A stretch of 44,418 nucleotides of DNA from positions 1 through 44,418 of the forward strand of contig JAHDSB010000140.1 in the NCBI GenBank assembly GCA_018433015.1, read 5' to 3'. This stretch comes from Clostridia bacterium (GTDB lineage Bacteria > Bacillota > Peptococcia > DRI-13 > SV3-B141). This document shows positions 1-44,418 of this stretch, piece by piece. Position numbers and translations under genes: made by a program. Within the stretch, counting starts at the first letter, position 1. Each line of letters begins with the position of its first letter. A model generated the notes under the pieces. The model saw nothing but the letters and a program-made list of their open reading frames with translations, did not search any database and was not told the DNA's origin.

Positions 1-1881
1 AATGCCACAGTTCAAGTTACTGTTAAAGGGATGGAAACTATTAATCCCCGAAAAAATCTTACAATAATAAAAGCTCATATTTCTGATGCTTCAAGTAGTG
101 GGGTTGCTATCTGGTATAATCAAAAATATCTCAAAAAACAGTTAAATTCAGGTGTAGAATTGCTTATCACCGGAAAAGTTAATTTTCGCTATGGGTTTAA
201 AGAAATTGATGTTAGTGAGCATGAAATATTAACAGGTAAAAAATCTATTCATACAGGGCGTATAGTTCCTTTTTATCCTAGTACGGAAGGACTAAGTCAA
301 AAATTTTGGCGGGATCTGCAACACCAAGTTCTTACTAAAAAAGTAGAAGAAGTACAGGAAATATTTAGTGCTTCAGAAAGACAGGAATATCGGCTCTTGC
401 CAATAAAAGAAGCCTTGACCGGAGTTCACTTTCCTCCCGATAATAATATCTTGGAAAAAGCTCGCTATCGCCTGATTTTTGAAGAATTTTATCTTCTGCA
501 ATTAGCTTTAGCTTTTATTAGAAAATTTTCTGCTTCTCGTAGCAAAGGAATAGTCCACACAAAAAATAAGAATTTAACGCAAAAGTTTATAAAAAGCTTG
601 CCCTTCTCCTTAACAAGAGCCCAGGAAAGAATTATTAATGAGGTGTGCCAAGACATGGAATCTCCTCAGGTTATGGAACGTTTGATTCAAGGAGACGTGG
701 GGTCAGGTAAAACTGTGATAGCGGCTTGGGCTCTTCTAAAAGCTGTGGAAGGTGGCTATCAAGGAATATTAATGGCTCCTACAGAAATACTGGCAGCTCA
801 ACATTATGAAACATTAAAAACTTGGTTCGAGCCCTTAGGAATAAAGACAGTATTATTAACAGGTAGTAAATCCTCCCGACAAAAGGAAAGGATTTATGAA
901 GAATTAGAAAAAAATAGAGTAGATGTAATCATTGGCACTCAGGCCCTAATCCAGGAAAAGGTTAAGTATGCTGATGTTGGGGTAATAATCATTGATGAAC
1001 AGCATCGTTTTGGCGTAAAACAGAGGGGGCTGCTGGAAGAAAAAGGAATCAACCCTGATGTGCTGGTCATGTCTGCCACACCTATTCCTCGCACCTTAGC
1101 AATGACTTTATATGGAGATTTAGACATTTCTGTGTTAGATGAACTTCCTCCGGGACGGAAAATTGTTAAAACCTATTGTATTGGGGAACCATTAAGGAAG
1201 AGATTATATACTTTCTTACAGAAGCAAATACAACAAGGAACACAAGTTTATGTTGTATGTCCCTTAGTGGAAGAATCAGAAAAGCTGGATTTAGAAAATG
1301 TTATTAGTCTTTCTGAAAAAATAAAGAAAGAGTTTTCAGTACATAAGGTGGGACTTTTACACGGACGTATGAAAGCAGTAGAAAAAGAGGAAGTTATGGA
1401 AGCCTTCAAAAATAATGAAATTAAAATTTTAGTTACTACTACAGTAATTGAAGTAGGAGTAAATGTACCTAATGCTACAATTATGGTTATTGAAAATGCG
1501 GAGCGCTTTGGCTTAGCCCAGCTACATCAATTGCGGGGAAGAGTAGGAAGAGGCAGTGATCAATCCTATTGTATTTTAATTACCTCCACAAAAAAATCTC
1601 TAGCTTTAAAGCGACTTAAATTAATGACTAAAGTACAAGATGGCTTTAAGTTAGCGGAAGAAGATTTAAAATTACGGGGACCGGGGGAATTCTTCGGTAT
1701 GCGACAACATGGCTTGCCGGAGTTCAAAATTGGCGATATTGTCCAAGATGCTCCGATTTTACTGAAGGCCCGTAAACTTGCAGAGAAAATTTTAAAAGAA
1801 GATTTTAATTTAGAACATCCTGAACATCAAAACTTAAAAAATCAAATCGAAATAATGATAGATAGGTTAGTTAAGTATTAA
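1..1881 (+). CDS. recG: ATP-dependent DNA helicase RecG (5' end outside window)
   Basis: RecG is a branch-migrating superfamily 2 helicase that remodels stalled replication forks and Holliday junctions. The reading frame is open from base 1, and its first residues match the RecG wedge (OB-fold) domain, so the true start lies upstream and about 626 codons are present. Visible motifs in order: Walker A GDVGSGKT at codons 231-238, the DEQH box followed by RFG, SATPIPRTLA, and the helicase C-terminal block with TTTVIEVGVNVPNA, ERFGLAQLHQLRGRVGRG. The C-terminal LRGPGEFFGMRQHG motif is also present. The first methionine visible, at base 31, sits inside the wedge domain and is not a credible start. 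A strong terminator follows directly. No defect is seen. Confidence 0.97.
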   Translation, partial: NATVQVTVKGMETINPRKNLTIIKAHISDASSSGVAIWYNQKYLKKQLNSGVELLITGKVNFRYGFKEIDVSEHEILTGKKSIHTGRIVPFYPSTEGLSQKFWRDLQHQVLTKKVEEVQEIFSASERQEYRLLPIKEALTGVHFPPDNNILEKARYRLIFEEFYLLQLALAFIRKFSASRSKGIVHTKNKNLTQKFIKSLPFSLTRAQERIINEVCQDMESPQVMERLIQGDVGSGKTVIAAWALLKAVEGGYQGILMAPTEILAAQHYETLKTWFEPLGIKTVLLTGSKSSRQKERIYEELEKNRVDVIIGTQALIQEKVKYADVGVIIIDEQHRFGVKQRGLLEEKGINPDVLVMSATPIPRTLAMTLYGDLDISVLDELPPGRKIVKTYCIGEPLRKRLYTFLQKQIQQGTQVYVVCPLVEESEKLDLENVISLSEKIKKEFSVHKVGLLHGRMKAVEKEEVMEAFKNNEIKILVTTTVIEVGVNVPNATIMVIENAERFGLAQLHQLRGRVGRGSDQSYCILITSTKKSLALKRLKLMTKVQDGFKLAEEDLKLRGPGEFFGMRQHGLPEFKIGDIVQDAPILLKARKLAEKILKEDFNLEHPEHQNLKNQIEIMIDRLVKY

Positions 1882-1919
1882 AAAGGTCATTAAAATTGTG
1901 CAAAGCGAATGATGTTTAA

Positions 1920-1960
1920 AAGATCCCATTTTTGAAAATAAAAAAATGGGATCTTTTCTC
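1920..1960 (+). terminator. Rho-independent terminator after recG
   Basis: The arms AAGATCCCATTTTT and AAAAAATGGGATCTT close a short loop and are followed by a T-rich tract (cttttt). It separates recG from the SASP-like genes. Confidence 0.9.
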
Positions 1961-2073
1961 TTTTTATTCTATTTATTTGTAATATTAATTAATACTGGTT
2001 TATTTACCACAGAAAGACTAGTATTCAATTAAAATGATTGTAAAAAGATAGCTTTAGGAGGTGATTTCATTTT

Positions 2074-2223
2074 ATGAAAGATAAAGAATACAATGCAAGC
2101 AGCTCTCTAAAGCCTAATATTGAACGGTTTAAATACGAAGTAGCCCAGGAACTAGGTATATCACATAGGAAAAATAAAAATAAAAAATTTAAAGGTGAAA
2201 AAAGTAGTAAAGATGATTATTAA
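2074..2223 (+). CDS. Short SASP-like protein (49 aa)
   Basis: A 49-residue frame starts at ATG 2074 behind a strong ribosome binding site (taggaggtg). Residues 18-30 read ERFKYEVAQELGI, which closely matches the FKYEIANELGI segment of the full SASP just downstream, but the C-terminal half with the DNA-binding GGYMTRKLV-type motif is absent. Instead the protein ends in a Lys/Asn-rich, very hydrophilic tail. It may be a truncated alpha/beta-type small acid-soluble spore protein that keeps only the N-terminal helix, or a related small spore protein. The good ribosome binding site argues that it is still translated. Whether it binds spore DNA cannot be decided here. Confidence 0.6.
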   Translation: MKDKEYNASSSLKPNIERFKYEVAQELGISHRKNKNKKFKGEKSSKDDY

Positions 2224-2324
2224 TATGGTAAAAGGTTCTAAAAAAATAGTGTTGTAAAGCAAGTATAAATATTTAAGCTAAGGGCAAAATAGTATTACAA
2301 ACAGATAAGGAGGTGAAACAGAGT

Positions 2325-2546
2325 ATGAGTAGAAATACTAATAAACCTGCTGTTCAAGGAGCAGCTCCCGCTTTAGATCAATTCAAATATGAAATTGCTA
2401 ATGAATTGGGTATCTCTAATTACAACAGTATTGATAAAGGGTCCTTGACTTCCCGTCAGAACGGTTATGTAGGAGGATATATGACAAGAAAGCTTGTCCA
2501 AATGGGTGAACAAGCTTTAATGGGTGGCCAGACTCCCCAATCATAA
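2325..2546 (+). CDS. Alpha/beta-type small acid-soluble spore protein
   Basis: SASPs of this class coat DNA in the dormant spore and protect it from UV and heat; they are degraded at germination by GPR. The 73-residue product has both conserved segments: FKYEIANELGI near residue 24 and GGYMTRKLVQMGEQ toward the C-terminus. I placed the start at ATG 2325 because aaggaggtg at 2308-2314 lies at the right distance; the in-frame GTG at 2313 overlaps the ribosome binding site. The germination protease gene that would degrade this product lies just downstream in the opposite direction. Expression is expected in the forespore, though I did not identify a sigma-G promoter with confidence. Confidence 0.93.
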   Translation: MSRNTNKPAVQGAAPALDQFKYEIANELGISNYNSIDKGSLTSRQNGYVGGYMTRKLVQMGEQALMGGQTPQS

Positions 2547-2578
2547 GTAGATTTTAGATATAAGAGAGTGAACTTAGT

Positions 2579-2638
2579 AAAAACAAGCAGAGAATCAGCG
2601 ATTTTGACTCTTGTCATTATCCTCTCTGCTTGTTTTTT
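2579..2638. terminator. Bidirectional terminator between SASP gene and gpr
   Basis: The outer arms AAAACAAGCAGAGA and TCTCTGCTTGTTTT enclose a loop of about 30 nt, with A and T runs on the outer sides. It lies between convergent genes and can serve both. Confidence 0.8.
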
Positions 2639-2646
2639 ATTTTTAA

Positions 2647-3633
2647 TTATTGGAGATAGTGTTCAACTTGATCAGGAGGCATACCCGGATGTAAAGCTAG
2701 AGCTAACGAGGTAGCAATAACTTTGGCAGTAAAAGATATTTGGTCATCGACTTCTTTGGGAGTAACCATAAGTTGGCCACCAAAGGGTTCTAAAACTTTA
2801 TTAATAATTTCATTTACGGCTACCGGTTGTAATCCTGCGTATACATGTTGTAAAGCAGGAGTGGTTTGTAAATGATTAAATAATTGTTCCATAGCTTGAT
2901 GAGTTATAATACCTGCGTGTACTACTGTAGGTACTCCAATGGCTATGACGGGAATCCCCATCGTTTCTTCATTAATACCTAAACGTTTATTTCCTATACC
3001 GGATCCAGGGTTAATACCTGTTGTTGCTACTTGTATAGTAGAGTTTATTCTTTCTACACTACCTGCAGCCAGAGCATCCACACAAATTAACAAATCAGGT
3101 TTTACTCTATCTACCGTACCTTTGATAATTTCTGCCGTTTCTATTCCTGTTATACCTAATACTCCGGGAGCCAATACACAAACGGAACGCAAACCTTGTT
3201 GTAATTCCTGAGGAGCATATTGAAAAAGATGACGTGTAGCCATAGAAAAATTTACAACTTTGGGACCCAAAGAGTCGGGCGTAGCATTCCAGTTACCCAA
3301 GCCTACTACCAGAATTACAGAATCATCATTCAGAGGAAGGATTTGTTTTAATTTTTCTGCAAAAACTTCACTAATATTTTTATGTACCATTTTGTTATTA
3401 ACTCTAAGTTCGGGTGATTCTAAAGTAACATAAGTACCTTTAGCTCGTCCCATTATTTGCTCGCCTTGTTCATCTAAAATTGTGATTATCTTCACTGTAG
3501 AATGATCATAATTTTCTTCATCCATCTTAACTCCAGGAATTTCTCTTCCTGCTTCTCCCCGTAATAATTCATGGGCTTCTACAGCTAGATCTAAATTGAT
3601 ACCTAATAAATTGTATAATTCACTTGTTTTCAT
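2647..3633 (-). CDS. gpr: GPR endopeptidase (germination protease)
   Basis: GPR is the aspartic-type protease that degrades alpha/beta SASPs during spore germination. The 328-residue product has the expected family length and landmarks: an N-terminal propeptide-like region, the VVGLGNWNATPDSLGP segment, ICVDALAAGS, GINPGSGIGN and GVPTVVHA. The ribosome binding site aaagaggtgcc lies directly upstream of the ATG at 3633. It is convergent with the SASP gene, its likely substrate. GPR is made as a zymogen in the forespore and self-processes; that is family knowledge, not visible here. Confidence 0.95.
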   Translation of the reverse strand: MKTSELYNLLGINLDLAVEAHELLRGEAGREIPGVKMDEENYDHSTVKIITILDEQGEQIMGRAKGTYVTLESPELRVNNKMVHKNISEVFAEKLKQILPLNDDSVILVVGLGNWNATPDSLGPKVVNFSMATRHLFQYAPQELQQGLRSVCVLAPGVLGITGIETAEIIKGTVDRVKPDLLICVDALAAGSVERINSTIQVATTGINPGSGIGNKRLGINEETMGIPVIAIGVPTVVHAGIITHQAMEQLFNHLQTTPALQHVYAGLQPVAVNEIINKVLEPFGGQLMVTPKEVDDQISFTAKVIATSLALALHPGMPPDQVEHYLQ

Positions 3634-3783
3634 ATGGCACCTCTTTAAAATGTATTTGCTTAATATCAGTTTTTCCCTAATATAGTAATTTTATGATTAT
3701 ATTTTGCCGATTATTTTTAACGGATGATTCTTAAGAAGTCAGGACAAAATATATTTGAAAACCAAATTAGGAGGATGAATTAA

Positions 3784-3963
3784 ATGCCTTATCAAAAAGA
3801 TGAAGTTAATAGAACGCGGGGTAGAATTCGCAAAAAGACAAAAAATGAATTTAGTTCCGAATTAACTCAAATTCCAGGGAGACAATTTAAAAATGAAAAG
3901 GTGGGAAAAAACGAGGAATTAACAGAAAGACCGGGGAATTATGAAATATATCCTGGTGAATAA
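3784..3963 (+). CDS. Small hydrophilic protein of unknown function (59 aa)
   Basis: The frame starts at ATG 3784 with taggaggatg upstream and ends just before a clear terminator, which makes a real gene likely. The product is 59 residues, rich in Lys, Arg, Glu and Asn, with no Cys and no hydrophobic segment. It starts MPYQKDEVNRTRGRIRKK. I do not recognise the family. Small, highly charged proteins near gpr and SASP genes could be spore-core proteins, but that is only inference from position. Confidence 0.6.
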   Translation: MPYQKDEVNRTRGRIRKKTKNEFSSELTQIPGRQFKNEKVGKNEELTERPGNYEIYPGE

Positions 3964-3983
3964 ATTCTTTATAAATAATAAAA

Positions 3984-4020
3984 AAAAGCCTGTATAGCAA
4001 AGTCTATACAGGCCTTAATT
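3984..4020 (+). terminator. Rho-independent terminator
   Basis: The arms AAGCCTGTATAG and CTATACAGGCCTT flank a loop of about 6 nt and are followed by taattt; a run of A precedes. It closes the 59-residue gene. Confidence 0.85.
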
Positions 4021-4153
4021 TAAGATGACTAAGGAAGTAATAGTACCGGATGTTCTCTTTATATTATGAGCAATATTGTTATAGAATATTATAAATAATA
4101 ATATGAAATATGATGAAGAAAATGAAAGATATGTCGTGTATTTTTATTAAATA

Positions 4154-4162
4154 TGTTATAAT
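4154..4162 (+). promoter_or_regulatory. Candidate extended -10 promoter of rsmD
   Basis: TGTTATAAT matches the extended -10 pattern TGnTATAAT about 27 bases before the rsmD start. There is no good -35 box at 17 bp, which is tolerated by extended -10 promoters. The rest of 4020-4188 is AT-rich and shows no other feature. Confidence 0.45.
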
Positions 4163-4188
4163 TTGATTCAAGGAGTTGTATTTATATA

Positions 4189-4740
4189 GTGAGAATAATA
4201 GCCGGTACAGCCAAAGGTCATAAAATTAAAGCTGTTAAAGGATTGAATACTAGACCTACATTAGATAGAATAAGAGAAGCCATATTTAATGTTCTTGGTA
4301 ACTCTGTAATTGATGGAAATTTCTTAGATTTATTTGCAGGTACTGGAGCAATGGGTATAGAAGCATTAAGCAGAGGAGCTAAGCAAAGTTATTTTAATGA
4401 TGTGAATAAAAAGGCTTACCTGACTATTCAACAAAATATTGAAACATGTCATTTTAAAGATTACAGTAAAGTGTTTAATATGGATGTTTTTCGTTTTCTA
4501 GAATTTCTGGAAAACGAGCAAGAGCGTTTTGATATTATATATGTAGACCCTCCTTATAACAAGCAGCTATACGAACCTATTATGCAAAACCTGGAAATGG
4601 CTAGTTTTATTAATCCCGACGCCCTAATAATTATCGAAGGAAGTAAGGATTTTCAGTTGCCACTAAAGACTAATAAATTAGAATTAATAAAAAAGAGTCT
4701 TTATGGAGATACGTTAATTTTATATTATCGATATATCTAA
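4189..4740 (+). CDS. rsmD: 16S rRNA (guanine(966)-N(2))-methyltransferase RsmD
   Basis: RsmD methylates N2 of G966 in 16S rRNA using S-adenosylmethionine. The 183-residue length is normal. Visible motifs: N-terminal RIIAGTAKGHKI and TRPTLDRIREAIFN, the SAM-binding loop DLFAGTGAMGIEALSRGA, and the catalytic DPPYN. The start is GTG at 4189, with caaggagttg ten bases upstream. In many Firmicutes the next gene is coaD (phosphopantetheine adenylyltransferase); here the next gene is a coiled-coil protein instead, so coaD must be elsewhere. Confidence 0.94.
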   Translation: MRIIAGTAKGHKIKAVKGLNTRPTLDRIREAIFNVLGNSVIDGNFLDLFAGTGAMGIEALSRGAKQSYFNDVNKKAYLTIQQNIETCHFKDYSKVFNMDVFRFLEFLENEQERFDIIYVDPPYNKQLYEPIMQNLEMASFINPDALIIIEGSKDFQLPLKTNKLELIKKSLYGDTLILYYRYI

Positions 4741-4756
4741 AAATGGGGGATAGTAA

Positions 4757-5236
4757 ATGGAAATATTACATATATTAGATGAATTAGAAAATTATGTAGA
4801 GGAATGTTCGCGAATACCTATGACTGGTAAAGTTATACTTCACGAAGATATCTTATACGATTTTTTAGATAAAATCAGGGCTATGTTGCCTGAAAATATG
4901 CAAGAAGCAGAGTGGATCCTACGGGAAAAAGAAAGAATTCTAAAAGAAGCTAAGAAGGAATCAGAAACCATTATTGAAACAGCACAAAATAAGCTGCAAC
5001 GTATTACCGGTGAAAGTGAAATTGTGAAGATAGCAAATCAGCAAGGTGAAGAAATAATTACTAATGCTAAAAATGTAGCTAAGGAAATAACCCAAGGTTC
5101 TTTTAATTATGCTGATGATGTCATGGCCCAATTACAATCAGAGTTAGAAAGGATACAACTGGTAGTTAGAAAAGGCAGAGAAGAATTAAGACAGAACATA
5201 CGCCAGACTAACAATCAAAATAAGAATGCAGGATAA
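4757..5236 (+). CDS. Coiled-coil protein of unknown function (ATPase-subunit-like)
   Basis: The 159-residue product starts at ATG 4757, sixteen bases after rsmD, so the two are probably cotranscribed. Residues from about 55 onward are dominated by Glu, Lys, Gln and Ala in a heptad-like pattern (EAEWILREKERILKEAKKES), which predicts a long coiled coil. The N-terminal part, with LENYVEECSRIPMTGKVI, resembles a Clostridia family often labelled DivIVA-like or V-ATPase subunit H-like. There is no transmembrane segment and no nucleotide-binding motif. The family is conserved in position near rsmD/ylbJ in related bacteria by my recollection; the role is unknown. Confidence 0.7.
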   Translation: MEILHILDELENYVEECSRIPMTGKVILHEDILYDFLDKIRAMLPENMQEAEWILREKERILKEAKKESETIIETAQNKLQRITGESEIVKIANQQGEEIITNAKNVAKEITQGSFNYADDVMAQLQSELERIQLVVRKGREELRQNIRQTNNQNKNAG

Positions 5237-5263
5237 AAACTTGGTTAAAACCAAGTTTTTTTA
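5235..5263. terminator. Rho-independent terminator, shared by convergent genes
   Basis: The arms AAAACTTGGTT and AACCAAGTTTT are separated by two or three bases and followed by a run of T. The hairpin overlaps the stop end of the convergent ylbJ gene by three bases. Confidence 0.85.
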
Positions 5264-6502
5264 TTGGTAAATTTTTTGCCAGAATATTTTAAGAAATTTA
5301 AAAAAATATAATACAGGAATCAATAAAATTAAAATTGCGAAGAAAATAAACATTAAATTCCATACATATAAAAAATTATAGGAGAATGTAGCAAAAAATG
5401 AACTGGGAGGAGTATAGATAACTGAGACAGGCAAAGAAATATAATGAGACCAAAAATCAATGGTACTTGTTAAAAGATATGCTAAAACACCTCCCACTAC
5501 TCCCTGAAGCACTCTACACCAATGATAAAGATGGGAGCTAATATCTGAACCTGACAAGACGCTCATAACTTGTGATTGGATAGATAAACCGCTCCATCCC
5601 AGAAGAACACTAGCTATTACTGCTTGTTCAGTTAAAGTAGCAGGGAGCTTAGACAGCTCCTTTAATCCTAAAGTTAATTCCCAAAATCCTGAAGCAAGGG
5701 CTGGACTAAATTTAGCATCGCAGCCTATGGCATTTAGTAGTACACCTATGGTGCTAGTGATATATTGCATTAGGGAAGATGCGCTCAAAAGCTTAATTAA
5801 GAGGGAGAAAACAACCACAAATCCGCCAATCAGAGTAATATTTTGAATACCCTTCTTGATAGAATCACCCAGCAGTATTCCCCAGGGCTTGCGAGTTTTT
5901 TGCGCTATAAGAAGGGCTTTTGTGCCACGAACAAGGATGTTTCCTTGAGCATTAGAAGGGGGAATTTTAGGAGAAGCAGACAGACCCAGACAAATTCCAA
6001 TTATTAAGTTGGAAATATAATGAGCCAGGGCTAAAATATAGCCCAGCAGGGGATTATTAAACATCCCGATAGCAATAGCAACTAGAATAAAGAGGGGACT
6101 AGAGTTATTAGTAAAGGCTACTAAGCGTTGACCATCTTTGCGAGAACATAAATTTTCTTCGTACAAACGTTTAGTGAGTACTGCACCCATAGGAAATCCG
6201 GAAGTAAGTCCCATAGCTAAAGCAAAAGAAGTTGTTCCGGGGAGATTGAAGAGGGGGCGCATAATAGGATCCAGGAGTTCTCCCAGTAAATGAACTACGC
6301 CTAAATTTAGAAGGATTTCGGCAATAATAAAAAAAGGAAGCAAGGAAGGAACTAAAACAGTAGCCCATAATTCTAAGCCATAACGAGAACCTTCATATGT
6401 TTCCTGGGGCCAAATAAACATAGCCAAAACAATCAATGTTGCTCCTAACGCATAAAAAAGTGACAATATGTATCCTTTATTCCTCTGCCAATGTTTAATC
6501 AT
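5261..6502 (-). CDS. ylbJ: Sporulation integral membrane protein YlbJ
   Basis: YlbJ is a polytopic membrane protein needed for proper spore cortex/coat formation in Bacillus and belongs to the nucleoside-recognition (Gate) domain family. The product of 413 residues has many hydrophobic segments, with conserved GLTSGFPMGAVLTKRLYEE and AFTNNSSPLFIL in the N-terminal half and GFWELTLGLKELS in the C-terminal half. I chose ATG 6502 because AGGAGG at 6513-6518 is ten bases upstream; an in-frame GTG at 6511 abuts the ribosome binding site and is less likely. It is divergent from the patatin-like gene, a neighbour also seen near ylbJ in Firmicutes (ylbK in Bacillus). Confidence 0.93.
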   Translation of the reverse strand: MIKHWQRNKGYILSLFYALGATLIVLAMFIWPQETYEGSRYGLELWATVLVPSLLPFFIIAEILLNLGVVHLLGELLDPIMRPLFNLPGTTSFALAMGLTSGFPMGAVLTKRLYEENLCSRKDGQRLVAFTNNSSPLFILVAIAIGMFNNPLLGYILALAHYISNLIIGICLGLSASPKIPPSNAQGNILVRGTKALLIAQKTRKPWGILLGDSIKKGIQNITLIGGFVVVFSLLIKLLSASSLMQYITSTIGVLLNAIGCDAKFSPALASGFWELTLGLKELSKLPATLTEQAVIASVLLGWSGLSIQSQVMSVLSGSDISSHLYHWCRVLQGVVGGVLAYLLTSTIDFWSHYISLPVSVIYTPPSSFFATFSYNFLYVWNLMFIFFAILILLIPVLYFFKFLKIFWQKIYQ

Positions 6503-6657
6503 GAAATGCACTCCTCCTTTTTGGCCTGTTAAGAGTATATTGGGAGCAAGTGCATACTAGACCAGGATGTTTTTAGGAATAAAATAGGAAATTATAATAT
6601 ATTCTAATAGCAGTGGTTAATGCTATTAGCAGTAATCTTTTTGAGGTGTTAATAAAT

Positions 6658-7434
6658 ATGATAAAGAAAGTTGGCCTGGCTCTAGGGGCCGGAGGTGCCA
6701 AAGGTCTGGCGCATATTGGGGTACTTCAGGTTTTAAACCAAAATAATATAAAAATTGATTATGTAGCCGGTGCTAGTATGGGAGCTATTGTGGGAGCAGC
6801 TTTTGCTGCAGGGGCAGATATGGATTTTTTAGCAAAGCTTGCCATGAGTCTTAATCAAACTCATATTTTTGATGTAACCATGCCGCGAATCGGTCTTTTA
6901 AAAGGTGATAAGGCTCAAGAAATCATTAAATTAATAACTCATAATAAGACTTTCTCAGAACTGGATGTACCTTTAGCAGTTGTAGCAACAGATATAGAAA
7001 CGGGAAAAAGAGTGACTTTTCAAGAAGGGGATTTAACTTTAGCTGTTAGAGCCAGTATGTCTGTACCGGGAATCTTTAATCCAATTCGTTTTAATAACAT
7101 GCTTTTAGTAGATGGAGCCGTAGTAGGTCGACTCCCCGTTGATGTTTTAAAAGAGATGGGTGCTGAATTTATAATTGCCGTTGATGTAAAATCATGGCCT
7201 TCCGGTAGACATGAAGTTAATAATATATATGAGATTATCATGCAGTCTATTGATATTTTAGAGAATGAAGCTTGTAAAACCAATTTAAATTTAGCAGATA
7301 TAATAATTACTCCCGATGTTACTGGAATAAGTGTTGCCGACTTTCGGCGAGCCAGGGAATGTATTGAGGCAGGACGTAAAGCAGCTGAAAATAAGATTGA
7401 GGAAATAATCACTGCTCTGCAAGAAACAGCATAA
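6658..7434 (+). CDS. Patatin-like phospholipase/esterase (RssA/YlbK family)
   Basis: Patatin-family enzymes hydrolyse acyl esters with a Ser-Asp dyad. The 258-residue product has the Gly-rich oxyanion-hole motif GAGGAKGLAHIG near the N-terminus, the nucleophile elbow GASMG at about residue 40, and the Asp-bearing motif LVDGAVVGRLP near residue 155. I chose ATG 6658 because gaggtg lies about 9 bases upstream and family members begin just before this glycine motif; an upstream GTG at 6613 has no ribosome binding site. Its stop codon ends at 7434 and the convergent tmcAL gene ends at 7435, so the two genes abut with no gap. The substrate is unknown. Confidence 0.9.
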   Translation: MIKKVGLALGAGGAKGLAHIGVLQVLNQNNIKIDYVAGASMGAIVGAAFAAGADMDFLAKLAMSLNQTHIFDVTMPRIGLLKGDKAQEIIKLITHNKTFSELDVPLAVVATDIETGKRVTFQEGDLTLAVRASMSVPGIFNPIRFNNMLLVDGAVVGRLPVDVLKEMGAEFIIAVDVKSWPSGRHEVNNIYEIIMQSIDILENEACKTNLNLADIIITPDVTGISVADFRRARECIEAGRKAAENKIEEIITALQETA

Positions 7435-8691
7435 TTAGTTTTGATAATAGATGGGACTGATAAGATAATCAAGGTTACCCTTTCTTTGGTGGGGAGCTGG
7501 ATAAAGTAAGGTATAGAGGTTAGTGGAGAGGTTTTCCATTTCCCAAAAGAGACGAAAGGTTTCATTTTGCTGACATAGCTTTTGGCTGTGGGCTCCTTTT
7601 GTTATAATAGGAAGGGTAGCTTTTTTTTGCATTTCTTTTAATAACTCCCGGCCCTGATCAGTAAAGCCTAAAACTCGGAGATAAGGAGGTCCCTTATATA
7701 TATAATTTTCTTTAGCTTTTGTATAATCTAAGAGCAGGTGAATCATTAGGCGTTGTAGGCGGGTATGGGTGAACCGTTTGGTTTTAAGCTGTATTAAAAA
7801 ATCTTTTAGGGTACCTGTTTGCTGACAGACCTTATAAATGCGGTTTTCCAGGCCTTCCCGTACATCAATAAGAGAACTTAAATATTCTTTACTACTACGG
7901 CGTAAAAGAGTTAAGATAATAGGGGACAAATTATCAAACATAATTGGGCCTTGACCTATTTGTATTTCTCTGGTTAAAATCTTATAGGTAGACTCCGGCA
8001 AAAATTCTTTTATAGCTTGAAGTTTTTGTGATATACAATCAGCTGTAGTGTTCTGCAAACTATTTCTTAGGGCGGTAGCGCTGGGGAAAAGCCCTTCGAT
8101 GAGATTTCTATCTGCATAAGCACTCCCTTTACGTTTAATATAAAGGGGCTTGAGGGAAATATGCATTTCTTCTAGCACTTGCAGATAAGTTAGGCCTAAA
8201 ATATTGTTAGGTTTTTCCCACAGTACGGAAGGACAAGTCAGCTCTTGGGTTAAAGCTTGAGCTCTAGCTGTAGGATAAGAGAGACCACTGTTTAAGAAGG
8301 TCTTTAGATATTTTTTAAAACTAGGAGTCTCTTGGGCTAATAAAGAGGCAGCTTTTGCAAGATAATCCGGTTCTTCCGTTTCCACGCCGAAGGCAAGATG
8401 GGTGACAAGGCCTGTATTATAGAGAGTTTCGATGCCGCCCCGCGCGAACCAGTAAGCACTGCGACAAGCATATAAGACGGGAAGTTCCAGAATAAGATCG
8501 GCACCACCTGCTAAGGCCATTTCTGCACGGGCCCATTTGTTAACAAGGGCAGGTTCTCCTCGTTGCACAAAATGTCCACTCATTACACAAATAATACCTG
8601 AGGCATTTATTCTTTTTTTTGCTTCATGCAAATGATATAAATGACCTAAATGAAAAGGGTTGTATTCAGCAATAATACCAACTATACTCAT
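7435..8691 (-). CDS. tmcAL: tRNA(Met) cytidine acetate ligase (TmcAL/YlbM)
   Basis: TmcAL activates acetate with ATP to acetylate the wobble cytidine of elongator tRNA-Met. The 418-residue length fits. The N-terminus begins MSIVGIIAEYNPFHLGHLYHL, the HxGH-type nucleotidyltransferase signature (FHLGHLYHL), followed by IICVMSGHFVQRGEPALVNKWARAEMAL and GGADLILELPVLYACRSA. A weak gagg ribosome binding site precedes ATG 8691. It shares an intergenic region of 89 bp with the divergent pta gene. An acetate-using enzyme beside phosphate acetyltransferase is suggestive but may be chance. Confidence 0.94.
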   Translation of the reverse strand: MSIVGIIAEYNPFHLGHLYHLHEAKKRINASGIICVMSGHFVQRGEPALVNKWARAEMALAGGADLILELPVLYACRSAYWFARGGIETLYNTGLVTHLAFGVETEEPDYLAKAASLLAQETPSFKKYLKTFLNSGLSYPTARAQALTQELTCPSVLWEKPNNILGLTYLQVLEEMHISLKPLYIKRKGSAYADRNLIEGLFPSATALRNSLQNTTADCISQKLQAIKEFLPESTYKILTREIQIGQGPIMFDNLSPIILTLLRRSSKEYLSSLIDVREGLENRIYKVCQQTGTLKDFLIQLKTKRFTHTRLQRLMIHLLLDYTKAKENYIYKGPPYLRVLGFTDQGRELLKEMQKKATLPIITKGAHSQKLCQQNETFRLFWEMENLSTNLYTLLYPAPHQRKGNLDYLISPIYYQN

Positions 8692-8780
8692 AATTGTTTA
8701 ACCTCAACAAGGAAATTTTATTTTTTAGGCGAAATAACACCTTTGTGTTATGATAAATTATACCAAAGGAGGAACTATAA

Positions 8781-9776
8781 ATGAACTTAATCGAACAGAT
8801 TAAAGCTAAGGCTAAAAAGAATAACCGCACTATTATTTTAGCTGAAGGAACAGAAGAACGTACAGTTAAGGCAGCAGGTATAATCTCTAATGAAGGTTTT
8901 GCAAAGATCATTCTTCTGGGGGATATAGCTGAAGTTAAGAAAGTTGCAGAAAAGGTGGATGCGGATCTATCAAAGGTTCAGATAATTGATCCTGTAAAGT
9001 CTGAAAAATTTGATACATACGTTGACCAACTAGTAGAGATTAGAAAGAAAAAAGGACTCACTAAAGAACAAGCTCAAGCCTTACTAAAAAGCACCTTGTA
9101 TTTCGGTAATATGATGATGTATAACAATGAAGCTGACGGCATGGTAGCTGGAGCACAAAACACTACAGGGGATGTACTGCGACCCGCTCTGCAAATTTTA
9201 AAAACAGCTCCGGGCATGACTTCAGTTTCAGGAGCATTTGTTATGATTACTCCTAAAACTGAGTATGGTCATAATGGAATTATGGTATTTGCCGATTGTG
9301 CCGTTACTCCTAATCCTACTTCAGAACAATTAGCTGAATTTGCATATGCTTCTGCTCAAACAGCTAAAGCTTTAGTAGGCTATGATCCTAAAGTAGCATT
9401 GTTATCTTTCTCCTCTAAAGGCAGTGCAAAACATGAATTAGTAGATAAAGTTTCTAAGGCTGCAGAGATCGCTAAGGAAAAATATCCTGACCTCTTAGTA
9501 GATGGAGAATTACAACTTGATGCTGCTATCGTACCTAAAGTTGGAGAATCTAAAGCACCTGGCAGCAATGTAGCAGGACAAGCTAATGTTCTAGTATTCC
9601 CTGATTTACAAGCTGGTAATATTGGATACAAATTAGTACAACGCCTAGCTGGTGCAGAGGCGGTTGGACCGGTTCTCCAGGGAATGGCTAAACCTGTTAA
9701 CGATTTGTCCCGTGGTTGCAGTGTAGAAGACATTGTTAATACTACTGCTATTACAGCATGTCAACAAATAGGCTAA
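8781..9776 (+). CDS. pta: Phosphate acetyltransferase
   Basis: Pta interconverts acetyl-CoA and acetyl phosphate, feeding ATP formation via acetate kinase. The 331-residue product is the short form made of the catalytic domain only. Recognisable segments: IILAEGTEERTVKAA, NMMMYNNEADGMVAGAQNT, GHNGIMVFADCAV, NPTSEQLAEFA, APGSNVAGQANVLVFPDL and GMAKPVNDLSRG. The ribosome binding site aaaggagg is well placed before ATG 8781. No ackA follows; the next gene begins its own transcription unit, so acetate kinase must be encoded elsewhere. Acetate metabolism by this route is common in fermentative and acetogenic Clostridia. Confidence 0.95.
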   Translation: MNLIEQIKAKAKKNNRTIILAEGTEERTVKAAGIISNEGFAKIILLGDIAEVKKVAEKVDADLSKVQIIDPVKSEKFDTYVDQLVEIRKKKGLTKEQAQALLKSTLYFGNMMMYNNEADGMVAGAQNTTGDVLRPALQILKTAPGMTSVSGAFVMITPKTEYGHNGIMVFADCAVTPNPTSEQLAEFAYASAQTAKALVGYDPKVALLSFSSKGSAKHELVDKVSKAAEIAKEKYPDLLVDGELQLDAAIVPKVGESKAPGSNVAGQANVLVFPDLQAGNIGYKLVQRLAGAEAVGPVLQGMAKPVNDLSRGCSVEDIVNTTAITACQQIG

Positions 9777-9795
9777 TTATCTAGTGTTGCCTTTC

Positions 9796-9824
9796 TTGAC
9801 AATAAAAATTTAACTCTGTATAAT
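9796..9824 (+). promoter_or_regulatory. Consensus sigma-A promoter of yceD-rpmF
   Basis: TTGACA at 9796-9801 and TATAAT at 9819-9824 are separated by exactly 17 bp, a perfect sigma-A promoter. The predicted transcript starts near 9831 and carries a small 5' hairpin, CGCAGC-ttt-GCTGCG at 9853-9867 followed by a pyrimidine tract, before the yceD ribosome binding site. The hairpin might be an attenuator or a remnant pta terminator; this is undecided. Confidence 0.9.
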
Positions 9825-9896
9825 TAAGAAGTATTATTATGGTATATTTAAGCGCAGCTTTGCTGCGTCTTTCTTCTTGCCTTAGAGGTGAAAGAA

Positions 9897-10406
9897 ATGA
9901 GAATAAATATTAGTGATTTAAGAACAGACCCTGGTGCTCAAGAAAACTTCGAGTTTCGCTTAGAAAAGTTACCTGAAGCAGATAACATAACTTTTATTGA
10001 GCCTGTTTTCGTAAAAGGTAAACTTATAAATATGGGTAATATCCTGGAACTAACAGCTCTTGTTACAAGCAAGCTCGTAACCACCTGTTATAGGTGTTTA
10101 GATGAAGTAAAGTATTCTCTGGAATTTAGTTTCACTGAGGAATATAGTTTAAAAGATGAAACTGACGAAAAAGCTGACTATGAAGATACTAAGCACATAG
10201 TTTGTGAAGGAGATTGGCTTGATGTTTCTCAGGCTGTTCAAGAAAACATCCTCTTAAATTTGCCTATGCGAGTGCTTTGTCAACCTGATTGCCCAGGGAT
10301 ATGCCCGCACTGTGGTAAAAACTTAAAGGATGGTCCATGTCAATGTGATGATCGGGAGATTGATCCTAGATTATCAATTTTAGCTAAGCTAAAACAAGGC
10401 GAATAA
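9897..10406 (+). CDS. yceD: YceD/DUF177 family protein (23S rRNA-associated)
   Basis: DUF177 proteins are encoded directly before rpmF in most bacteria and are linked to 23S rRNA/large subunit assembly. The 169-residue product has the typical order: a mixed beta N-terminal half, a CYRCL motif, a Glu/Asp-rich stretch, the NILLNLPMRVLC helix, then the Cys cluster CQPDCPGICPHCGKNL ending in CQCDDREIDPRLSIL. Four or more Cys suggest a bound zinc. ATG 9897 is preferred to GTG 9888, since gaggtg at 9885-9890 is the ribosome binding site. It is followed after 37 bases by rpmF in the same transcript. Confidence 0.9.
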   Translation: MRINISDLRTDPGAQENFEFRLEKLPEADNITFIEPVFVKGKLINMGNILELTALVTSKLVTTCYRCLDEVKYSLEFSFTEEYSLKDETDEKADYEDTKHIVCEGDWLDVSQAVQENILLNLPMRVLCQPDCPGICPHCGKNLKDGPCQCDDREIDPRLSILAKLKQGE

Positions 10407-10443
10407 AGCCTTAAGGTAAATCAGTTAGGAGGAGGTGGTTCCG

Positions 10444-10629
10444 ATGGGAGTACCGCAACGCCGCCGTTCCAAAGCAAGAAATCGTAGAAGAAGAGCAGTG
10501 GTTATGAAAATAGAAAGCCCTAAGTTTCATGAATGTCCTCAATGTCATGAATTGAAAATGCCTCACAGGGCTTGTCCTTCCTGTGGCTATTATAAAGATC
10601 GTCAGGTAGTGACTAATACAGAAGAATAG
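10444..10629 (+). CDS. rpmF: 50S ribosomal protein L32
   Basis: L32 is a small zinc-ribbon protein of the large ribosomal subunit. The 61-residue product begins MGVPQRRRSKARNRRRRA and contains two CxxC pairs (CPQC and CPSC), so this is the zinc-binding form. ATG 10444 is chosen because the ggaggaggtgg ribosome binding site at 10427-10437 is ideally spaced; the GTG at 10435 lies within it. A terminator follows eight bases after the stop. Confidence 0.96.
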   Translation: MGVPQRRRSKARNRRRRAVVMKIESPKFHECPQCHELKMPHRACPSCGYYKDRQVVTNTEE

Positions 10630-10636
10630 TTTATAT

Positions 10637-10668
10637 AAAGGAAGTCCATTATGGGGCTTCCTTTTTTA
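10637..10668 (+). terminator. Rho-independent terminator after rpmF
   Basis: AAAGGAAG and CTTCCTTT form the stem with an internal CC/GG pairing and a T run of six. It ends the yceD-rpmF unit and separates it from the fapR operon. Confidence 0.88.
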
Positions 10669-10754
10669 TGTTATAAAATAATTTAAGAATCGGTTTATAT
10701 GGTGTTTATAAATGGGTCAAGATAATCAAGATAATAAATTAAGTGAAAAAAAAC

Positions 10755-10783
10755 TTGCCAAAAATAAATAGTGCATTTATACT
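10755..10783 (+). promoter_or_regulatory. Promoter of the fapR-fab operon
   Basis: TTGCCA at 10755-10760 and TATACT at 10778-10783 are 17 bp apart, a good sigma-A promoter. The -10 box lies inside the FapR-like operator, so FapR binding should block RNA polymerase. The transcript would have an unusually long leader of about 290 bases before fapR. Confidence 0.72.
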
Positions 10784-10792
10784 AGGTATTAA
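10777..10792 (+). promoter_or_regulatory. FapR-like operator overlapping the -10 box
   Basis: On the minus strand this reads TTAATACCTAGTATAA, resembling the Bacillus FapR box TTAGTACCTGATACTAA, with the conserved TTA.TACCT half. In other Firmicutes FapR represses fab and plsX genes from such sites and is released by malonyl-CoA. The position across the -10 box of the promoter leading to fapR itself supports autoregulation. The match is by eye and imperfect. Confidence 0.62.
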
Positions 10793-10920
10793 TACCAGGT
10801 TTTTATACCAGGTAACAAGTTTATCCCAGCTAACCATTACTAAGACTTCCGCTTCTTTCAATGGTGAGCATCAAAGATGACTATCACTAAAATATCTTCG
10901 AAATTAAGTGCTAGTAACCT

Positions 10921-10998
10921 TCGGAGTACTAAGCCCAGCTTTGCATACAGTAAGTACTAACGACAAGTTCGTAAGTGCTACTAGCAGGGATAACAATT
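10921..10998 (+). repeat. Structured intergenic repeat, copy 1 (fapR leader)
   Basis: This leader segment contains GCATACAGTAAGTACTAACG and an imperfect hairpin around ACTAACGA-caag-TTCGT. The reverse complement of 17675-17763 aligns to it over about 80 bases, including GCATACAGTAAG and ACTAACG. The wider non-coding leader, 10793-11081, also holds AAGTTTATCCC near 10818 and GGGATAACAATTTATAAACTT near 10986, which may pair. No gene is seen in it. Confidence 0.6.
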
Positions 10999-11081
10999 TA
11001 TAAACTTCAGTGGAGTTTATAACTCCTTCTGAAGCTAAGAACTCTGTTTATGAGCGGATAATATTCGAGAGGATGAAAGCC

Positions 11082-11636
11082 ATGGTACACAGGGTAAGTA
11101 AGGAGCAGCGGCAAAAGGAGTTGGCTAATTTGCTTTATACAAACCCTTTTACCACAGATGATGAATTAGCCAAAAAATTTGATGTTAGCGTACAGACAAT
11201 TCGACTAGATAGAACAGAATTAGGTATTCCTGAGCTGCGCCAGAGAACGAAGCAAGTAGCTGAACAGGTATATCAGAAAGTGCGTTCCATGACTGGTGGA
11301 GAATTAGTAGGAGATTTGCTTGAATTTGAGCGTGGTAAGCAAGCTACATCCATTATGGAAGTTATGCCGGAAATGGTAGTAAATAAAAGTAGGGTTTGCC
11401 GCAGTGATTACCTTTTTTCTCAGGCTAATACTCTAGCTGTTGCTATTGTTGATGCTGATATTGTTCTAACGGGTAGCGCACGTATTCGCTATAGACGTCC
11501 CGTATATCTCAATGAAAAAATAGTAGCATATGCATTTTTAGCTAGAAAAAAGACAAATAAATACTTGATAAAAGTTACTGCAAAAGTAGGCGCAGAAGAA
11601 GTTTTTGTCGGGAAATTTATTGTGGTAGCTAAATAG
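11082..11636 (+). CDS. fapR: Fatty-acid biosynthesis repressor FapR
   Basis: FapR represses fatty acid and phospholipid synthesis genes and is induced by malonyl-CoA. The 184-residue product has an N-terminal helix-turn-helix with PFTTDDELAKKFDVSVQTIRLDRTELGIPELR, then a hotdog-fold effector domain with the GTG-like binding region FSQANTLAVAIVDADIVLTGSARIRYRRPV. I chose ATG 11082 because gagagg lies nine bases upstream and this gives the normal family length; upstream in-frame starts (11010, 11073) lack spacing or a ribosome binding site. It heads the plsX-fab operon, with plsX 12 bases after the stop. A FapR-like operator lies at its promoter. Confidence 0.92.
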   Translation: MVHRVSKEQRQKELANLLYTNPFTTDDELAKKFDVSVQTIRLDRTELGIPELRQRTKQVAEQVYQKVRSMTGGELVGDLLEFERGKQATSIMEVMPEMVVNKSRVCRSDYLFSQANTLAVAIVDADIVLTGSARIRYRRPVYLNEKIVAYAFLARKKTNKYLIKVTAKVGAEEVFVGKFIVVAK

Positions 11637-11648
11637 GAGGAATAAAAG

Positions 11649-12635
11649 ATGCGTATTGCTGTTGATGCTATGGGAGGGGATCATGCCCCTCTGGAAATAA
11701 TAAAAGGTGCCTTAGAGGCCCTAAAAGAAAATACAGATTTACATATTGCTTTGGTAGGACGTGAAGAAGACATAAAAAAACATCTCCCGACTGGAGCTTA
11801 TTCAGGGAGGATTGAGGTAATCAATAGTCGGGAAGTAATTACCATGGATGAACATCCGGCTACGGCTTACCGTAAAAAAAAGGATGCTTCTATTACAGTT
11901 GCTGCCAAATTAGTTAAAGAGAAAAAGGCAGAAGCGTTGATTTCAGCAGGTAGTACAGGAGCACAAATGGTAGCCTCGCTTTTTGGCATAGGCCGTTTAA
12001 AAGGAATTGATAGGCCTGCTATCGGTACAGTGTTGCCAACGTTGACAGGAAAAATGCTTTTATTAGATGCCGGTGCTAATGCAGATTGCAAACCAGAAAA
12101 TTTAGTACAATTTGCCCAGATGGGTAATATATATAGCCAGAATATATTAGGAGTCGCTGAACCCCGTGTGGGACTTGTCAGCATTGGTGAAGAAGAAGCT
12201 AAAGGTAATGAACTTACCTTACAAACCCACGAACTTCTTAAGCAGCAAACTAAACTAAACTTTATTGGAAATGTGGAAGGTCGAGATATTTTAACAGGCA
12301 AGGCAGATGTTATAGTATGCGATGGTTTTGTTGGTAATACTATTCTCAAAGTTATAGAAGGAACAGCCAGCACTCTTTTTACCCTGCTTAAAGAAGAAAT
12401 AATGAAGAGCTCTGTTAGTAAAGCAGGGGCCCTCTTAATGAAACCTGGATTTAAGAATTTAAAAGCAAAACTAGATTATACAGAAATTGGCGGTGCGCCT
12501 CTTTTGGGAATTAAGGGAATAAGCATTATATGCCATGGAAGTTCCAATGCCTTAGCTATTAAAAATGCTATTAACGTTGCTGCAGAATGTATCAATAATG
12601 AATTTGTTAAGCACTTACAAGAGAGTGTGGAATAA
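11649..12635 (+). CDS. plsX: Phosphate acyltransferase PlsX
   Basis: PlsX converts acyl-ACP and phosphate to acyl-phosphate, the donor used by PlsY to start phospholipid synthesis. The 328-residue product begins MRIAVDAMGGDHAPLEI, the family hallmark, followed by VITMDEHPATAYRKKKDASI, ALISAGSTGA, LLLDAGAN, VGLVSIGEEEAKGN and DVIVCDGFVGNTILK. The ribosome binding site taggaggaataaa precedes ATG 11649. It sits between fapR and fabH, the usual Firmicute arrangement linking fatty acid and phospholipid synthesis. Confidence 0.96.
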   Translation: MRIAVDAMGGDHAPLEIIKGALEALKENTDLHIALVGREEDIKKHLPTGAYSGRIEVINSREVITMDEHPATAYRKKKDASITVAAKLVKEKKAEALISAGSTGAQMVASLFGIGRLKGIDRPAIGTVLPTLTGKMLLLDAGANADCKPENLVQFAQMGNIYSQNILGVAEPRVGLVSIGEEEAKGNELTLQTHELLKQQTKLNFIGNVEGRDILTGKADVIVCDGFVGNTILKVIEGTASTLFTLLKEEIMKSSVSKAGALLMKPGFKNLKAKLDYTEIGGAPLLGIKGISIICHGSSNALAIKNAINVAAECINNEFVKHLQESVE

Positions 12636-12654
12636 ATTAAAGGTTGGTGAAAAA

Positions 12655-13653
12655 ATGAAAGATACCCTACGCCCTGCTGGTATTGTGGGTCTGGGTTCGC
12701 AATTACCTGGAGAAGTGGTAACCAATGCAGATTTAACAAAAGTACTGGACACAACAGAAGAATGGATACTTACTAGGACAGGAATTTCCGAACGGAGGAA
12801 AGCTTCCAAGGAAGAAGCAGCTTCTGATTTGGGAACTCAAGCAGCTTTAAAAGCTCTGGAAGATGCAGGATTAAAAGGTGATGATGTAGATCTCGTTATT
12901 GTAGCTACTATCACACCTGATATGGCTTTCCCCTCAACGGCATGTCTGATCCAGCATAAGATAGGAGCCTCCCATGCAGCTGCCTTTGATCTATCGGCGG
13001 CCTGTTCCGGATTCATTTATGGATTGGCTGTAGGAAGTCAATTTGTAGCTAATGGAACTTATGACACGGTTTTAGTGGTGGCTACTGAAGTTTTATCAAA
13101 AATTCTTGATCCGGAGGACAGAACAACCAGCATCTTGTTTGGTGATGGAGCCGGTGCAGCTGTTATTAGACCGGTGGATCAGGGGGAAGGTTTTTTAGCT
13201 TTTGATTTAGGCTCTAAAGGTGAAGGAGGGGATCTCCTAAAACTTCCGGCGGGAGGATCACGCAAACCTACCTCTTTAGAGACGATTAAAGAAAAAGAAC
13301 ATTTTATTAAAATGAGTGGTAATGAAGTATTTAAGTTTGCAGTAAAAATTATGGGGGATGCAGCTGTAAAAGCCTTAGAAAAAGCAGGTTTAAACAAACA
13401 AGATATCGATTATTTAATACCTCATCAGGCTAATATACGCATTATAGAATCTGCCGTAAAAAGGCTGAAGCTTTCACCAGAAAAAGTTTATATTAACTTA
13501 GATAAATATGGAAATATGTCAGGTGCTTCTATTCCCGTAGCATTAGATGAAGCAGCCAGGAAAAACCATATAAAAAAAGGGGACCGCGTTGTTTTAGTCG
13601 GTTTTGGAGCCGGTCTTACTTGGGGATCTTGCGTAATAAACTGGTCAATATGA
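12655..13653 (+). CDS. fabH: 3-oxoacyl-ACP synthase III (FabH)
   Basis: FabH condenses an acyl-CoA primer with malonyl-ACP to start fatty acid synthesis. The 332-residue product has the catalytic Cys in DLSAACSGF (Cys117), the His motif IPHQANIRI and the Asn motif NMSGASIPVAL, completing the Cys-His-Asn triad. The N-terminus KDTLRPAGIVGLGSQLPGEV fits the family. ATG 12655 is preferred because aaggttggtg lies upstream, 19 bases after plsX ends; the longer frame overlapping plsX is not needed. Confidence 0.95.
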   Translation: MKDTLRPAGIVGLGSQLPGEVVTNADLTKVLDTTEEWILTRTGISERRKASKEEAASDLGTQAALKALEDAGLKGDDVDLVIVATITPDMAFPSTACLIQHKIGASHAAAFDLSAACSGFIYGLAVGSQFVANGTYDTVLVVATEVLSKILDPEDRTTSILFGDGAGAAVIRPVDQGEGFLAFDLGSKGEGGDLLKLPAGGSRKPTSLETIKEKEHFIKMSGNEVFKFAVKIMGDAAVKALEKAGLNKQDIDYLIPHQANIRIIESAVKRLKLSPEKVYINLDKYGNMSGASIPVALDEAARKNHIKKGDRVVLVGFGAGLTWGSCVINWSI

Positions 13654-13671
13654 AAGGGGAGATAAGGAGCA

Positions 13672-14643
13672 ATGCAGAGAGCAAAGTTGCAGACTGATTT
13701 GTGTGAATTATTGGGAATAGAGTATCCCATAATTCAAGGAGGAATGGCCTGGGTAGCAACGGCGGAATTGGCAGCAGCAGTTTCCGAAGGTGGAGGTTTA
13801 GGCATTATTGGTGCAGGCAATGCCCCGGGAGAAATCATTAGAGAACAAATAAGAAAAGCAAAATCCTTAACAGATAAGCCTTTTGGTGTAAATGTCTATT
13901 ATCTGTCCCCTTTTGTAGAAGATGTAATTCAAGTAATTTTAGAAGAAAAAATAAAGGTTATTACTACCGGAGCAGGTAATCCCGGTAAACATATTCCCAA
14001 GCTAAAAGAAGCGGGAATTAAAGTTATTCCTGTAGTCTCTGCAGTAGCTTTAGCTAAACGGTTAGAAAAGACTGGGGTAGATGCTATTATTGCTGAAGGG
14101 ATGGAATGTGGTGGTCACATCGGGGATTTAACTACCATGGCTCTTGTACCCCAAATCGTGGATGCAGTAAAAATACCGGTTATTGCTGCCGGCGGAATAG
14201 CAGATGGACGGCAGTTGGCCGCTAGCTTGTGTCTAGGAGCCCAAGGGGTACAGATGGGGACCAGATTTATCTGTGCTGAAGAATGCCAAGTCCATGATAA
14301 CTATAAAAATTCTGTGTTAACGTCTAAAGACAGAAGCACAACTCTTACGGGTTATCACGGACATTATGTGAGGGTTATTAAGAATAAGCTCACCATAGAA
14401 TATGAAAGATTAACTAAAGAAGGAGCAAATGAAGCAGAACTTGAGCAGTTGGGGGCAGGTCGTTTACGTGCTGCCGCTATAGATGGTGATAATAAAATGG
14501 GTTCTGTGATGGCTGGCCAGGTTGCCGCAATGGTTAATAAGATACAGCCGGCCTGCGAAATTATTCAAGAATTAGTTAAAGAAACAAATACGGTGCTGCA
14601 GGTTCAGGCGAGTAAAATAATAGGAGATAATAGCAATGATTAA
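13672..14643 (+). CDS. fabK: Enoyl-ACP reductase II (FabK), FMN-dependent
   Basis: FabK performs the last reduction of each fatty acid elongation cycle using NAD(P)H and FMN; it replaces FabI and is not inhibited by triclosan. The 323-residue product has the TIM-barrel landmarks IEYPIIQGGMAW near residue 17, GFGVNVYYL-like FGVNVYYLSP, TTGAGNPGKH, IIAEGMECGGHIG, PVIAAGGIADGRQ and GAQGVQMGTRFICAEEC. It is preceded by ggggagataaggagc and overlaps fabD by eight bases, suggesting translational coupling. Its position between fabH and fabD is typical. Confidence 0.94.
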   Translation: MQRAKLQTDLCELLGIEYPIIQGGMAWVATAELAAAVSEGGGLGIIGAGNAPGEIIREQIRKAKSLTDKPFGVNVYYLSPFVEDVIQVILEEKIKVITTGAGNPGKHIPKLKEAGIKVIPVVSAVALAKRLEKTGVDAIIAEGMECGGHIGDLTTMALVPQIVDAVKIPVIAAGGIADGRQLAASLCLGAQGVQMGTRFICAEECQVHDNYKNSVLTSKDRSTTLTGYHGHYVRVIKNKLTIEYERLTKEGANEAELEQLGAGRLRAAAIDGDNKMGSVMAGQVAAMVNKIQPACEIIQELVKETNTVLQVQASKIIGDNSND

Positions 14644-15574
14644 AACAGCTTTTGTTTTTCCGGGACAGGGATCGCAATTTGTTGGGATGGGAAAAGATTT
14701 TACTGAAAATTATTCTGAAGCCCGCGCAATATTTCAAGAGGCTGATGAAAGCTTAGAATGTGCCTTAAGTAATCTTTGTTTCAATGGACCAGAAGAAGAA
14801 TTAAAATTGACGATTAATACACAACCTGCTATCTTAACGACTAGCATAGCAATCTTAAAACTAGTTGAGCAAGAAGGTATTACCGCTGATTTTGTAGCGG
14901 GACATAGCTTAGGGGAATATAGTGCTCTAGTTGCAGCAGAGTCCCTATCTTTTCAGGATGCTGTAAGGATAGTAAGACAGAGAGGGGCTTTTATGCAGGA
15001 AGCTGTGCCTCCCGGTGAAGGAACTATGGCGGCAATTATGGGATTATCTAAAGAAAAGGTAGAGGAAATCTGCCAGAAAGCATCAGCCCAGGGCATTGTT
15101 GAACCGGCTAATTACAATTCCCCTGTACAAATTGTCGTCGCAGGAGCTGTTAAGGGTGTGGAAAAGGCCGTAGAAATTGCCAAAGAAGAGGGAGCCAAAC
15201 GTACTGTAATGCTTCCCGTGAGTGGACCTTTCCACTCCAGTTTATTAAAACCTGCATCCCTGCGCTTAAAAGAAGTTTTGGATAAAATAAATATAGTGCC
15301 AGCAAAAATTCCTGTTGTAGCTAATATTACAGCAGAACAAGAAACTGAGCCGGAACTTATCAGAAAGAACCTGATTGACCAGGTTAGCGGTGCAGTGCGC
15401 TGGCAGCAGTCGGTAGAAAAACTCCAGTCCTTAGGTGTAAAAAGATATATAGAAATAGGACCGGGTAAAGTACTAAGCGGATTAATAAAAAAGGTTGATA
15501 AAACAGCAGAAATATATAATATAGGAGATGTGGACTCCTTTAAAAATACCATAGCTAAAATAAAAGGAGTGTAG
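14636..15574 (+). CDS. fabD: Malonyl-CoA:ACP transacylase (FabD)
   Basis: FabD loads malonate from malonyl-CoA onto ACP. The 312-residue product opens with AFVFPGQGSQFVGMGKDF, carries the nucleophile motif GHSLGEYSAL (Ser91) and the catalytic His motif GPFHSSLL near residue 200, plus IEIGPGKVLSGLIKK near the end. The start overlaps the end of fabK. The stop is three bases before fabG, within the same operon. Confidence 0.96.
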   Translation: MIKTAFVFPGQGSQFVGMGKDFTENYSEARAIFQEADESLECALSNLCFNGPEEELKLTINTQPAILTTSIAILKLVEQEGITADFVAGHSLGEYSALVAAESLSFQDAVRIVRQRGAFMQEAVPPGEGTMAAIMGLSKEKVEEICQKASAQGIVEPANYNSPVQIVVAGAVKGVEKAVEIAKEEGAKRTVMLPVSGPFHSSLLKPASLRLKEVLDKINIVPAKIPVVANITAEQETEPELIRKNLIDQVSGAVRWQQSVEKLQSLGVKRYIEIGPGKVLSGLIKKVDKTAEIYNIGDVDSFKNTIAKIKGV

Positions 15575-15577
15575 CTT

Positions 15578-16330
15578 ATGTCTAATCATACCCTGCAGGA
15601 AAAAGTAGCCCTGGTAACAGGAGGATCTCGCGGGATTGGTCGGGCCATTGCTCTATCTTTAGCTGAAGCAGGCGCAAAAGTTATTATTAATTATCAGGGC
15701 AATGAACAAGCAGCCTTAGAAACACTTAATCAGATTAAAGAAATAGGCGGAGTGGGAGAAATCTACAAAGCAGATGTGTCTTCGGCTGAAGAAGTCAATA
15801 GCATGATCAAAAATATTATTGACAAATATCAATCCTTAGATATATTAGTAAATAATGCCGGCATCACGCGAGACACTCTTATTATGCGGATGAAAGATGA
15901 GGAGTGGCACCAGGTAATTGATACAAATCTGACAGGAGTTTTTAACTGTGTCAGAGCAGTAACTCGCCCCATGATGAAGCAACGTTTCGGTAAGATAGTA
16001 AATATTTCTTCTGTTGTAGGGATTAATGGAAATGCCGGACAGATCAACTATTCTGCAGCTAAAGCGGGAGTCATAGGTATTACAAAAAGTGCTGCAAAAG
16101 AATTAGCTTCCCGTGGTATAATGGTAAATGCCGTGGCCCCGGGATACATTAGTACAGATATGACCGAAAACCTGGGTGAAAAGGTGACTGAGAATATCGT
16201 ATCTCACATTCCTTTAGGACGCGTAGGCACACCCCAGGATGTAGCGAAAATGGTTTTGTTTTTGGCAGGTCCTAATGCAGACTATATTACAGGACAGGTA
16301 ATTTCCGTTGATGGTGGAATGGCAATGTAG
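15578..16330 (+). CDS. fabG: 3-oxoacyl-ACP reductase (FabG)
   Basis: FabG reduces 3-oxoacyl-ACP with NADPH. The 250-residue short-chain dehydrogenase shows the cofactor motif TGGSRGIGRAIA, NNAG in ILVNNAGITRD, the catalytic Ser in NISSVVG and the YSAAKAG motif (Tyr-x-x-x-Lys), then VAPGYISTDMT and the C-terminal GQVISVDGGMAM. The ribosome binding site aaaggagtg lies in the last codons of fabD. Next in the operon is acpP. Confidence 0.96.
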   Translation: MSNHTLQEKVALVTGGSRGIGRAIALSLAEAGAKVIINYQGNEQAALETLNQIKEIGGVGEIYKADVSSAEEVNSMIKNIIDKYQSLDILVNNAGITRDTLIMRMKDEEWHQVIDTNLTGVFNCVRAVTRPMMKQRFGKIVNISSVVGINGNAGQINYSAAKAGVIGITKSAAKELASRGIMVNAVAPGYISTDMTENLGEKVTENIVSHIPLGRVGTPQDVAKMVLFLAGPNADYITGQVISVDGGMAM

Positions 16331-16389
16331 TTAAGCTGCAAATTACATACCTTATCTGTAATTGCACCTTGTGGAAGGAGGTGAAATAG

Positions 16390-16617
16390 ATGGATATCTT
16401 TGAAAAAGTAAAATCTATTGTAGCAGATCAATTAGGTGTTGATGCTGCTGAAGTAGCTTTAGATACAACTTTTGATGATCTTAATGCTGATTCTCTTGAT
16501 GTAGTTGAGCTGATCATGGCCATGGAAGAGGAGTTTGATATCGAAATTCCTGATGAGGATGCTGAAAAAATAAAGACTGTTGGTGATGCAGTAAACTATG
16601 TTAAAGGAAAGCAATAA
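16390..16617 (+). CDS. acpP: Acyl carrier protein
   Basis: ACP carries the growing acyl chain on phosphopantetheine. The 75-residue acidic product contains the attachment motif DSLD ([19 protein letters not shown]) at about residues 35-38. A strong aaggaggtg precedes ATG 16390. A stable hairpin without a T run follows, which could set differential stability of the upstream mRNA. Confidence 0.97.
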
Positions 16618-16627
16618 TATTGTAAAT

Positions 16628-16658
16628 GAGGTCCCGCCGCTATTGTAGACGGGACCTC
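16628..16658 (+). terminator. Stable hairpin after acpP, no T tract
   Basis: GAGGTCCCG and CGGGACCTC form a nine-base perfect stem over a 13-base loop. It is followed by taaacaaag, not a T run, so it is better seen as a processing or 3'-protecting hairpin, or partial attenuator, that could raise acpP mRNA over the genes downstream. Confidence 0.6.
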
Positions 16659-16711
16659 TAAACAAAGTAAGTGTTTTTACACTTAATGGAATTATACTGG
16701 AGGGAATAGAC

Positions 16712-17659
16712 GTGAAATTACCCGAACTGCGGATAGGAAAACTGCGACCTACCATACCTATTGTCCAGGGTGGAATGGCTGTACGACTTTCAACAGCTCC
16801 TTTGGCAGCTGCTGTGGCTAACGAAGGAGGCATTGGCGTAATTGCTGCTAGTGGGATGTCCATATCAGAATTAAGAGAAGAAATCAGGAAGGCGCGTTCT
16901 CTGACTTCCGGAATCATTGGTGTAAACATCATGTTTGCAGCTGCAGCCTTTGTCGACTTAATAAAGACGGCCATTGAGGAGAAGATTGATCTCATTATCT
17001 CGGGGGCCGGTTTTTCCAGAGATATGTTTATTTATGGCAAAGAAGCAAATATACCAGTAGTTCCTATTGTATCCACGGCAAAATTAGCTAAAATATCCGA
17101 GAAGTTAGGGGCATCTGCCGTTGTAGTCGAAGGCAAAGAGGCAGGGGGACACCTGGGAACGCCTTACTCCTTGCAAGAAATCCTTCCGGAAGTAAAAAAG
17201 GCTGTGAATATTCCTGTGATTGCTGCAGGAGGAATTGTAGATGGTAAAGATGCAGCAAAAGCCTTTAAACTTGGAGCTGACGGAGTACAGATGGGTATAC
17301 GTTTTGCTGCCAGTGTAGAATCCAACGCCGCTGATAATTTAAAAGAATTCTATCTTCAAGCTAAAGGTGAAGATATTGTTTTGATTGATAGTCCTGTAGG
17401 ATTAAAGGGTCGAGCTATTAGAAATGTATTTACTGATAAACTCTTGCAAGAGGGTACTATCCCACCGGAAAAATGTAACAAATGCTTGAAAAAATGTACC
17501 CATACATTTTGTATCATGGAATCCCTGGAAAATGCTCAGAAAGGCAAATTAGATAAAGGTTTAGTATTTTCAGGGGAATATATAAGCAAGATTAAAGAAA
17601 TATTGCCTGTGAAACAGATTATTCGTTCTCTACTCCAGGAAGTAGAGACTTTACCATAA
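16712..17659 (+). CDS. FabK/nitronate monooxygenase-like flavoprotein with Cys cluster
   Basis: This 315-residue protein is a second member of the FMN-dependent nitronate monooxygenase/FabK superfamily: IPIVQGGMAVRLS, IGVNIMFAA, LIISGAGFSRDMF, AVVVEGKEAGGHLGT, IPVIAAGGIVDGKDA and GADGVQMGIRF. It differs from the FabK upstream by a C-terminal cysteine group, EKCNKCLKKCTHTFC, which could bind a metal or an iron-sulfur cluster. The start is GTG 16712 behind actggaggg. It sits between acpP and fabF, so a role tied to fatty acid synthesis, perhaps an alternative enoyl reductase or a detoxifying oxidase, is plausible but unproved. Confidence 0.82.
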   Translation: MKLPELRIGKLRPTIPIVQGGMAVRLSTAPLAAAVANEGGIGVIAASGMSISELREEIRKARSLTSGIIGVNIMFAAAAFVDLIKTAIEEKIDLIISGAGFSRDMFIYGKEANIPVVPIVSTAKLAKISEKLGASAVVVEGKEAGGHLGTPYSLQEILPEVKKAVNIPVIAAGGIVDGKDAAKAFKLGADGVQMGIRFAASVESNAADNLKEFYLQAKGEDIVLIDSPVGLKGRAIRNVFTDKLLQEGTIPPEKCNKCLKKCTHTFCIMESLENAQKGKLDKGLVFSGEYISKIKEILPVKQIIRSLLQEVETLP

Positions 17660-17674
17660 ATCATACTGATGGTT

Positions 17675-17763
17675 AGAGACCGTTATCCATGCTGGTAACA
17701 CTAACGAACTTGTTCGTTAGTGCTTACTGTATGCATAGCTGAGCGTAGTACCGCTTACTCCAA
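17675..17763 (-). repeat. Structured intergenic repeat, copy 2 (before fabF)
   Basis: This non-coding segment contains a perfect 11-base inverted repeat, CACTAACGAAC-tt-GTTCGTTAGTG at 17699-17722. Read in reverse complement it aligns with 10921-10998: shared blocks include GCATACAGTAAG, CACTAACG or TACTAACG, AAGTTCGT and GGATAAC. It is the same element in opposite orientation. There is no T run that would make it a simple terminator on the plus strand. Confidence 0.65.
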
Positions 17764-17838
17764 TGTTTAATGAGATGGTGATTAGCGGTAGTAACTAGCG
17801 GACAAAATGAAGAAGCAATAATAAATGAGGTGGAATTT

Positions 17839-19080
17839 ATGAAAAATCGTGTCGTAATTACAGGGCTCTCTGCTATTACGCCATTAGGAACAGGAGTAGA
17901 AAAGTACTGGCAGGGATTATTAGAAGGCAAATCCGGAATTGATACAATCAAGAGCTTTGATGTTAGCAATTTTGCTACACAAATTGCTGGAGAAGTTAAG
18001 GATTTCGATGCTAAGGATTACCTAGATAGAAAAGAAGCCAGAAGGATGGACCGTTTTACTCAATTTGCTGTGGCAGGTTCTACTATGGCCGTGGAAGATG
18101 CAGGATTAAAGCTAGATACAATTGATAAGACTCGGATGGGTGTAGTTTTAGGGACGGGAGTAGGAGGCATGGATACTCTGGAAGATACAGCCCGTCTGCT
18201 TCATGAGAAAGGTCCCAACCGCGTTAGTCCTTTCTTTGTTCCCATGATGATTGCCAATATGGCGGCAGGTCAGGCAGCTATAGCTTTAGGTGCACAAGGT
18301 CCTAACACTACGGTAGTTACAGCTTGTGCTTCAGCCACAAATGCTATTGGTGATGCTTTTAAAGTTATTCAGAGAGGCGATGCCGATATCATGGTAACCG
18401 GGGGTACGGAAGCAGCTATAGTACCTCTAGCCTTAGCAGGTTTTTGCTCTATGCGGGCCCTCTCAACTCGCAATGACGATCCCCAAAAAGCTAGCCGCCC
18501 CTTTGATAAAGAAAGAGACGGCTTTGTTATGGGAGAAGGTGCAGGATTATTAGTCCTGGAAAATCTGGAACATGCCTTAAAACGTGGGGCAAAAATTTAT
18601 GCAGAAGTATTGGGACATGGTGCAACAGCAGATGCTCACCACATCACCGCCCCGGCTCCGGGAGGAGTAGGAGCAGCAAGAGCTATTAGAGATGCCATTA
18701 ATGATGCGGGGTTGCGGCCTGAAGATATCGATTATATCAACGCCCACGGAACATCTACCGAGCTAAATGATAAATATGAGACTATGGCTATTAAAGAAGT
18801 ATTTGCAGATCATGCGAAAAAATTAGCCATAAGCTCAACTAAGTCTATGACCGGACACTTGTTAGGAGCAGCAGGGGGCATAGAAATGGTGGCTGCTGCA
18901 TTATCGGTACAAAACGATATAGTGCCTCCCACCATTAATTACGAAAACCCCGATCCCGAATGTGACTTGGATTATGTACCAAATAAAGCTAAAAATATGA
19001 CTGTGCGTTATGCAATGAGTAACTCTTTTGGTTTTGGCGGGCAGAATGCTACTGTTCTCATAGGCAAATATGAGGCATAA
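17839..19080 (+). CDS. fabF: 3-oxoacyl-ACP synthase II (FabF)
   Basis: FabF elongates acyl-ACP by condensation with malonyl-ACP. The 413-residue product has the catalytic Cys163 in [15 protein letters not shown], His motifs [12 protein letters not shown] and [13 protein letters not shown], and the C-terminal [16 protein letters not shown] chose ATG 17839 because gaggtgg lies just upstream at 17827-17832; the GTG at 17830 overlaps it. It is the last fab gene and is followed by a strong terminator, closing the lipid operon. Confidence 0.96.
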
Positions 19081-19082
19081 TA

Positions 19083-19120
19083 AAAGGGAGGCTAGATTTA
19101 TGCTAGCCTCCCTTTTCCTT
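19083..19120 (+). terminator. Rho-independent terminator of the fab operon
   Basis: AAAAGGGAGGCTAG and CTAGCCTCCCTTTT form a 14-base perfect stem over a short loop, followed by ccttg. Part of the arm (aaaagggagg) recurs at 19143-19152, just before rnc. Confidence 0.92.
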
Positions 19121-19195
19121 GTACTTACCAAGGGAGCGCAAGGAAAAGGGAGGTTACAGCCGCATTATTTATTATTTTTAAAGTGGAGGTAGCTT

Positions 19196-19903
19196 ATGTT
19201 ACAGGAAAAAAGAAAAGCACAGCTGAAAAAGCTGTTGTGCTCCTTAAAAATTAACGAGGAGATAGACCTACAGTTGATTCATCAATCTTTAATTCATCCC
19301 TCTTATTTATTACATAATGGTGATAGTGAAGAAAACAATCAGCGTTTAGAGTTTTTAGGTGATGCCGTAGTAGGGTTAGTTATTGGACAATATCTCTTTG
19401 AAAAATATCCTCATAAAAGTGAGGGAGAATTGACAAAGATGAGGGCTTTTATTGTCTGTGAAAGCGCATTAGCGTATGGAGCCCGTCTCTTAAATCTAGG
19501 GGAATATCTGCAAATGGGTAAGGGTGAGGCTGCCTCGGGAGGAGAGAAACGCCCTTCCAATCTGGCGGACTGTTTTGAAGCTTTTATGGGAGCCCTCTAC
19601 TTACATTTGGGCTTAGAGAGGGTGCGATCTTTAATATTAAAAGTGCTGGAAAGCAGGATTGAACAGGCCGCAAAGGGAAATTTCGGTAACTTTAAGGCCC
19701 AGCTCCAAGAACATGTCCAACAGAATCCGGAAAATCGTGTGAATTATAAAATATTGCACGAGGAAGGGCCTGATCATAATAAAAAGTTTGTTGCAGCTGT
19801 TTATCTTAATGATGAGGAAATAGCCCAAGGGTCCGGGCGCTCCAAAAAAGAAGCCGAACAACATGCAGCCCAATGTGCCTTAAAAGAGATGGGAGTGTTA
19901 TAG
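19196..19903 (+). CDS. rnc: Ribonuclease III
   Basis: RNase III cleaves double-stranded RNA in rRNA and mRNA processing. The 235-residue product has the catalytic signature NQRLEFLGDAVVGLVIG near residue 47, the second acidic cluster NLADCFEAFMGALYLHLG, and a C-terminal double-stranded RNA-binding domain ending GSGRSKKEAEQHAAQCAL. ATG 19196 follows gtggaggtag. The next gene begins at the base after its stop, and smc follows, the conserved Firmicute order rnc-smc-ftsY with one insertion. Confidence 0.95.
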   Translation: MLQEKRKAQLKKLLCSLKINEEIDLQLIHQSLIHPSYLLHNGDSEENNQRLEFLGDAVVGLVIGQYLFEKYPHKSEGELTKMRAFIVCESALAYGARLLNLGEYLQMGKGEAASGGEKRPSNLADCFEAFMGALYLHLGLERVRSLILKVLESRIEQAAKGNFGNFKAQLQEHVQQNPENRVNYKILHEEGPDHNKKFVAAVYLNDEEIAQGSGRSKKEAEQHAAQCALKEMGVL

Positions 19904-20986
19904 TTGGATAAGAACCTAGTTATTCCTTTCTTTATACCCCATGCCGGTTGCCCCTTTACCTGTGTTTTCTGTAACCAGTGGGAAATTAGTGGCGAGGATC
20001 AGGAAGCAAATCCGGAAGAAATATTAACTAAAGTAAAGGAATATTTACATACCGTGAAAAAAAAGCCCGAAAGGACGGAAGTAGCTTTTTTTGGCGGTAG
20101 TTTTACAGGACTACCCGTTTCTGTTCAGGAAAGCTATTTGAAAGGGGCGTTTCATGCTAAAGAGGAGGGGCTCATTGATGGTATAAGGCTTTCTACCAGA
20201 CCGGATTATATATCGGATGAGATTGTAGAACGCTTATGTAGATATGGTGTGACTACTATTGAACTGGGGTGCCAGTCCTTAGTCGATGAAGTTCTCTCAA
20301 AAACTAAACGAGGTCACGATGTAGAAGATATAATGAAGGCTACAGAGATAATAAGGAAGTATCCCACAGAATTAGGATATCAATTGATGTTGGGACTACC
20401 GGGGGATAATTTCACTCATGCTCGTGATACGGCGCGCAAAACAATAGAAGCGAAGCCGGATTGTGTGAGAATTTATCCCGCCTTAGTATTAAAAAATACG
20501 GTTTTAGCCCAGTGGTATGAGCAAGGAAGGTATGAGCCCTGGAACTTGGAAAATGCAGTGGAGATGGCTGCTGAATGGCTAGGGGCGTTTACATATTACA
20601 AGATTAAGGTGATTCGTATGGGCTTACAGGCTACAGAAAACTTAACCCCCGAAAAGGATCTTGTGGCAGGCCCTTATCATCCTGCTTTTGGAGAGCTGGT
20701 AGAAAGCAAGCTGATGTTACAGCAACTCACTGCTTTATTATCAAGCAAATCCCTACAGGGAGAGGAAGCTACAATTTTCTTTAATCCTCGCGATTGTTCT
20801 AAAGTTATTGGACAAAAAAGAAAAAACATTCAAGTGATCAAAGAACATTTTGGATTTCTTCATATCAGGTTGATGCCTGATCATGATTTACCGGAAAACG
20901 ATCTACGGGTACAGGTGGAATCTGAAATAATGACCTCTACGAGACAGGAGTTTTTAAAACAATATAGAAATAACAAATGGTACTAA
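19904..20986 (+). CDS. Radical SAM protein (Elp3-like core, no acetyltransferase domain)
   Basis: The 360-residue product has the radical SAM cluster motif CPFTCVFCNQ (Cys-x3-Cys-x2-Cys) near residue 17, then VAFFGGSFTGLP, IRLSTRPDYI, VTTIELGCQSL and YQLMLGLPGD, as in Elp3/HemN-type enzymes. The C-terminal half matches the radical SAM C-terminal extension but lacks a GNAT acetyltransferase domain. The start is TTG 19904, immediately after the rnc stop, within the rnc frame context (ggagtgttatag upstream). This family commonly lies between rnc and smc in Clostridia; the substrate is unknown, with tRNA modification a reasonable guess. Confidence 0.85.
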   Translation: MDKNLVIPFFIPHAGCPFTCVFCNQWEISGEDQEANPEEILTKVKEYLHTVKKKPERTEVAFFGGSFTGLPVSVQESYLKGAFHAKEEGLIDGIRLSTRPDYISDEIVERLCRYGVTTIELGCQSLVDEVLSKTKRGHDVEDIMKATEIIRKYPTELGYQLMLGLPGDNFTHARDTARKTIEAKPDCVRIYPALVLKNTVLAQWYEQGRYEPWNLENAVEMAAEWLGAFTYYKIKVIRMGLQATENLTPEKDLVAGPYHPAFGELVESKLMLQQLTALLSSKSLQGEEATIFFNPRDCSKVIGQKRKNIQVIKEHFGFLHIRLMPDHDLPENDLRVQVESEIMTSTRQEFLKQYRNNKWY

Positions 20987-21005
20987 AAGGAAAGGGCGGA
21001 AGTGT

Positions 21006-24000
21006 GTGTACCTAAAAAAACTAGAGATACAAGGATTTAAGTCATTTGCCGATAAGACAGCATTGGAATTCAAACCGGGTGTTGCAATTATTGTGGGACC
21101 TAACGGCAGTGGAAAATCGAATATAGCCGATGCCATCAGATGGGTACTGGGTGAGCAAAGTGTAAAATCTTTGCGGGGCGGCAAAATGGAAGACGTAATT
21201 TTTGCCGGCAGTGATAAGCGCCGTTCTTTAGGAATGGCAGAAGTCTCATTAACAATTGATAATTCCTCAGGAAAATTTCCGCTAGACTTCCACGAAGTTA
21301 CTGTAACCAGAAGGCTTTATCGCTCAGGGGAAAGCGATTATCTTATCAATCGTGTGCCCTGTAGATTGCGAGATATTCATGAACTTTTTATGGATACCGG
21401 GGTAGGAAAAGAAGGAATATCCATCATCGGTCAAGGTAGAATAGATGAAATCCTTTCTGTTAAACCTGAAGAAAGAAGAGGGTTAATTGAAGAGGCTGCG
21501 GGTATAGTTAAGTTTCGACATAGAAAACGAGACGCTGTAAAGAAGTTAGATGATACAGAAAATAGTCTGGTGAGGCTCAATGATATTATCCTGGAGTTGG
21601 CGGAACAGGAAGGTCCCCTGGCCCAACAGGCGGAAAAAACTAAGTGTTATCAAGAATTTAAAACAGAGCTGGATGGGTTAGAGATCGGTCTTTTAATTCA
21701 GGAAATAGAGAAGACCTCTGTTAGTTTGGAACAAACCAAAGAGCTCCGGAGTAAGGAACAAGCAGATTTTGAAACTTTGCAAACTAAGTACTATCAAGAG
21801 CAAGCCTCGGAAGAGGAAAATAAATTATTATTGCAAAAGAAGGAAGAAAGTGTAACGACTTGTCAGGAAGAAGTGTATAATAATAATCTTTCCTTAGAAA
21901 AAAATGAGAGTGAGAAAAAGCTCCTTCAGGAGAAAATAGCTTCTTTACATAAACAGGCAGAAAATTTAGAAGAGGAAATACAAGAACTCCAAGAAAACTG
22001 GAATAAAGCAAATATTGCTAGGGAAAATCATCAAGGGATTGGGAGCCAGCTGAAAAGTAAGCTCTTACAAAGTAGAGAAGCCCTTACAACATATGAAAAT
22101 GTCTTAAAAACAGAAGAACTAAAAGATCTGGAAATGGCAGAACTATTAGAAAGAGAAAAAAATCAATATTTTGATGTGTTACAGGAACAAACAGAAGCAA
22201 AGAATAATCTGATAAATCTGCAGCAAACTATGGCCTTGCTTACTAAACAAATGCAACAGATAAATGCTAAAAAAGAGAAGATAGAACAGGAATTGTCAGA
22301 GGTTAAGGAGCGCATCACCGCTTTAGAACAGGAAGCTGTGCAAATCAGCACGGAACTAGAAAAAAAGCGGAATGAACTGCTGGAAGCAGAGCATAAGCTA
22401 AAGGAAAAAATCAGTAAATATCAGCAGCTGCAACAGCATAATCGTTCCCTACAGGAAGAAAAAAATAGAACAACGGCTCGTTTGAAGATTTATCAAGACA
22501 TGGAACAAGAAGGACAAGGTTACGGTCAAGGAGTAAAAGAGGTTCTGCACCAAAAAAATAAAGGTATTCTTTCAGGCATCTTAGGCTCGGTAGCCCAAGT
22601 TTTAAAGGTACGAAAAGAGCATGAGCTTGCTGTGGAAGTTGTGCTGGGAGGTTCTTTACAGCATATCATTACTACTAATGAAGAAGAGGCCCAAAAATCT
22701 ATCCAGTTGTTGAAATCCCGTAATAAAGGGAGGGCTACCTTTTTACCCCTTACTACTGTAAAAGGCAGAGGAGTAGATACTAGCCTTTCAGGAAAACCCG
22801 GTGTGCTCGGACGCTTGAGTGAACTTGTTCAATATGAACCAAAATATCAAGGGATTGTAGAGTACCTCTTGGGCCGGGTCTGGCTGGTAGAAGATTTAAA
22901 AACTGCTGTAGACAGGGCTAAAGATACAAACTTTCGCTTTAAAATAGTTACTTTAGATGGACAAGTTGTTAATGCAGGGGGATCTTTAACCGGTGGTAGC
23001 GTAAATAAACGTTCTGACGGAATATTGGGACGAAAAAGATATATTGAAGAGCTACAAGTTAAAGCTAATGAGCTGGAGCAAAAAATAGTCCATAGTATGA
23101 AAATCGAGAATGAAGAAGCCCGGAGGGTGGAAGGGCTTAAAGGGACAATCGAGGATATTAAGGCTGAATTGCAAGAGCTCTCCATCACAAAAGCGGAAAA
23201 TAGCACAAATAAAGAAAGATGGAGTGCAGAGAAAGCACGTTATCACAAGGAATTAGAAGCTGTACACTGGCAGCTTACGGAAATTGAACAGGAACGGGCC
23301 GAGGCAAAAAAAGATAAGCTGGAAAAAGAAGAAAAAAGTCTCTTGTTAGCTCAACAAGTTCAGGACTTAGATGAAAGAATTAAGCTTAACCAGGCCAAGA
23401 TAAAGGATAAGGCTGAAGACAAGCACAAGAGAAATGAAAAGTTGACTCAATTGCGCATTGAAGTAGCTACCATAGAAGAAAAAGTAGCTTCCTATGAAAA
23501 AGAAGCCCAATATTATCAACAGCAGATTGCCCAGTTGAGCTTATCACGGGAAGAAAAAATAAAAAGAAGAGAATCATTAAAAGAAGAAAAGCAGGATTTA
23601 GAAAGGAAACAAGAGGAGCTTGAAAAGCAACAGGAACTGTTAGTCATAAAGTTACATGAAGTTGAGAAAAAATTGGAACAATTAAAGATTGATAAAACAA
23701 ATCTCCAAGAAGGACTGCAGGAAATAAGCCAAAACGTCAAGAAGTACAGTGTAATCCTGAAGGAAAAAGAAGAGAAATTACATAAATATGAATTACAGCA
23801 ATCTAAACAAGAAACTACTTTAGAATCCTCTCTTAAACGCTTGTCAGAACAGTACGAATTAGAACTGGAACAAGCTAAAGAACGTGGCATCCTAATAGAA
23901 GAAAGAAAGCAGGCTGTTAAACGAATTAATGAATTAAAGACTAAAGTTTCGGCACTAGGACCTGTAAATATGTCTGCTATCGAAGAATATGCTCGTTTAA

Positions 24001-24569
24001 AGGAAAGGCTGGATTTCCTCACCGCTCAAGTACAAGATTTATCTGATGCTAAGAAAAGGCTAGAGCAGGTTATCAGTGAAATGGATGAAATAATGACGCA
24101 GCGCTTTAATGAAACCTTCCAATTAGTGTCGGTGAATTTTCAAGCCATGTTTTCCCAATTATTTGGGGGAGGCCGAGCCAAAATGATTTTAACTGAGTCC
24201 GAATGTCCTTTGGAGTCGGGGGTAGAGATAATAGCTCAACCCCCGGGAAAAAAGAATCAATATTTATCATTGCTTTCCGGAGGGGAAAGAGCCTTAACGG
24301 CCATTGCTTTATTGATGGCAGTATTAAAGATAAAACCCAGTCCCTTCTGCGTTTTGGACGAGATTGAATCGGCCCTGGATGAAGCTAATGTTTATCGCTT
24401 TGCCCAAGTATTAGAGGAGTTCTCCGAAGAAACCCAATTTATTGTCATATCTCACCGCAAGGGAACCATGGAGATTGGCGATGTACTCTATGGAGTAACT
24501 ATCGAAGAATCGGGTGTATCACGCTTGGTATCTGTTAAACTGGAGGACATAAAAAAGGAAGCAAGTTAA
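21006..24569 (+). CDS. smc: Chromosome segregation protein SMC
   Basis: SMC forms the condensin ring with ScpA and ScpB and organises the chromosome. At 1187 residues it has the full family length. N-terminal Walker A GPNGSGKSNIADAIRWVLGE lies near residue 32; a long coiled coil follows; the hinge lies about residues 500-680 with GYGQGVKEVL and GGSLTGGS after it; a second coiled coil leads to the C-terminal ABC signature LSGGERALTAIALL and Walker B FCVLDEIESALDEANV. The start is GTG 21006. Upstream is the radical SAM gene, downstream ftsY, the standard neighbourhood. Confidence 0.97.
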   Translation: MYLKKLEIQGFKSFADKTALEFKPGVAIIVGPNGSGKSNIADAIRWVLGEQSVKSLRGGKMEDVIFAGSDKRRSLGMAEVSLTIDNSSGKFPLDFHEVTVTRRLYRSGESDYLINRVPCRLRDIHELFMDTGVGKEGISIIGQGRIDEILSVKPEERRGLIEEAAGIVKFRHRKRDAVKKLDDTENSLVRLNDIILELAEQEGPLAQQAEKTKCYQEFKTELDGLEIGLLIQEIEKTSVSLEQTKELRSKEQADFETLQTKYYQEQASEEENKLLLQKKEESVTTCQEEVYNNNLSLEKNESEKKLLQEKIASLHKQAENLEEEIQELQENWNKANIARENHQGIGSQLKSKLLQSREALTTYENVLKTEELKDLEMAELLEREKNQYFDVLQEQTEAKNNLINLQQTMALLTKQMQQINAKKEKIEQELSEVKERITALEQEAVQISTELEKKRNELLEAEHKLKEKISKYQQLQQHNRSLQEEKNRTTARLKIYQDMEQEGQGYGQGVKEVLHQKNKGILSGILGSVAQVLKVRKEHELAVEVVLGGSLQHIITTNEEEAQKSIQLLKSRNKGRATFLPLTTVKGRGVDTSLSGKPGVLGRLSELVQYEPKYQGIVEYLLGRVWLVEDLKTAVDRAKDTNFRFKIVTLDGQVVNAGGSLTGGSVNKRSDGILGRKRYIEELQVKANELEQKIVHSMKIENEEARRVEGLKGTIEDIKAELQELSITKAENSTNKERWSAEKARYHKELEAVHWQLTEIEQERAEAKKDKLEKEEKSLLLAQQVQDLDERIKLNQAKIKDKAEDKHKRNEKLTQLRIEVATIEEKVASYEKEAQYYQQQIAQLSLSREEKIKRRESLKEEKQDLERKQEELEKQQELLVIKLHEVEKKLEQLKIDKTNLQEGLQEISQNVKKYSVILKEKEEKLHKYELQQSKQETTLESSLKRLSEQYELELEQAKERGILIEERKQAVKRINELKTKVSALGPVNMSAIEEYARLKERLDFLTAQVQDLSDAKKRLEQVISEMDEIMTQRFNETFQLVSVNFQAMFSQLFGGGRAKMILTESECPLESGVEIIAQPPGKKNQYLSLLSGGERALTAIALLMAVLKIKPSPFCVLDEIESALDEANVYRFAQVLEEFSEETQFIVISHRKGTMEIGDVLYGVTIEESGVSRLVSVKLEDIKKEAS

Positions 24570-24636
24570 AGTAATTTGCTGTAGATTAGGAAAGAATAAG
24601 GTAAGCAGAAATTTTTACACAAGGAGGCATCATAAT

Positions 24637-25560
24637 ATGGGATTTTTTGATAAGATTAAGGCTGGTTTAGGTAAGACGAAACAAGCTTTTGTTGATAAGG
24701 TGGCAACAGTTATAACAGTGGGAAAACCTATTGACGAGGAGCTTTTTGAAGAACTGGAGGAAGCTTTGATTCAGGCTGATGTGGGTGTTTCTACTGCAGT
24801 AAAGTTAGTTGAAATCCTGCAAGATAAAGCCAAAGAGCGGAAGCTTACGGAAGCTCAAGAGCTGAGCGGTTTATTGGAAGAGGAAATAACTAATATGTTG
24901 CAAGAAGGGGAACACCAACTGGCATTAGATGATGATAAGGTAAATGTTATTTTAATGGTAGGAGTAAATGGCGTAGGGAAGACAACTTCTATCGGAAAAT
25001 TAAGTAATATCTTAAAGCAGCAAGGTCATAAAGTTCTGGTAGCAGCAGCCGATACTTTTCGTGCCGGTGCTATTGAGCAGTTACAGGTCTGGTGCCAGCG
25101 TAGCGGCGTAGAGCTTATTCAGCACCAAGAAGGAGCAGATCCGGGGGCTGTAGTGTTCGATGCTGTTCAGGCCGCAAAATCTCGGGGTAGTAATGTATTA
25201 ATTGTGGATACAGCAGGGCGACTGCAGAATAAAACAAATTTAATGGAAGAATTGAAGAAGATCAGACGGATTATAGATCGAGAATTACCTGGTACTACAC
25301 CGGAGGTATTACTTACCTTAGATGCTACCACTGGCCAAAATGCCTTATCTCAGGCCAAGCTATTTACAGAAGCCGTAGGTGTTAATGGAGTAATTCTTAC
25401 GAAACTTGATGGAACAGCTAAAGGCGGAGTAATTATTGGTGTTCAGGATGAATTCCATTTACCTGTTAAGTTTATTGGAGTAGGGGAAAAAATAGATGAT
25501 TTACAAGTGTTTGATCCCCAAACCTTTAGTCAGGCACTATTTGACAAGGAGGAAGAGTAA
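24637..25560 (+). CDS. ftsY: Signal recognition particle receptor FtsY
   Basis: FtsY is the membrane-associated GTPase that receives SRP-ribosome complexes for cotranslational protein insertion. The 307-residue product is a compact NG-domain form without the long acidic N-terminal A domain. G motifs: GVNGVGKTTSIGKL, DTFRAGAIEQL, DTAGRLQNKTNL and TKLDGTAKGG. The ribosome binding site aaggaggc lies before ATG 24637. The stop is followed directly by mtnP. Confidence 0.96.
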   Translation: MGFFDKIKAGLGKTKQAFVDKVATVITVGKPIDEELFEELEEALIQADVGVSTAVKLVEILQDKAKERKLTEAQELSGLLEEEITNMLQEGEHQLALDDDKVNVILMVGVNGVGKTTSIGKLSNILKQQGHKVLVAAADTFRAGAIEQLQVWCQRSGVELIQHQEGADPGAVVFDAVQAAKSRGSNVLIVDTAGRLQNKTNLMEELKKIRRIIDRELPGTTPEVLLTLDATTGQNALSQAKLFTEAVGVNGVILTKLDGTAKGGVIIGVQDEFHLPVKFIGVGEKIDDLQVFDPQTFSQALFDKEEE

Positions 25561-26355
25561 ATGCAACAAGTGGATTTAGCAGTTATCGGAGGCACTGGAG
25601 TATATAGGGCGGACATGCTGGAAAATGCGAAAGATGTTGATGTAGAAACAAGATACGGGGTAGTTAATCTCTTGATTGGCGATTATAAAGGTCGAAAAAT
25701 AGCCTTTTTAGCCAGACATGGGAAAGGTCATTCAGTACCGCCCCATTTAGTAAATTATAGAGCCAATATCCAAGCCTTAAAAACATTAGGAGCAAAACGG
25801 GTTATAGCTACTGCGGCAGTGGGTTCCTTGAATGAGGAAATGGATCCGGAAAGCTTTGTAATTATTGATCAATTTCTTGATTTTACTAAAACAAGACATA
25901 CTACCTTTTATGATGGTGGAACTCGGGGCGTTTTGCATATAGATGTTACTGAACCCTATTGTCGGGAAACGAGAGAGTTTATCTATGAAAAAGCCAAAAA
26001 ACTGGGTCTCAAGGTCCATATGGGTGGTTGCTATGTTTGCATGGAAGGGCCACGTTTTGAAACCCCGAATGAGGTTAAGATGTTAAAAATGTTGGGGGGA
26101 GATCTGGTAGGCATGACTAATGTACCGGAGGTAGTCTTAGCCCGGGAAGCAGGGCTATGTTACGCTACTATTACTATGGTTACTAATTTTGCCGCAGGAA
26201 TATCACCTAATGCCCTTACCCATGCAGAAGTAGTAGAGGTCATGAAAAATATTAGCAGCAGAATTTCTGACTTAATTATGGAAACTATTGAAAGCATTCC
26301 TCTAGAAAAGCACTGCAGCTGTGCTAAAAGTGCTGAGGAAGCGGGAAAATTTTAA
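25561..26355 (+). CDS. mtnP: Methylthioadenosine/methylthioinosine phosphorylase family
   Basis: The enzyme family phosphorolyses 5'-methylthioadenosine or related purine nucleosides. The 264-residue product shows LAVIGGTGVY, ARHGKGHSVPPHLVNYRAN, GSLNEEMDPESFVI, CMEGPRFETPNE and LVGMTNVPEVVLARE. At the base-recognition position it has Asn209 (MVTNFAAGIS) where true MTA phosphorylases have Asp; Asn is typical of 6-oxopurine enzymes. With the deaminase gene mtaD next door, methylthioinosine is a likely substrate. It starts on the base after the ftsY stop, with its ribosome binding site (aaggaggaagag) inside ftsY. A Cys-containing tail HCSCAKSAEEAG ends the protein. Confidence 0.88.
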   Translation: MQQVDLAVIGGTGVYRADMLENAKDVDVETRYGVVNLLIGDYKGRKIAFLARHGKGHSVPPHLVNYRANIQALKTLGAKRVIATAAVGSLNEEMDPESFVIIDQFLDFTKTRHTTFYDGGTRGVLHIDVTEPYCRETREFIYEKAKKLGLKVHMGGCYVCMEGPRFETPNEVKMLKMLGGDLVGMTNVPEVVLAREAGLCYATITMVTNFAAGISPNALTHAEVVEVMKNISSRISDLIMETIESIPLEKHCSCAKSAEEAGKF

Positions 26356-26447
26356 AAAGAGCCGGAAAAAATAAAGAACATTAGGGTAATTAGCGGGAAG
26401 GATTTGTATTATATTTAAAGAGACTTGAGTTTGAAAGGGGGAGAAAA

Positions 26448-27755
26448 ATGGGGAAACTGCTTATTAAGGATGTAGTAATTTTACCCATGGATGGAGTCGA
26501 GAGGGAGCAACCTTGGTTTACGGGAGATATTGTTGTAGAGGGAAATATAATAAAAGAAGTAGGCGAAGATTTAAGATATAAATATAAAGGATATGAAATT
26601 ATTGAGGGTAAAGGATTATTAGCCATGCCCGGTATGCTTAACTGTCATACCCATGCTGCCATGACTCTGTTAAGAAGTTATGCTGATGATTTACCTTTAC
26701 AAGAATGGTTAGAAGAGAAAATCTGGCCCCGGGAGGCTCATCTCCAATCCGATGATATTTACTGGGGTACAATGTTATCTATCCTAGAAATGATAAAATC
26801 AGGAACTACTGCTTTTGCCGATATGTATTTCTTTATGGAAAGAGGAGCTCAGGCTGTTACTGAATCAGGAATTAGGGCCAGCCTCTGCAAAGGCATGATT
26901 GGTTTAGGAAAAGCCAAAGGAGAACAAGATTTGGCTGTTGCTGAAGAGTTAGTGAAAGAATGGAACGGTAAAGCCGACGGTAGGATTACTTGCTTATTGG
27001 GACCCCACGCACCCTATACCTGTCCGCCTGATTATTTGCGAGAGGTTATAAAGCTCAGCGATAAGCTGGGAGTAGGTTTACATATTCATTTAGCCGAGAC
27101 TTTAAAAGAAGTGTCTGATATAGAGGAACAGTATGGGATGCGCCCCCTCGAATTAATGGAGTCTATTGGGCTTTTTGAAAATCGGCATGTTATAGCAGCC
27201 CACTGTGTACATCTTTCCGATAAAGAGGTAGATATCTTAGTCAAAAATAAGGTAGGAGTGGCCCACAATCCCCAAAGTAATATGAAATTAGCCAGCGGTA
27301 TAGCACCTATACCTAAACTATTGCAGGCCGGTGCCATCGTGGGCTTAGGGACAGATGGAGCTGCCAGCAACAACAACCTGGATCTCTTGGAAGAAGTCAG
27401 ATACTGTGCTTTGTTGCATAAGGTAAGTGCACAAGATCCCACAGTGACTCCTGCTTATCAGGTATTGGATATGGCAACCAGGATGGGAGCCCAGGTTATG
27501 GGTTTGGATAAAGTAGGATCTCTTAAACCAGGCTATAAAGCTGATATTGTACTGTTAGATTTACAGAAACCCCATTTAACCCCTTTACATGATGTAGCGG
27601 CAAATGTAGTGTATTCTGCCCAATCTTCTGATGTAAAAACTGTCATTATAGATGGAAAAGTAGTAATGAAGAATAAACAAATGTTGACTATGGATGAAGA
27701 AAGAGTTATGTATGAAGCTCAAAGATGTGCTGATGATCTGTTAAAAAGAGAGTAA
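26448..27755 (+). CDS. mtaD: 5-methylthioadenosine/S-adenosylhomocysteine deaminase
   Basis: This amidohydrolase deaminates the adenine of methylthioadenosine and S-adenosylhomocysteine to the inosine forms. The 435-residue product carries metal and catalytic motifs in order: NCHTHAAMTLLRSYADD, GPHAPYTCPP, LHIHLAETLKE, AAHCVHLSDKE and GTDGAASNNNLDLLEE. The ribosome binding site gaaagggggag precedes ATG 26448. Together with the adjacent phosphorylase it could form a two-step salvage route (deaminate, then phosphorolyse). A terminator follows about 30 bases downstream. Confidence 0.93.
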   Translation: MGKLLIKDVVILPMDGVEREQPWFTGDIVVEGNIIKEVGEDLRYKYKGYEIIEGKGLLAMPGMLNCHTHAAMTLLRSYADDLPLQEWLEEKIWPREAHLQSDDIYWGTMLSILEMIKSGTTAFADMYFFMERGAQAVTESGIRASLCKGMIGLGKAKGEQDLAVAEELVKEWNGKADGRITCLLGPHAPYTCPPDYLREVIKLSDKLGVGLHIHLAETLKEVSDIEEQYGMRPLELMESIGLFENRHVIAAHCVHLSDKEVDILVKNKVGVAHNPQSNMKLASGIAPIPKLLQAGAIVGLGTDGAASNNNLDLLEEVRYCALLHKVSAQDPTVTPAYQVLDMATRMGAQVMGLDKVGSLKPGYKADIVLLDLQKPHLTPLHDVAANVVYSAQSSDVKTVIIDGKVVMKNKQMLTMDEERVMYEAQRCADDLLKRE

Positions 27756-27784
27756 AATAGAAAATTTAAGTATGGCAAAAAAAC

Positions 27785-27817
27785 AATAAGAATCCCTCTG
27801 GGGGTTCTTATTATTTA
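27785..27817 (+). terminator. Rho-independent terminator after mtaD
   Basis: AATAAGAATCCC and GGGGTTCTTATT form a stem with a small loop, followed by atttaa. The T tract is short but the stem is strong. Confidence 0.75.
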
Positions 27818-27867
27818 AGATTAAATTAAGGGGCGGTAACTATCCCCAAATAAAGGAGCTGTTTAAT

Positions 27868-28254
27868 GTGAAAGAGAGATCTGAAATCACCCTACCGGGA
27901 AGAAAAACAGGCCTATTTTGTGATGCTGTTAAGTATGGGGACCTGCTTTTTACTTCCGGAACAGTAGCCAGAAATTTAAATGGAGAAGTTGTTGCACCTC
28001 AAGATACGGTAGCCCAGACTAAGTATATATTTCAAAAATTAAAAGAAGTGTTAGAATTGTGTGGAAGCAGTCCTCAGCAGGTGCTGAAGATGACGATATT
28101 TCTCCGGAACATGAATGATCGCTTAAAGATTAATGCTTTACGCCAGGAGTTTTTTGCTGATAGTAAACCTGCTAGTACAGTAGTAGAAGTGAGTAAATTA
28201 GCCCATGAGGATCTAATGGTGGAAATTGAACTGGTGTCCAGTGTGAAGGAATAA
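27868..28254 (+). CDS. RidA/YjgF-family protein lacking the catalytic Arg
   Basis: RidA proteins are small trimeric enzymes that hydrolyse reactive enamine/imine intermediates. The 128-residue product fits the fold: GDLLFTSGTVARN, TKYIFQKLKEVLELCGSS, VLKMTIFLRNMND and the end VEVSKLAHEDLMVEIELV. In archetypal RidA the segment PAR(S/T) supplies the essential Arg; here it reads KPASTVVEV, with Ser103 at that place, so it belongs to a Rid branch with another or no deaminase activity. The start is GTG 27868 with aaaggagctg upstream. It stands alone after the mtaD terminator and is the last clearly conserved core gene before the variable region. Confidence 0.85.
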   Translation: MKERSEITLPGRKTGLFCDAVKYGDLLFTSGTVARNLNGEVVAPQDTVAQTKYIFQKLKEVLELCGSSPQQVLKMTIFLRNMNDRLKINALRQEFFADSKPASTVVEVSKLAHEDLMVEIELVSSVKE

Positions 28255-28281
28255 AGGCATTTCTAATGAAGGAGCTACTTG

Positions 28282-29190
28282 ATGAAGAATAAGAAAATTA
28301 TAGTAATTGTGGCAACCCTGATACTAGTATTTATAGGATATCGATCTATATGTAAGGCTTATTACAAAATAGCAGAACCTTTGTACTTAGAACATCATTA
28401 TTATATTTCGACGGATATGGAAAAAAATGATATTAAATTGTTTTATTTTTGTAATAAAGATAGCAATATTAAAGTAGTGGGAGCTAAACAGCAGGACAAT
28501 GACCCTCAGGTAAAGATTAAGCTTCTTGGTGATTATGGTGAAAATTATCAGACTTACTACGACCGGCATATTCTTCGCTTAGAATTAACAGGTGCAAAAC
28601 CAGGAGAAACAGAAATTAATTAATTAACTTTCATGTATAATGATGGGACTGAAGCAAAAGTTAAAATAGGGAGTTTGGAATATAAACAGAGGGAACCTTC
28701 CGAGTTAACAAATACTGTGACTATGAGCGCTTCTGGCAGTACTAGTTCTAATAAAGACTTTACTGAGTATCAGATTAAAGAACCAGTATCGTTTGCAAAG
28801 TTTCACTATAAATTACCTCAGTTGAAGGAAGATATTTTAAAAGTAATTTATGTTGATAAAAATAAACTAGCTGAAATAAAAGAAGAGAAGGATTATGCTA
28901 ATAGAGATACAGGTTTTAGTAAAGCAATCTATGACTATAACGAGAAGCATAGAGAAAACAATATAGCTAATAAAGAGATAAATATCCCTTTTAATAAAGG
29001 TGAACATTTTCTCTTAACTAGTTATTTTGATTTTTCTAATAATGAAAACAATAGTAAGATATATAGTTTTATTAAAGCGGAACTAATATTTATAGATAGT
29101 GAAGGTAATGAGATTATTAATGGTTATTATAGCGAATATGTGCCATTCTTTACGGAAAAAGAGATTAGAGAATTAAGCAAGGGCAAATAA
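28282..29190 (+). pseudogene. Membrane-anchored protein of unknown function, split by an in-frame stop
   Basis: Two open frames, 28282-28623 and 28633-29190, lie in the same reading frame, separated only by one TAA (28621-28623) and three sense codons before the next ATG. Read through, they make one protein of about 302 residues: an N-terminal membrane anchor or signal (KKIIVIVATLILVFIGYRS) followed by an extracytoplasmic domain with TFMYNDGTEAKVKIGSLEY across the junction. The second part has no ribosome binding site of its own. The stop lies in attaattaatt, a short tandem repeat prone to change. I do not recognise the domain. Either it is a recent pseudogene or the first part alone is made; start ATG 28282 has aaggagc upstream. 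Confidence 0.7.
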
Positions 29191-29249
29191 ATACATATAA
29201 TTAACATAATTGCTTTAAATTAGTTATGTTTTCTTATCATATTTAACGT

Positions 29250-29286
29250 AAAAAAATAGATAATAATTCTATAATCTATTTTTTTA
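29250..29286 (+). terminator. Rho-independent terminator
   Basis: AAAAAATAGAT and ATCTATTTTTTT form an AT-rich stem over a 12-base loop, ending in T residues immediately before the aggagtg ribosome binding site of the next gene. It could end transcription of the split gene or attenuate the next one. Confidence 0.7.
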
Positions 29287-29301
29287 GGAGTGATAAGTTT
29301 A

Positions 29302-29658
29302 ATGAAGAAGAAAACTATAATAGGAGATAAAAAAATACAGAAAAGCACTGTTGAGGGAGGAGTAAGCGTAGCTCCAATGCCAACGACTATGGGAGATAGA
29401 GTTACCATCAGTTATGATGGCTTGCTAGCTAAAAGTGGGGCGGAGCAAGTATTTGCCCATGTTGGTTATGGTATGCATAACAGTTGGGATAGGATAGCAG
29501 ATATTCCTATGAATAATGGACCCATGGGCTGGACTTGCGATGTTATCCCAGAAGATACCCGCTTGAATTTCTGTTTTTATGATAATGCTCAGAACTGGGA
29601 TAATAACAATGGTATTAATTGGAGTTTCACTATTCATAATGGGCAAATAGACTTATAA
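29302..29658 (+). CDS. Small starch/glycogen-binding-like protein (CBM25/53 type)
   Basis: The 118-residue product starts at ATG 29302 with taggagtg upstream. From about residue 27 on it matches carbohydrate-binding modules of family 25/53: GDRVTISYDGLLAKSGAEQVFAHVGYG, a Trp in NSWDRIADIPM, GWTCDVIPED and the end FCFYDNAQNWDNNNGINWSF with conserved aromatic residues. No signal peptide is present, so it is probably cytoplasmic and may bind glycogen or another alpha-glucan. The stand-alone binding module, without a catalytic domain, is known in Clostridia. A strong terminator follows. Confidence 0.75.
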   Translation: MKKKTIIGDKKIQKSTVEGGVSVAPMPTTMGDRVTISYDGLLAKSGAEQVFAHVGYGMHNSWDRIADIPMNNGPMGWTCDVIPEDTRLNFCFYDNAQNWDNNNGINWSFTIHNGQIDL

Positions 29659-29687
29659 AGAATTTAAAAGGGAATTAAATATATGAT

Positions 29688-29723
29688 AAAAAAGGGAGAA
29701 CTGAAAATCAGTTCTCCTTTTTT
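29688..29723 (+). terminator. Rho-independent terminator before the cassette array
   Basis: AAAAAAGGGAGAACTGA and TCAGTTCTCCTTTTTT form a near-perfect stem with an aaa loop and a T run. It ends the conserved side of the junction; the next 180 bases, up to 29905, have no convincing gene. Confidence 0.93.
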
Positions 29724-29827
29724 ACGCCATCAAAAATACAATATAACACAATGATTAACAAAATTAGACAAAAAGAAGGGATGGATCAAAATGATGTGGA
29801 AACATAATATTTGGTATTATTTACAGG

Positions 29828-29911
29828 GATAGGTTGTATTCCCGAAGTACTTCGGGAAACATCCAAATGGGGAAGTATTCCCGAAACAGGTTCGGGAATA
29901 AGATGTTATCT
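29828..29911 (+). other. Array-boundary recombination site (attI-like or degenerate attC)
   Basis: The segment holds TATTCCCGAAgtacTTCGGGAAA and GTATTCCCGAAacaggTTCGGGAATA, followed by AGAT and GTTATCT (29905-29911), the first base of which starts cassette 1. The core ATTCCCG...CGGGAAT is shared with the L boxes of the attC sites downstream. The left flank (ggataggttg) pairs poorly with the right, unlike the true sites, so it may be the primary insertion site or a decayed attC. Confidence 0.55.
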
Positions 29912-29979
29912 GAAATTGGTCGCAGGGAACGGCGCGTCCTGCGGCGGATTAATCAATCTTAATTTAAGGAGGAATCGAA

Positions 29980-30468
29980 ATGGATCAAATGACTCTTACG
30001 GTTCTAACAGAGATAGGCACTAATTTAACCAATTTGGCAGTAAAAGGTACAGTTTCGGCAGTTAGCAATAAAATTAAAGCAATTAAGTTAGAAAAAGATG
30101 CTGAAACTATAAAGAATAAATATGACGAGATTATTAATGAGTTGCTCTCAGAGAGAGAAGAAGCAATTAGAATTGCTCAAGTATATAAAAGCGAGTTGGA
30201 AAAGTACGTTATAAGTGATGAAGATATTCAACATCTACACAATACTGTTGGAAGAGTACTTGAAATATTAAAAAAGATGAGTCCTAATACTCCGTTAGAA
30301 ACCTATGAACAATTTAAGGAATTGATCAGTGTTGATACGTTGAAATCAATGCAATTGCTCGGTTTCAATTATAAGGCAGCTATTGGAGAGCCGTTAACTC
30401 AACTATGTTCAAATGCTATACTATCAAAATCGAAGGCTCAAAATTTACCTAGGAAAAATAAAAAATAA
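29980..30468 (+). CDS. Cassette 1: coiled-coil protein of unknown function
   Basis: The 162-residue product starts at ATG 29980 behind a strong taaggagga site. It is mainly helical, with a Lys/Glu-rich central coiled coil (about residues 30-75, EKDAETIKNKYDEIINELLSE region) and a C-terminal part ending in a basic tail, PRKNKK. The N-terminal helix LTEIGTNLTNLAVKGTVSAVS is amphipathic and alanine/threonine-rich and could touch a membrane, but no true transmembrane segment is clear. I do not recognise a family. The gene fills cassette 1 and its terminal site begins 66 bases after the stop. Upstream near 29781, ATGGATCAAAATGA echoes this gene's start and may be a remnant. Confidence 0.75.
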   Translation: MDQMTLTVLTEIGTNLTNLAVKGTVSAVSNKIKAIKLEKDAETIKNKYDEIINELLSEREEAIRIAQVYKSELEKYVISDEDIQHLHNTVGRVLEILKKMSPNTPLETYEQFKELISVDTLKSMQLLGFNYKAAIGEPLTQLCSNAILSKSKAQNLPRKNKK

Positions 30469-30533
30469 ATATATCTTAAATATATGGAGTCGCCGTCCAT
30501 GGCAACTGCTGAATATGGGGGTCGACCAACTTC

Positions 30534-30729
30534 ACTTAACACAACATTCCCACAAGGGTGCGGGTTAGCGAGTTCAACGTGGGTTTGCTTTTGGAGAAGG
30601 GCTGAAGTCTGCCGCACCACATCCTCAAACCTAACCGAGTAGGCTCGTCCAAACCCAAGATAGGAGCTATCTTGGGTTTGGACGAGCCTGTAAGGTTTGA
30701 GGACGTCGGAAATGCTGGACACGTTATCG
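30534..30729 (+). repeat. attC-like site 1 (196 bp)
   Basis: Outer boxes are ACTTAAC (30534-30540) and GTTATCG (30723-30729). Arm 1 pairs GGTGCGG with CCGCACC; arm 2 pairs CCTCAAACCT with AGGTTTGAGG and holds a nested CCAAACCCAAGATA stem. The flank before the left box reads, reversed, GTTAAGTGAAGTTGGTCG, matching the start of cassette 1 (GTTATCTGAAATTGGTCG). Confidence 0.85.
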
Positions 30730-30801
30730 GAAACTGCTAGGTTATTTTTATATTTGCTTAAGAATGGTTATTAGGATAGAATTTTTTGGGAGTGAATTAT
30801 A

Positions 30802-31041
30802 ATGGATAAAACTGTGAAAGAACTTACCCTTTTGCTTATGTATCTTACTTCATGGAATGAAGATGTAGGTTTACGTGAAGTAAGGCGTACGTGGAAAGGA
30901 TATCCTTTCAATATTATTGATGAGTTAACTGATGAAAATTTAGTTTTAGGTAGTCATCGTTCAAAGTCTGTATATTTCACAGATGAAGGGATCAAAACAG
31001 CTAAACAATTAGCAAAGAAATATTTGAATGGAGAGAAATAA
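30802..31041 (+). CDS. Cassette 2: DUF6429-like small protein
   Basis: The 79-residue product starts at ATG 30802 with a weak ttgggagtg site. The pattern LLLMYLTSWNED, RRTWKGYPFNIIDEL and RSKSVYFTDEGIKTAKQLAKKY matches the small DUF6429 family, which resembles a winged-helix fold and is common in variable regions, including cassettes and plasmids. The function is unknown; the conserved Trp-Lys-Gly-Tyr and Arg-Ser-Lys-Ser residues are all present. It is followed after 41 bases by a second small gene in the same cassette. Confidence 0.75.
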   Translation: MDKTVKELTLLLMYLTSWNEDVGLREVRRTWKGYPFNIIDELTDENLVLGSHRSKSVYFTDEGIKTAKQLAKKYLNGEK

Positions 31042-31082
31042 TAGTTGGGGTTGTAATTGAAAAAATTTATTAGGAGAAGAAA

Positions 31083-31322
31083 ATGATAAAAATTTCAATA
31101 AAAGAATTTGCACAGAAATATGTGAAAAGTAATCCAGATGAAAATATAAAAGATGTAATTTCCCGTCTTAAAGATGCTGTAAAACGAAAAAATGCAGGTG
31201 CTATTTGTGATATATGTGGAAAATCAATTTGGGCAGTTGGATCCGCAATTGCCGGGTTTGATGGATGTTTTACTTGTATTACAGGTGAACATGATGATTC
31301 TGAGGATTACGAAGTATTTTAG
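31083..31322 (+). CDS. Cassette 2: small Cys-rich protein of unknown function
   Basis: The 79-residue product starts at ATG 31083 behind ttaggagaag. The first half is charged and helical (EFAQKYVKSNPDENIKDVI); the second has two CxxC pairs, CDICG and CFTC, separated by 19 residues rich in Gly and Ala, which suggests a zinc knuckle or a small zinc ribbon. It ends in an acidic tail, EHDDSEDYEVF. I do not recognise a family. The stop lies 26 bases before the left box of site 2, so the gene ends the cassette in the usual way. Confidence 0.7.
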   Translation: MIKISIKEFAQKYVKSNPDENIKDVISRLKDAVKRKNAGAICDICGKSIWAVGSAIAGFDGCFTCITGEHDDSEDYEVF

Positions 31323-31348
31323 TGAATGTATCCCTTTGACGCAGCATC

Positions 31349-31543
31349 CGATAACCCAATATTACCGCAAGGGCACGGCTTAGCGAGTTCAGCGGGGGAT
31401 GGAATTTGGAGAAGGGCTGAAGCTAGCCGTGCCACATCCCTTCGCCAACCGAGGCGATGCCCGCATTAGCCGACCCAAAGGGTCCCCGGCATGAGCGGTC
31501 ATCTGTAAGGCTCAGGGACGTCGGTAATACATTCACGTTATCT
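31349..31543 (+). repeat. attC-like site 2 (195 bp, type B arm)
   Basis: Outer boxes are CGATAAC (31349-31355) and GTTATCT (31537-31543). L boxes AATATTACCG and CGGTAATAC pair. Arm 1 is GGCACGGC/GCCGTGCC. Arm 2 differs from most sites: it carries the sequence GAGGCGATGCCCGCATT and GACCCAAAGGGTCCC, shared only with site 9. The left flank GCAGCATCCGATAAC, reversed, matches the start of cassette 2, GTTATCGGAAACTGC. Confidence 0.83.
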
Positions 31544-31573
31544 GACAGACAGATTAGAGGGAGGGGAATACTA

Positions 31574-32311
31574 CTGGAGATAAATAAATTTATAATTAAC
31601 GACTACAAATATGAAAGAAATCTTAAGTTAGATGTTTATAGATTTGTCAATACTCAAACTGTAGTAGTCCTATTAAAGAATATTGCTGAATGCATAACTA
31701 ACTACAATGTATCTTATATCAAATTAGTGAATGAGTTTGGTATTATTAGGGTTAAAAGTTTAGAAATACTTCAAGAGGAATTGGATAAATCTCAATTAGT
31801 TTTTTCTCTTGAGCTTTTTTTAAAAGGAAATGAGAGTAATAATTTAAAAAGTGCTATATTAGTTGATTTTAAAGAATTTGAAAATATTAAATACTACTCT
31901 GCAATCAAACTTTACTCAGATGATAAGGACTGGATAATTAAAACTGAAGAAAAAATAAATAAATATTTAGAGCCGTTTAAAACATGGAAAAAAATATTTA
32001 GAAGTACGCTTTTCACGGGTATAATAACAACATTATTAGCTACTTTTTTTATAGCTCAAATATATGGAGGACTAAATGTATTTCTGATTGCTTATAAACC
32101 AAATGATTTTATAACATTCTTTGGTGTTGCATTTTTTACAATATTCATGGTTTACATATTCCAAATGGTTTTCTTTCCAAGATTTAAGCTAAAAGATGGT
32201 AATAATTTTATTAATAAATTTAAAGCTACAATTGGGAGACAAAAAGAAAATATTTATATTAGTCTATTCATTGCTATAACTTTTTTTATATTAGGATTAT
32301 TTATTAAGTAA
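31574..32311 (+). CDS. Cassette 3: membrane protein with no standard start codon
   Basis: The frame is open from inside site 2 to 32311, but contains no ATG, GTG or TTG between the site and the conserved-looking body. The best candidate is CTG 31574, seven bases after gagggg; the coordinate is provisional. The product of about 245 residues has a soluble N-terminal part of about 140 residues, a basic amphipathic link (KTWKKIFRS), then three hydrophobic segments: GIITTLLATFFIAQIYGG, FFGVAFFTIFMVYIFQMVFF and ISLFIAITFFILGLFI at the C-terminus. I do not recognise it. Possible reasons for the odd start: true CTG initiation, an altered start after recombination, or reading from the preceding site. 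The stop lies eight bases before site 3. Confidence 0.6.
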   Translation: MEINKFIINDYKYERNLKLDVYRFVNTQTVVVLLKNIAECITNYNVSYIKLVNEFGIIRVKSLEILQEELDKSQLVFSLELFLKGNESNNLKSAILVDFKEFENIKYYSAIKLYSDDKDWIIKTEEKINKYLEPFKTWKKIFRSTLFTGIITTLLATFFIAQIYGGLNVFLIAYKPNDFITFFGVAFFTIFMVYIFQMVFFPRFKLKDGNNFINKFKATIGRQKENIYISLFIAITFFILGLFIK

Positions 32312-32319
32312 TGTCCGTC

Positions 32320-32396
32320 AGATAACAGTGAATTCCCAAAATCTGAGGTAATAAGAAAGCAATAACCAGACTTCGGGAATTCACGGAACGTTCTCC
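32320..32396 (+). repeat. attC-like site 3 (77 bp, short form)
   Basis: Outer boxes are AGATAAC (32320-32326) and GTTCTCC (32390-32396); L boxes GTGAATTCCC and CGGGAATTCAC pair. At 77 bp it falls in the length range of classical attC sites and lacks the two long arms. The left flank GTCCGTCAGATAAC, reversed, matches the start of cassette 3, GTTATCTGACAGAC. Confidence 0.82.
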
Positions 32397-32590
32397 GAAA
32401 TCACACGCGATAACGCGGCGTCCTGCCGCGAATTGTTTTAGTGGAGCTTTGGAGGTTTTATTGGTCCTATTAGTAGAATTATGTGCAATAATTCGAAGGA
32501 TAAGTTCTTATATGAACATGAGCAGTTAAGAAAGCATGGTCTAAAAAGAGGTTCAAAATAGTAGCTTCGTTAAAAAAGGAGGATGGTTCA

Positions 32591-33658
32591 ATGTCTAGAG
32601 GATATTTAAGAAAAATAACAGTTATTTTGAAAAATAGTTCTTTATTGGTGCTGATAGTTGCACTAGGAATATTGTTTACAGCTATGCCCGCATCGGCTGA
32701 GGGGATTTCCCTTTACATTGATGGTTGGGAAGCAACTGCTGATGTATCACCAACTTTAGTTAATGAGCATGTTATGGTTCCTATCCGTTTTATTGCTGAG
32801 GGATTAGGAGCTGAAATACAATGGCAAGATCCTGATATTGTCATTGTGAAAGATGATTTAAAATTACAGCTAACCGTTGATTCTAAAACTGCTTATAAAA
32901 ACGGAATCCTCATGGAGGATATGGATACGGTACCTTTTTTAAAAGAAAACAGGACAATGGTACCGCTACGTTTTATTGCCGAGGCACTGGATGTGCATGT
33001 GGATTATATTGACAGTAAGGTTTTGATTATCACGCCATCTTTTAAGGGAAAGAAAGCTTACTATTTTGATCTTGCTTTAAAAATGCGTTTTGATTATTTA
33101 CCAGAGGTATCACAAGAGGAAGAGCCTAATTTAGCAAGTCTTTTGATGTACGCTTATTTTAGACAAAATGACTATTTGCAGTATGATGAAATGTCTAAAG
33201 AATATGTGGAAGAACTGGCGAGAGATAATTTTGCAATGGGAAATATCAGTCATTCCTCTACTAAAGAATGGGAGTTTAATGGTGATATATATACCCCAAC
33301 TGGTTGGAGTTATAACAACAACTGCTTTTGTGAATTAGTAAAAGAAAAGACTTATCAGGAAAACGGAAAAACCATCTATGAAGTAATTTTAGATAACTAT
33401 TCTTTTTACGAATATGCATTTTGTCCATTGGATTTTACTCCAGATTTTGAGGAAACTTACTCCGAACCAATGATGTATGTTTTGAAGAAAAAGGGTGAAG
33501 AAATAAGAAATGGCATGAGTACTATTGATGCTATTAAGATCTTAATCGTTGAAGGGGATACTGCTAACCTTATAAAGAGGGAAACTTTAAGAATAAACTA
33601 CTATGTTGATGAAGCATCAAGTAATATTGTATTTACACATGTGGAAAGTTTAAAATGA
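32591..33658 (+). CDS. Cassette 4: secreted protein with copper amine oxidase N-like (stalk) domain
   Basis: The 355-residue product starts at ATG 32591 after aaaggaggatgg. Residues about 16-36 form a signal peptide, SSLLVLIVALGILFTAMPASA, cut after ASA. Residues about 37-150 hold two repeats typical of the copper amine oxidase N-terminal domain, VMVPIRFIAEGLG and TMVPLRFIAEALD, used by Clostridia in cell-surface proteins. The remaining 200 residues have no motif I recognise. No transmembrane or sortase motif is seen at the C-terminus, so it may be released or wall-bound through the repeats. About 195 bases of non-coding DNA separate site 3 from the gene, including a GTCC-loop hairpin (32414-32430). 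Confidence 0.8.
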   Translation: MSRGYLRKITVILKNSSLLVLIVALGILFTAMPASAEGISLYIDGWEATADVSPTLVNEHVMVPIRFIAEGLGAEIQWQDPDIVIVKDDLKLQLTVDSKTAYKNGILMEDMDTVPFLKENRTMVPLRFIAEALDVHVDYIDSKVLIITPSFKGKKAYYFDLALKMRFDYLPEVSQEEEPNLASLLMYAYFRQNDYLQYDEMSKEYVEELARDNFAMGNISHSSTKEWEFNGDIYTPTGWSYNNNCFCELVKEKTYQENGKTIYEVILDNYSFYEYAFCPLDFTPDFEETYSEPMMYVLKKKGEEIRNGMSTIDAIKILIVEGDTANLIKRETLRINYYVDEASSNIVFTHVESLK

Positions 33659-33706
33659 AAATTTTTACTTTTTATTTAGGGCACTGTCTCAATATTTACT
33701 ACATAA

Positions 33707-33733
33707 ACAAGAGCAGCATTCCATCGCTCTTGT
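33707..33733 (+). terminator. Terminator-like hairpin after cassette 4 gene
   Basis: ACAAGAGC and GCTCTTGT form an eight-base perfect stem with an 11-base loop; a T tract (attttttat) begins about six bases later, so termination is plausible but not ideal. Confidence 0.55.
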
Positions 33734-33827
33734 TACACATTTTTTATAATATATGCAATATAAATCAAGCAGGACTTTTAAGGGTGCGACGTCCTGTCGC
33801 CCTCTGAGTCATGGGGCGTGTGCCTTC

Positions 33828-34023
33828 GGAGAACACAGCATTCCCGCAAGGGTGCGGATTAGCCTGTTCAACGTGGGTTTGCTTTGGGGATGGGCTGAAG
33901 CCTGCCGCACCACATCCTCAAACCTAACCGAGTCGGTTCGACCAAACCTAAGATAAGAGCTATCTAAGGTTTGGCCTTCACCTGTAAGGTTTGAGGACGT
34001 CGGGAATGCTTGGCACGTTCTAC
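33828..34023 (+). repeat. attC-like site 4 (196 bp, reference copy)
   Basis: Outer boxes are GGAGAAC (33828-33834) and GTTCTAC (34017-34023). L boxes GCATTCCCG (33838-33846) and CGGGAATGC (34001-34009) pair perfectly over nine bases. The spacers between R and L are unequal, 3 nt (ACA) on the left and 7 nt (TTGGCAC) on the right. Arm 1: GGTGCGG 33851-33857 with CCGCACC 33905-33911. Arm 2: CCTCAAACCT 33916-33925 with AGGTTTGAGG 33987-33996, enclosing CCAAACCTAAGATA 33942-33955 paired with TATCTAAGGTTTGG 33961-33974. Confidence 0.87.
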
Positions 34024-34173
34024 GACATATCGTGCAAAGGCCGCGCCATCCTTGGCGCGGAAAATAACTTAACACTGAATGTAATCAGTATTCTAATATC
34101 CCTGAGAGTTTATGCGGGGCTTAGTTATAAAGAATGAATTAATTACTCTATTTTTAACAAAGGGGATGTAAAA

Positions 34174-34665
34174 ATGACACATTGTTTTTCATTAATTCCA
34201 TCAGAATACCCATTTGAAAAATATTTTAAAGACTATTCTATTTCGAAGAAAACAAAATGTAAATTAGATGGAACAGATATTCTTATTCTGCCTTCTCCAT
34301 ATGGAGATTCAAAATATTATTTTGCACAAGAGGCAGTCAGTTTTGTTAAATATTGTAGATCAATCAATAATGATGTTAAGACGGATATTCTAGCAGATGA
34401 TGACAAAATTGAAATTCGTGCTTTGCATTCATTTGACATATGGATGCCAATAATTTGGATTGCATCAAAGATTATTCTTCCGATCGGTGTAGGGATGGTT
34501 GCGAATTATATTTATGAACGGATGAAAGGACGAGAAAAAGAAGAGTGCACGGTAAAGGTAACATTTATTGTTAGGGATGGTAAAAAAACAAAAGAGTTGA
34601 ATTATGATGGTGATGCAAAGGCATTTAAAAAAACTTTTGAAAAGATTGATATACATAAATTATGA
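34174..34665 (+). CDS. Cassette 5: single-pass membrane protein of unknown function
   Basis: The 163-residue product starts at ATG 34174 after aaaggggatg. Residues 1-85 are soluble and mixed; a hydrophobic segment at about 90-112 (MPIIWIASKIILPIGVGMVA) crosses the membrane or packs against it; the C-terminal 50 residues are charged, ending FKKTFEKIDIHKL. No known domain is recognised. It is followed after nine bases by a SEC-C protein whose ribosome binding site (gaggtg) overlaps the stop, so the two form one operon within a single cassette. A shared function is inferred from this only. Confidence 0.7.
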   Translation: MTHCFSLIPSEYPFEKYFKDYSISKKTKCKLDGTDILILPSPYGDSKYYFAQEAVSFVKYCRSINNDVKTDILADDDKIEIRALHSFDIWMPIIWIASKIILPIGVGMVANYIYERMKGREKEECTVKVTFIVRDGKKTKELNYDGDAKAFKKTFEKIDIHKL

Positions 34666-34674
34666 GGTGTCTAA

Positions 34675-35550
34675 ATGTTAAAATCCTTTTTTAGTTATTC
34701 AGATATCCCAGAAGTTGCCCAAATTAATGATATGATATTTTATAAAAAGTTACGACTTCAGGACGAAGATTTTAGTGAGCCTTACAGAGAACGTCAAGAA
34801 TCAGAACCTCTTTTTAAACTTATCAGGCAATATGCTATTGAAAATAATATTGAGGAACTTGCAAACGCTCAGCATGTTGCCAGTCAATATATAAATTTGC
34901 TTTGTCAATTATCAAGTTACTTCAAATCGCTTAAGGCAAAAGATTATAAGGAATCATGGAATATCCTTCAGGATTGTCTTGACTCAGCTTTTTGGATAGG
35001 CAAATATACGATTATTGAGAACAGATATGAAATCCCACAAATCTTAGACTTATTAACTGGTTATGAGAGCTTATATCCATATAAAATTTTTGCCAGCACG
35101 GAAATGGTCATCACTAAATCAGAATGTAGTATTTGTGGCAAGCCCTTTCAAAGTCTTGATTGCCCACATATTAAAGGAAATCTTTACTGGGGTGAAGTTG
35201 CTATTGAGAATGTAACAGAGATAAAAGAATTTCAGGCAGTAGCACTGGTTAGTCATCCATTGGATAAACGATGCGTGATGGAATTGAGTGACGATACACG
35301 AACAAAGGAGGAGAAATTTCGATTACTTAATGAATTTCTTGAGCAACAAATCCCGGCATTTCAACTATTTTCAATAGAAATTCAAAAAACTAGACGACAA
35401 CGTCCGGATATTAAAATAGTTGGAAGGAATAATAAATGTCCATGTGGGAGTGGGAAAAAATTTAAAAATTGTTGTGGCCAAGATTTGTACTATGAGCATC
35501 ATCACCATATTATCCATCTTAGAGAACGCATTTTGTTTCAAAAGAACTAA
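34675..35550 (+). CDS. Cassette 5: SEC-C motif zinc-binding protein
   Basis: The 291-residue product has two zinc-binding regions: a Cys/His group near residues 159-178 (CSICGKPFQSLDCPHIKG) and a C-terminal SEC-C motif, NKCPCGSGKKFKNCCG, as in SecA and many stress or defence-related proteins. The N-terminal 150 residues are helical and unrecognised. SEC-C motifs mediate zinc-dependent protein or ribosome contacts. The His-rich stretch EHHHHIIHL lies close to the C-terminus. It pairs with the membrane protein just upstream. The function of the pair is unknown; 180 AT-rich bases without a gene follow, up to site 5. Confidence 0.78.
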   Translation: MLKSFFSYSDIPEVAQINDMIFYKKLRLQDEDFSEPYRERQESEPLFKLIRQYAIENNIEELANAQHVASQYINLLCQLSSYFKSLKAKDYKESWNILQDCLDSAFWIGKYTIIENRYEIPQILDLLTGYESLYPYKIFASTEMVITKSECSICGKPFQSLDCPHIKGNLYWGEVAIENVTEIKEFQAVALVSHPLDKRCVMELSDDTRTKEEKFRLLNEFLEQQIPAFQLFSIEIQKTRRQRPDIKIVGRNNKCPCGSGKKFKNCCGQDLYYEHHHHIIHLRERILFQKN

Positions 35551-35730
35551 TTAGATATTTGAATAACAAAAGTATATAGAAATTCTATTATATTATTTTT
35601 TACAATTACACATCATGAGCATATTGTTAAGTTATTCATCATTCTTTTTATTGGGTTATTTAAAAATTACGCAGTTATACTTAAGGCAGCGCCGTCCGTG
35701 ACGCTGCTGAGTCTGGGGGCACGAGACGTC

Positions 35731-35926
35731 GTAGAACACAGCCTTCCCACAAGGGTGCGGATTAGCAAGTTCAACGTGGTTTTGCTTTGAGGAAGGGCCG
35801 AAGCCAGCCGCACCACATCCTCAAACCTAACCGAGGCGGCTCGCCCAAACCAAAGATAAGAGCTATCTAAGGTTTGGTCTTCGCCTGTAAGGTTTGAGAA
35901 CGTCGGGAATGCTTGGCACGTTAAAT
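35731..35926 (+). repeat. attC-like site 5 (196 bp)
   Basis: Outer boxes are GTAGAAC (35731-35737) and GTTAAAT (35920-35926). The right box fits the classical GTTRRRY consensus. L boxes GCCTTCCC and GGGAATGC pair imperfectly. Arms as in site 4. The left flank, reversed, GTTCTACGACGTCTCGTGC, matches the start of cassette 5. A hairpin, GCAGCG...CGCTGC, lies at 35686-35707. Confidence 0.85.
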
Positions 35927-36206
35927 GAAATTGGTCGCATTTGGCCCGCGCCGTCCTGGCCGGATAATGTTGTCACTAAGGCAGAAAGGCGATAGAATAC
36001 TTCAAGCGATATCTTATAGTGGCAGTATTAATTTCGCCAATGGATTAACTTATCCATATACTCATTAGGCTAAATCGACAGTTCATACAACTGAATATTT
36101 TTAGCAATATTGAGAAGTATAGGCTACGGTGTGTAATGGCTATAATATGTAATTTGGGAGAGTACAATGTGAATATGATTAAAACGCTACGAAAGGAGTT
36201 AATATT

Positions 36207-37142
36207 TTGAGTCAAAATAAATCCAAAGACTTTAATGTTTATTATCTTAATTTTACCAAAATATATGAAATTGCTATGATGATAAACAATGTTATACTAA
36301 CAAAAATAGAAAATGATCGTACGAAAAGCTTTGAGGAACAATATGGCTTTATGTCATCTCTTTCTGCTCAAGGAACAAAAAAGTTCCTTGATGGAATTAA
36401 AGCTTCTATTTCTGCCGATGCAAAAGAAACATCATTTTCATCTTCAAGGGTAGTTGAAACTTTAGATGTAAAAACAACGAAATCAATACTCCTTCGTAGA
36501 GTAATCGAACAATGCTCCCATGTTTCTTCTTTTGAAAAGTCTTCTGAAGGTGATCTTGTCAAAGTCGACAATGTGAAGTTAGAGCTTCTAGATGAAGAAA
36601 GTCTGAGGCAATTTCTCATTTTAAGGAGAGATGCTTTAAAAGGTGTTCGTATTGAAGGTATGGAGTTAAATAATTTGGTCAGTTCCATGCTTCAGGATTA
36701 TGCTTATATTCTTAAGGGCGCAGTATACGATAATGTCAAAGAAAATGCTATAGCAGAAATTATCATTAAGATCCCATTGGAAATCCAAACTGAATTTGAA
36801 AATAAATATAGCATTAATGACTTGCTCATTGGACATGTCTCCATTGTAGGCATATATAAAGGGGTTGTTAAAGAAGAATTTATATCTTCAAACACTTTTA
36901 CTTATTTCCAAGAAGTTGGTATGAGACAAAAGCAGAATGCCGAAAGTGCCTCAAAAATAATAAAAAGTGCTACTTGCCCATCCGAAACTCTACAGCTATC
37001 TCAAAAAGAAAAAGAGTATTATTTTTTAGATACTCTTGCTATTATACAAGATGTCATTTTTAACCTTGAAGAGCCTCAAATTCCAAAACTGCATTGGTGG
37101 AATAGACTTGGAATTTGGCTTAGTAAACTAAGGAGGGTATAG
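36207..37142 (+). CDS. Cassette 6: unknown protein paired with AAA+ ATPase (DUF6414-like N-terminus)
   Basis: The 311-residue product starts at TTG 36207 behind gaaaggag. The N-terminal segment FNVYYLNFTKIYEIAMMINN recalls DUF6414-type proteins, a weak resemblance. Residues 40-120 are rich in Ser and Lys (KFLDGIKASISADAKE), and the middle has a beta-rich part (AIAEIIIKIPLEIQ, GHVSIVGIYKG). The C-terminus, HWWNRLGIWLSKLRRV, is amphipathic and basic and could touch a membrane. It ends three bases before the AAA+ gene, so the two are a tight pair. The region 35927-36206 upstream is AT-rich leader with one hairpin (35943-35963) and a possible -10 box TATAAT at 36141. Confidence 0.72.
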   Translation: MSQNKSKDFNVYYLNFTKIYEIAMMINNVILTKIENDRTKSFEEQYGFMSSLSAQGTKKFLDGIKASISADAKETSFSSSRVVETLDVKTTKSILLRRVIEQCSHVSSFEKSSEGDLVKVDNVKLELLDEESLRQFLILRRDALKGVRIEGMELNNLVSSMLQDYAYILKGAVYDNVKENAIAEIIIKIPLEIQTEFENKYSINDLLIGHVSIVGIYKGVVKEEFISSNTFTYFQEVGMRQKQNAESASKIIKSATCPSETLQLSQKEKEYYFLDTLAIIQDVIFNLEEPQIPKLHWWNRLGIWLSKLRRV

Positions 37143-37145
37143 GCA

Positions 37146-38684
37146 ATGTCCCTCTACATCATATATACATATAACAGCGTAGAACAATTGCGGCAAATTC
37201 AACGGGAAAAAGAAGTTGTTCCTTTTATTTTCGCTGAAGCTAAAGATCTATTGGAGGACAACAAAAACCTTTGTATAGATATTTCGGCACTAATTTATTT
37301 GTTGCGGACTAATAAGGAGAATAGGTACTCTGCATACATTAATCTTCGTGAAATGACTGAGGAAACTACTGTAATCGTAGAGGAATCGATTGCGAATGAT
37401 GCTATAAACTTCTTTCCCTGTTTATTTTCTTCTTACACTGCATTTTGTCGAGAAGAAAATGTGCAAAATAGCAATAGACTCCTAGATACATTTAAGAATG
37501 CTCGTCAGTCAATATACACGTATAACAATGTGAATGATTTAACTGCTATTATCAAATATGCCAATGTACACAATATTCCCATTACCACTTTTTCGCGTGC
37601 CTCAGGCGATTTAAGAAATGAATTAGAAAAATTCAATAAATCAGCTAAATTAGCACTAGTGGACTTAACGTCTATAGCTTATGCAATTGAAGATAATAAA
37701 AATCTTATTTATACTGTAGAGTTGTTTATGAACGCATTTCCAAACATAAAGATAATTGCTTTGACTTCTCAAGTTGATAAGATAATTAAGTATTTCCCGT
37801 TATATATTGAAGATCAGCAACCAATAAACACCCTTTTACCTGACTTGGAAGATCTTACTCCGATAGAAACTATTGTTGATGAAGTAAAAAAAGTTACATT
37901 ATTATCGGCATCTGAATTTGATTCATTTATTGAGAGCTTTAATCATAATCTTGTTGGGCACGAATATTTCAAAACACGATTTAAATATTGTCTTAAGAAT
38001 TTTATTGCGCTGAATAAAGTAAAAGAGCAGAAGGTTCTTTCAATCTTTTTATTTGGTGTATCTGGAATAGGTAAAACAGAAGTTGCCCGCTTAATAGCAA
38101 ATGGGCTACTGAAAGATAGTTATTTGGCCAAAATAAACTTTCAAAATTACAGCAGCCAAGATGCACTGAATAGCCTTATTGGCAGCCCTGCTGGATATAT
38201 AGGATGCGGACATGGAGAGTTGAGTGACAAGGTTAAAAAGAGCAAAGTAGGAATCATTTTAGGTGATGAATTTGAAAAGACCACTAGACCAGTACGTTCT
38301 TTCTTTCTGGAATTGCTCGAAGAAGGGAAATTCACTGATTCTATGACTCGTGAATATGACCTTGACGGCTATATTTTAGTATTTACATCTAATCTCCAAA
38401 ATGAAGACGAATACAAGAAAATAATGTCGCCGGAGTTGCAGACTCGTTTTGATTTAGTATGCGAATTTCAAGAGCCGTCTTACCATGATAAAACTAAATT
38501 TCTTGACTTATTGCTGGAACAAGCCGAAAACAAGTTCCTTGAGCAATTTTCTCAAATACAAATGACACCAGAAGAAAAACAAAAGCTATATGATTTCGAT
38601 TATTCAAGTCTAAATGCGCTAAGAGATATAAAAAGGTTATTTAATAATCGTCTAATGGATTTCTTTTTCTCAAAAGGAGTATAA
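37146..38684 (+). CDS. Cassette 6: ClpB-like AAA+ ATPase with novel N-terminal region
   Basis: The 512-residue product has a C-terminal AAA+ module of the ClpA/B type: Walker A GVSGIGKTE at residues 304-312, a pore-loop-like segment SPAGYIGCGHGELS, Walker B with Asp374-Glu375 (IILGDEFEK), sensor 1 VFTSN, the arginine finger in LQTRFD, and sensor-2-like ALRDIKRLF. There is only one ATPase domain and no Clp protease-binding loop that I recognise. The first 240 residues show two similar halves around CIDISALIYLL and ALVDLTSIAYAI, perhaps a duplicated alpha/beta fold. Such ATPase plus partner pairs are typical of defence or protein-remodelling systems, but this is inference. Confidence 0.8.
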   Translation: MSLYIIYTYNSVEQLRQIQREKEVVPFIFAEAKDLLEDNKNLCIDISALIYLLRTNKENRYSAYINLREMTEETTVIVEESIANDAINFFPCLFSSYTAFCREENVQNSNRLLDTFKNARQSIYTYNNVNDLTAIIKYANVHNIPITTFSRASGDLRNELEKFNKSAKLALVDLTSIAYAIEDNKNLIYTVELFMNAFPNIKIIALTSQVDKIIKYFPLYIEDQQPINTLLPDLEDLTPIETIVDEVKKVTLLSASEFDSFIESFNHNLVGHEYFKTRFKYCLKNFIALNKVKEQKVLSIFLFGVSGIGKTEVARLIANGLLKDSYLAKINFQNYSSQDALNSLIGSPAGYIGCGHGELSDKVKKSKVGIILGDEFEKTTRPVRSFFLELLEEGKFTDSMTREYDLDGYILVFTSNLQNEDEYKKIMSPELQTRFDLVCEFQEPSYHDKTKFLDLLLEQAENKFLEQFSQIQMTPEEKQKLYDFDYSSLNALRDIKRLFNNRLMDFFFSKGV

Positions 38685-38816
38685 AATGTCATTGCATACG
38701 CAAGGCTCTGGGATAATGGGTATTATCCATATTATATAAAATCACCAAGAATAGCTTTGTGAGATTTGAGGAGTCGCCGTCCATGGCGACTGCTGAAGCT
38801 CGGGGCGACAAACTTC

Positions 38817-39012
38817 ACTTAACACAGCATTCCCGCAAGGGTGCGGATTAGCTGGTTCAACGTGGGTCTGCTTTTGGGCTGGGCTGAAGCCAGCCGCACC
38901 ACATCCTCAAACCTAACCTAGGCGGCTCGTCCAAACCTAAGATAGGAGCTATCTAAGGTTTAGCCTTCACCTGTAAGGTTTGAGGACGTCGGGAATGCTG
39001 GGCACGTTAGCT
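38817..39012 (+). repeat. attC-like site 6 (196 bp)
   Basis: Outer boxes are ACTTAAC (38817-38823) and GTTAGCT (39006-39012). L boxes GCATTCCCG and CGGGAATGC pair fully. Arms as in site 4, though the nested stem has small changes (AAGATAGGAGCTATCT). The left flank, reversed, GTTAAGTGAAGTTTGTCGC, matches the start of cassette 6, GTTAAATGAAATTGGTCGC. A perfect hairpin AGTCGCC-gtccat-GGCGACT lies at 38772-38791. Confidence 0.86.
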
Positions 39013-39052
39013 GAAATTGTATATATGGGATTAATTTAAGGAGGAAGATTAA

Positions 39053-39985
39053 TTGAGTTCTCATAATAGTATGGAAATTATCCATGAAAATTTAAGAGAA
39101 ATATTAATACCATGTAAATTTTTTCAGTTGTGTAAGGAATGTAGAGAAAGTTTTTATTACCTTGAAAGCATGGAAAAAATCTATAAATACCAAATAGTAT
39201 TAAAAGAAGAATACGGACCCGAACGAATTCAACACCTTAATGAAAGAATTACGAATTTAAAAGATAGTTATAATTTATTAGAATCGGAGACCATTACTGG
39301 AAATTGCGCAAATATTGAAGATAACATTACTTGTTTTGATTTAAAGAAGAATATTGATATTAATCAATTGGTTGACTTATTAATAAAGTACGTTGAATTG
39401 AAATCTAAGTTGGATAAACTTCAAGTTGACTTAATAGATTATGTAATAGATTTTGATATATCGTTAATTAAAAAAATAGTGGAATCTAAGAAAGATCTGG
39501 AACCATATTATATAAATTTCATGAAAAACTACTTAATAAGTGAGGCATTTAATCATTCAGTTGATGAGGATAAAGTTGTTACTTATAAAATCACAACTAA
39601 AAATAAGGAAATAATAAGGTATTTCAAGAACCATAACAAAGATATTCCAATATTTTTCAAATTGCGTGATTATACATTTGAGTTGAATAAAAAAAGAGAA
39701 ATTTATAAATTATGTCGGGGAGAATTTTTGAACTTTTTGGCTTTAGGACCTAGGGTAGACGCGGAAAGACATCTTAGAGATTTGACAGAGAAACAGTATA
39801 AGCTTAATAAACATGTCGTTATTCTCACGTATTTAGTTGCAGCAATGACTTTTATTTCTTTATTATTCGGCGGAATTTCAAGCTATTATACTATAAAAGA
39901 CCACTTATATAATGAAAAAGAAATAATTAACGAAAATATAGAAAAAGCAATAACGGATATAGATCAGCAAGTTAAAGAAGAGTAG
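39053..39985 (+). CDS. Cassette 7: helical protein with a C-terminal membrane segment
   Basis: The 310-residue product starts at TTG 39053, well placed after aaggaggaag. It is almost entirely helical and charged, with Cys in the first 100 residues (IPCKFFQLCKECRE). A single hydrophobic segment lies near residues 262-285 (VVILTYLVAAMTFISLLFGG), followed by a short tail rich in Glu, Asp and Asn. This architecture, soluble body plus a near-C-terminal membrane helix, recalls effector or tail-anchored proteins, but no domain is recognised. The stop lies 39 bases before site 7. Confidence 0.7.
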   Translation: MSSHNSMEIIHENLREILIPCKFFQLCKECRESFYYLESMEKIYKYQIVLKEEYGPERIQHLNERITNLKDSYNLLESETITGNCANIEDNITCFDLKKNIDINQLVDLLIKYVELKSKLDKLQVDLIDYVIDFDISLIKKIVESKKDLEPYYINFMKNYLISEAFNHSVDEDKVVTYKITTKNKEIIRYFKNHNKDIPIFFKLRDYTFELNKKREIYKLCRGEFLNFLALGPRVDAERHLRDLTEKQYKLNKHVVILTYLVAAMTFISLLFGGISSYYTIKDHLYNEKEIINENIEKAITDIDQQVKEE

Positions 39986-40024
39986 TCAATAGAAATATTT
40001 TAAATAAAGCATAGGTGCAACTTC

Positions 40025-40147
40025 AGCTAACAGTTAGAGATTTATGATGTTCGAAAGAGCCAAAATAAAAAAGTCCCGTCTCGTATGAAGAAACGGAACT
40101 TTCTAAAGGAGCCAATGATCCAGAACATCATGAATCTAGGGTTGTAC
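40025..40147 (+). repeat. attC-like site 7 (123 bp, distinct sequence)
   Basis: Outer boxes are AGCTAAC (40025-40031) and GTTGTAC (40141-40147). The main stem is AGATTTATGATGTTC with GAACATCATGAATCT, and an inner stem is AAAGTCCCGT with ACGGAACTTT. It shares the logic but not the sequence of the 196-bp family. The left flank CAACTTCAGCTAAC, reversed, GTTAGCTGAAGTTG, matches the start of cassette 7, GTTAGCTGAAATTG. Confidence 0.8.
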
Positions 40148-40342
40148 TGAACCGTCTGCAGCTGGAATCACAATTATTGCAATCAAATATCCTCAGATGC
40201 CAGAATAGCTAAATTTCAATACCATAATATAACAAATAATAGTAACGACAGCATACAAAATGAGTAAAAACACTAAAAAAGGGTACACTTTCCCCCTCCC
40301 CAAAAAGGGGCATTTAAAAAAACATATGAAGTTAAATGTAAG

Positions 40343-41443
40343 TTAAGGAACGGGAATTCCCGGATTAACAATACCAGCGAAAACCATAGACCCCCTACAA
40401 AGAGGACAAGGCCTGATGTATCGTTCAACCTTAAGAAAAAAAGATATAATACCAGAGAGTCTAAAACAAAGGGAAAGCTTAGATTTAATATTGCAGCTAG
40501 AAAGAATACCGTAATGTCTAATCCTAGTAAATCCAGAAGGAAGCACATGAAGAAGGAACCTTCTTACAAATTCCTCAATCTTAAGAGTCATTAACTTAAC
40601 CTTACAGTCATCCTTGTAATCCTTCCACTTGAAAGTAACAGTACTTTCATTAAAATCAACAATCCTGGAATTAGAAATAGCAACTCTATGAGTGTAACGA
40701 CCTAAATATTTAACAACAATATCAGGAGACTTAAAAGGTTTCTTGCTAAAAGCGACCCAATCCAAGAGATATAAAGTATCGATAAAATTTAAGAAATTAG
40801 TACCATAACTCAGATTTACAGCATTTCCAAAAAACTTAATATTCTCAGTTTGCCAAGCACGTTTCAAATAAAAAAGGAACTTACCTCTAAACTTACGGGA
40901 TAAAACCTTTACAGGGATAAAAAAACTTTTACCAGAACGGACAAACCTAAGACCATCAAGAGAAAGGCCACCTCCTGGGACAATACAATGAACATGAGGA
41001 TGAAAAGAAGGATTCTGACCCCAAGTATGAAGAATAACAGTAGCTCCAGACTGAGCACTGAAAAACTTAGGATCCCTGGCAAGCTCAGTAATCGTATCGC
41101 CTGCTGACTTCAAAAGGAGAGAATAAAGGAGCTTCTGATTCTGATAAATAACAGTGTTAAGTTGACTAGGTAGAGTAAAAACCAAATGAAAATATGGTAC
41201 AGGTAAAATCTTAGATAATTGAGCTTGAACCCACTCATATTGTTTAGAACCCTGACACTTAGGGCAGTGCCTGTTTCTACAAGAATTGTAGGAAATATTA
41301 ATATGACCACAACTGCAACACCTATCCACATGAGAACCGAGGGCAGTTGAACGACAATTTCTAATAGCATAAAAAGCCTTACGTTGATCAGGAGAAAGTC
41401 CAGTAGGAGATATAGCATTAAAAACATCCTGGAGTTCAACCAT
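40343..41443 (-). CDS. IS91-family transposase (HUH/Y2 type)
   Basis: The enzyme nicks one strand through tyrosine and moves the element by rolling circle. The 366-residue product from ATG 41443 has an N-terminal zinc-binding domain (CCSCGHINISYNSCRNRHCPKCQ, residues 42-63), the HUH motif HPHVH at 148-152 and two tyrosines, Tyr246 and Tyr250, in VVKYLGRYTHRVAIS. A second Cys group (CPLC) lies near the C-terminus. I chose ATG 41443, as the conserved family begins with this segment and the start overlaps the recombinase stop (ATGGTTGA). It appears intact. It runs against all cassette genes. Confidence 0.92.
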   Translation of the reverse strand: MVELQDVFNAISPTGLSPDQRKAFYAIRNCRSTALGSHVDRCCSCGHINISYNSCRNRHCPKCQGSKQYEWVQAQLSKILPVPYFHLVFTLPSQLNTVIYQNQKLLYSLLLKSAGDTITELARDPKFFSAQSGATVILHTWGQNPSFHPHVHCIVPGGGLSLDGLRFVRSGKSFFIPVKVLSRKFRGKFLFYLKRAWQTENIKFFGNAVNLSYGTNFLNFIDTLYLLDWVAFSKKPFKSPDIVVKYLGRYTHRVAISNSRIVDFNESTVTFKWKDYKDDCKVKLMTLKIEEFVRRFLLHVLPSGFTRIRHYGILSSCNIKSKLSLCFRLSGIISFFLKVERYIRPCPLCRGSMVFAGIVNPGIPVP

Positions 41444-42275
41444 GAAAAACACCTGAATCCAAAGGGCTTTTAACGGAACTAAGACGATTAGTAGAAAGAT
41501 GAAGATAAATACAAGTAGTGTTAATACTGGCATGACCTAAAAAAACCTAAATAGTCCTAAGATCCGTATTATTCTCCAAAAGATGAGTAGCAAAGCTATG
41601 ACGAAGAGAATGAACAGAAACAGGTTTAGAAATACCGGCTTTAACCTTAGCAACCTTAAATACCTGTTGAATATTTCTTGCAGCAAGAGATTTTCCAGGG
41701 GATTGACCTGGGAAAAGGAATCCCTCAGGTTTATAGACCTTCCAATATTTCCGCAACATAATTAAATTCTGTTGACCTAAGATAGTAAACCGATCTTTTT
41801 GCCCTTTACCAGAACGAACTCTAATAAGCATATTCTGAGAATCTATATCTGAAGAAACTAAATTGAGTACTTCGCTGATTCTAAGGCCAGAAGAATAAGC
41901 AGTATGTAGGATGGTCTTATGCTTTAGATTAGAGACGTGATGCAGGATAGAGAGAACCTCATCATTAGAAAGTACATAAGGAAGTTTCTTAAGCTTTTTA
42001 GGTCGAACAATAGTATCATCTGAAAAATTACGATTTAGCACAGAGTTAAACATGAGCTTAAAAGCATTGCAAGAAATATTAATATTACTATAGCTGATGC
42101 CAGTCTTAATTCTGTGATGAAGATACTGTCTTATATCATCAGGAGTGATTTGATTTACTGGTTTACCGAAATGCCTTTCAAGTAATCGGACATGATTAAG
42201 ATAATGTTTTTGAGTTTGCTGAGAGTAGCAGCGTAGTTCCATTTCAAACTTCATTTTTTCATAATAAGTAGACAT
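41436..42275 (-). pseudogene. Tyrosine recombinase of the IS91 element, amber stop at codon 243
   Basis: From ATG 42275 (aggaagg nine bases upstream) the frame encodes a XerD-like recombinase: SAM-like N-terminal domain, the catalytic Arg in SSGLRISEVLNL, Lys in GKGQKDR and the HSLRHSFATHLL box. Codon 243 is TAG (41547-41549), within what should read DLRTIQVFLGHAS; reading on in the same frame gives VFLGHASINTTCIYLHLS with the last catalytic His and Tyr, and ends at TGA 41436, overlapping the transposase start. CAG to TAG is one transition. The shortened protein would be inactive. It lacks the extra segment that marks integron integrases. Readthrough is an untested alternative. Confidence 0.85.
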
Positions 42276-42357
42276 ATAAAACATCCTTCCTATAAAGTAT
42301 TTACAGAAAGGATGATACCACGAAAGATTATGTTGGGAGCCATCGCGCAGCGATTTA

Positions 42358-42553
42358 GTACAACAGAGCATTCCCACAAGGGTGCGGGTTAACGGGTTCA
42401 ACGTGGGTTTGATTTTGGGGAAGGGCTGAAGCCGGCCGCACCACATCCTCAAACCTAACCGAGGCGGCTCGTCCAAACCTAAGATAAGAGCTATCTAAGG
42501 TTTGGTCTTCACCTGTAAGGTTTGAGGACGTCGGGAATGCTTGCACGTTATCG
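42358..42553 (+). repeat. attC-like site 8 (196 bp)
   Basis: Outer boxes are GTACAAC (42358-42364) and GTTATCG (42547-42553). L boxes GCATTCCC and GGGAATGC pair; arms as in site 4. The left flank, reversed, reads GTTGTACTAAATCGCTGC and matches the start of cassette 8, GTTGTACTGAACCGTCTGC, showing that the IS91 element lies inside a genuine cassette. Confidence 0.85.
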
Positions 42554-42645
42554 GAAATATCGACGCGTGCATGTTTCTGTTTTTTGAAAACTAGTGAAGT
42601 GGTAATTTGCGTAAAAGAAGATAGTAATTGTCTTTTTATTTGGGG

Positions 42646-42651
42646 TATAAT
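42646..42651 (+). promoter_or_regulatory. Candidate -10 box for the toxin-antitoxin cassette
   Basis: TATAAT lies 35 bases before the antitoxin start, between site 8 and the gene. No well-spaced -35 box is seen, so the call is tentative; toxin-antitoxin cassettes usually carry their own promoter. Confidence 0.35.
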
Positions 42652-42685
42652 TTAAATATGAAGAATATTTAATGAGGTGTATTAT

Positions 42686-42859
42686 ATGAGTATGGCGGAA
42701 GAGTTATTGAAAAAGTTTGAGGATCTTCCAGAAGACAAGAAAAGACAGGTAATTGATTTTGTTGATTTTCTTAAGCTAAAAGAAAGAAAAGATATTATAG
42801 ATATGATGGATGGCATAATTAGCGAAAACAAAGAAGCTTTTCAGGAGCTAAGTAAATGA
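42686..42859 (+). CDS. Cassette 9: antitoxin of a Doc-type pair
   Basis: The 57-residue product starts at ATG 42686 behind aatgaggtg. The sequence AEELLKKFEDLPEDKKRQVIDFVDFLKLKER resembles DUF2281-type or Phd-like short antitoxins. It overlaps the toxin start by four bases (ATGA), so both are translated as a unit. The C-terminal half, DIIDMMDGIISENKEAFQEL, probably binds and masks the toxin. Family assignment is tentative, position is strong evidence. Confidence 0.78.
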   Translation: MSMAEELLKKFEDLPEDKKRQVIDFVDFLKLKERKDIIDMMDGIISENKEAFQELSK

Positions 42860-43245
42860 TGAAGTTTGTCGCTTTTGAAGAAGTTGTTTATTTTCATAAG
42901 AAGATTATACAAGCTACAGGTGGCAGTTATGGCATAAGAGATATAGGATTAATTAAAAGTTCCCTAAATAGGGCTTATGTTACTTTTGATGGACAAGATT
43001 TATATAAGGAGAATAAGGATAAGATTGTTGCTATCACTTATAGCCTTATAAAAAACCATGGATTTATTGATGGAAATAAGAGAATTGGTGTTGCTGTAAT
43101 GTTACTATTATTGCGGTTGAACGATATAAAAATAGAATACACACAGAAAGAACTAATAGAATTAGGGTTAGGGATTGCAGATGGTTCTTTTGATGAAAAG
43201 GAAATAAAGAGATGGATAACAGACCATCAGATTGACGTTAAGTAA
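42856..43245 (+). CDS. doc: Cassette 9: Doc/Fic-family toxin (death on curing)
   Basis: Doc toxins carry the Fic fold and phosphorylate EF-Tu to halt translation; the neighbouring antitoxin neutralises them. The 129-residue product fits Doc length, with the N-terminal VYFHKKIIQATGGSYGIRDIGLIKSSL and the active site HGFIDGNKR at residues 68-76 (His68, Asp72, Lys75, Arg76). Classical Doc has Ala in place of the Gly before Asn. The downstream RIGVAVMLLLLRLNDI is conserved. The gene is intact. Toxin-antitoxin pairs are common in large chromosomal integrons, where they stabilise arrays; this fits the context. Confidence 0.88.
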   Translation: MMKFVAFEEVVYFHKKIIQATGGSYGIRDIGLIKSSLNRAYVTFDGQDLYKENKDKIVAITYSLIKNHGFIDGNKRIGVAVMLLLLRLNDIKIEYTQKELIELGLGIADGSFDEKEIKRWITDHQIDVK

Positions 43246-43246
43246 T

Positions 43247-43276
43247 AAGGCAGAACATTTTGCCTTGTTTTTTTGA
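43247..43276 (+). terminator. Rho-independent terminator after the toxin gene
   Basis: AAGGCA and TGCCTT form a short stem followed by GTTTTTTTT. It lies between the toxin stop and site 9. Confidence 0.75.
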
Positions 43277-43299
43277 AAAAAGATCGGCGTCGATACTAC

Positions 43300-43495
43300 A
43301 GATAACACAGCATTTCCACAAGGGTGCGGATTAGCAAGTTCAACGTAGGTTCACTTTGGGGCGGGGCTGAAGAGTGCCGCACTACATCCCTTCTGCCAAC
43401 CAAGGCGATGCCCGCATTATCCGACCCAAAGGGTCCCCGGCATGAGCGGTCATTTGTAAGGCTCAGGGACGTCGGGAATGCTGGATACGTTCTAC
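43300..43495 (+). repeat. attC-like site 9 (196 bp, type B arm)
   Basis: Outer boxes are AGATAAC (43300-43306) and GTTCTAC (43489-43495). L boxes GCATTTCC and GGGAATGC pair. Arm 1 is GGTGCGG with GTGCCGC nearby; arm 2 carries the GGCGATGCCCGCATTA and GACCCAAAGGGTCCC sequence shared with site 2. The left flank, reversed, GTTATCTGTAGTATCGACG, matches the start of cassette 9, GTTATCGGAAATATCGACG. Confidence 0.85.
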
Positions 43496-43562
43496 AATGT
43501 TTATAATATTTTAGTAAAAAAATAATATTAATGGGGATGATATTATCAAAACTATTGCTATC

Positions 43563-44042
43563 ATGGGAATATTATTATTAATAGCAATATTAATGTATAG
43601 CACTATAGGAGCTATGACAGTGTTCTTGTTTGCAATTTTGTCTTTTGTTCAAGCAACAATGTTTAGTATTAAAGGAGAGTATTACGATAAGTTTTTAGAA
43701 TTTACAAATCCGAGACTGTATACTGCTTACAATGAAAAAGGAAATGACTATTTAAAGAAAAAGAGAAAAATGAATATAATAGGTTATTACATTCTTTCTG
43801 TAGTCTGGGGATATTATTACTTCGACAATAGACGATGGATAGATACAATGGAAAATAATTTTAGTATCAACATACCAGCAATATTAATTGGTTTAGTATT
43901 TGCTATTTCAGTTTATTATCTTACTATTATGGTAGCTAAAAAAAGTAAAACTGCTACTGGAGAGTTAGTATTGAACATAATTTTAGGTGTTTTTATGACT
44001 ATGGCTATGTTTGTATTTGTTTTTTATATATTCCTTAATTAG
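43563..44042 (+). CDS. Cassette 10: polytopic membrane protein of unknown function
   Basis: The 159-residue product, counted from ATG 43563, has about four hydrophobic segments: MGILLLIAILMYSTIGAMT, a segment overlapping VFLFAILSFVQATMF, the pair around YYILSVVWGYYYF, INIPAILIGLVFAISVYY, and ILGVFMTMAMFVFVFYIF at the end. A basic loop, KKKRKMN, follows the N-terminal part. No good ribosome binding site precedes ATG 43563; an in-frame ATT at 43542 lies six bases after ggggatg and would add seven residues, so the true start is uncertain. I do not recognise the family. The cassette ends at a damaged site. Confidence 0.65.
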   Translation: MGILLLIAILMYSTIGAMTVFLFAILSFVQATMFSIKGEYYDKFLEFTNPRLYTAYNEKGNDYLKKKRKMNIIGYYILSVVWGYYYFDNRRWIDTMENNFSINIPAILIGLVFAISVYYLTIMVAKKSKTATGELVLNIILGVFMTMAMFVFVFYIFLN

Positions 44043-44144
44043 AATAATCGCAATCAAAAATATTAAATTTTATTTTATAAAGTTTGATAGTAGATTTTTT
44101 TTGCTGTGACGTCTATAGGGTTGAATCTGGGGGCACGATACGTC

Positions 44145-44228
44145 GTAGAACAAAATGTTGCCGCAAGGGCGCGTGAGGTATAAATATGGAGTAATCGCGC
44201 CACAGCCCTATCGCTAACCGAGACCAGC
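44145..44228 (+). repeat. attC-like site 10 (truncated)
   Basis: The left box GTAGAAC (44145-44151) and arm 1 (GGGCGCG with CGCGCC) are present, followed by the opening of arm 2 (CTAACCGAGACCAGC), then similarity stops. No L' box or GTT right box is found before 44418. The left flank, reversed, GTTCTACGACGTATCG, matches the start of cassette 10 only over GTTCTAC. Confidence 0.7.
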
Positions 44229-44418
44229 TAAAGAAAGTCAAGTGGTTATATAAATAATTTAGCATTGTTAAAATAGAAGGGAGTATAGATAATTTTGTGT
44301 AAATGGTTTTCTCATCTTATATTTTCTAAAAGATTATGCTTAATTTTTAACTAGATTATGTCTCCATATTTCGACATTTGGTTAAGTTATAAATGCTCTT
44401 TTCCAATCAGAGAATAGG
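44229..44418. other. AT-rich end of window without recognisable gene
   Basis: After the truncated site 10, 190 bases show no convincing reading frame, ribosome binding site or repeat. It may be the right junction of the array or part of a further cassette cut by the window end. Confidence 0.4.

Follow-up and report, generated by a model that had tools for sequence, protein, structure and literature searches.

The long repeats of a 44,418-nt contig from a Clostridia bacterium (JAHDSB010000140.1, assembly GCA_018433015.1), analysed over its whole length and referred to here as the window, are best explained as attC-type recombination sites of an integron-like cassette array distinct from the canonical IntI integrons, a reading to which we assign a probability of about 0.86. 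The evidence that carries it can be read from the sequence and consists of a cassette array, a conserved branched core within the sites, complementarity between the two ends of each cassette, a recombinase-attI-array layout and breakpoints at GTT. As in integrons, the cassettes of the array lie in one orientation and each gene is accompanied by one attC. Coordinates of the window features are collected in Table 1.

Table 1. Recombination sites, structural elements and cassette genes in the window
Feature	Position	Strand	Description
attI-like site, array head	29839-29904	+	20-bp palindrome and second dyad, then junction ATAAGAT/GTT at 29905
Cassette 1	29905-30722	+	gene 29980-30468, 162 aa; start GTTATCTGAAATTGGTCGC, end (reverse complement) GTTAAGTGAAGTTGGTCGA, 15/20 complementary
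attC S1	30534-30729	+	196 bp, R'' to R'
attC S2	31349-31543	+	195 bp; L stem AATATTACC/GGTAATA; different multi-hairpin arm in place of arm 2
attC S3	32320-32396	+	short type, 77 bp; cassette ends match both neighbours
Extended R'' arm and upstream GTCC-loop hairpin	33783-33834	+	GGGGCGTGTGCCTTCGGAGAAC pairs with cassette start 32390-32408
attC S4, reference site	33828-34023	+	196 bp; R'' GGAGAAC 33828-33834, R' GTTCTAC 34017-34023
S4 L''/L' stem	33838-33846 with 34001-34009	+	GCATTCCCG with CGGGAATGC, 9 bp; fold and covariation
S4 arm 1	33851-33911	+	GGTGCGG 33851-33857 / CCGCACC 33905-33911, 7 bp
S4 arm 2	33912-34000	+	ACATCCTCAAACCT / AGGTTTGAGGACGT, 14 bp; encloses hairpin 33942-33974 and a second small hairpin
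Start of next cassette	34017-34063	+	GTTCTACGACATATCGTGC pairs with cassette end 35719-35737; GTCC-type hairpin downstream
attC S5	35731-35926	+	196 bp
Phage-defence candidate PDC-M37A/B, two cassette genes	36207-38684	+	E 4.5e-86 and 2.1e-155
attC S6	38817-39012	+	196 bp
attC S6b	40025-40147	+	short type, 123 bp, stem about 15 bp
IS91-family Y2 transposase	40343-41443	-	inside cassette 40141-42364
Group B tyrosine recombinase	41547-42305	-	without HARP domain; in-frame TAG near C-terminus; frame points away from S7
attC S7	42358-42553	+	196 bp
attC S8	43300-43495	+	196 bp
attC S9	44145-44223	+	truncated, left part only

When the window sites were measured from R box to R box, the six sites of 196 bp and the one of 195 bp claimed in the sequence-only reading were recovered. 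The near-fixed site length also proposed there describes these seven but is not strict, as sites of 77 and 123 bp occur in the same array. These short attC-like sites (S3 and S6b) differ in architecture from their 196-bp neighbours, and the presence of both types in one array means that several site classes may serve it. In the genome to which the window belongs (a 3.75 Mb assembly in 197 contigs), 31 site matches were found on contigs C4, C34, C49, C23, C46, C155 and C162, with full-length sites of 195-202 bp. As the window's family consisted of this genome only, its order was taken as the comparison set, and site DNA matches were observed in 12 of 25 genomes and 10 of 17 genera. An iterated profile search yielded 73 full-length sites from 10 genomes, those of relatives being 156-216 bp long with a median of 195 bp. 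The occurrence of these matches across the genome itself and the order is not due to chance.

The sites had been proposed to be long attC elements with a 9-bp L stem and two arms, the second enclosing a further stem, which would fold as a three-way junction. Folding of S4 as DNA supports this architecture and reproduces its topology, with the refinement that arm 2 encloses two hairpins. The bottom strand folded at -45.2 kcal/mol (z -6.13, none of 200 shuffles being as good) and the top strand at -41.4 kcal/mol (z -4.95). Instead of the single bottom-strand hairpin with extrahelical bases that characterizes a canonical attC, a junction of order at least three closed by a terminal stem was predicted for the bottom strand of 53 of the 73 sites. 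The imperfect palindrome of attC formed by R''/R' and L''/L' is present, its sequence varying while the structure is kept.

Absence of compensatory changes had been named as the result that would count against the branched structure. RNAalifold applied to a MAFFT alignment did not recover the arms, an outcome attributed to alignment gaps, and changes were instead counted in 54 sites of the order using ungapped segments fixed by conserved anchors, which prevented the structure from influencing the alignment. As a null model, whole half-stems were shuffled among sites of the same genome 2000 times. In the L stem, 330 of 432 cells were Watson-Crick pairs compared with a shuffle mean of 299.6 and maximum of 323, and in arm 2 the corresponding values were 566 of 756 compared with 483.9 and 527; in neither case was any of the 2000 shuffles as good. 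Several positions of the stems are occupied by two to four kinds of Watson-Crick pair and show 10-22 double changes, and variants of the L stem include GCATTCCC/GGGAATGC, GGCTTCAC/GTGAAGCC, GTCTTCCC/GGGAAGAC and GCATCTCC/GGAGATGC. The L stem and arm 2 are thus rich in compensatory changes, and the branched structure withstands this comparison; arm 1 was inspected by eye only, a pair that is T-A in S4 being C-G in most relatives. In some sites arm 1 is held in common while arm 2 is wholly different, and others have mismatched L halves (31349-31543 and 43300-43495 in the window; 4497-4792 of locus L015), as if half-sites had been exchanged.

The spacing between R and L boxes had been given as 3 nt on the left and 7 nt on the right. 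The asymmetry is real and conserved, with a left spacer of 3 nt in 44 of 54 sites, but the right spacer is not fixed at 7 nt, being 6 nt in 36 sites and 7 nt in 13. Within the R boxes AAC and GTT are conserved, with GTTA in 50 and TAAC in 49 of 65, whereas the full canonical consensus GTTRRRY / RYYYAAC was found in only 12 of 65 (R') and 16 of 65 (R''). Many sites, in the window (33783-33805, 34042-34063, 38770-38790 and 30486-30506) and in many relatives, are closely flanked by small hairpins whose loop is of CGTCC type; these fall at cassette ends as well as at cassette starts.

In integrons, a single R box gives rise to both the 5' start and the 3' end of a cassette, which are therefore complementary. 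The same relationship was observed here: read from GTT, each cassette start matches its own end, read in reverse complement from AAC, and the match often continues for about 20 nt, as illustrated by GTTCTCCGAAATCACACGC at R' of S3 and GCGTGTGCCTTCGGAGAAC at R'' of S4. Among 65 adjacent cassettes a mean of 5.31 of 7 positions beyond GTT were complementary, compared with 3.47 for non-adjacent pairs of the same genome, and the sum of 345 was reached by none of 10,000 within-genome permutations, the best of which gave 290. A scan for AAC..GTT is unspecific alone and was used only together with cassette-end complementarity and an upstream control. Such complementarity, starting exactly at GTT, is what marks circular cassettes that recombine at G^TT, and the integron-type crossover, with the start complementing the cassette's own attC end, thus appears to operate here. 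As the complementarity extends to about 20 nt, the outer arm reaches well past the R boxes, and once a cassette is circular its site probably measures closer to 230 bp than to 196 bp.

Cassette movement at this point is suggested by two Paenibacillus strains that share a 770-bp cassette (89%), placed first, after attI, in one (L175, junction cataaattagat/GTTAAGTGAAAT) and further along, after an attC, in the other (L157, gaatacaggaac/GTTAAGTGAAAT). Homology begins at exactly GTT and ends within the next attC, which is the pattern that would be expected of site-specific insertion at G^TT. Pairs of Paenibacillus loci have up to 6.9 kb in common upstream of the recombinase and few cassettes in common downstream.

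A conserved top-strand A.C mismatch, corresponding to G.T on the bottom strand, was present at position 3 of arm 2 in 52 of 54 sites and at position 11 of the R arm in 41 of 50 cassettes, pointing to the bottom strand as the folded substrate. Folding energies of the two strands did not differ on average over the 73 sites (36 favouring one and 36 the other; Wilcoxon p 0.97), so that a choice of strand by stability, with the bottom strand better folded on average, was not supported. The strong structure on both strands and a conserved loop sequence could also be taken to indicate an RNA element, or a mobile repeat of MITE or REP type beside genes ordered by coincidence. We regard this as very improbable, since it is contradicted by the pairing of each cassette's start with its own end and by the breakpoints at GTT, and the conserved A.C speaks against an RNA of the top strand; a known RNA was set aside because no Rfam family matched the window.

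An attI-like site lies at the head of the window's array. Its first dyad is a perfect 20-bp palindrome, TTCCCGAAGTACTTCGGGAA (29839-29858), and its second is TATTCCCGAA-ACAGG-TTCGGGAATA (29876-29900), the dyad centres being 40 bp apart. In related loci, the first cassette start could be located by its complement in 44 of 83 recombinase loci, placing the junction at a median of 102 bp past the recombinase stop codon. Ahead of this junction lies a pair of inverted repeats centred near -17 and -57; both dyads were found in 13 of 45 sequences compared with 0.7 expected from shuffles, and the site is particularly clear in Halonatronum, where AACGACATATGTCGTT occurs twice. On this basis the integron feature of an attI adjoining the recombinase gene appears to be present. 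No remnant of such a recombinase was detected above noise beside the window attI-like site, nor was an intact or full-length copy found in a search of the window's genome in its 197-contig assembly. As the attI-like site is present, the window represents an array head whose recombinase has been lost or lies in an assembly gap, and the array looks stranded and CALIN-like: an attI remains in this genome along with some 30 sites, and an intact recombinase of this type was not found.

The recombinase concerned, termed group A, is a tyrosine recombinase of approximately 370 aa encoded directly upstream of arrays and in the same orientation. It heads arrays in three genomes of the order: G014 (contig C58), G012 (C70) and G003 (C45, where the gene is truncated). 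In G003 and G005, which belong to two genera, the gene follows argF-argG-argH (L104, 2296-7465; L088, 104-4456), a neighbourhood that suggests a fixed chromosomal home for the recombinase.

To determine how far the association extends, named genomes were scanned with the group A alignment, so that loci were picked by recombinase alone. This gave 80 group A loci from Paenibacillus, Saccharibacillus, Cohnella, Alkaliphilus, Clostridium, Acetivibrio, Pseudobacteroides, Halonatronum and Desulfosporosinus, and from Nitrospirota, Atribacterota, Bacteroidota, several archaea and others. For the 41 loci with at least 1.5 kb on either side of the recombinase, direct repeats were found downstream in 32 and upstream in 5, cassette-type ends numbered 83 downstream versus 2 upstream, and one or other feature was present downstream in 40 loci and upstream in 7. 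A contig end lay within 600 bp downstream in 24 of the 80 loci and upstream in 3, as expected of repeats that break assemblies. Sites of about 100 bp in Saccharibacillus, read from sequence, have an L stem around three small hairpins and are thus branched too. A Chryseobacterium plasmid (NZ_CP041688.1; L206) carries a recombinase of this type followed by cassettes with repeated ends GTTGGGAAAAATCG in the same layout, together with a group II intron and an IS110 element.

The array-associated recombinase is not IntI. None of the 25 genomes of the order encodes a protein that scores above the cut-off of the IntI model TIGR02249, for which the positive controls IntI1 and a phage IntI gave 507 and 394 bits. 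Group A proteins scored 196-228 bits against a cut-off of 265, with the alignment broken at model positions of approximately 177-230, and phmmer aligned them with structure 2a3v in two separate pieces. The distance between the GKG and HxLRH motifs is 66 residues in group A compared with 106-108 in IntI and about 72 in XerC/D; the additional domain, or insertion, specific to IntI is absent from group A. As this domain was looked for and found lacking, the system is not an integron by the usual definition; in the other features that sequence could reveal, it works like one. An ordinary IntI integron or CALIN with merely long attC sites, mobilised in trans by a canonical IntI, would agree with the R boxes, which partly resemble the canonical consensus, and with the rare canonical integrons and CALINs known in Firmicutes (PMC9024848). 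This explanation is nonetheless improbable, given the lack of a TIGR02249 match and the different recombinase at the head of arrays in other taxa (the 40 of 41 loci above).

Group A scored 181-208 bits with the XerC and XerD models TIGR02224 and TIGR02225, below their cut-offs of 335 and 330. Its best NCBIfam score was obtained with XerA_Arch (NF040815, cut-off 220), at 228-243 bits in Clostridia and 210-213 bits in Paenibacillaceae. In a tree of 74 proteins, group A formed a clade with an IS91-linked recombinase group, group B (99/94), placed beside IntI (100/97), the three being set apart from XerC/D (100/100). Because the tree contained four IntI and no XerA, placement of group A as sister of IntI is provisional; the protein labelled 'Xer' in this sample (L061) is a group B recombinase (G002:C41).

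Group B is represented in the window itself, where the IS91-type transposase and the group B recombinase form a cassette (40141-42364) with start GTTGTACTGAACC and end GATTTAGTACAAC. Comparable recombinase-attC pairs were present in L084, L101 and L107. It might be supposed that this IS91-associated enzyme, itself a cassette, is the working recombinase in the window's genome in place of the HARP-type enzyme, as it is nested with group A in the tree, is encoded in four loci near an attC and oriented away from it, and belongs to an element with cassette ends. We consider this unlikely: the in-frame TAG interrupts the window copy, and among the few group B proteins examined none stood at an array head in the manner of group A. 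Elsewhere in the array, a Fic/DOC-domain protein and a small upstream partner, resembling a toxin-antitoxin pair, share one cassette (42677-43245).

Group A differs from other tyrosine recombinases compared here by an N-terminal domain of approximately 75 residues, predicted with a mean pLDDT of 90.7. The best PDB sequence match of a profile of this domain was the HARP domain of SMARCAL1 (4o66, E 0.0021). The Pfam HARP family (PF07443) matched 14 of 40 members weakly at E values of up to 1 (best 7.6e-4), and the sole score recorded for group A was 18.6 bits against a gathering cut-off of 25. HARP was absent among the matches listed in a structure search with the whole model, where the recombinase domain filled the rows, and the N-terminal domain was therefore searched alone. 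Foldseek then returned XPB structures first (E 0.02, probability 1.00), with 4o66 also present; the matched XPB region is, we assume, the damage-recognition domain (DRD). The weak sequence match and modest match of predicted fold indicate a domain like HARP and the XPB-DRD. The annealing-helicase activity of SMARCAL1 needs its HARP region (PMC4035279), and by analogy it would be natural to suppose that the HARP-like domain of group A binds branched DNA.

We infer the strand that folds, the roles of the HARP-like domain and of the arms, and the catalysis, and propose the following scheme for array assembly. Each cassette circle would carry a single site, assembled from a GTT half at the 5' end of the cassette and, at its 3' end, R'' together with the branched core. 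The tyrosine recombinase with the HARP/XPB-DRD-like N-terminal domain would act at G^TT on the folded strand, which is most likely the bottom one. The cassette would enter either at another attC or at the attI-like site, whose two dyads lie immediately downstream of the recombinase gene. Binding of the branched single-stranded substrate would probably be aided by the HARP-like domain, which would stand in for the IntI-specific insertion.

Compared with canonical integrons, such as those of class 1 and of Vibrio chromosomes, the system shares one-orientation arrays, palindromic R and L boxes, an apparent G^TT crossover, an attI beside a tyrosine recombinase gene and cassette turnover between strains. 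It differs in that the IntI-specific insertion is missing from the group A recombinase, whose N-terminal domain is HARP-like, its gene points into the array with the 3' end next to attI, the attI has two dyads, and the attC sites are multi-branched and up to about 216 bp long. A reversed integrase orientation relative to the usual layout has been described for integrons of Spirochaetota (Treponema; PMC9668308); the integrase there is a true IntI with the additional domain. The window's array as assembled resembles a CALIN in having attC sites without an intact cognate recombinase, but its site class and cognate recombinase are not of IntI type and the attI-like site is still there. Group A resembles XerA, XerC and XerD in that XerA_Arch gives its best score, above cut-off in some members, and is distinguished from them by the HARP-like domain, the association with arrays and a place in the tree by IntI instead of XerC/D. 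Its N-terminal domain matches SMARCAL1 HARP and the XPB damage-recognition domain in profile and predicted fold, although it is fused to a tyrosine recombinase and theirs to a helicase.

No description of an integron-like system with a HARP-domain recombinase was found in the open-access papers that the literature search covered. Integron surveys rely on the IntI-specific domain and on attC models, and Firmicutes have been said to be almost without integrons, with one complete example in Limnochorda pilosa (PMC9024848). A second integron lineage could have been overlooked in Gram-positive bacteria and archaea. We consider it likely that these arrays represent such a lineage, sister to the IntI integrons and based on a HARP-domain recombinase acting on multi-branched folded DNA. 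It would be widespread in Bacillota (Paenibacillus, Saccharibacillus and Clostridia) and extend to Bacteroidota, Nitrospirota, Atribacterota and archaea, and the IntI-specific insertion would then not be a general requirement of integron function. If HARP-headed arrays are working integrons, the view of their near-absence from Firmicutes would change and a large and so far unsought pool of mobile cassettes would open, including acetyltransferases, toxin-antitoxin-like genes and phage-defence candidates. The branched sites would lend themselves to work on how a recombinase recognises a DNA junction, and a comparison of the two sister enzymes would make the origin of single-stranded folded DNA as a recombination substrate directly testable.
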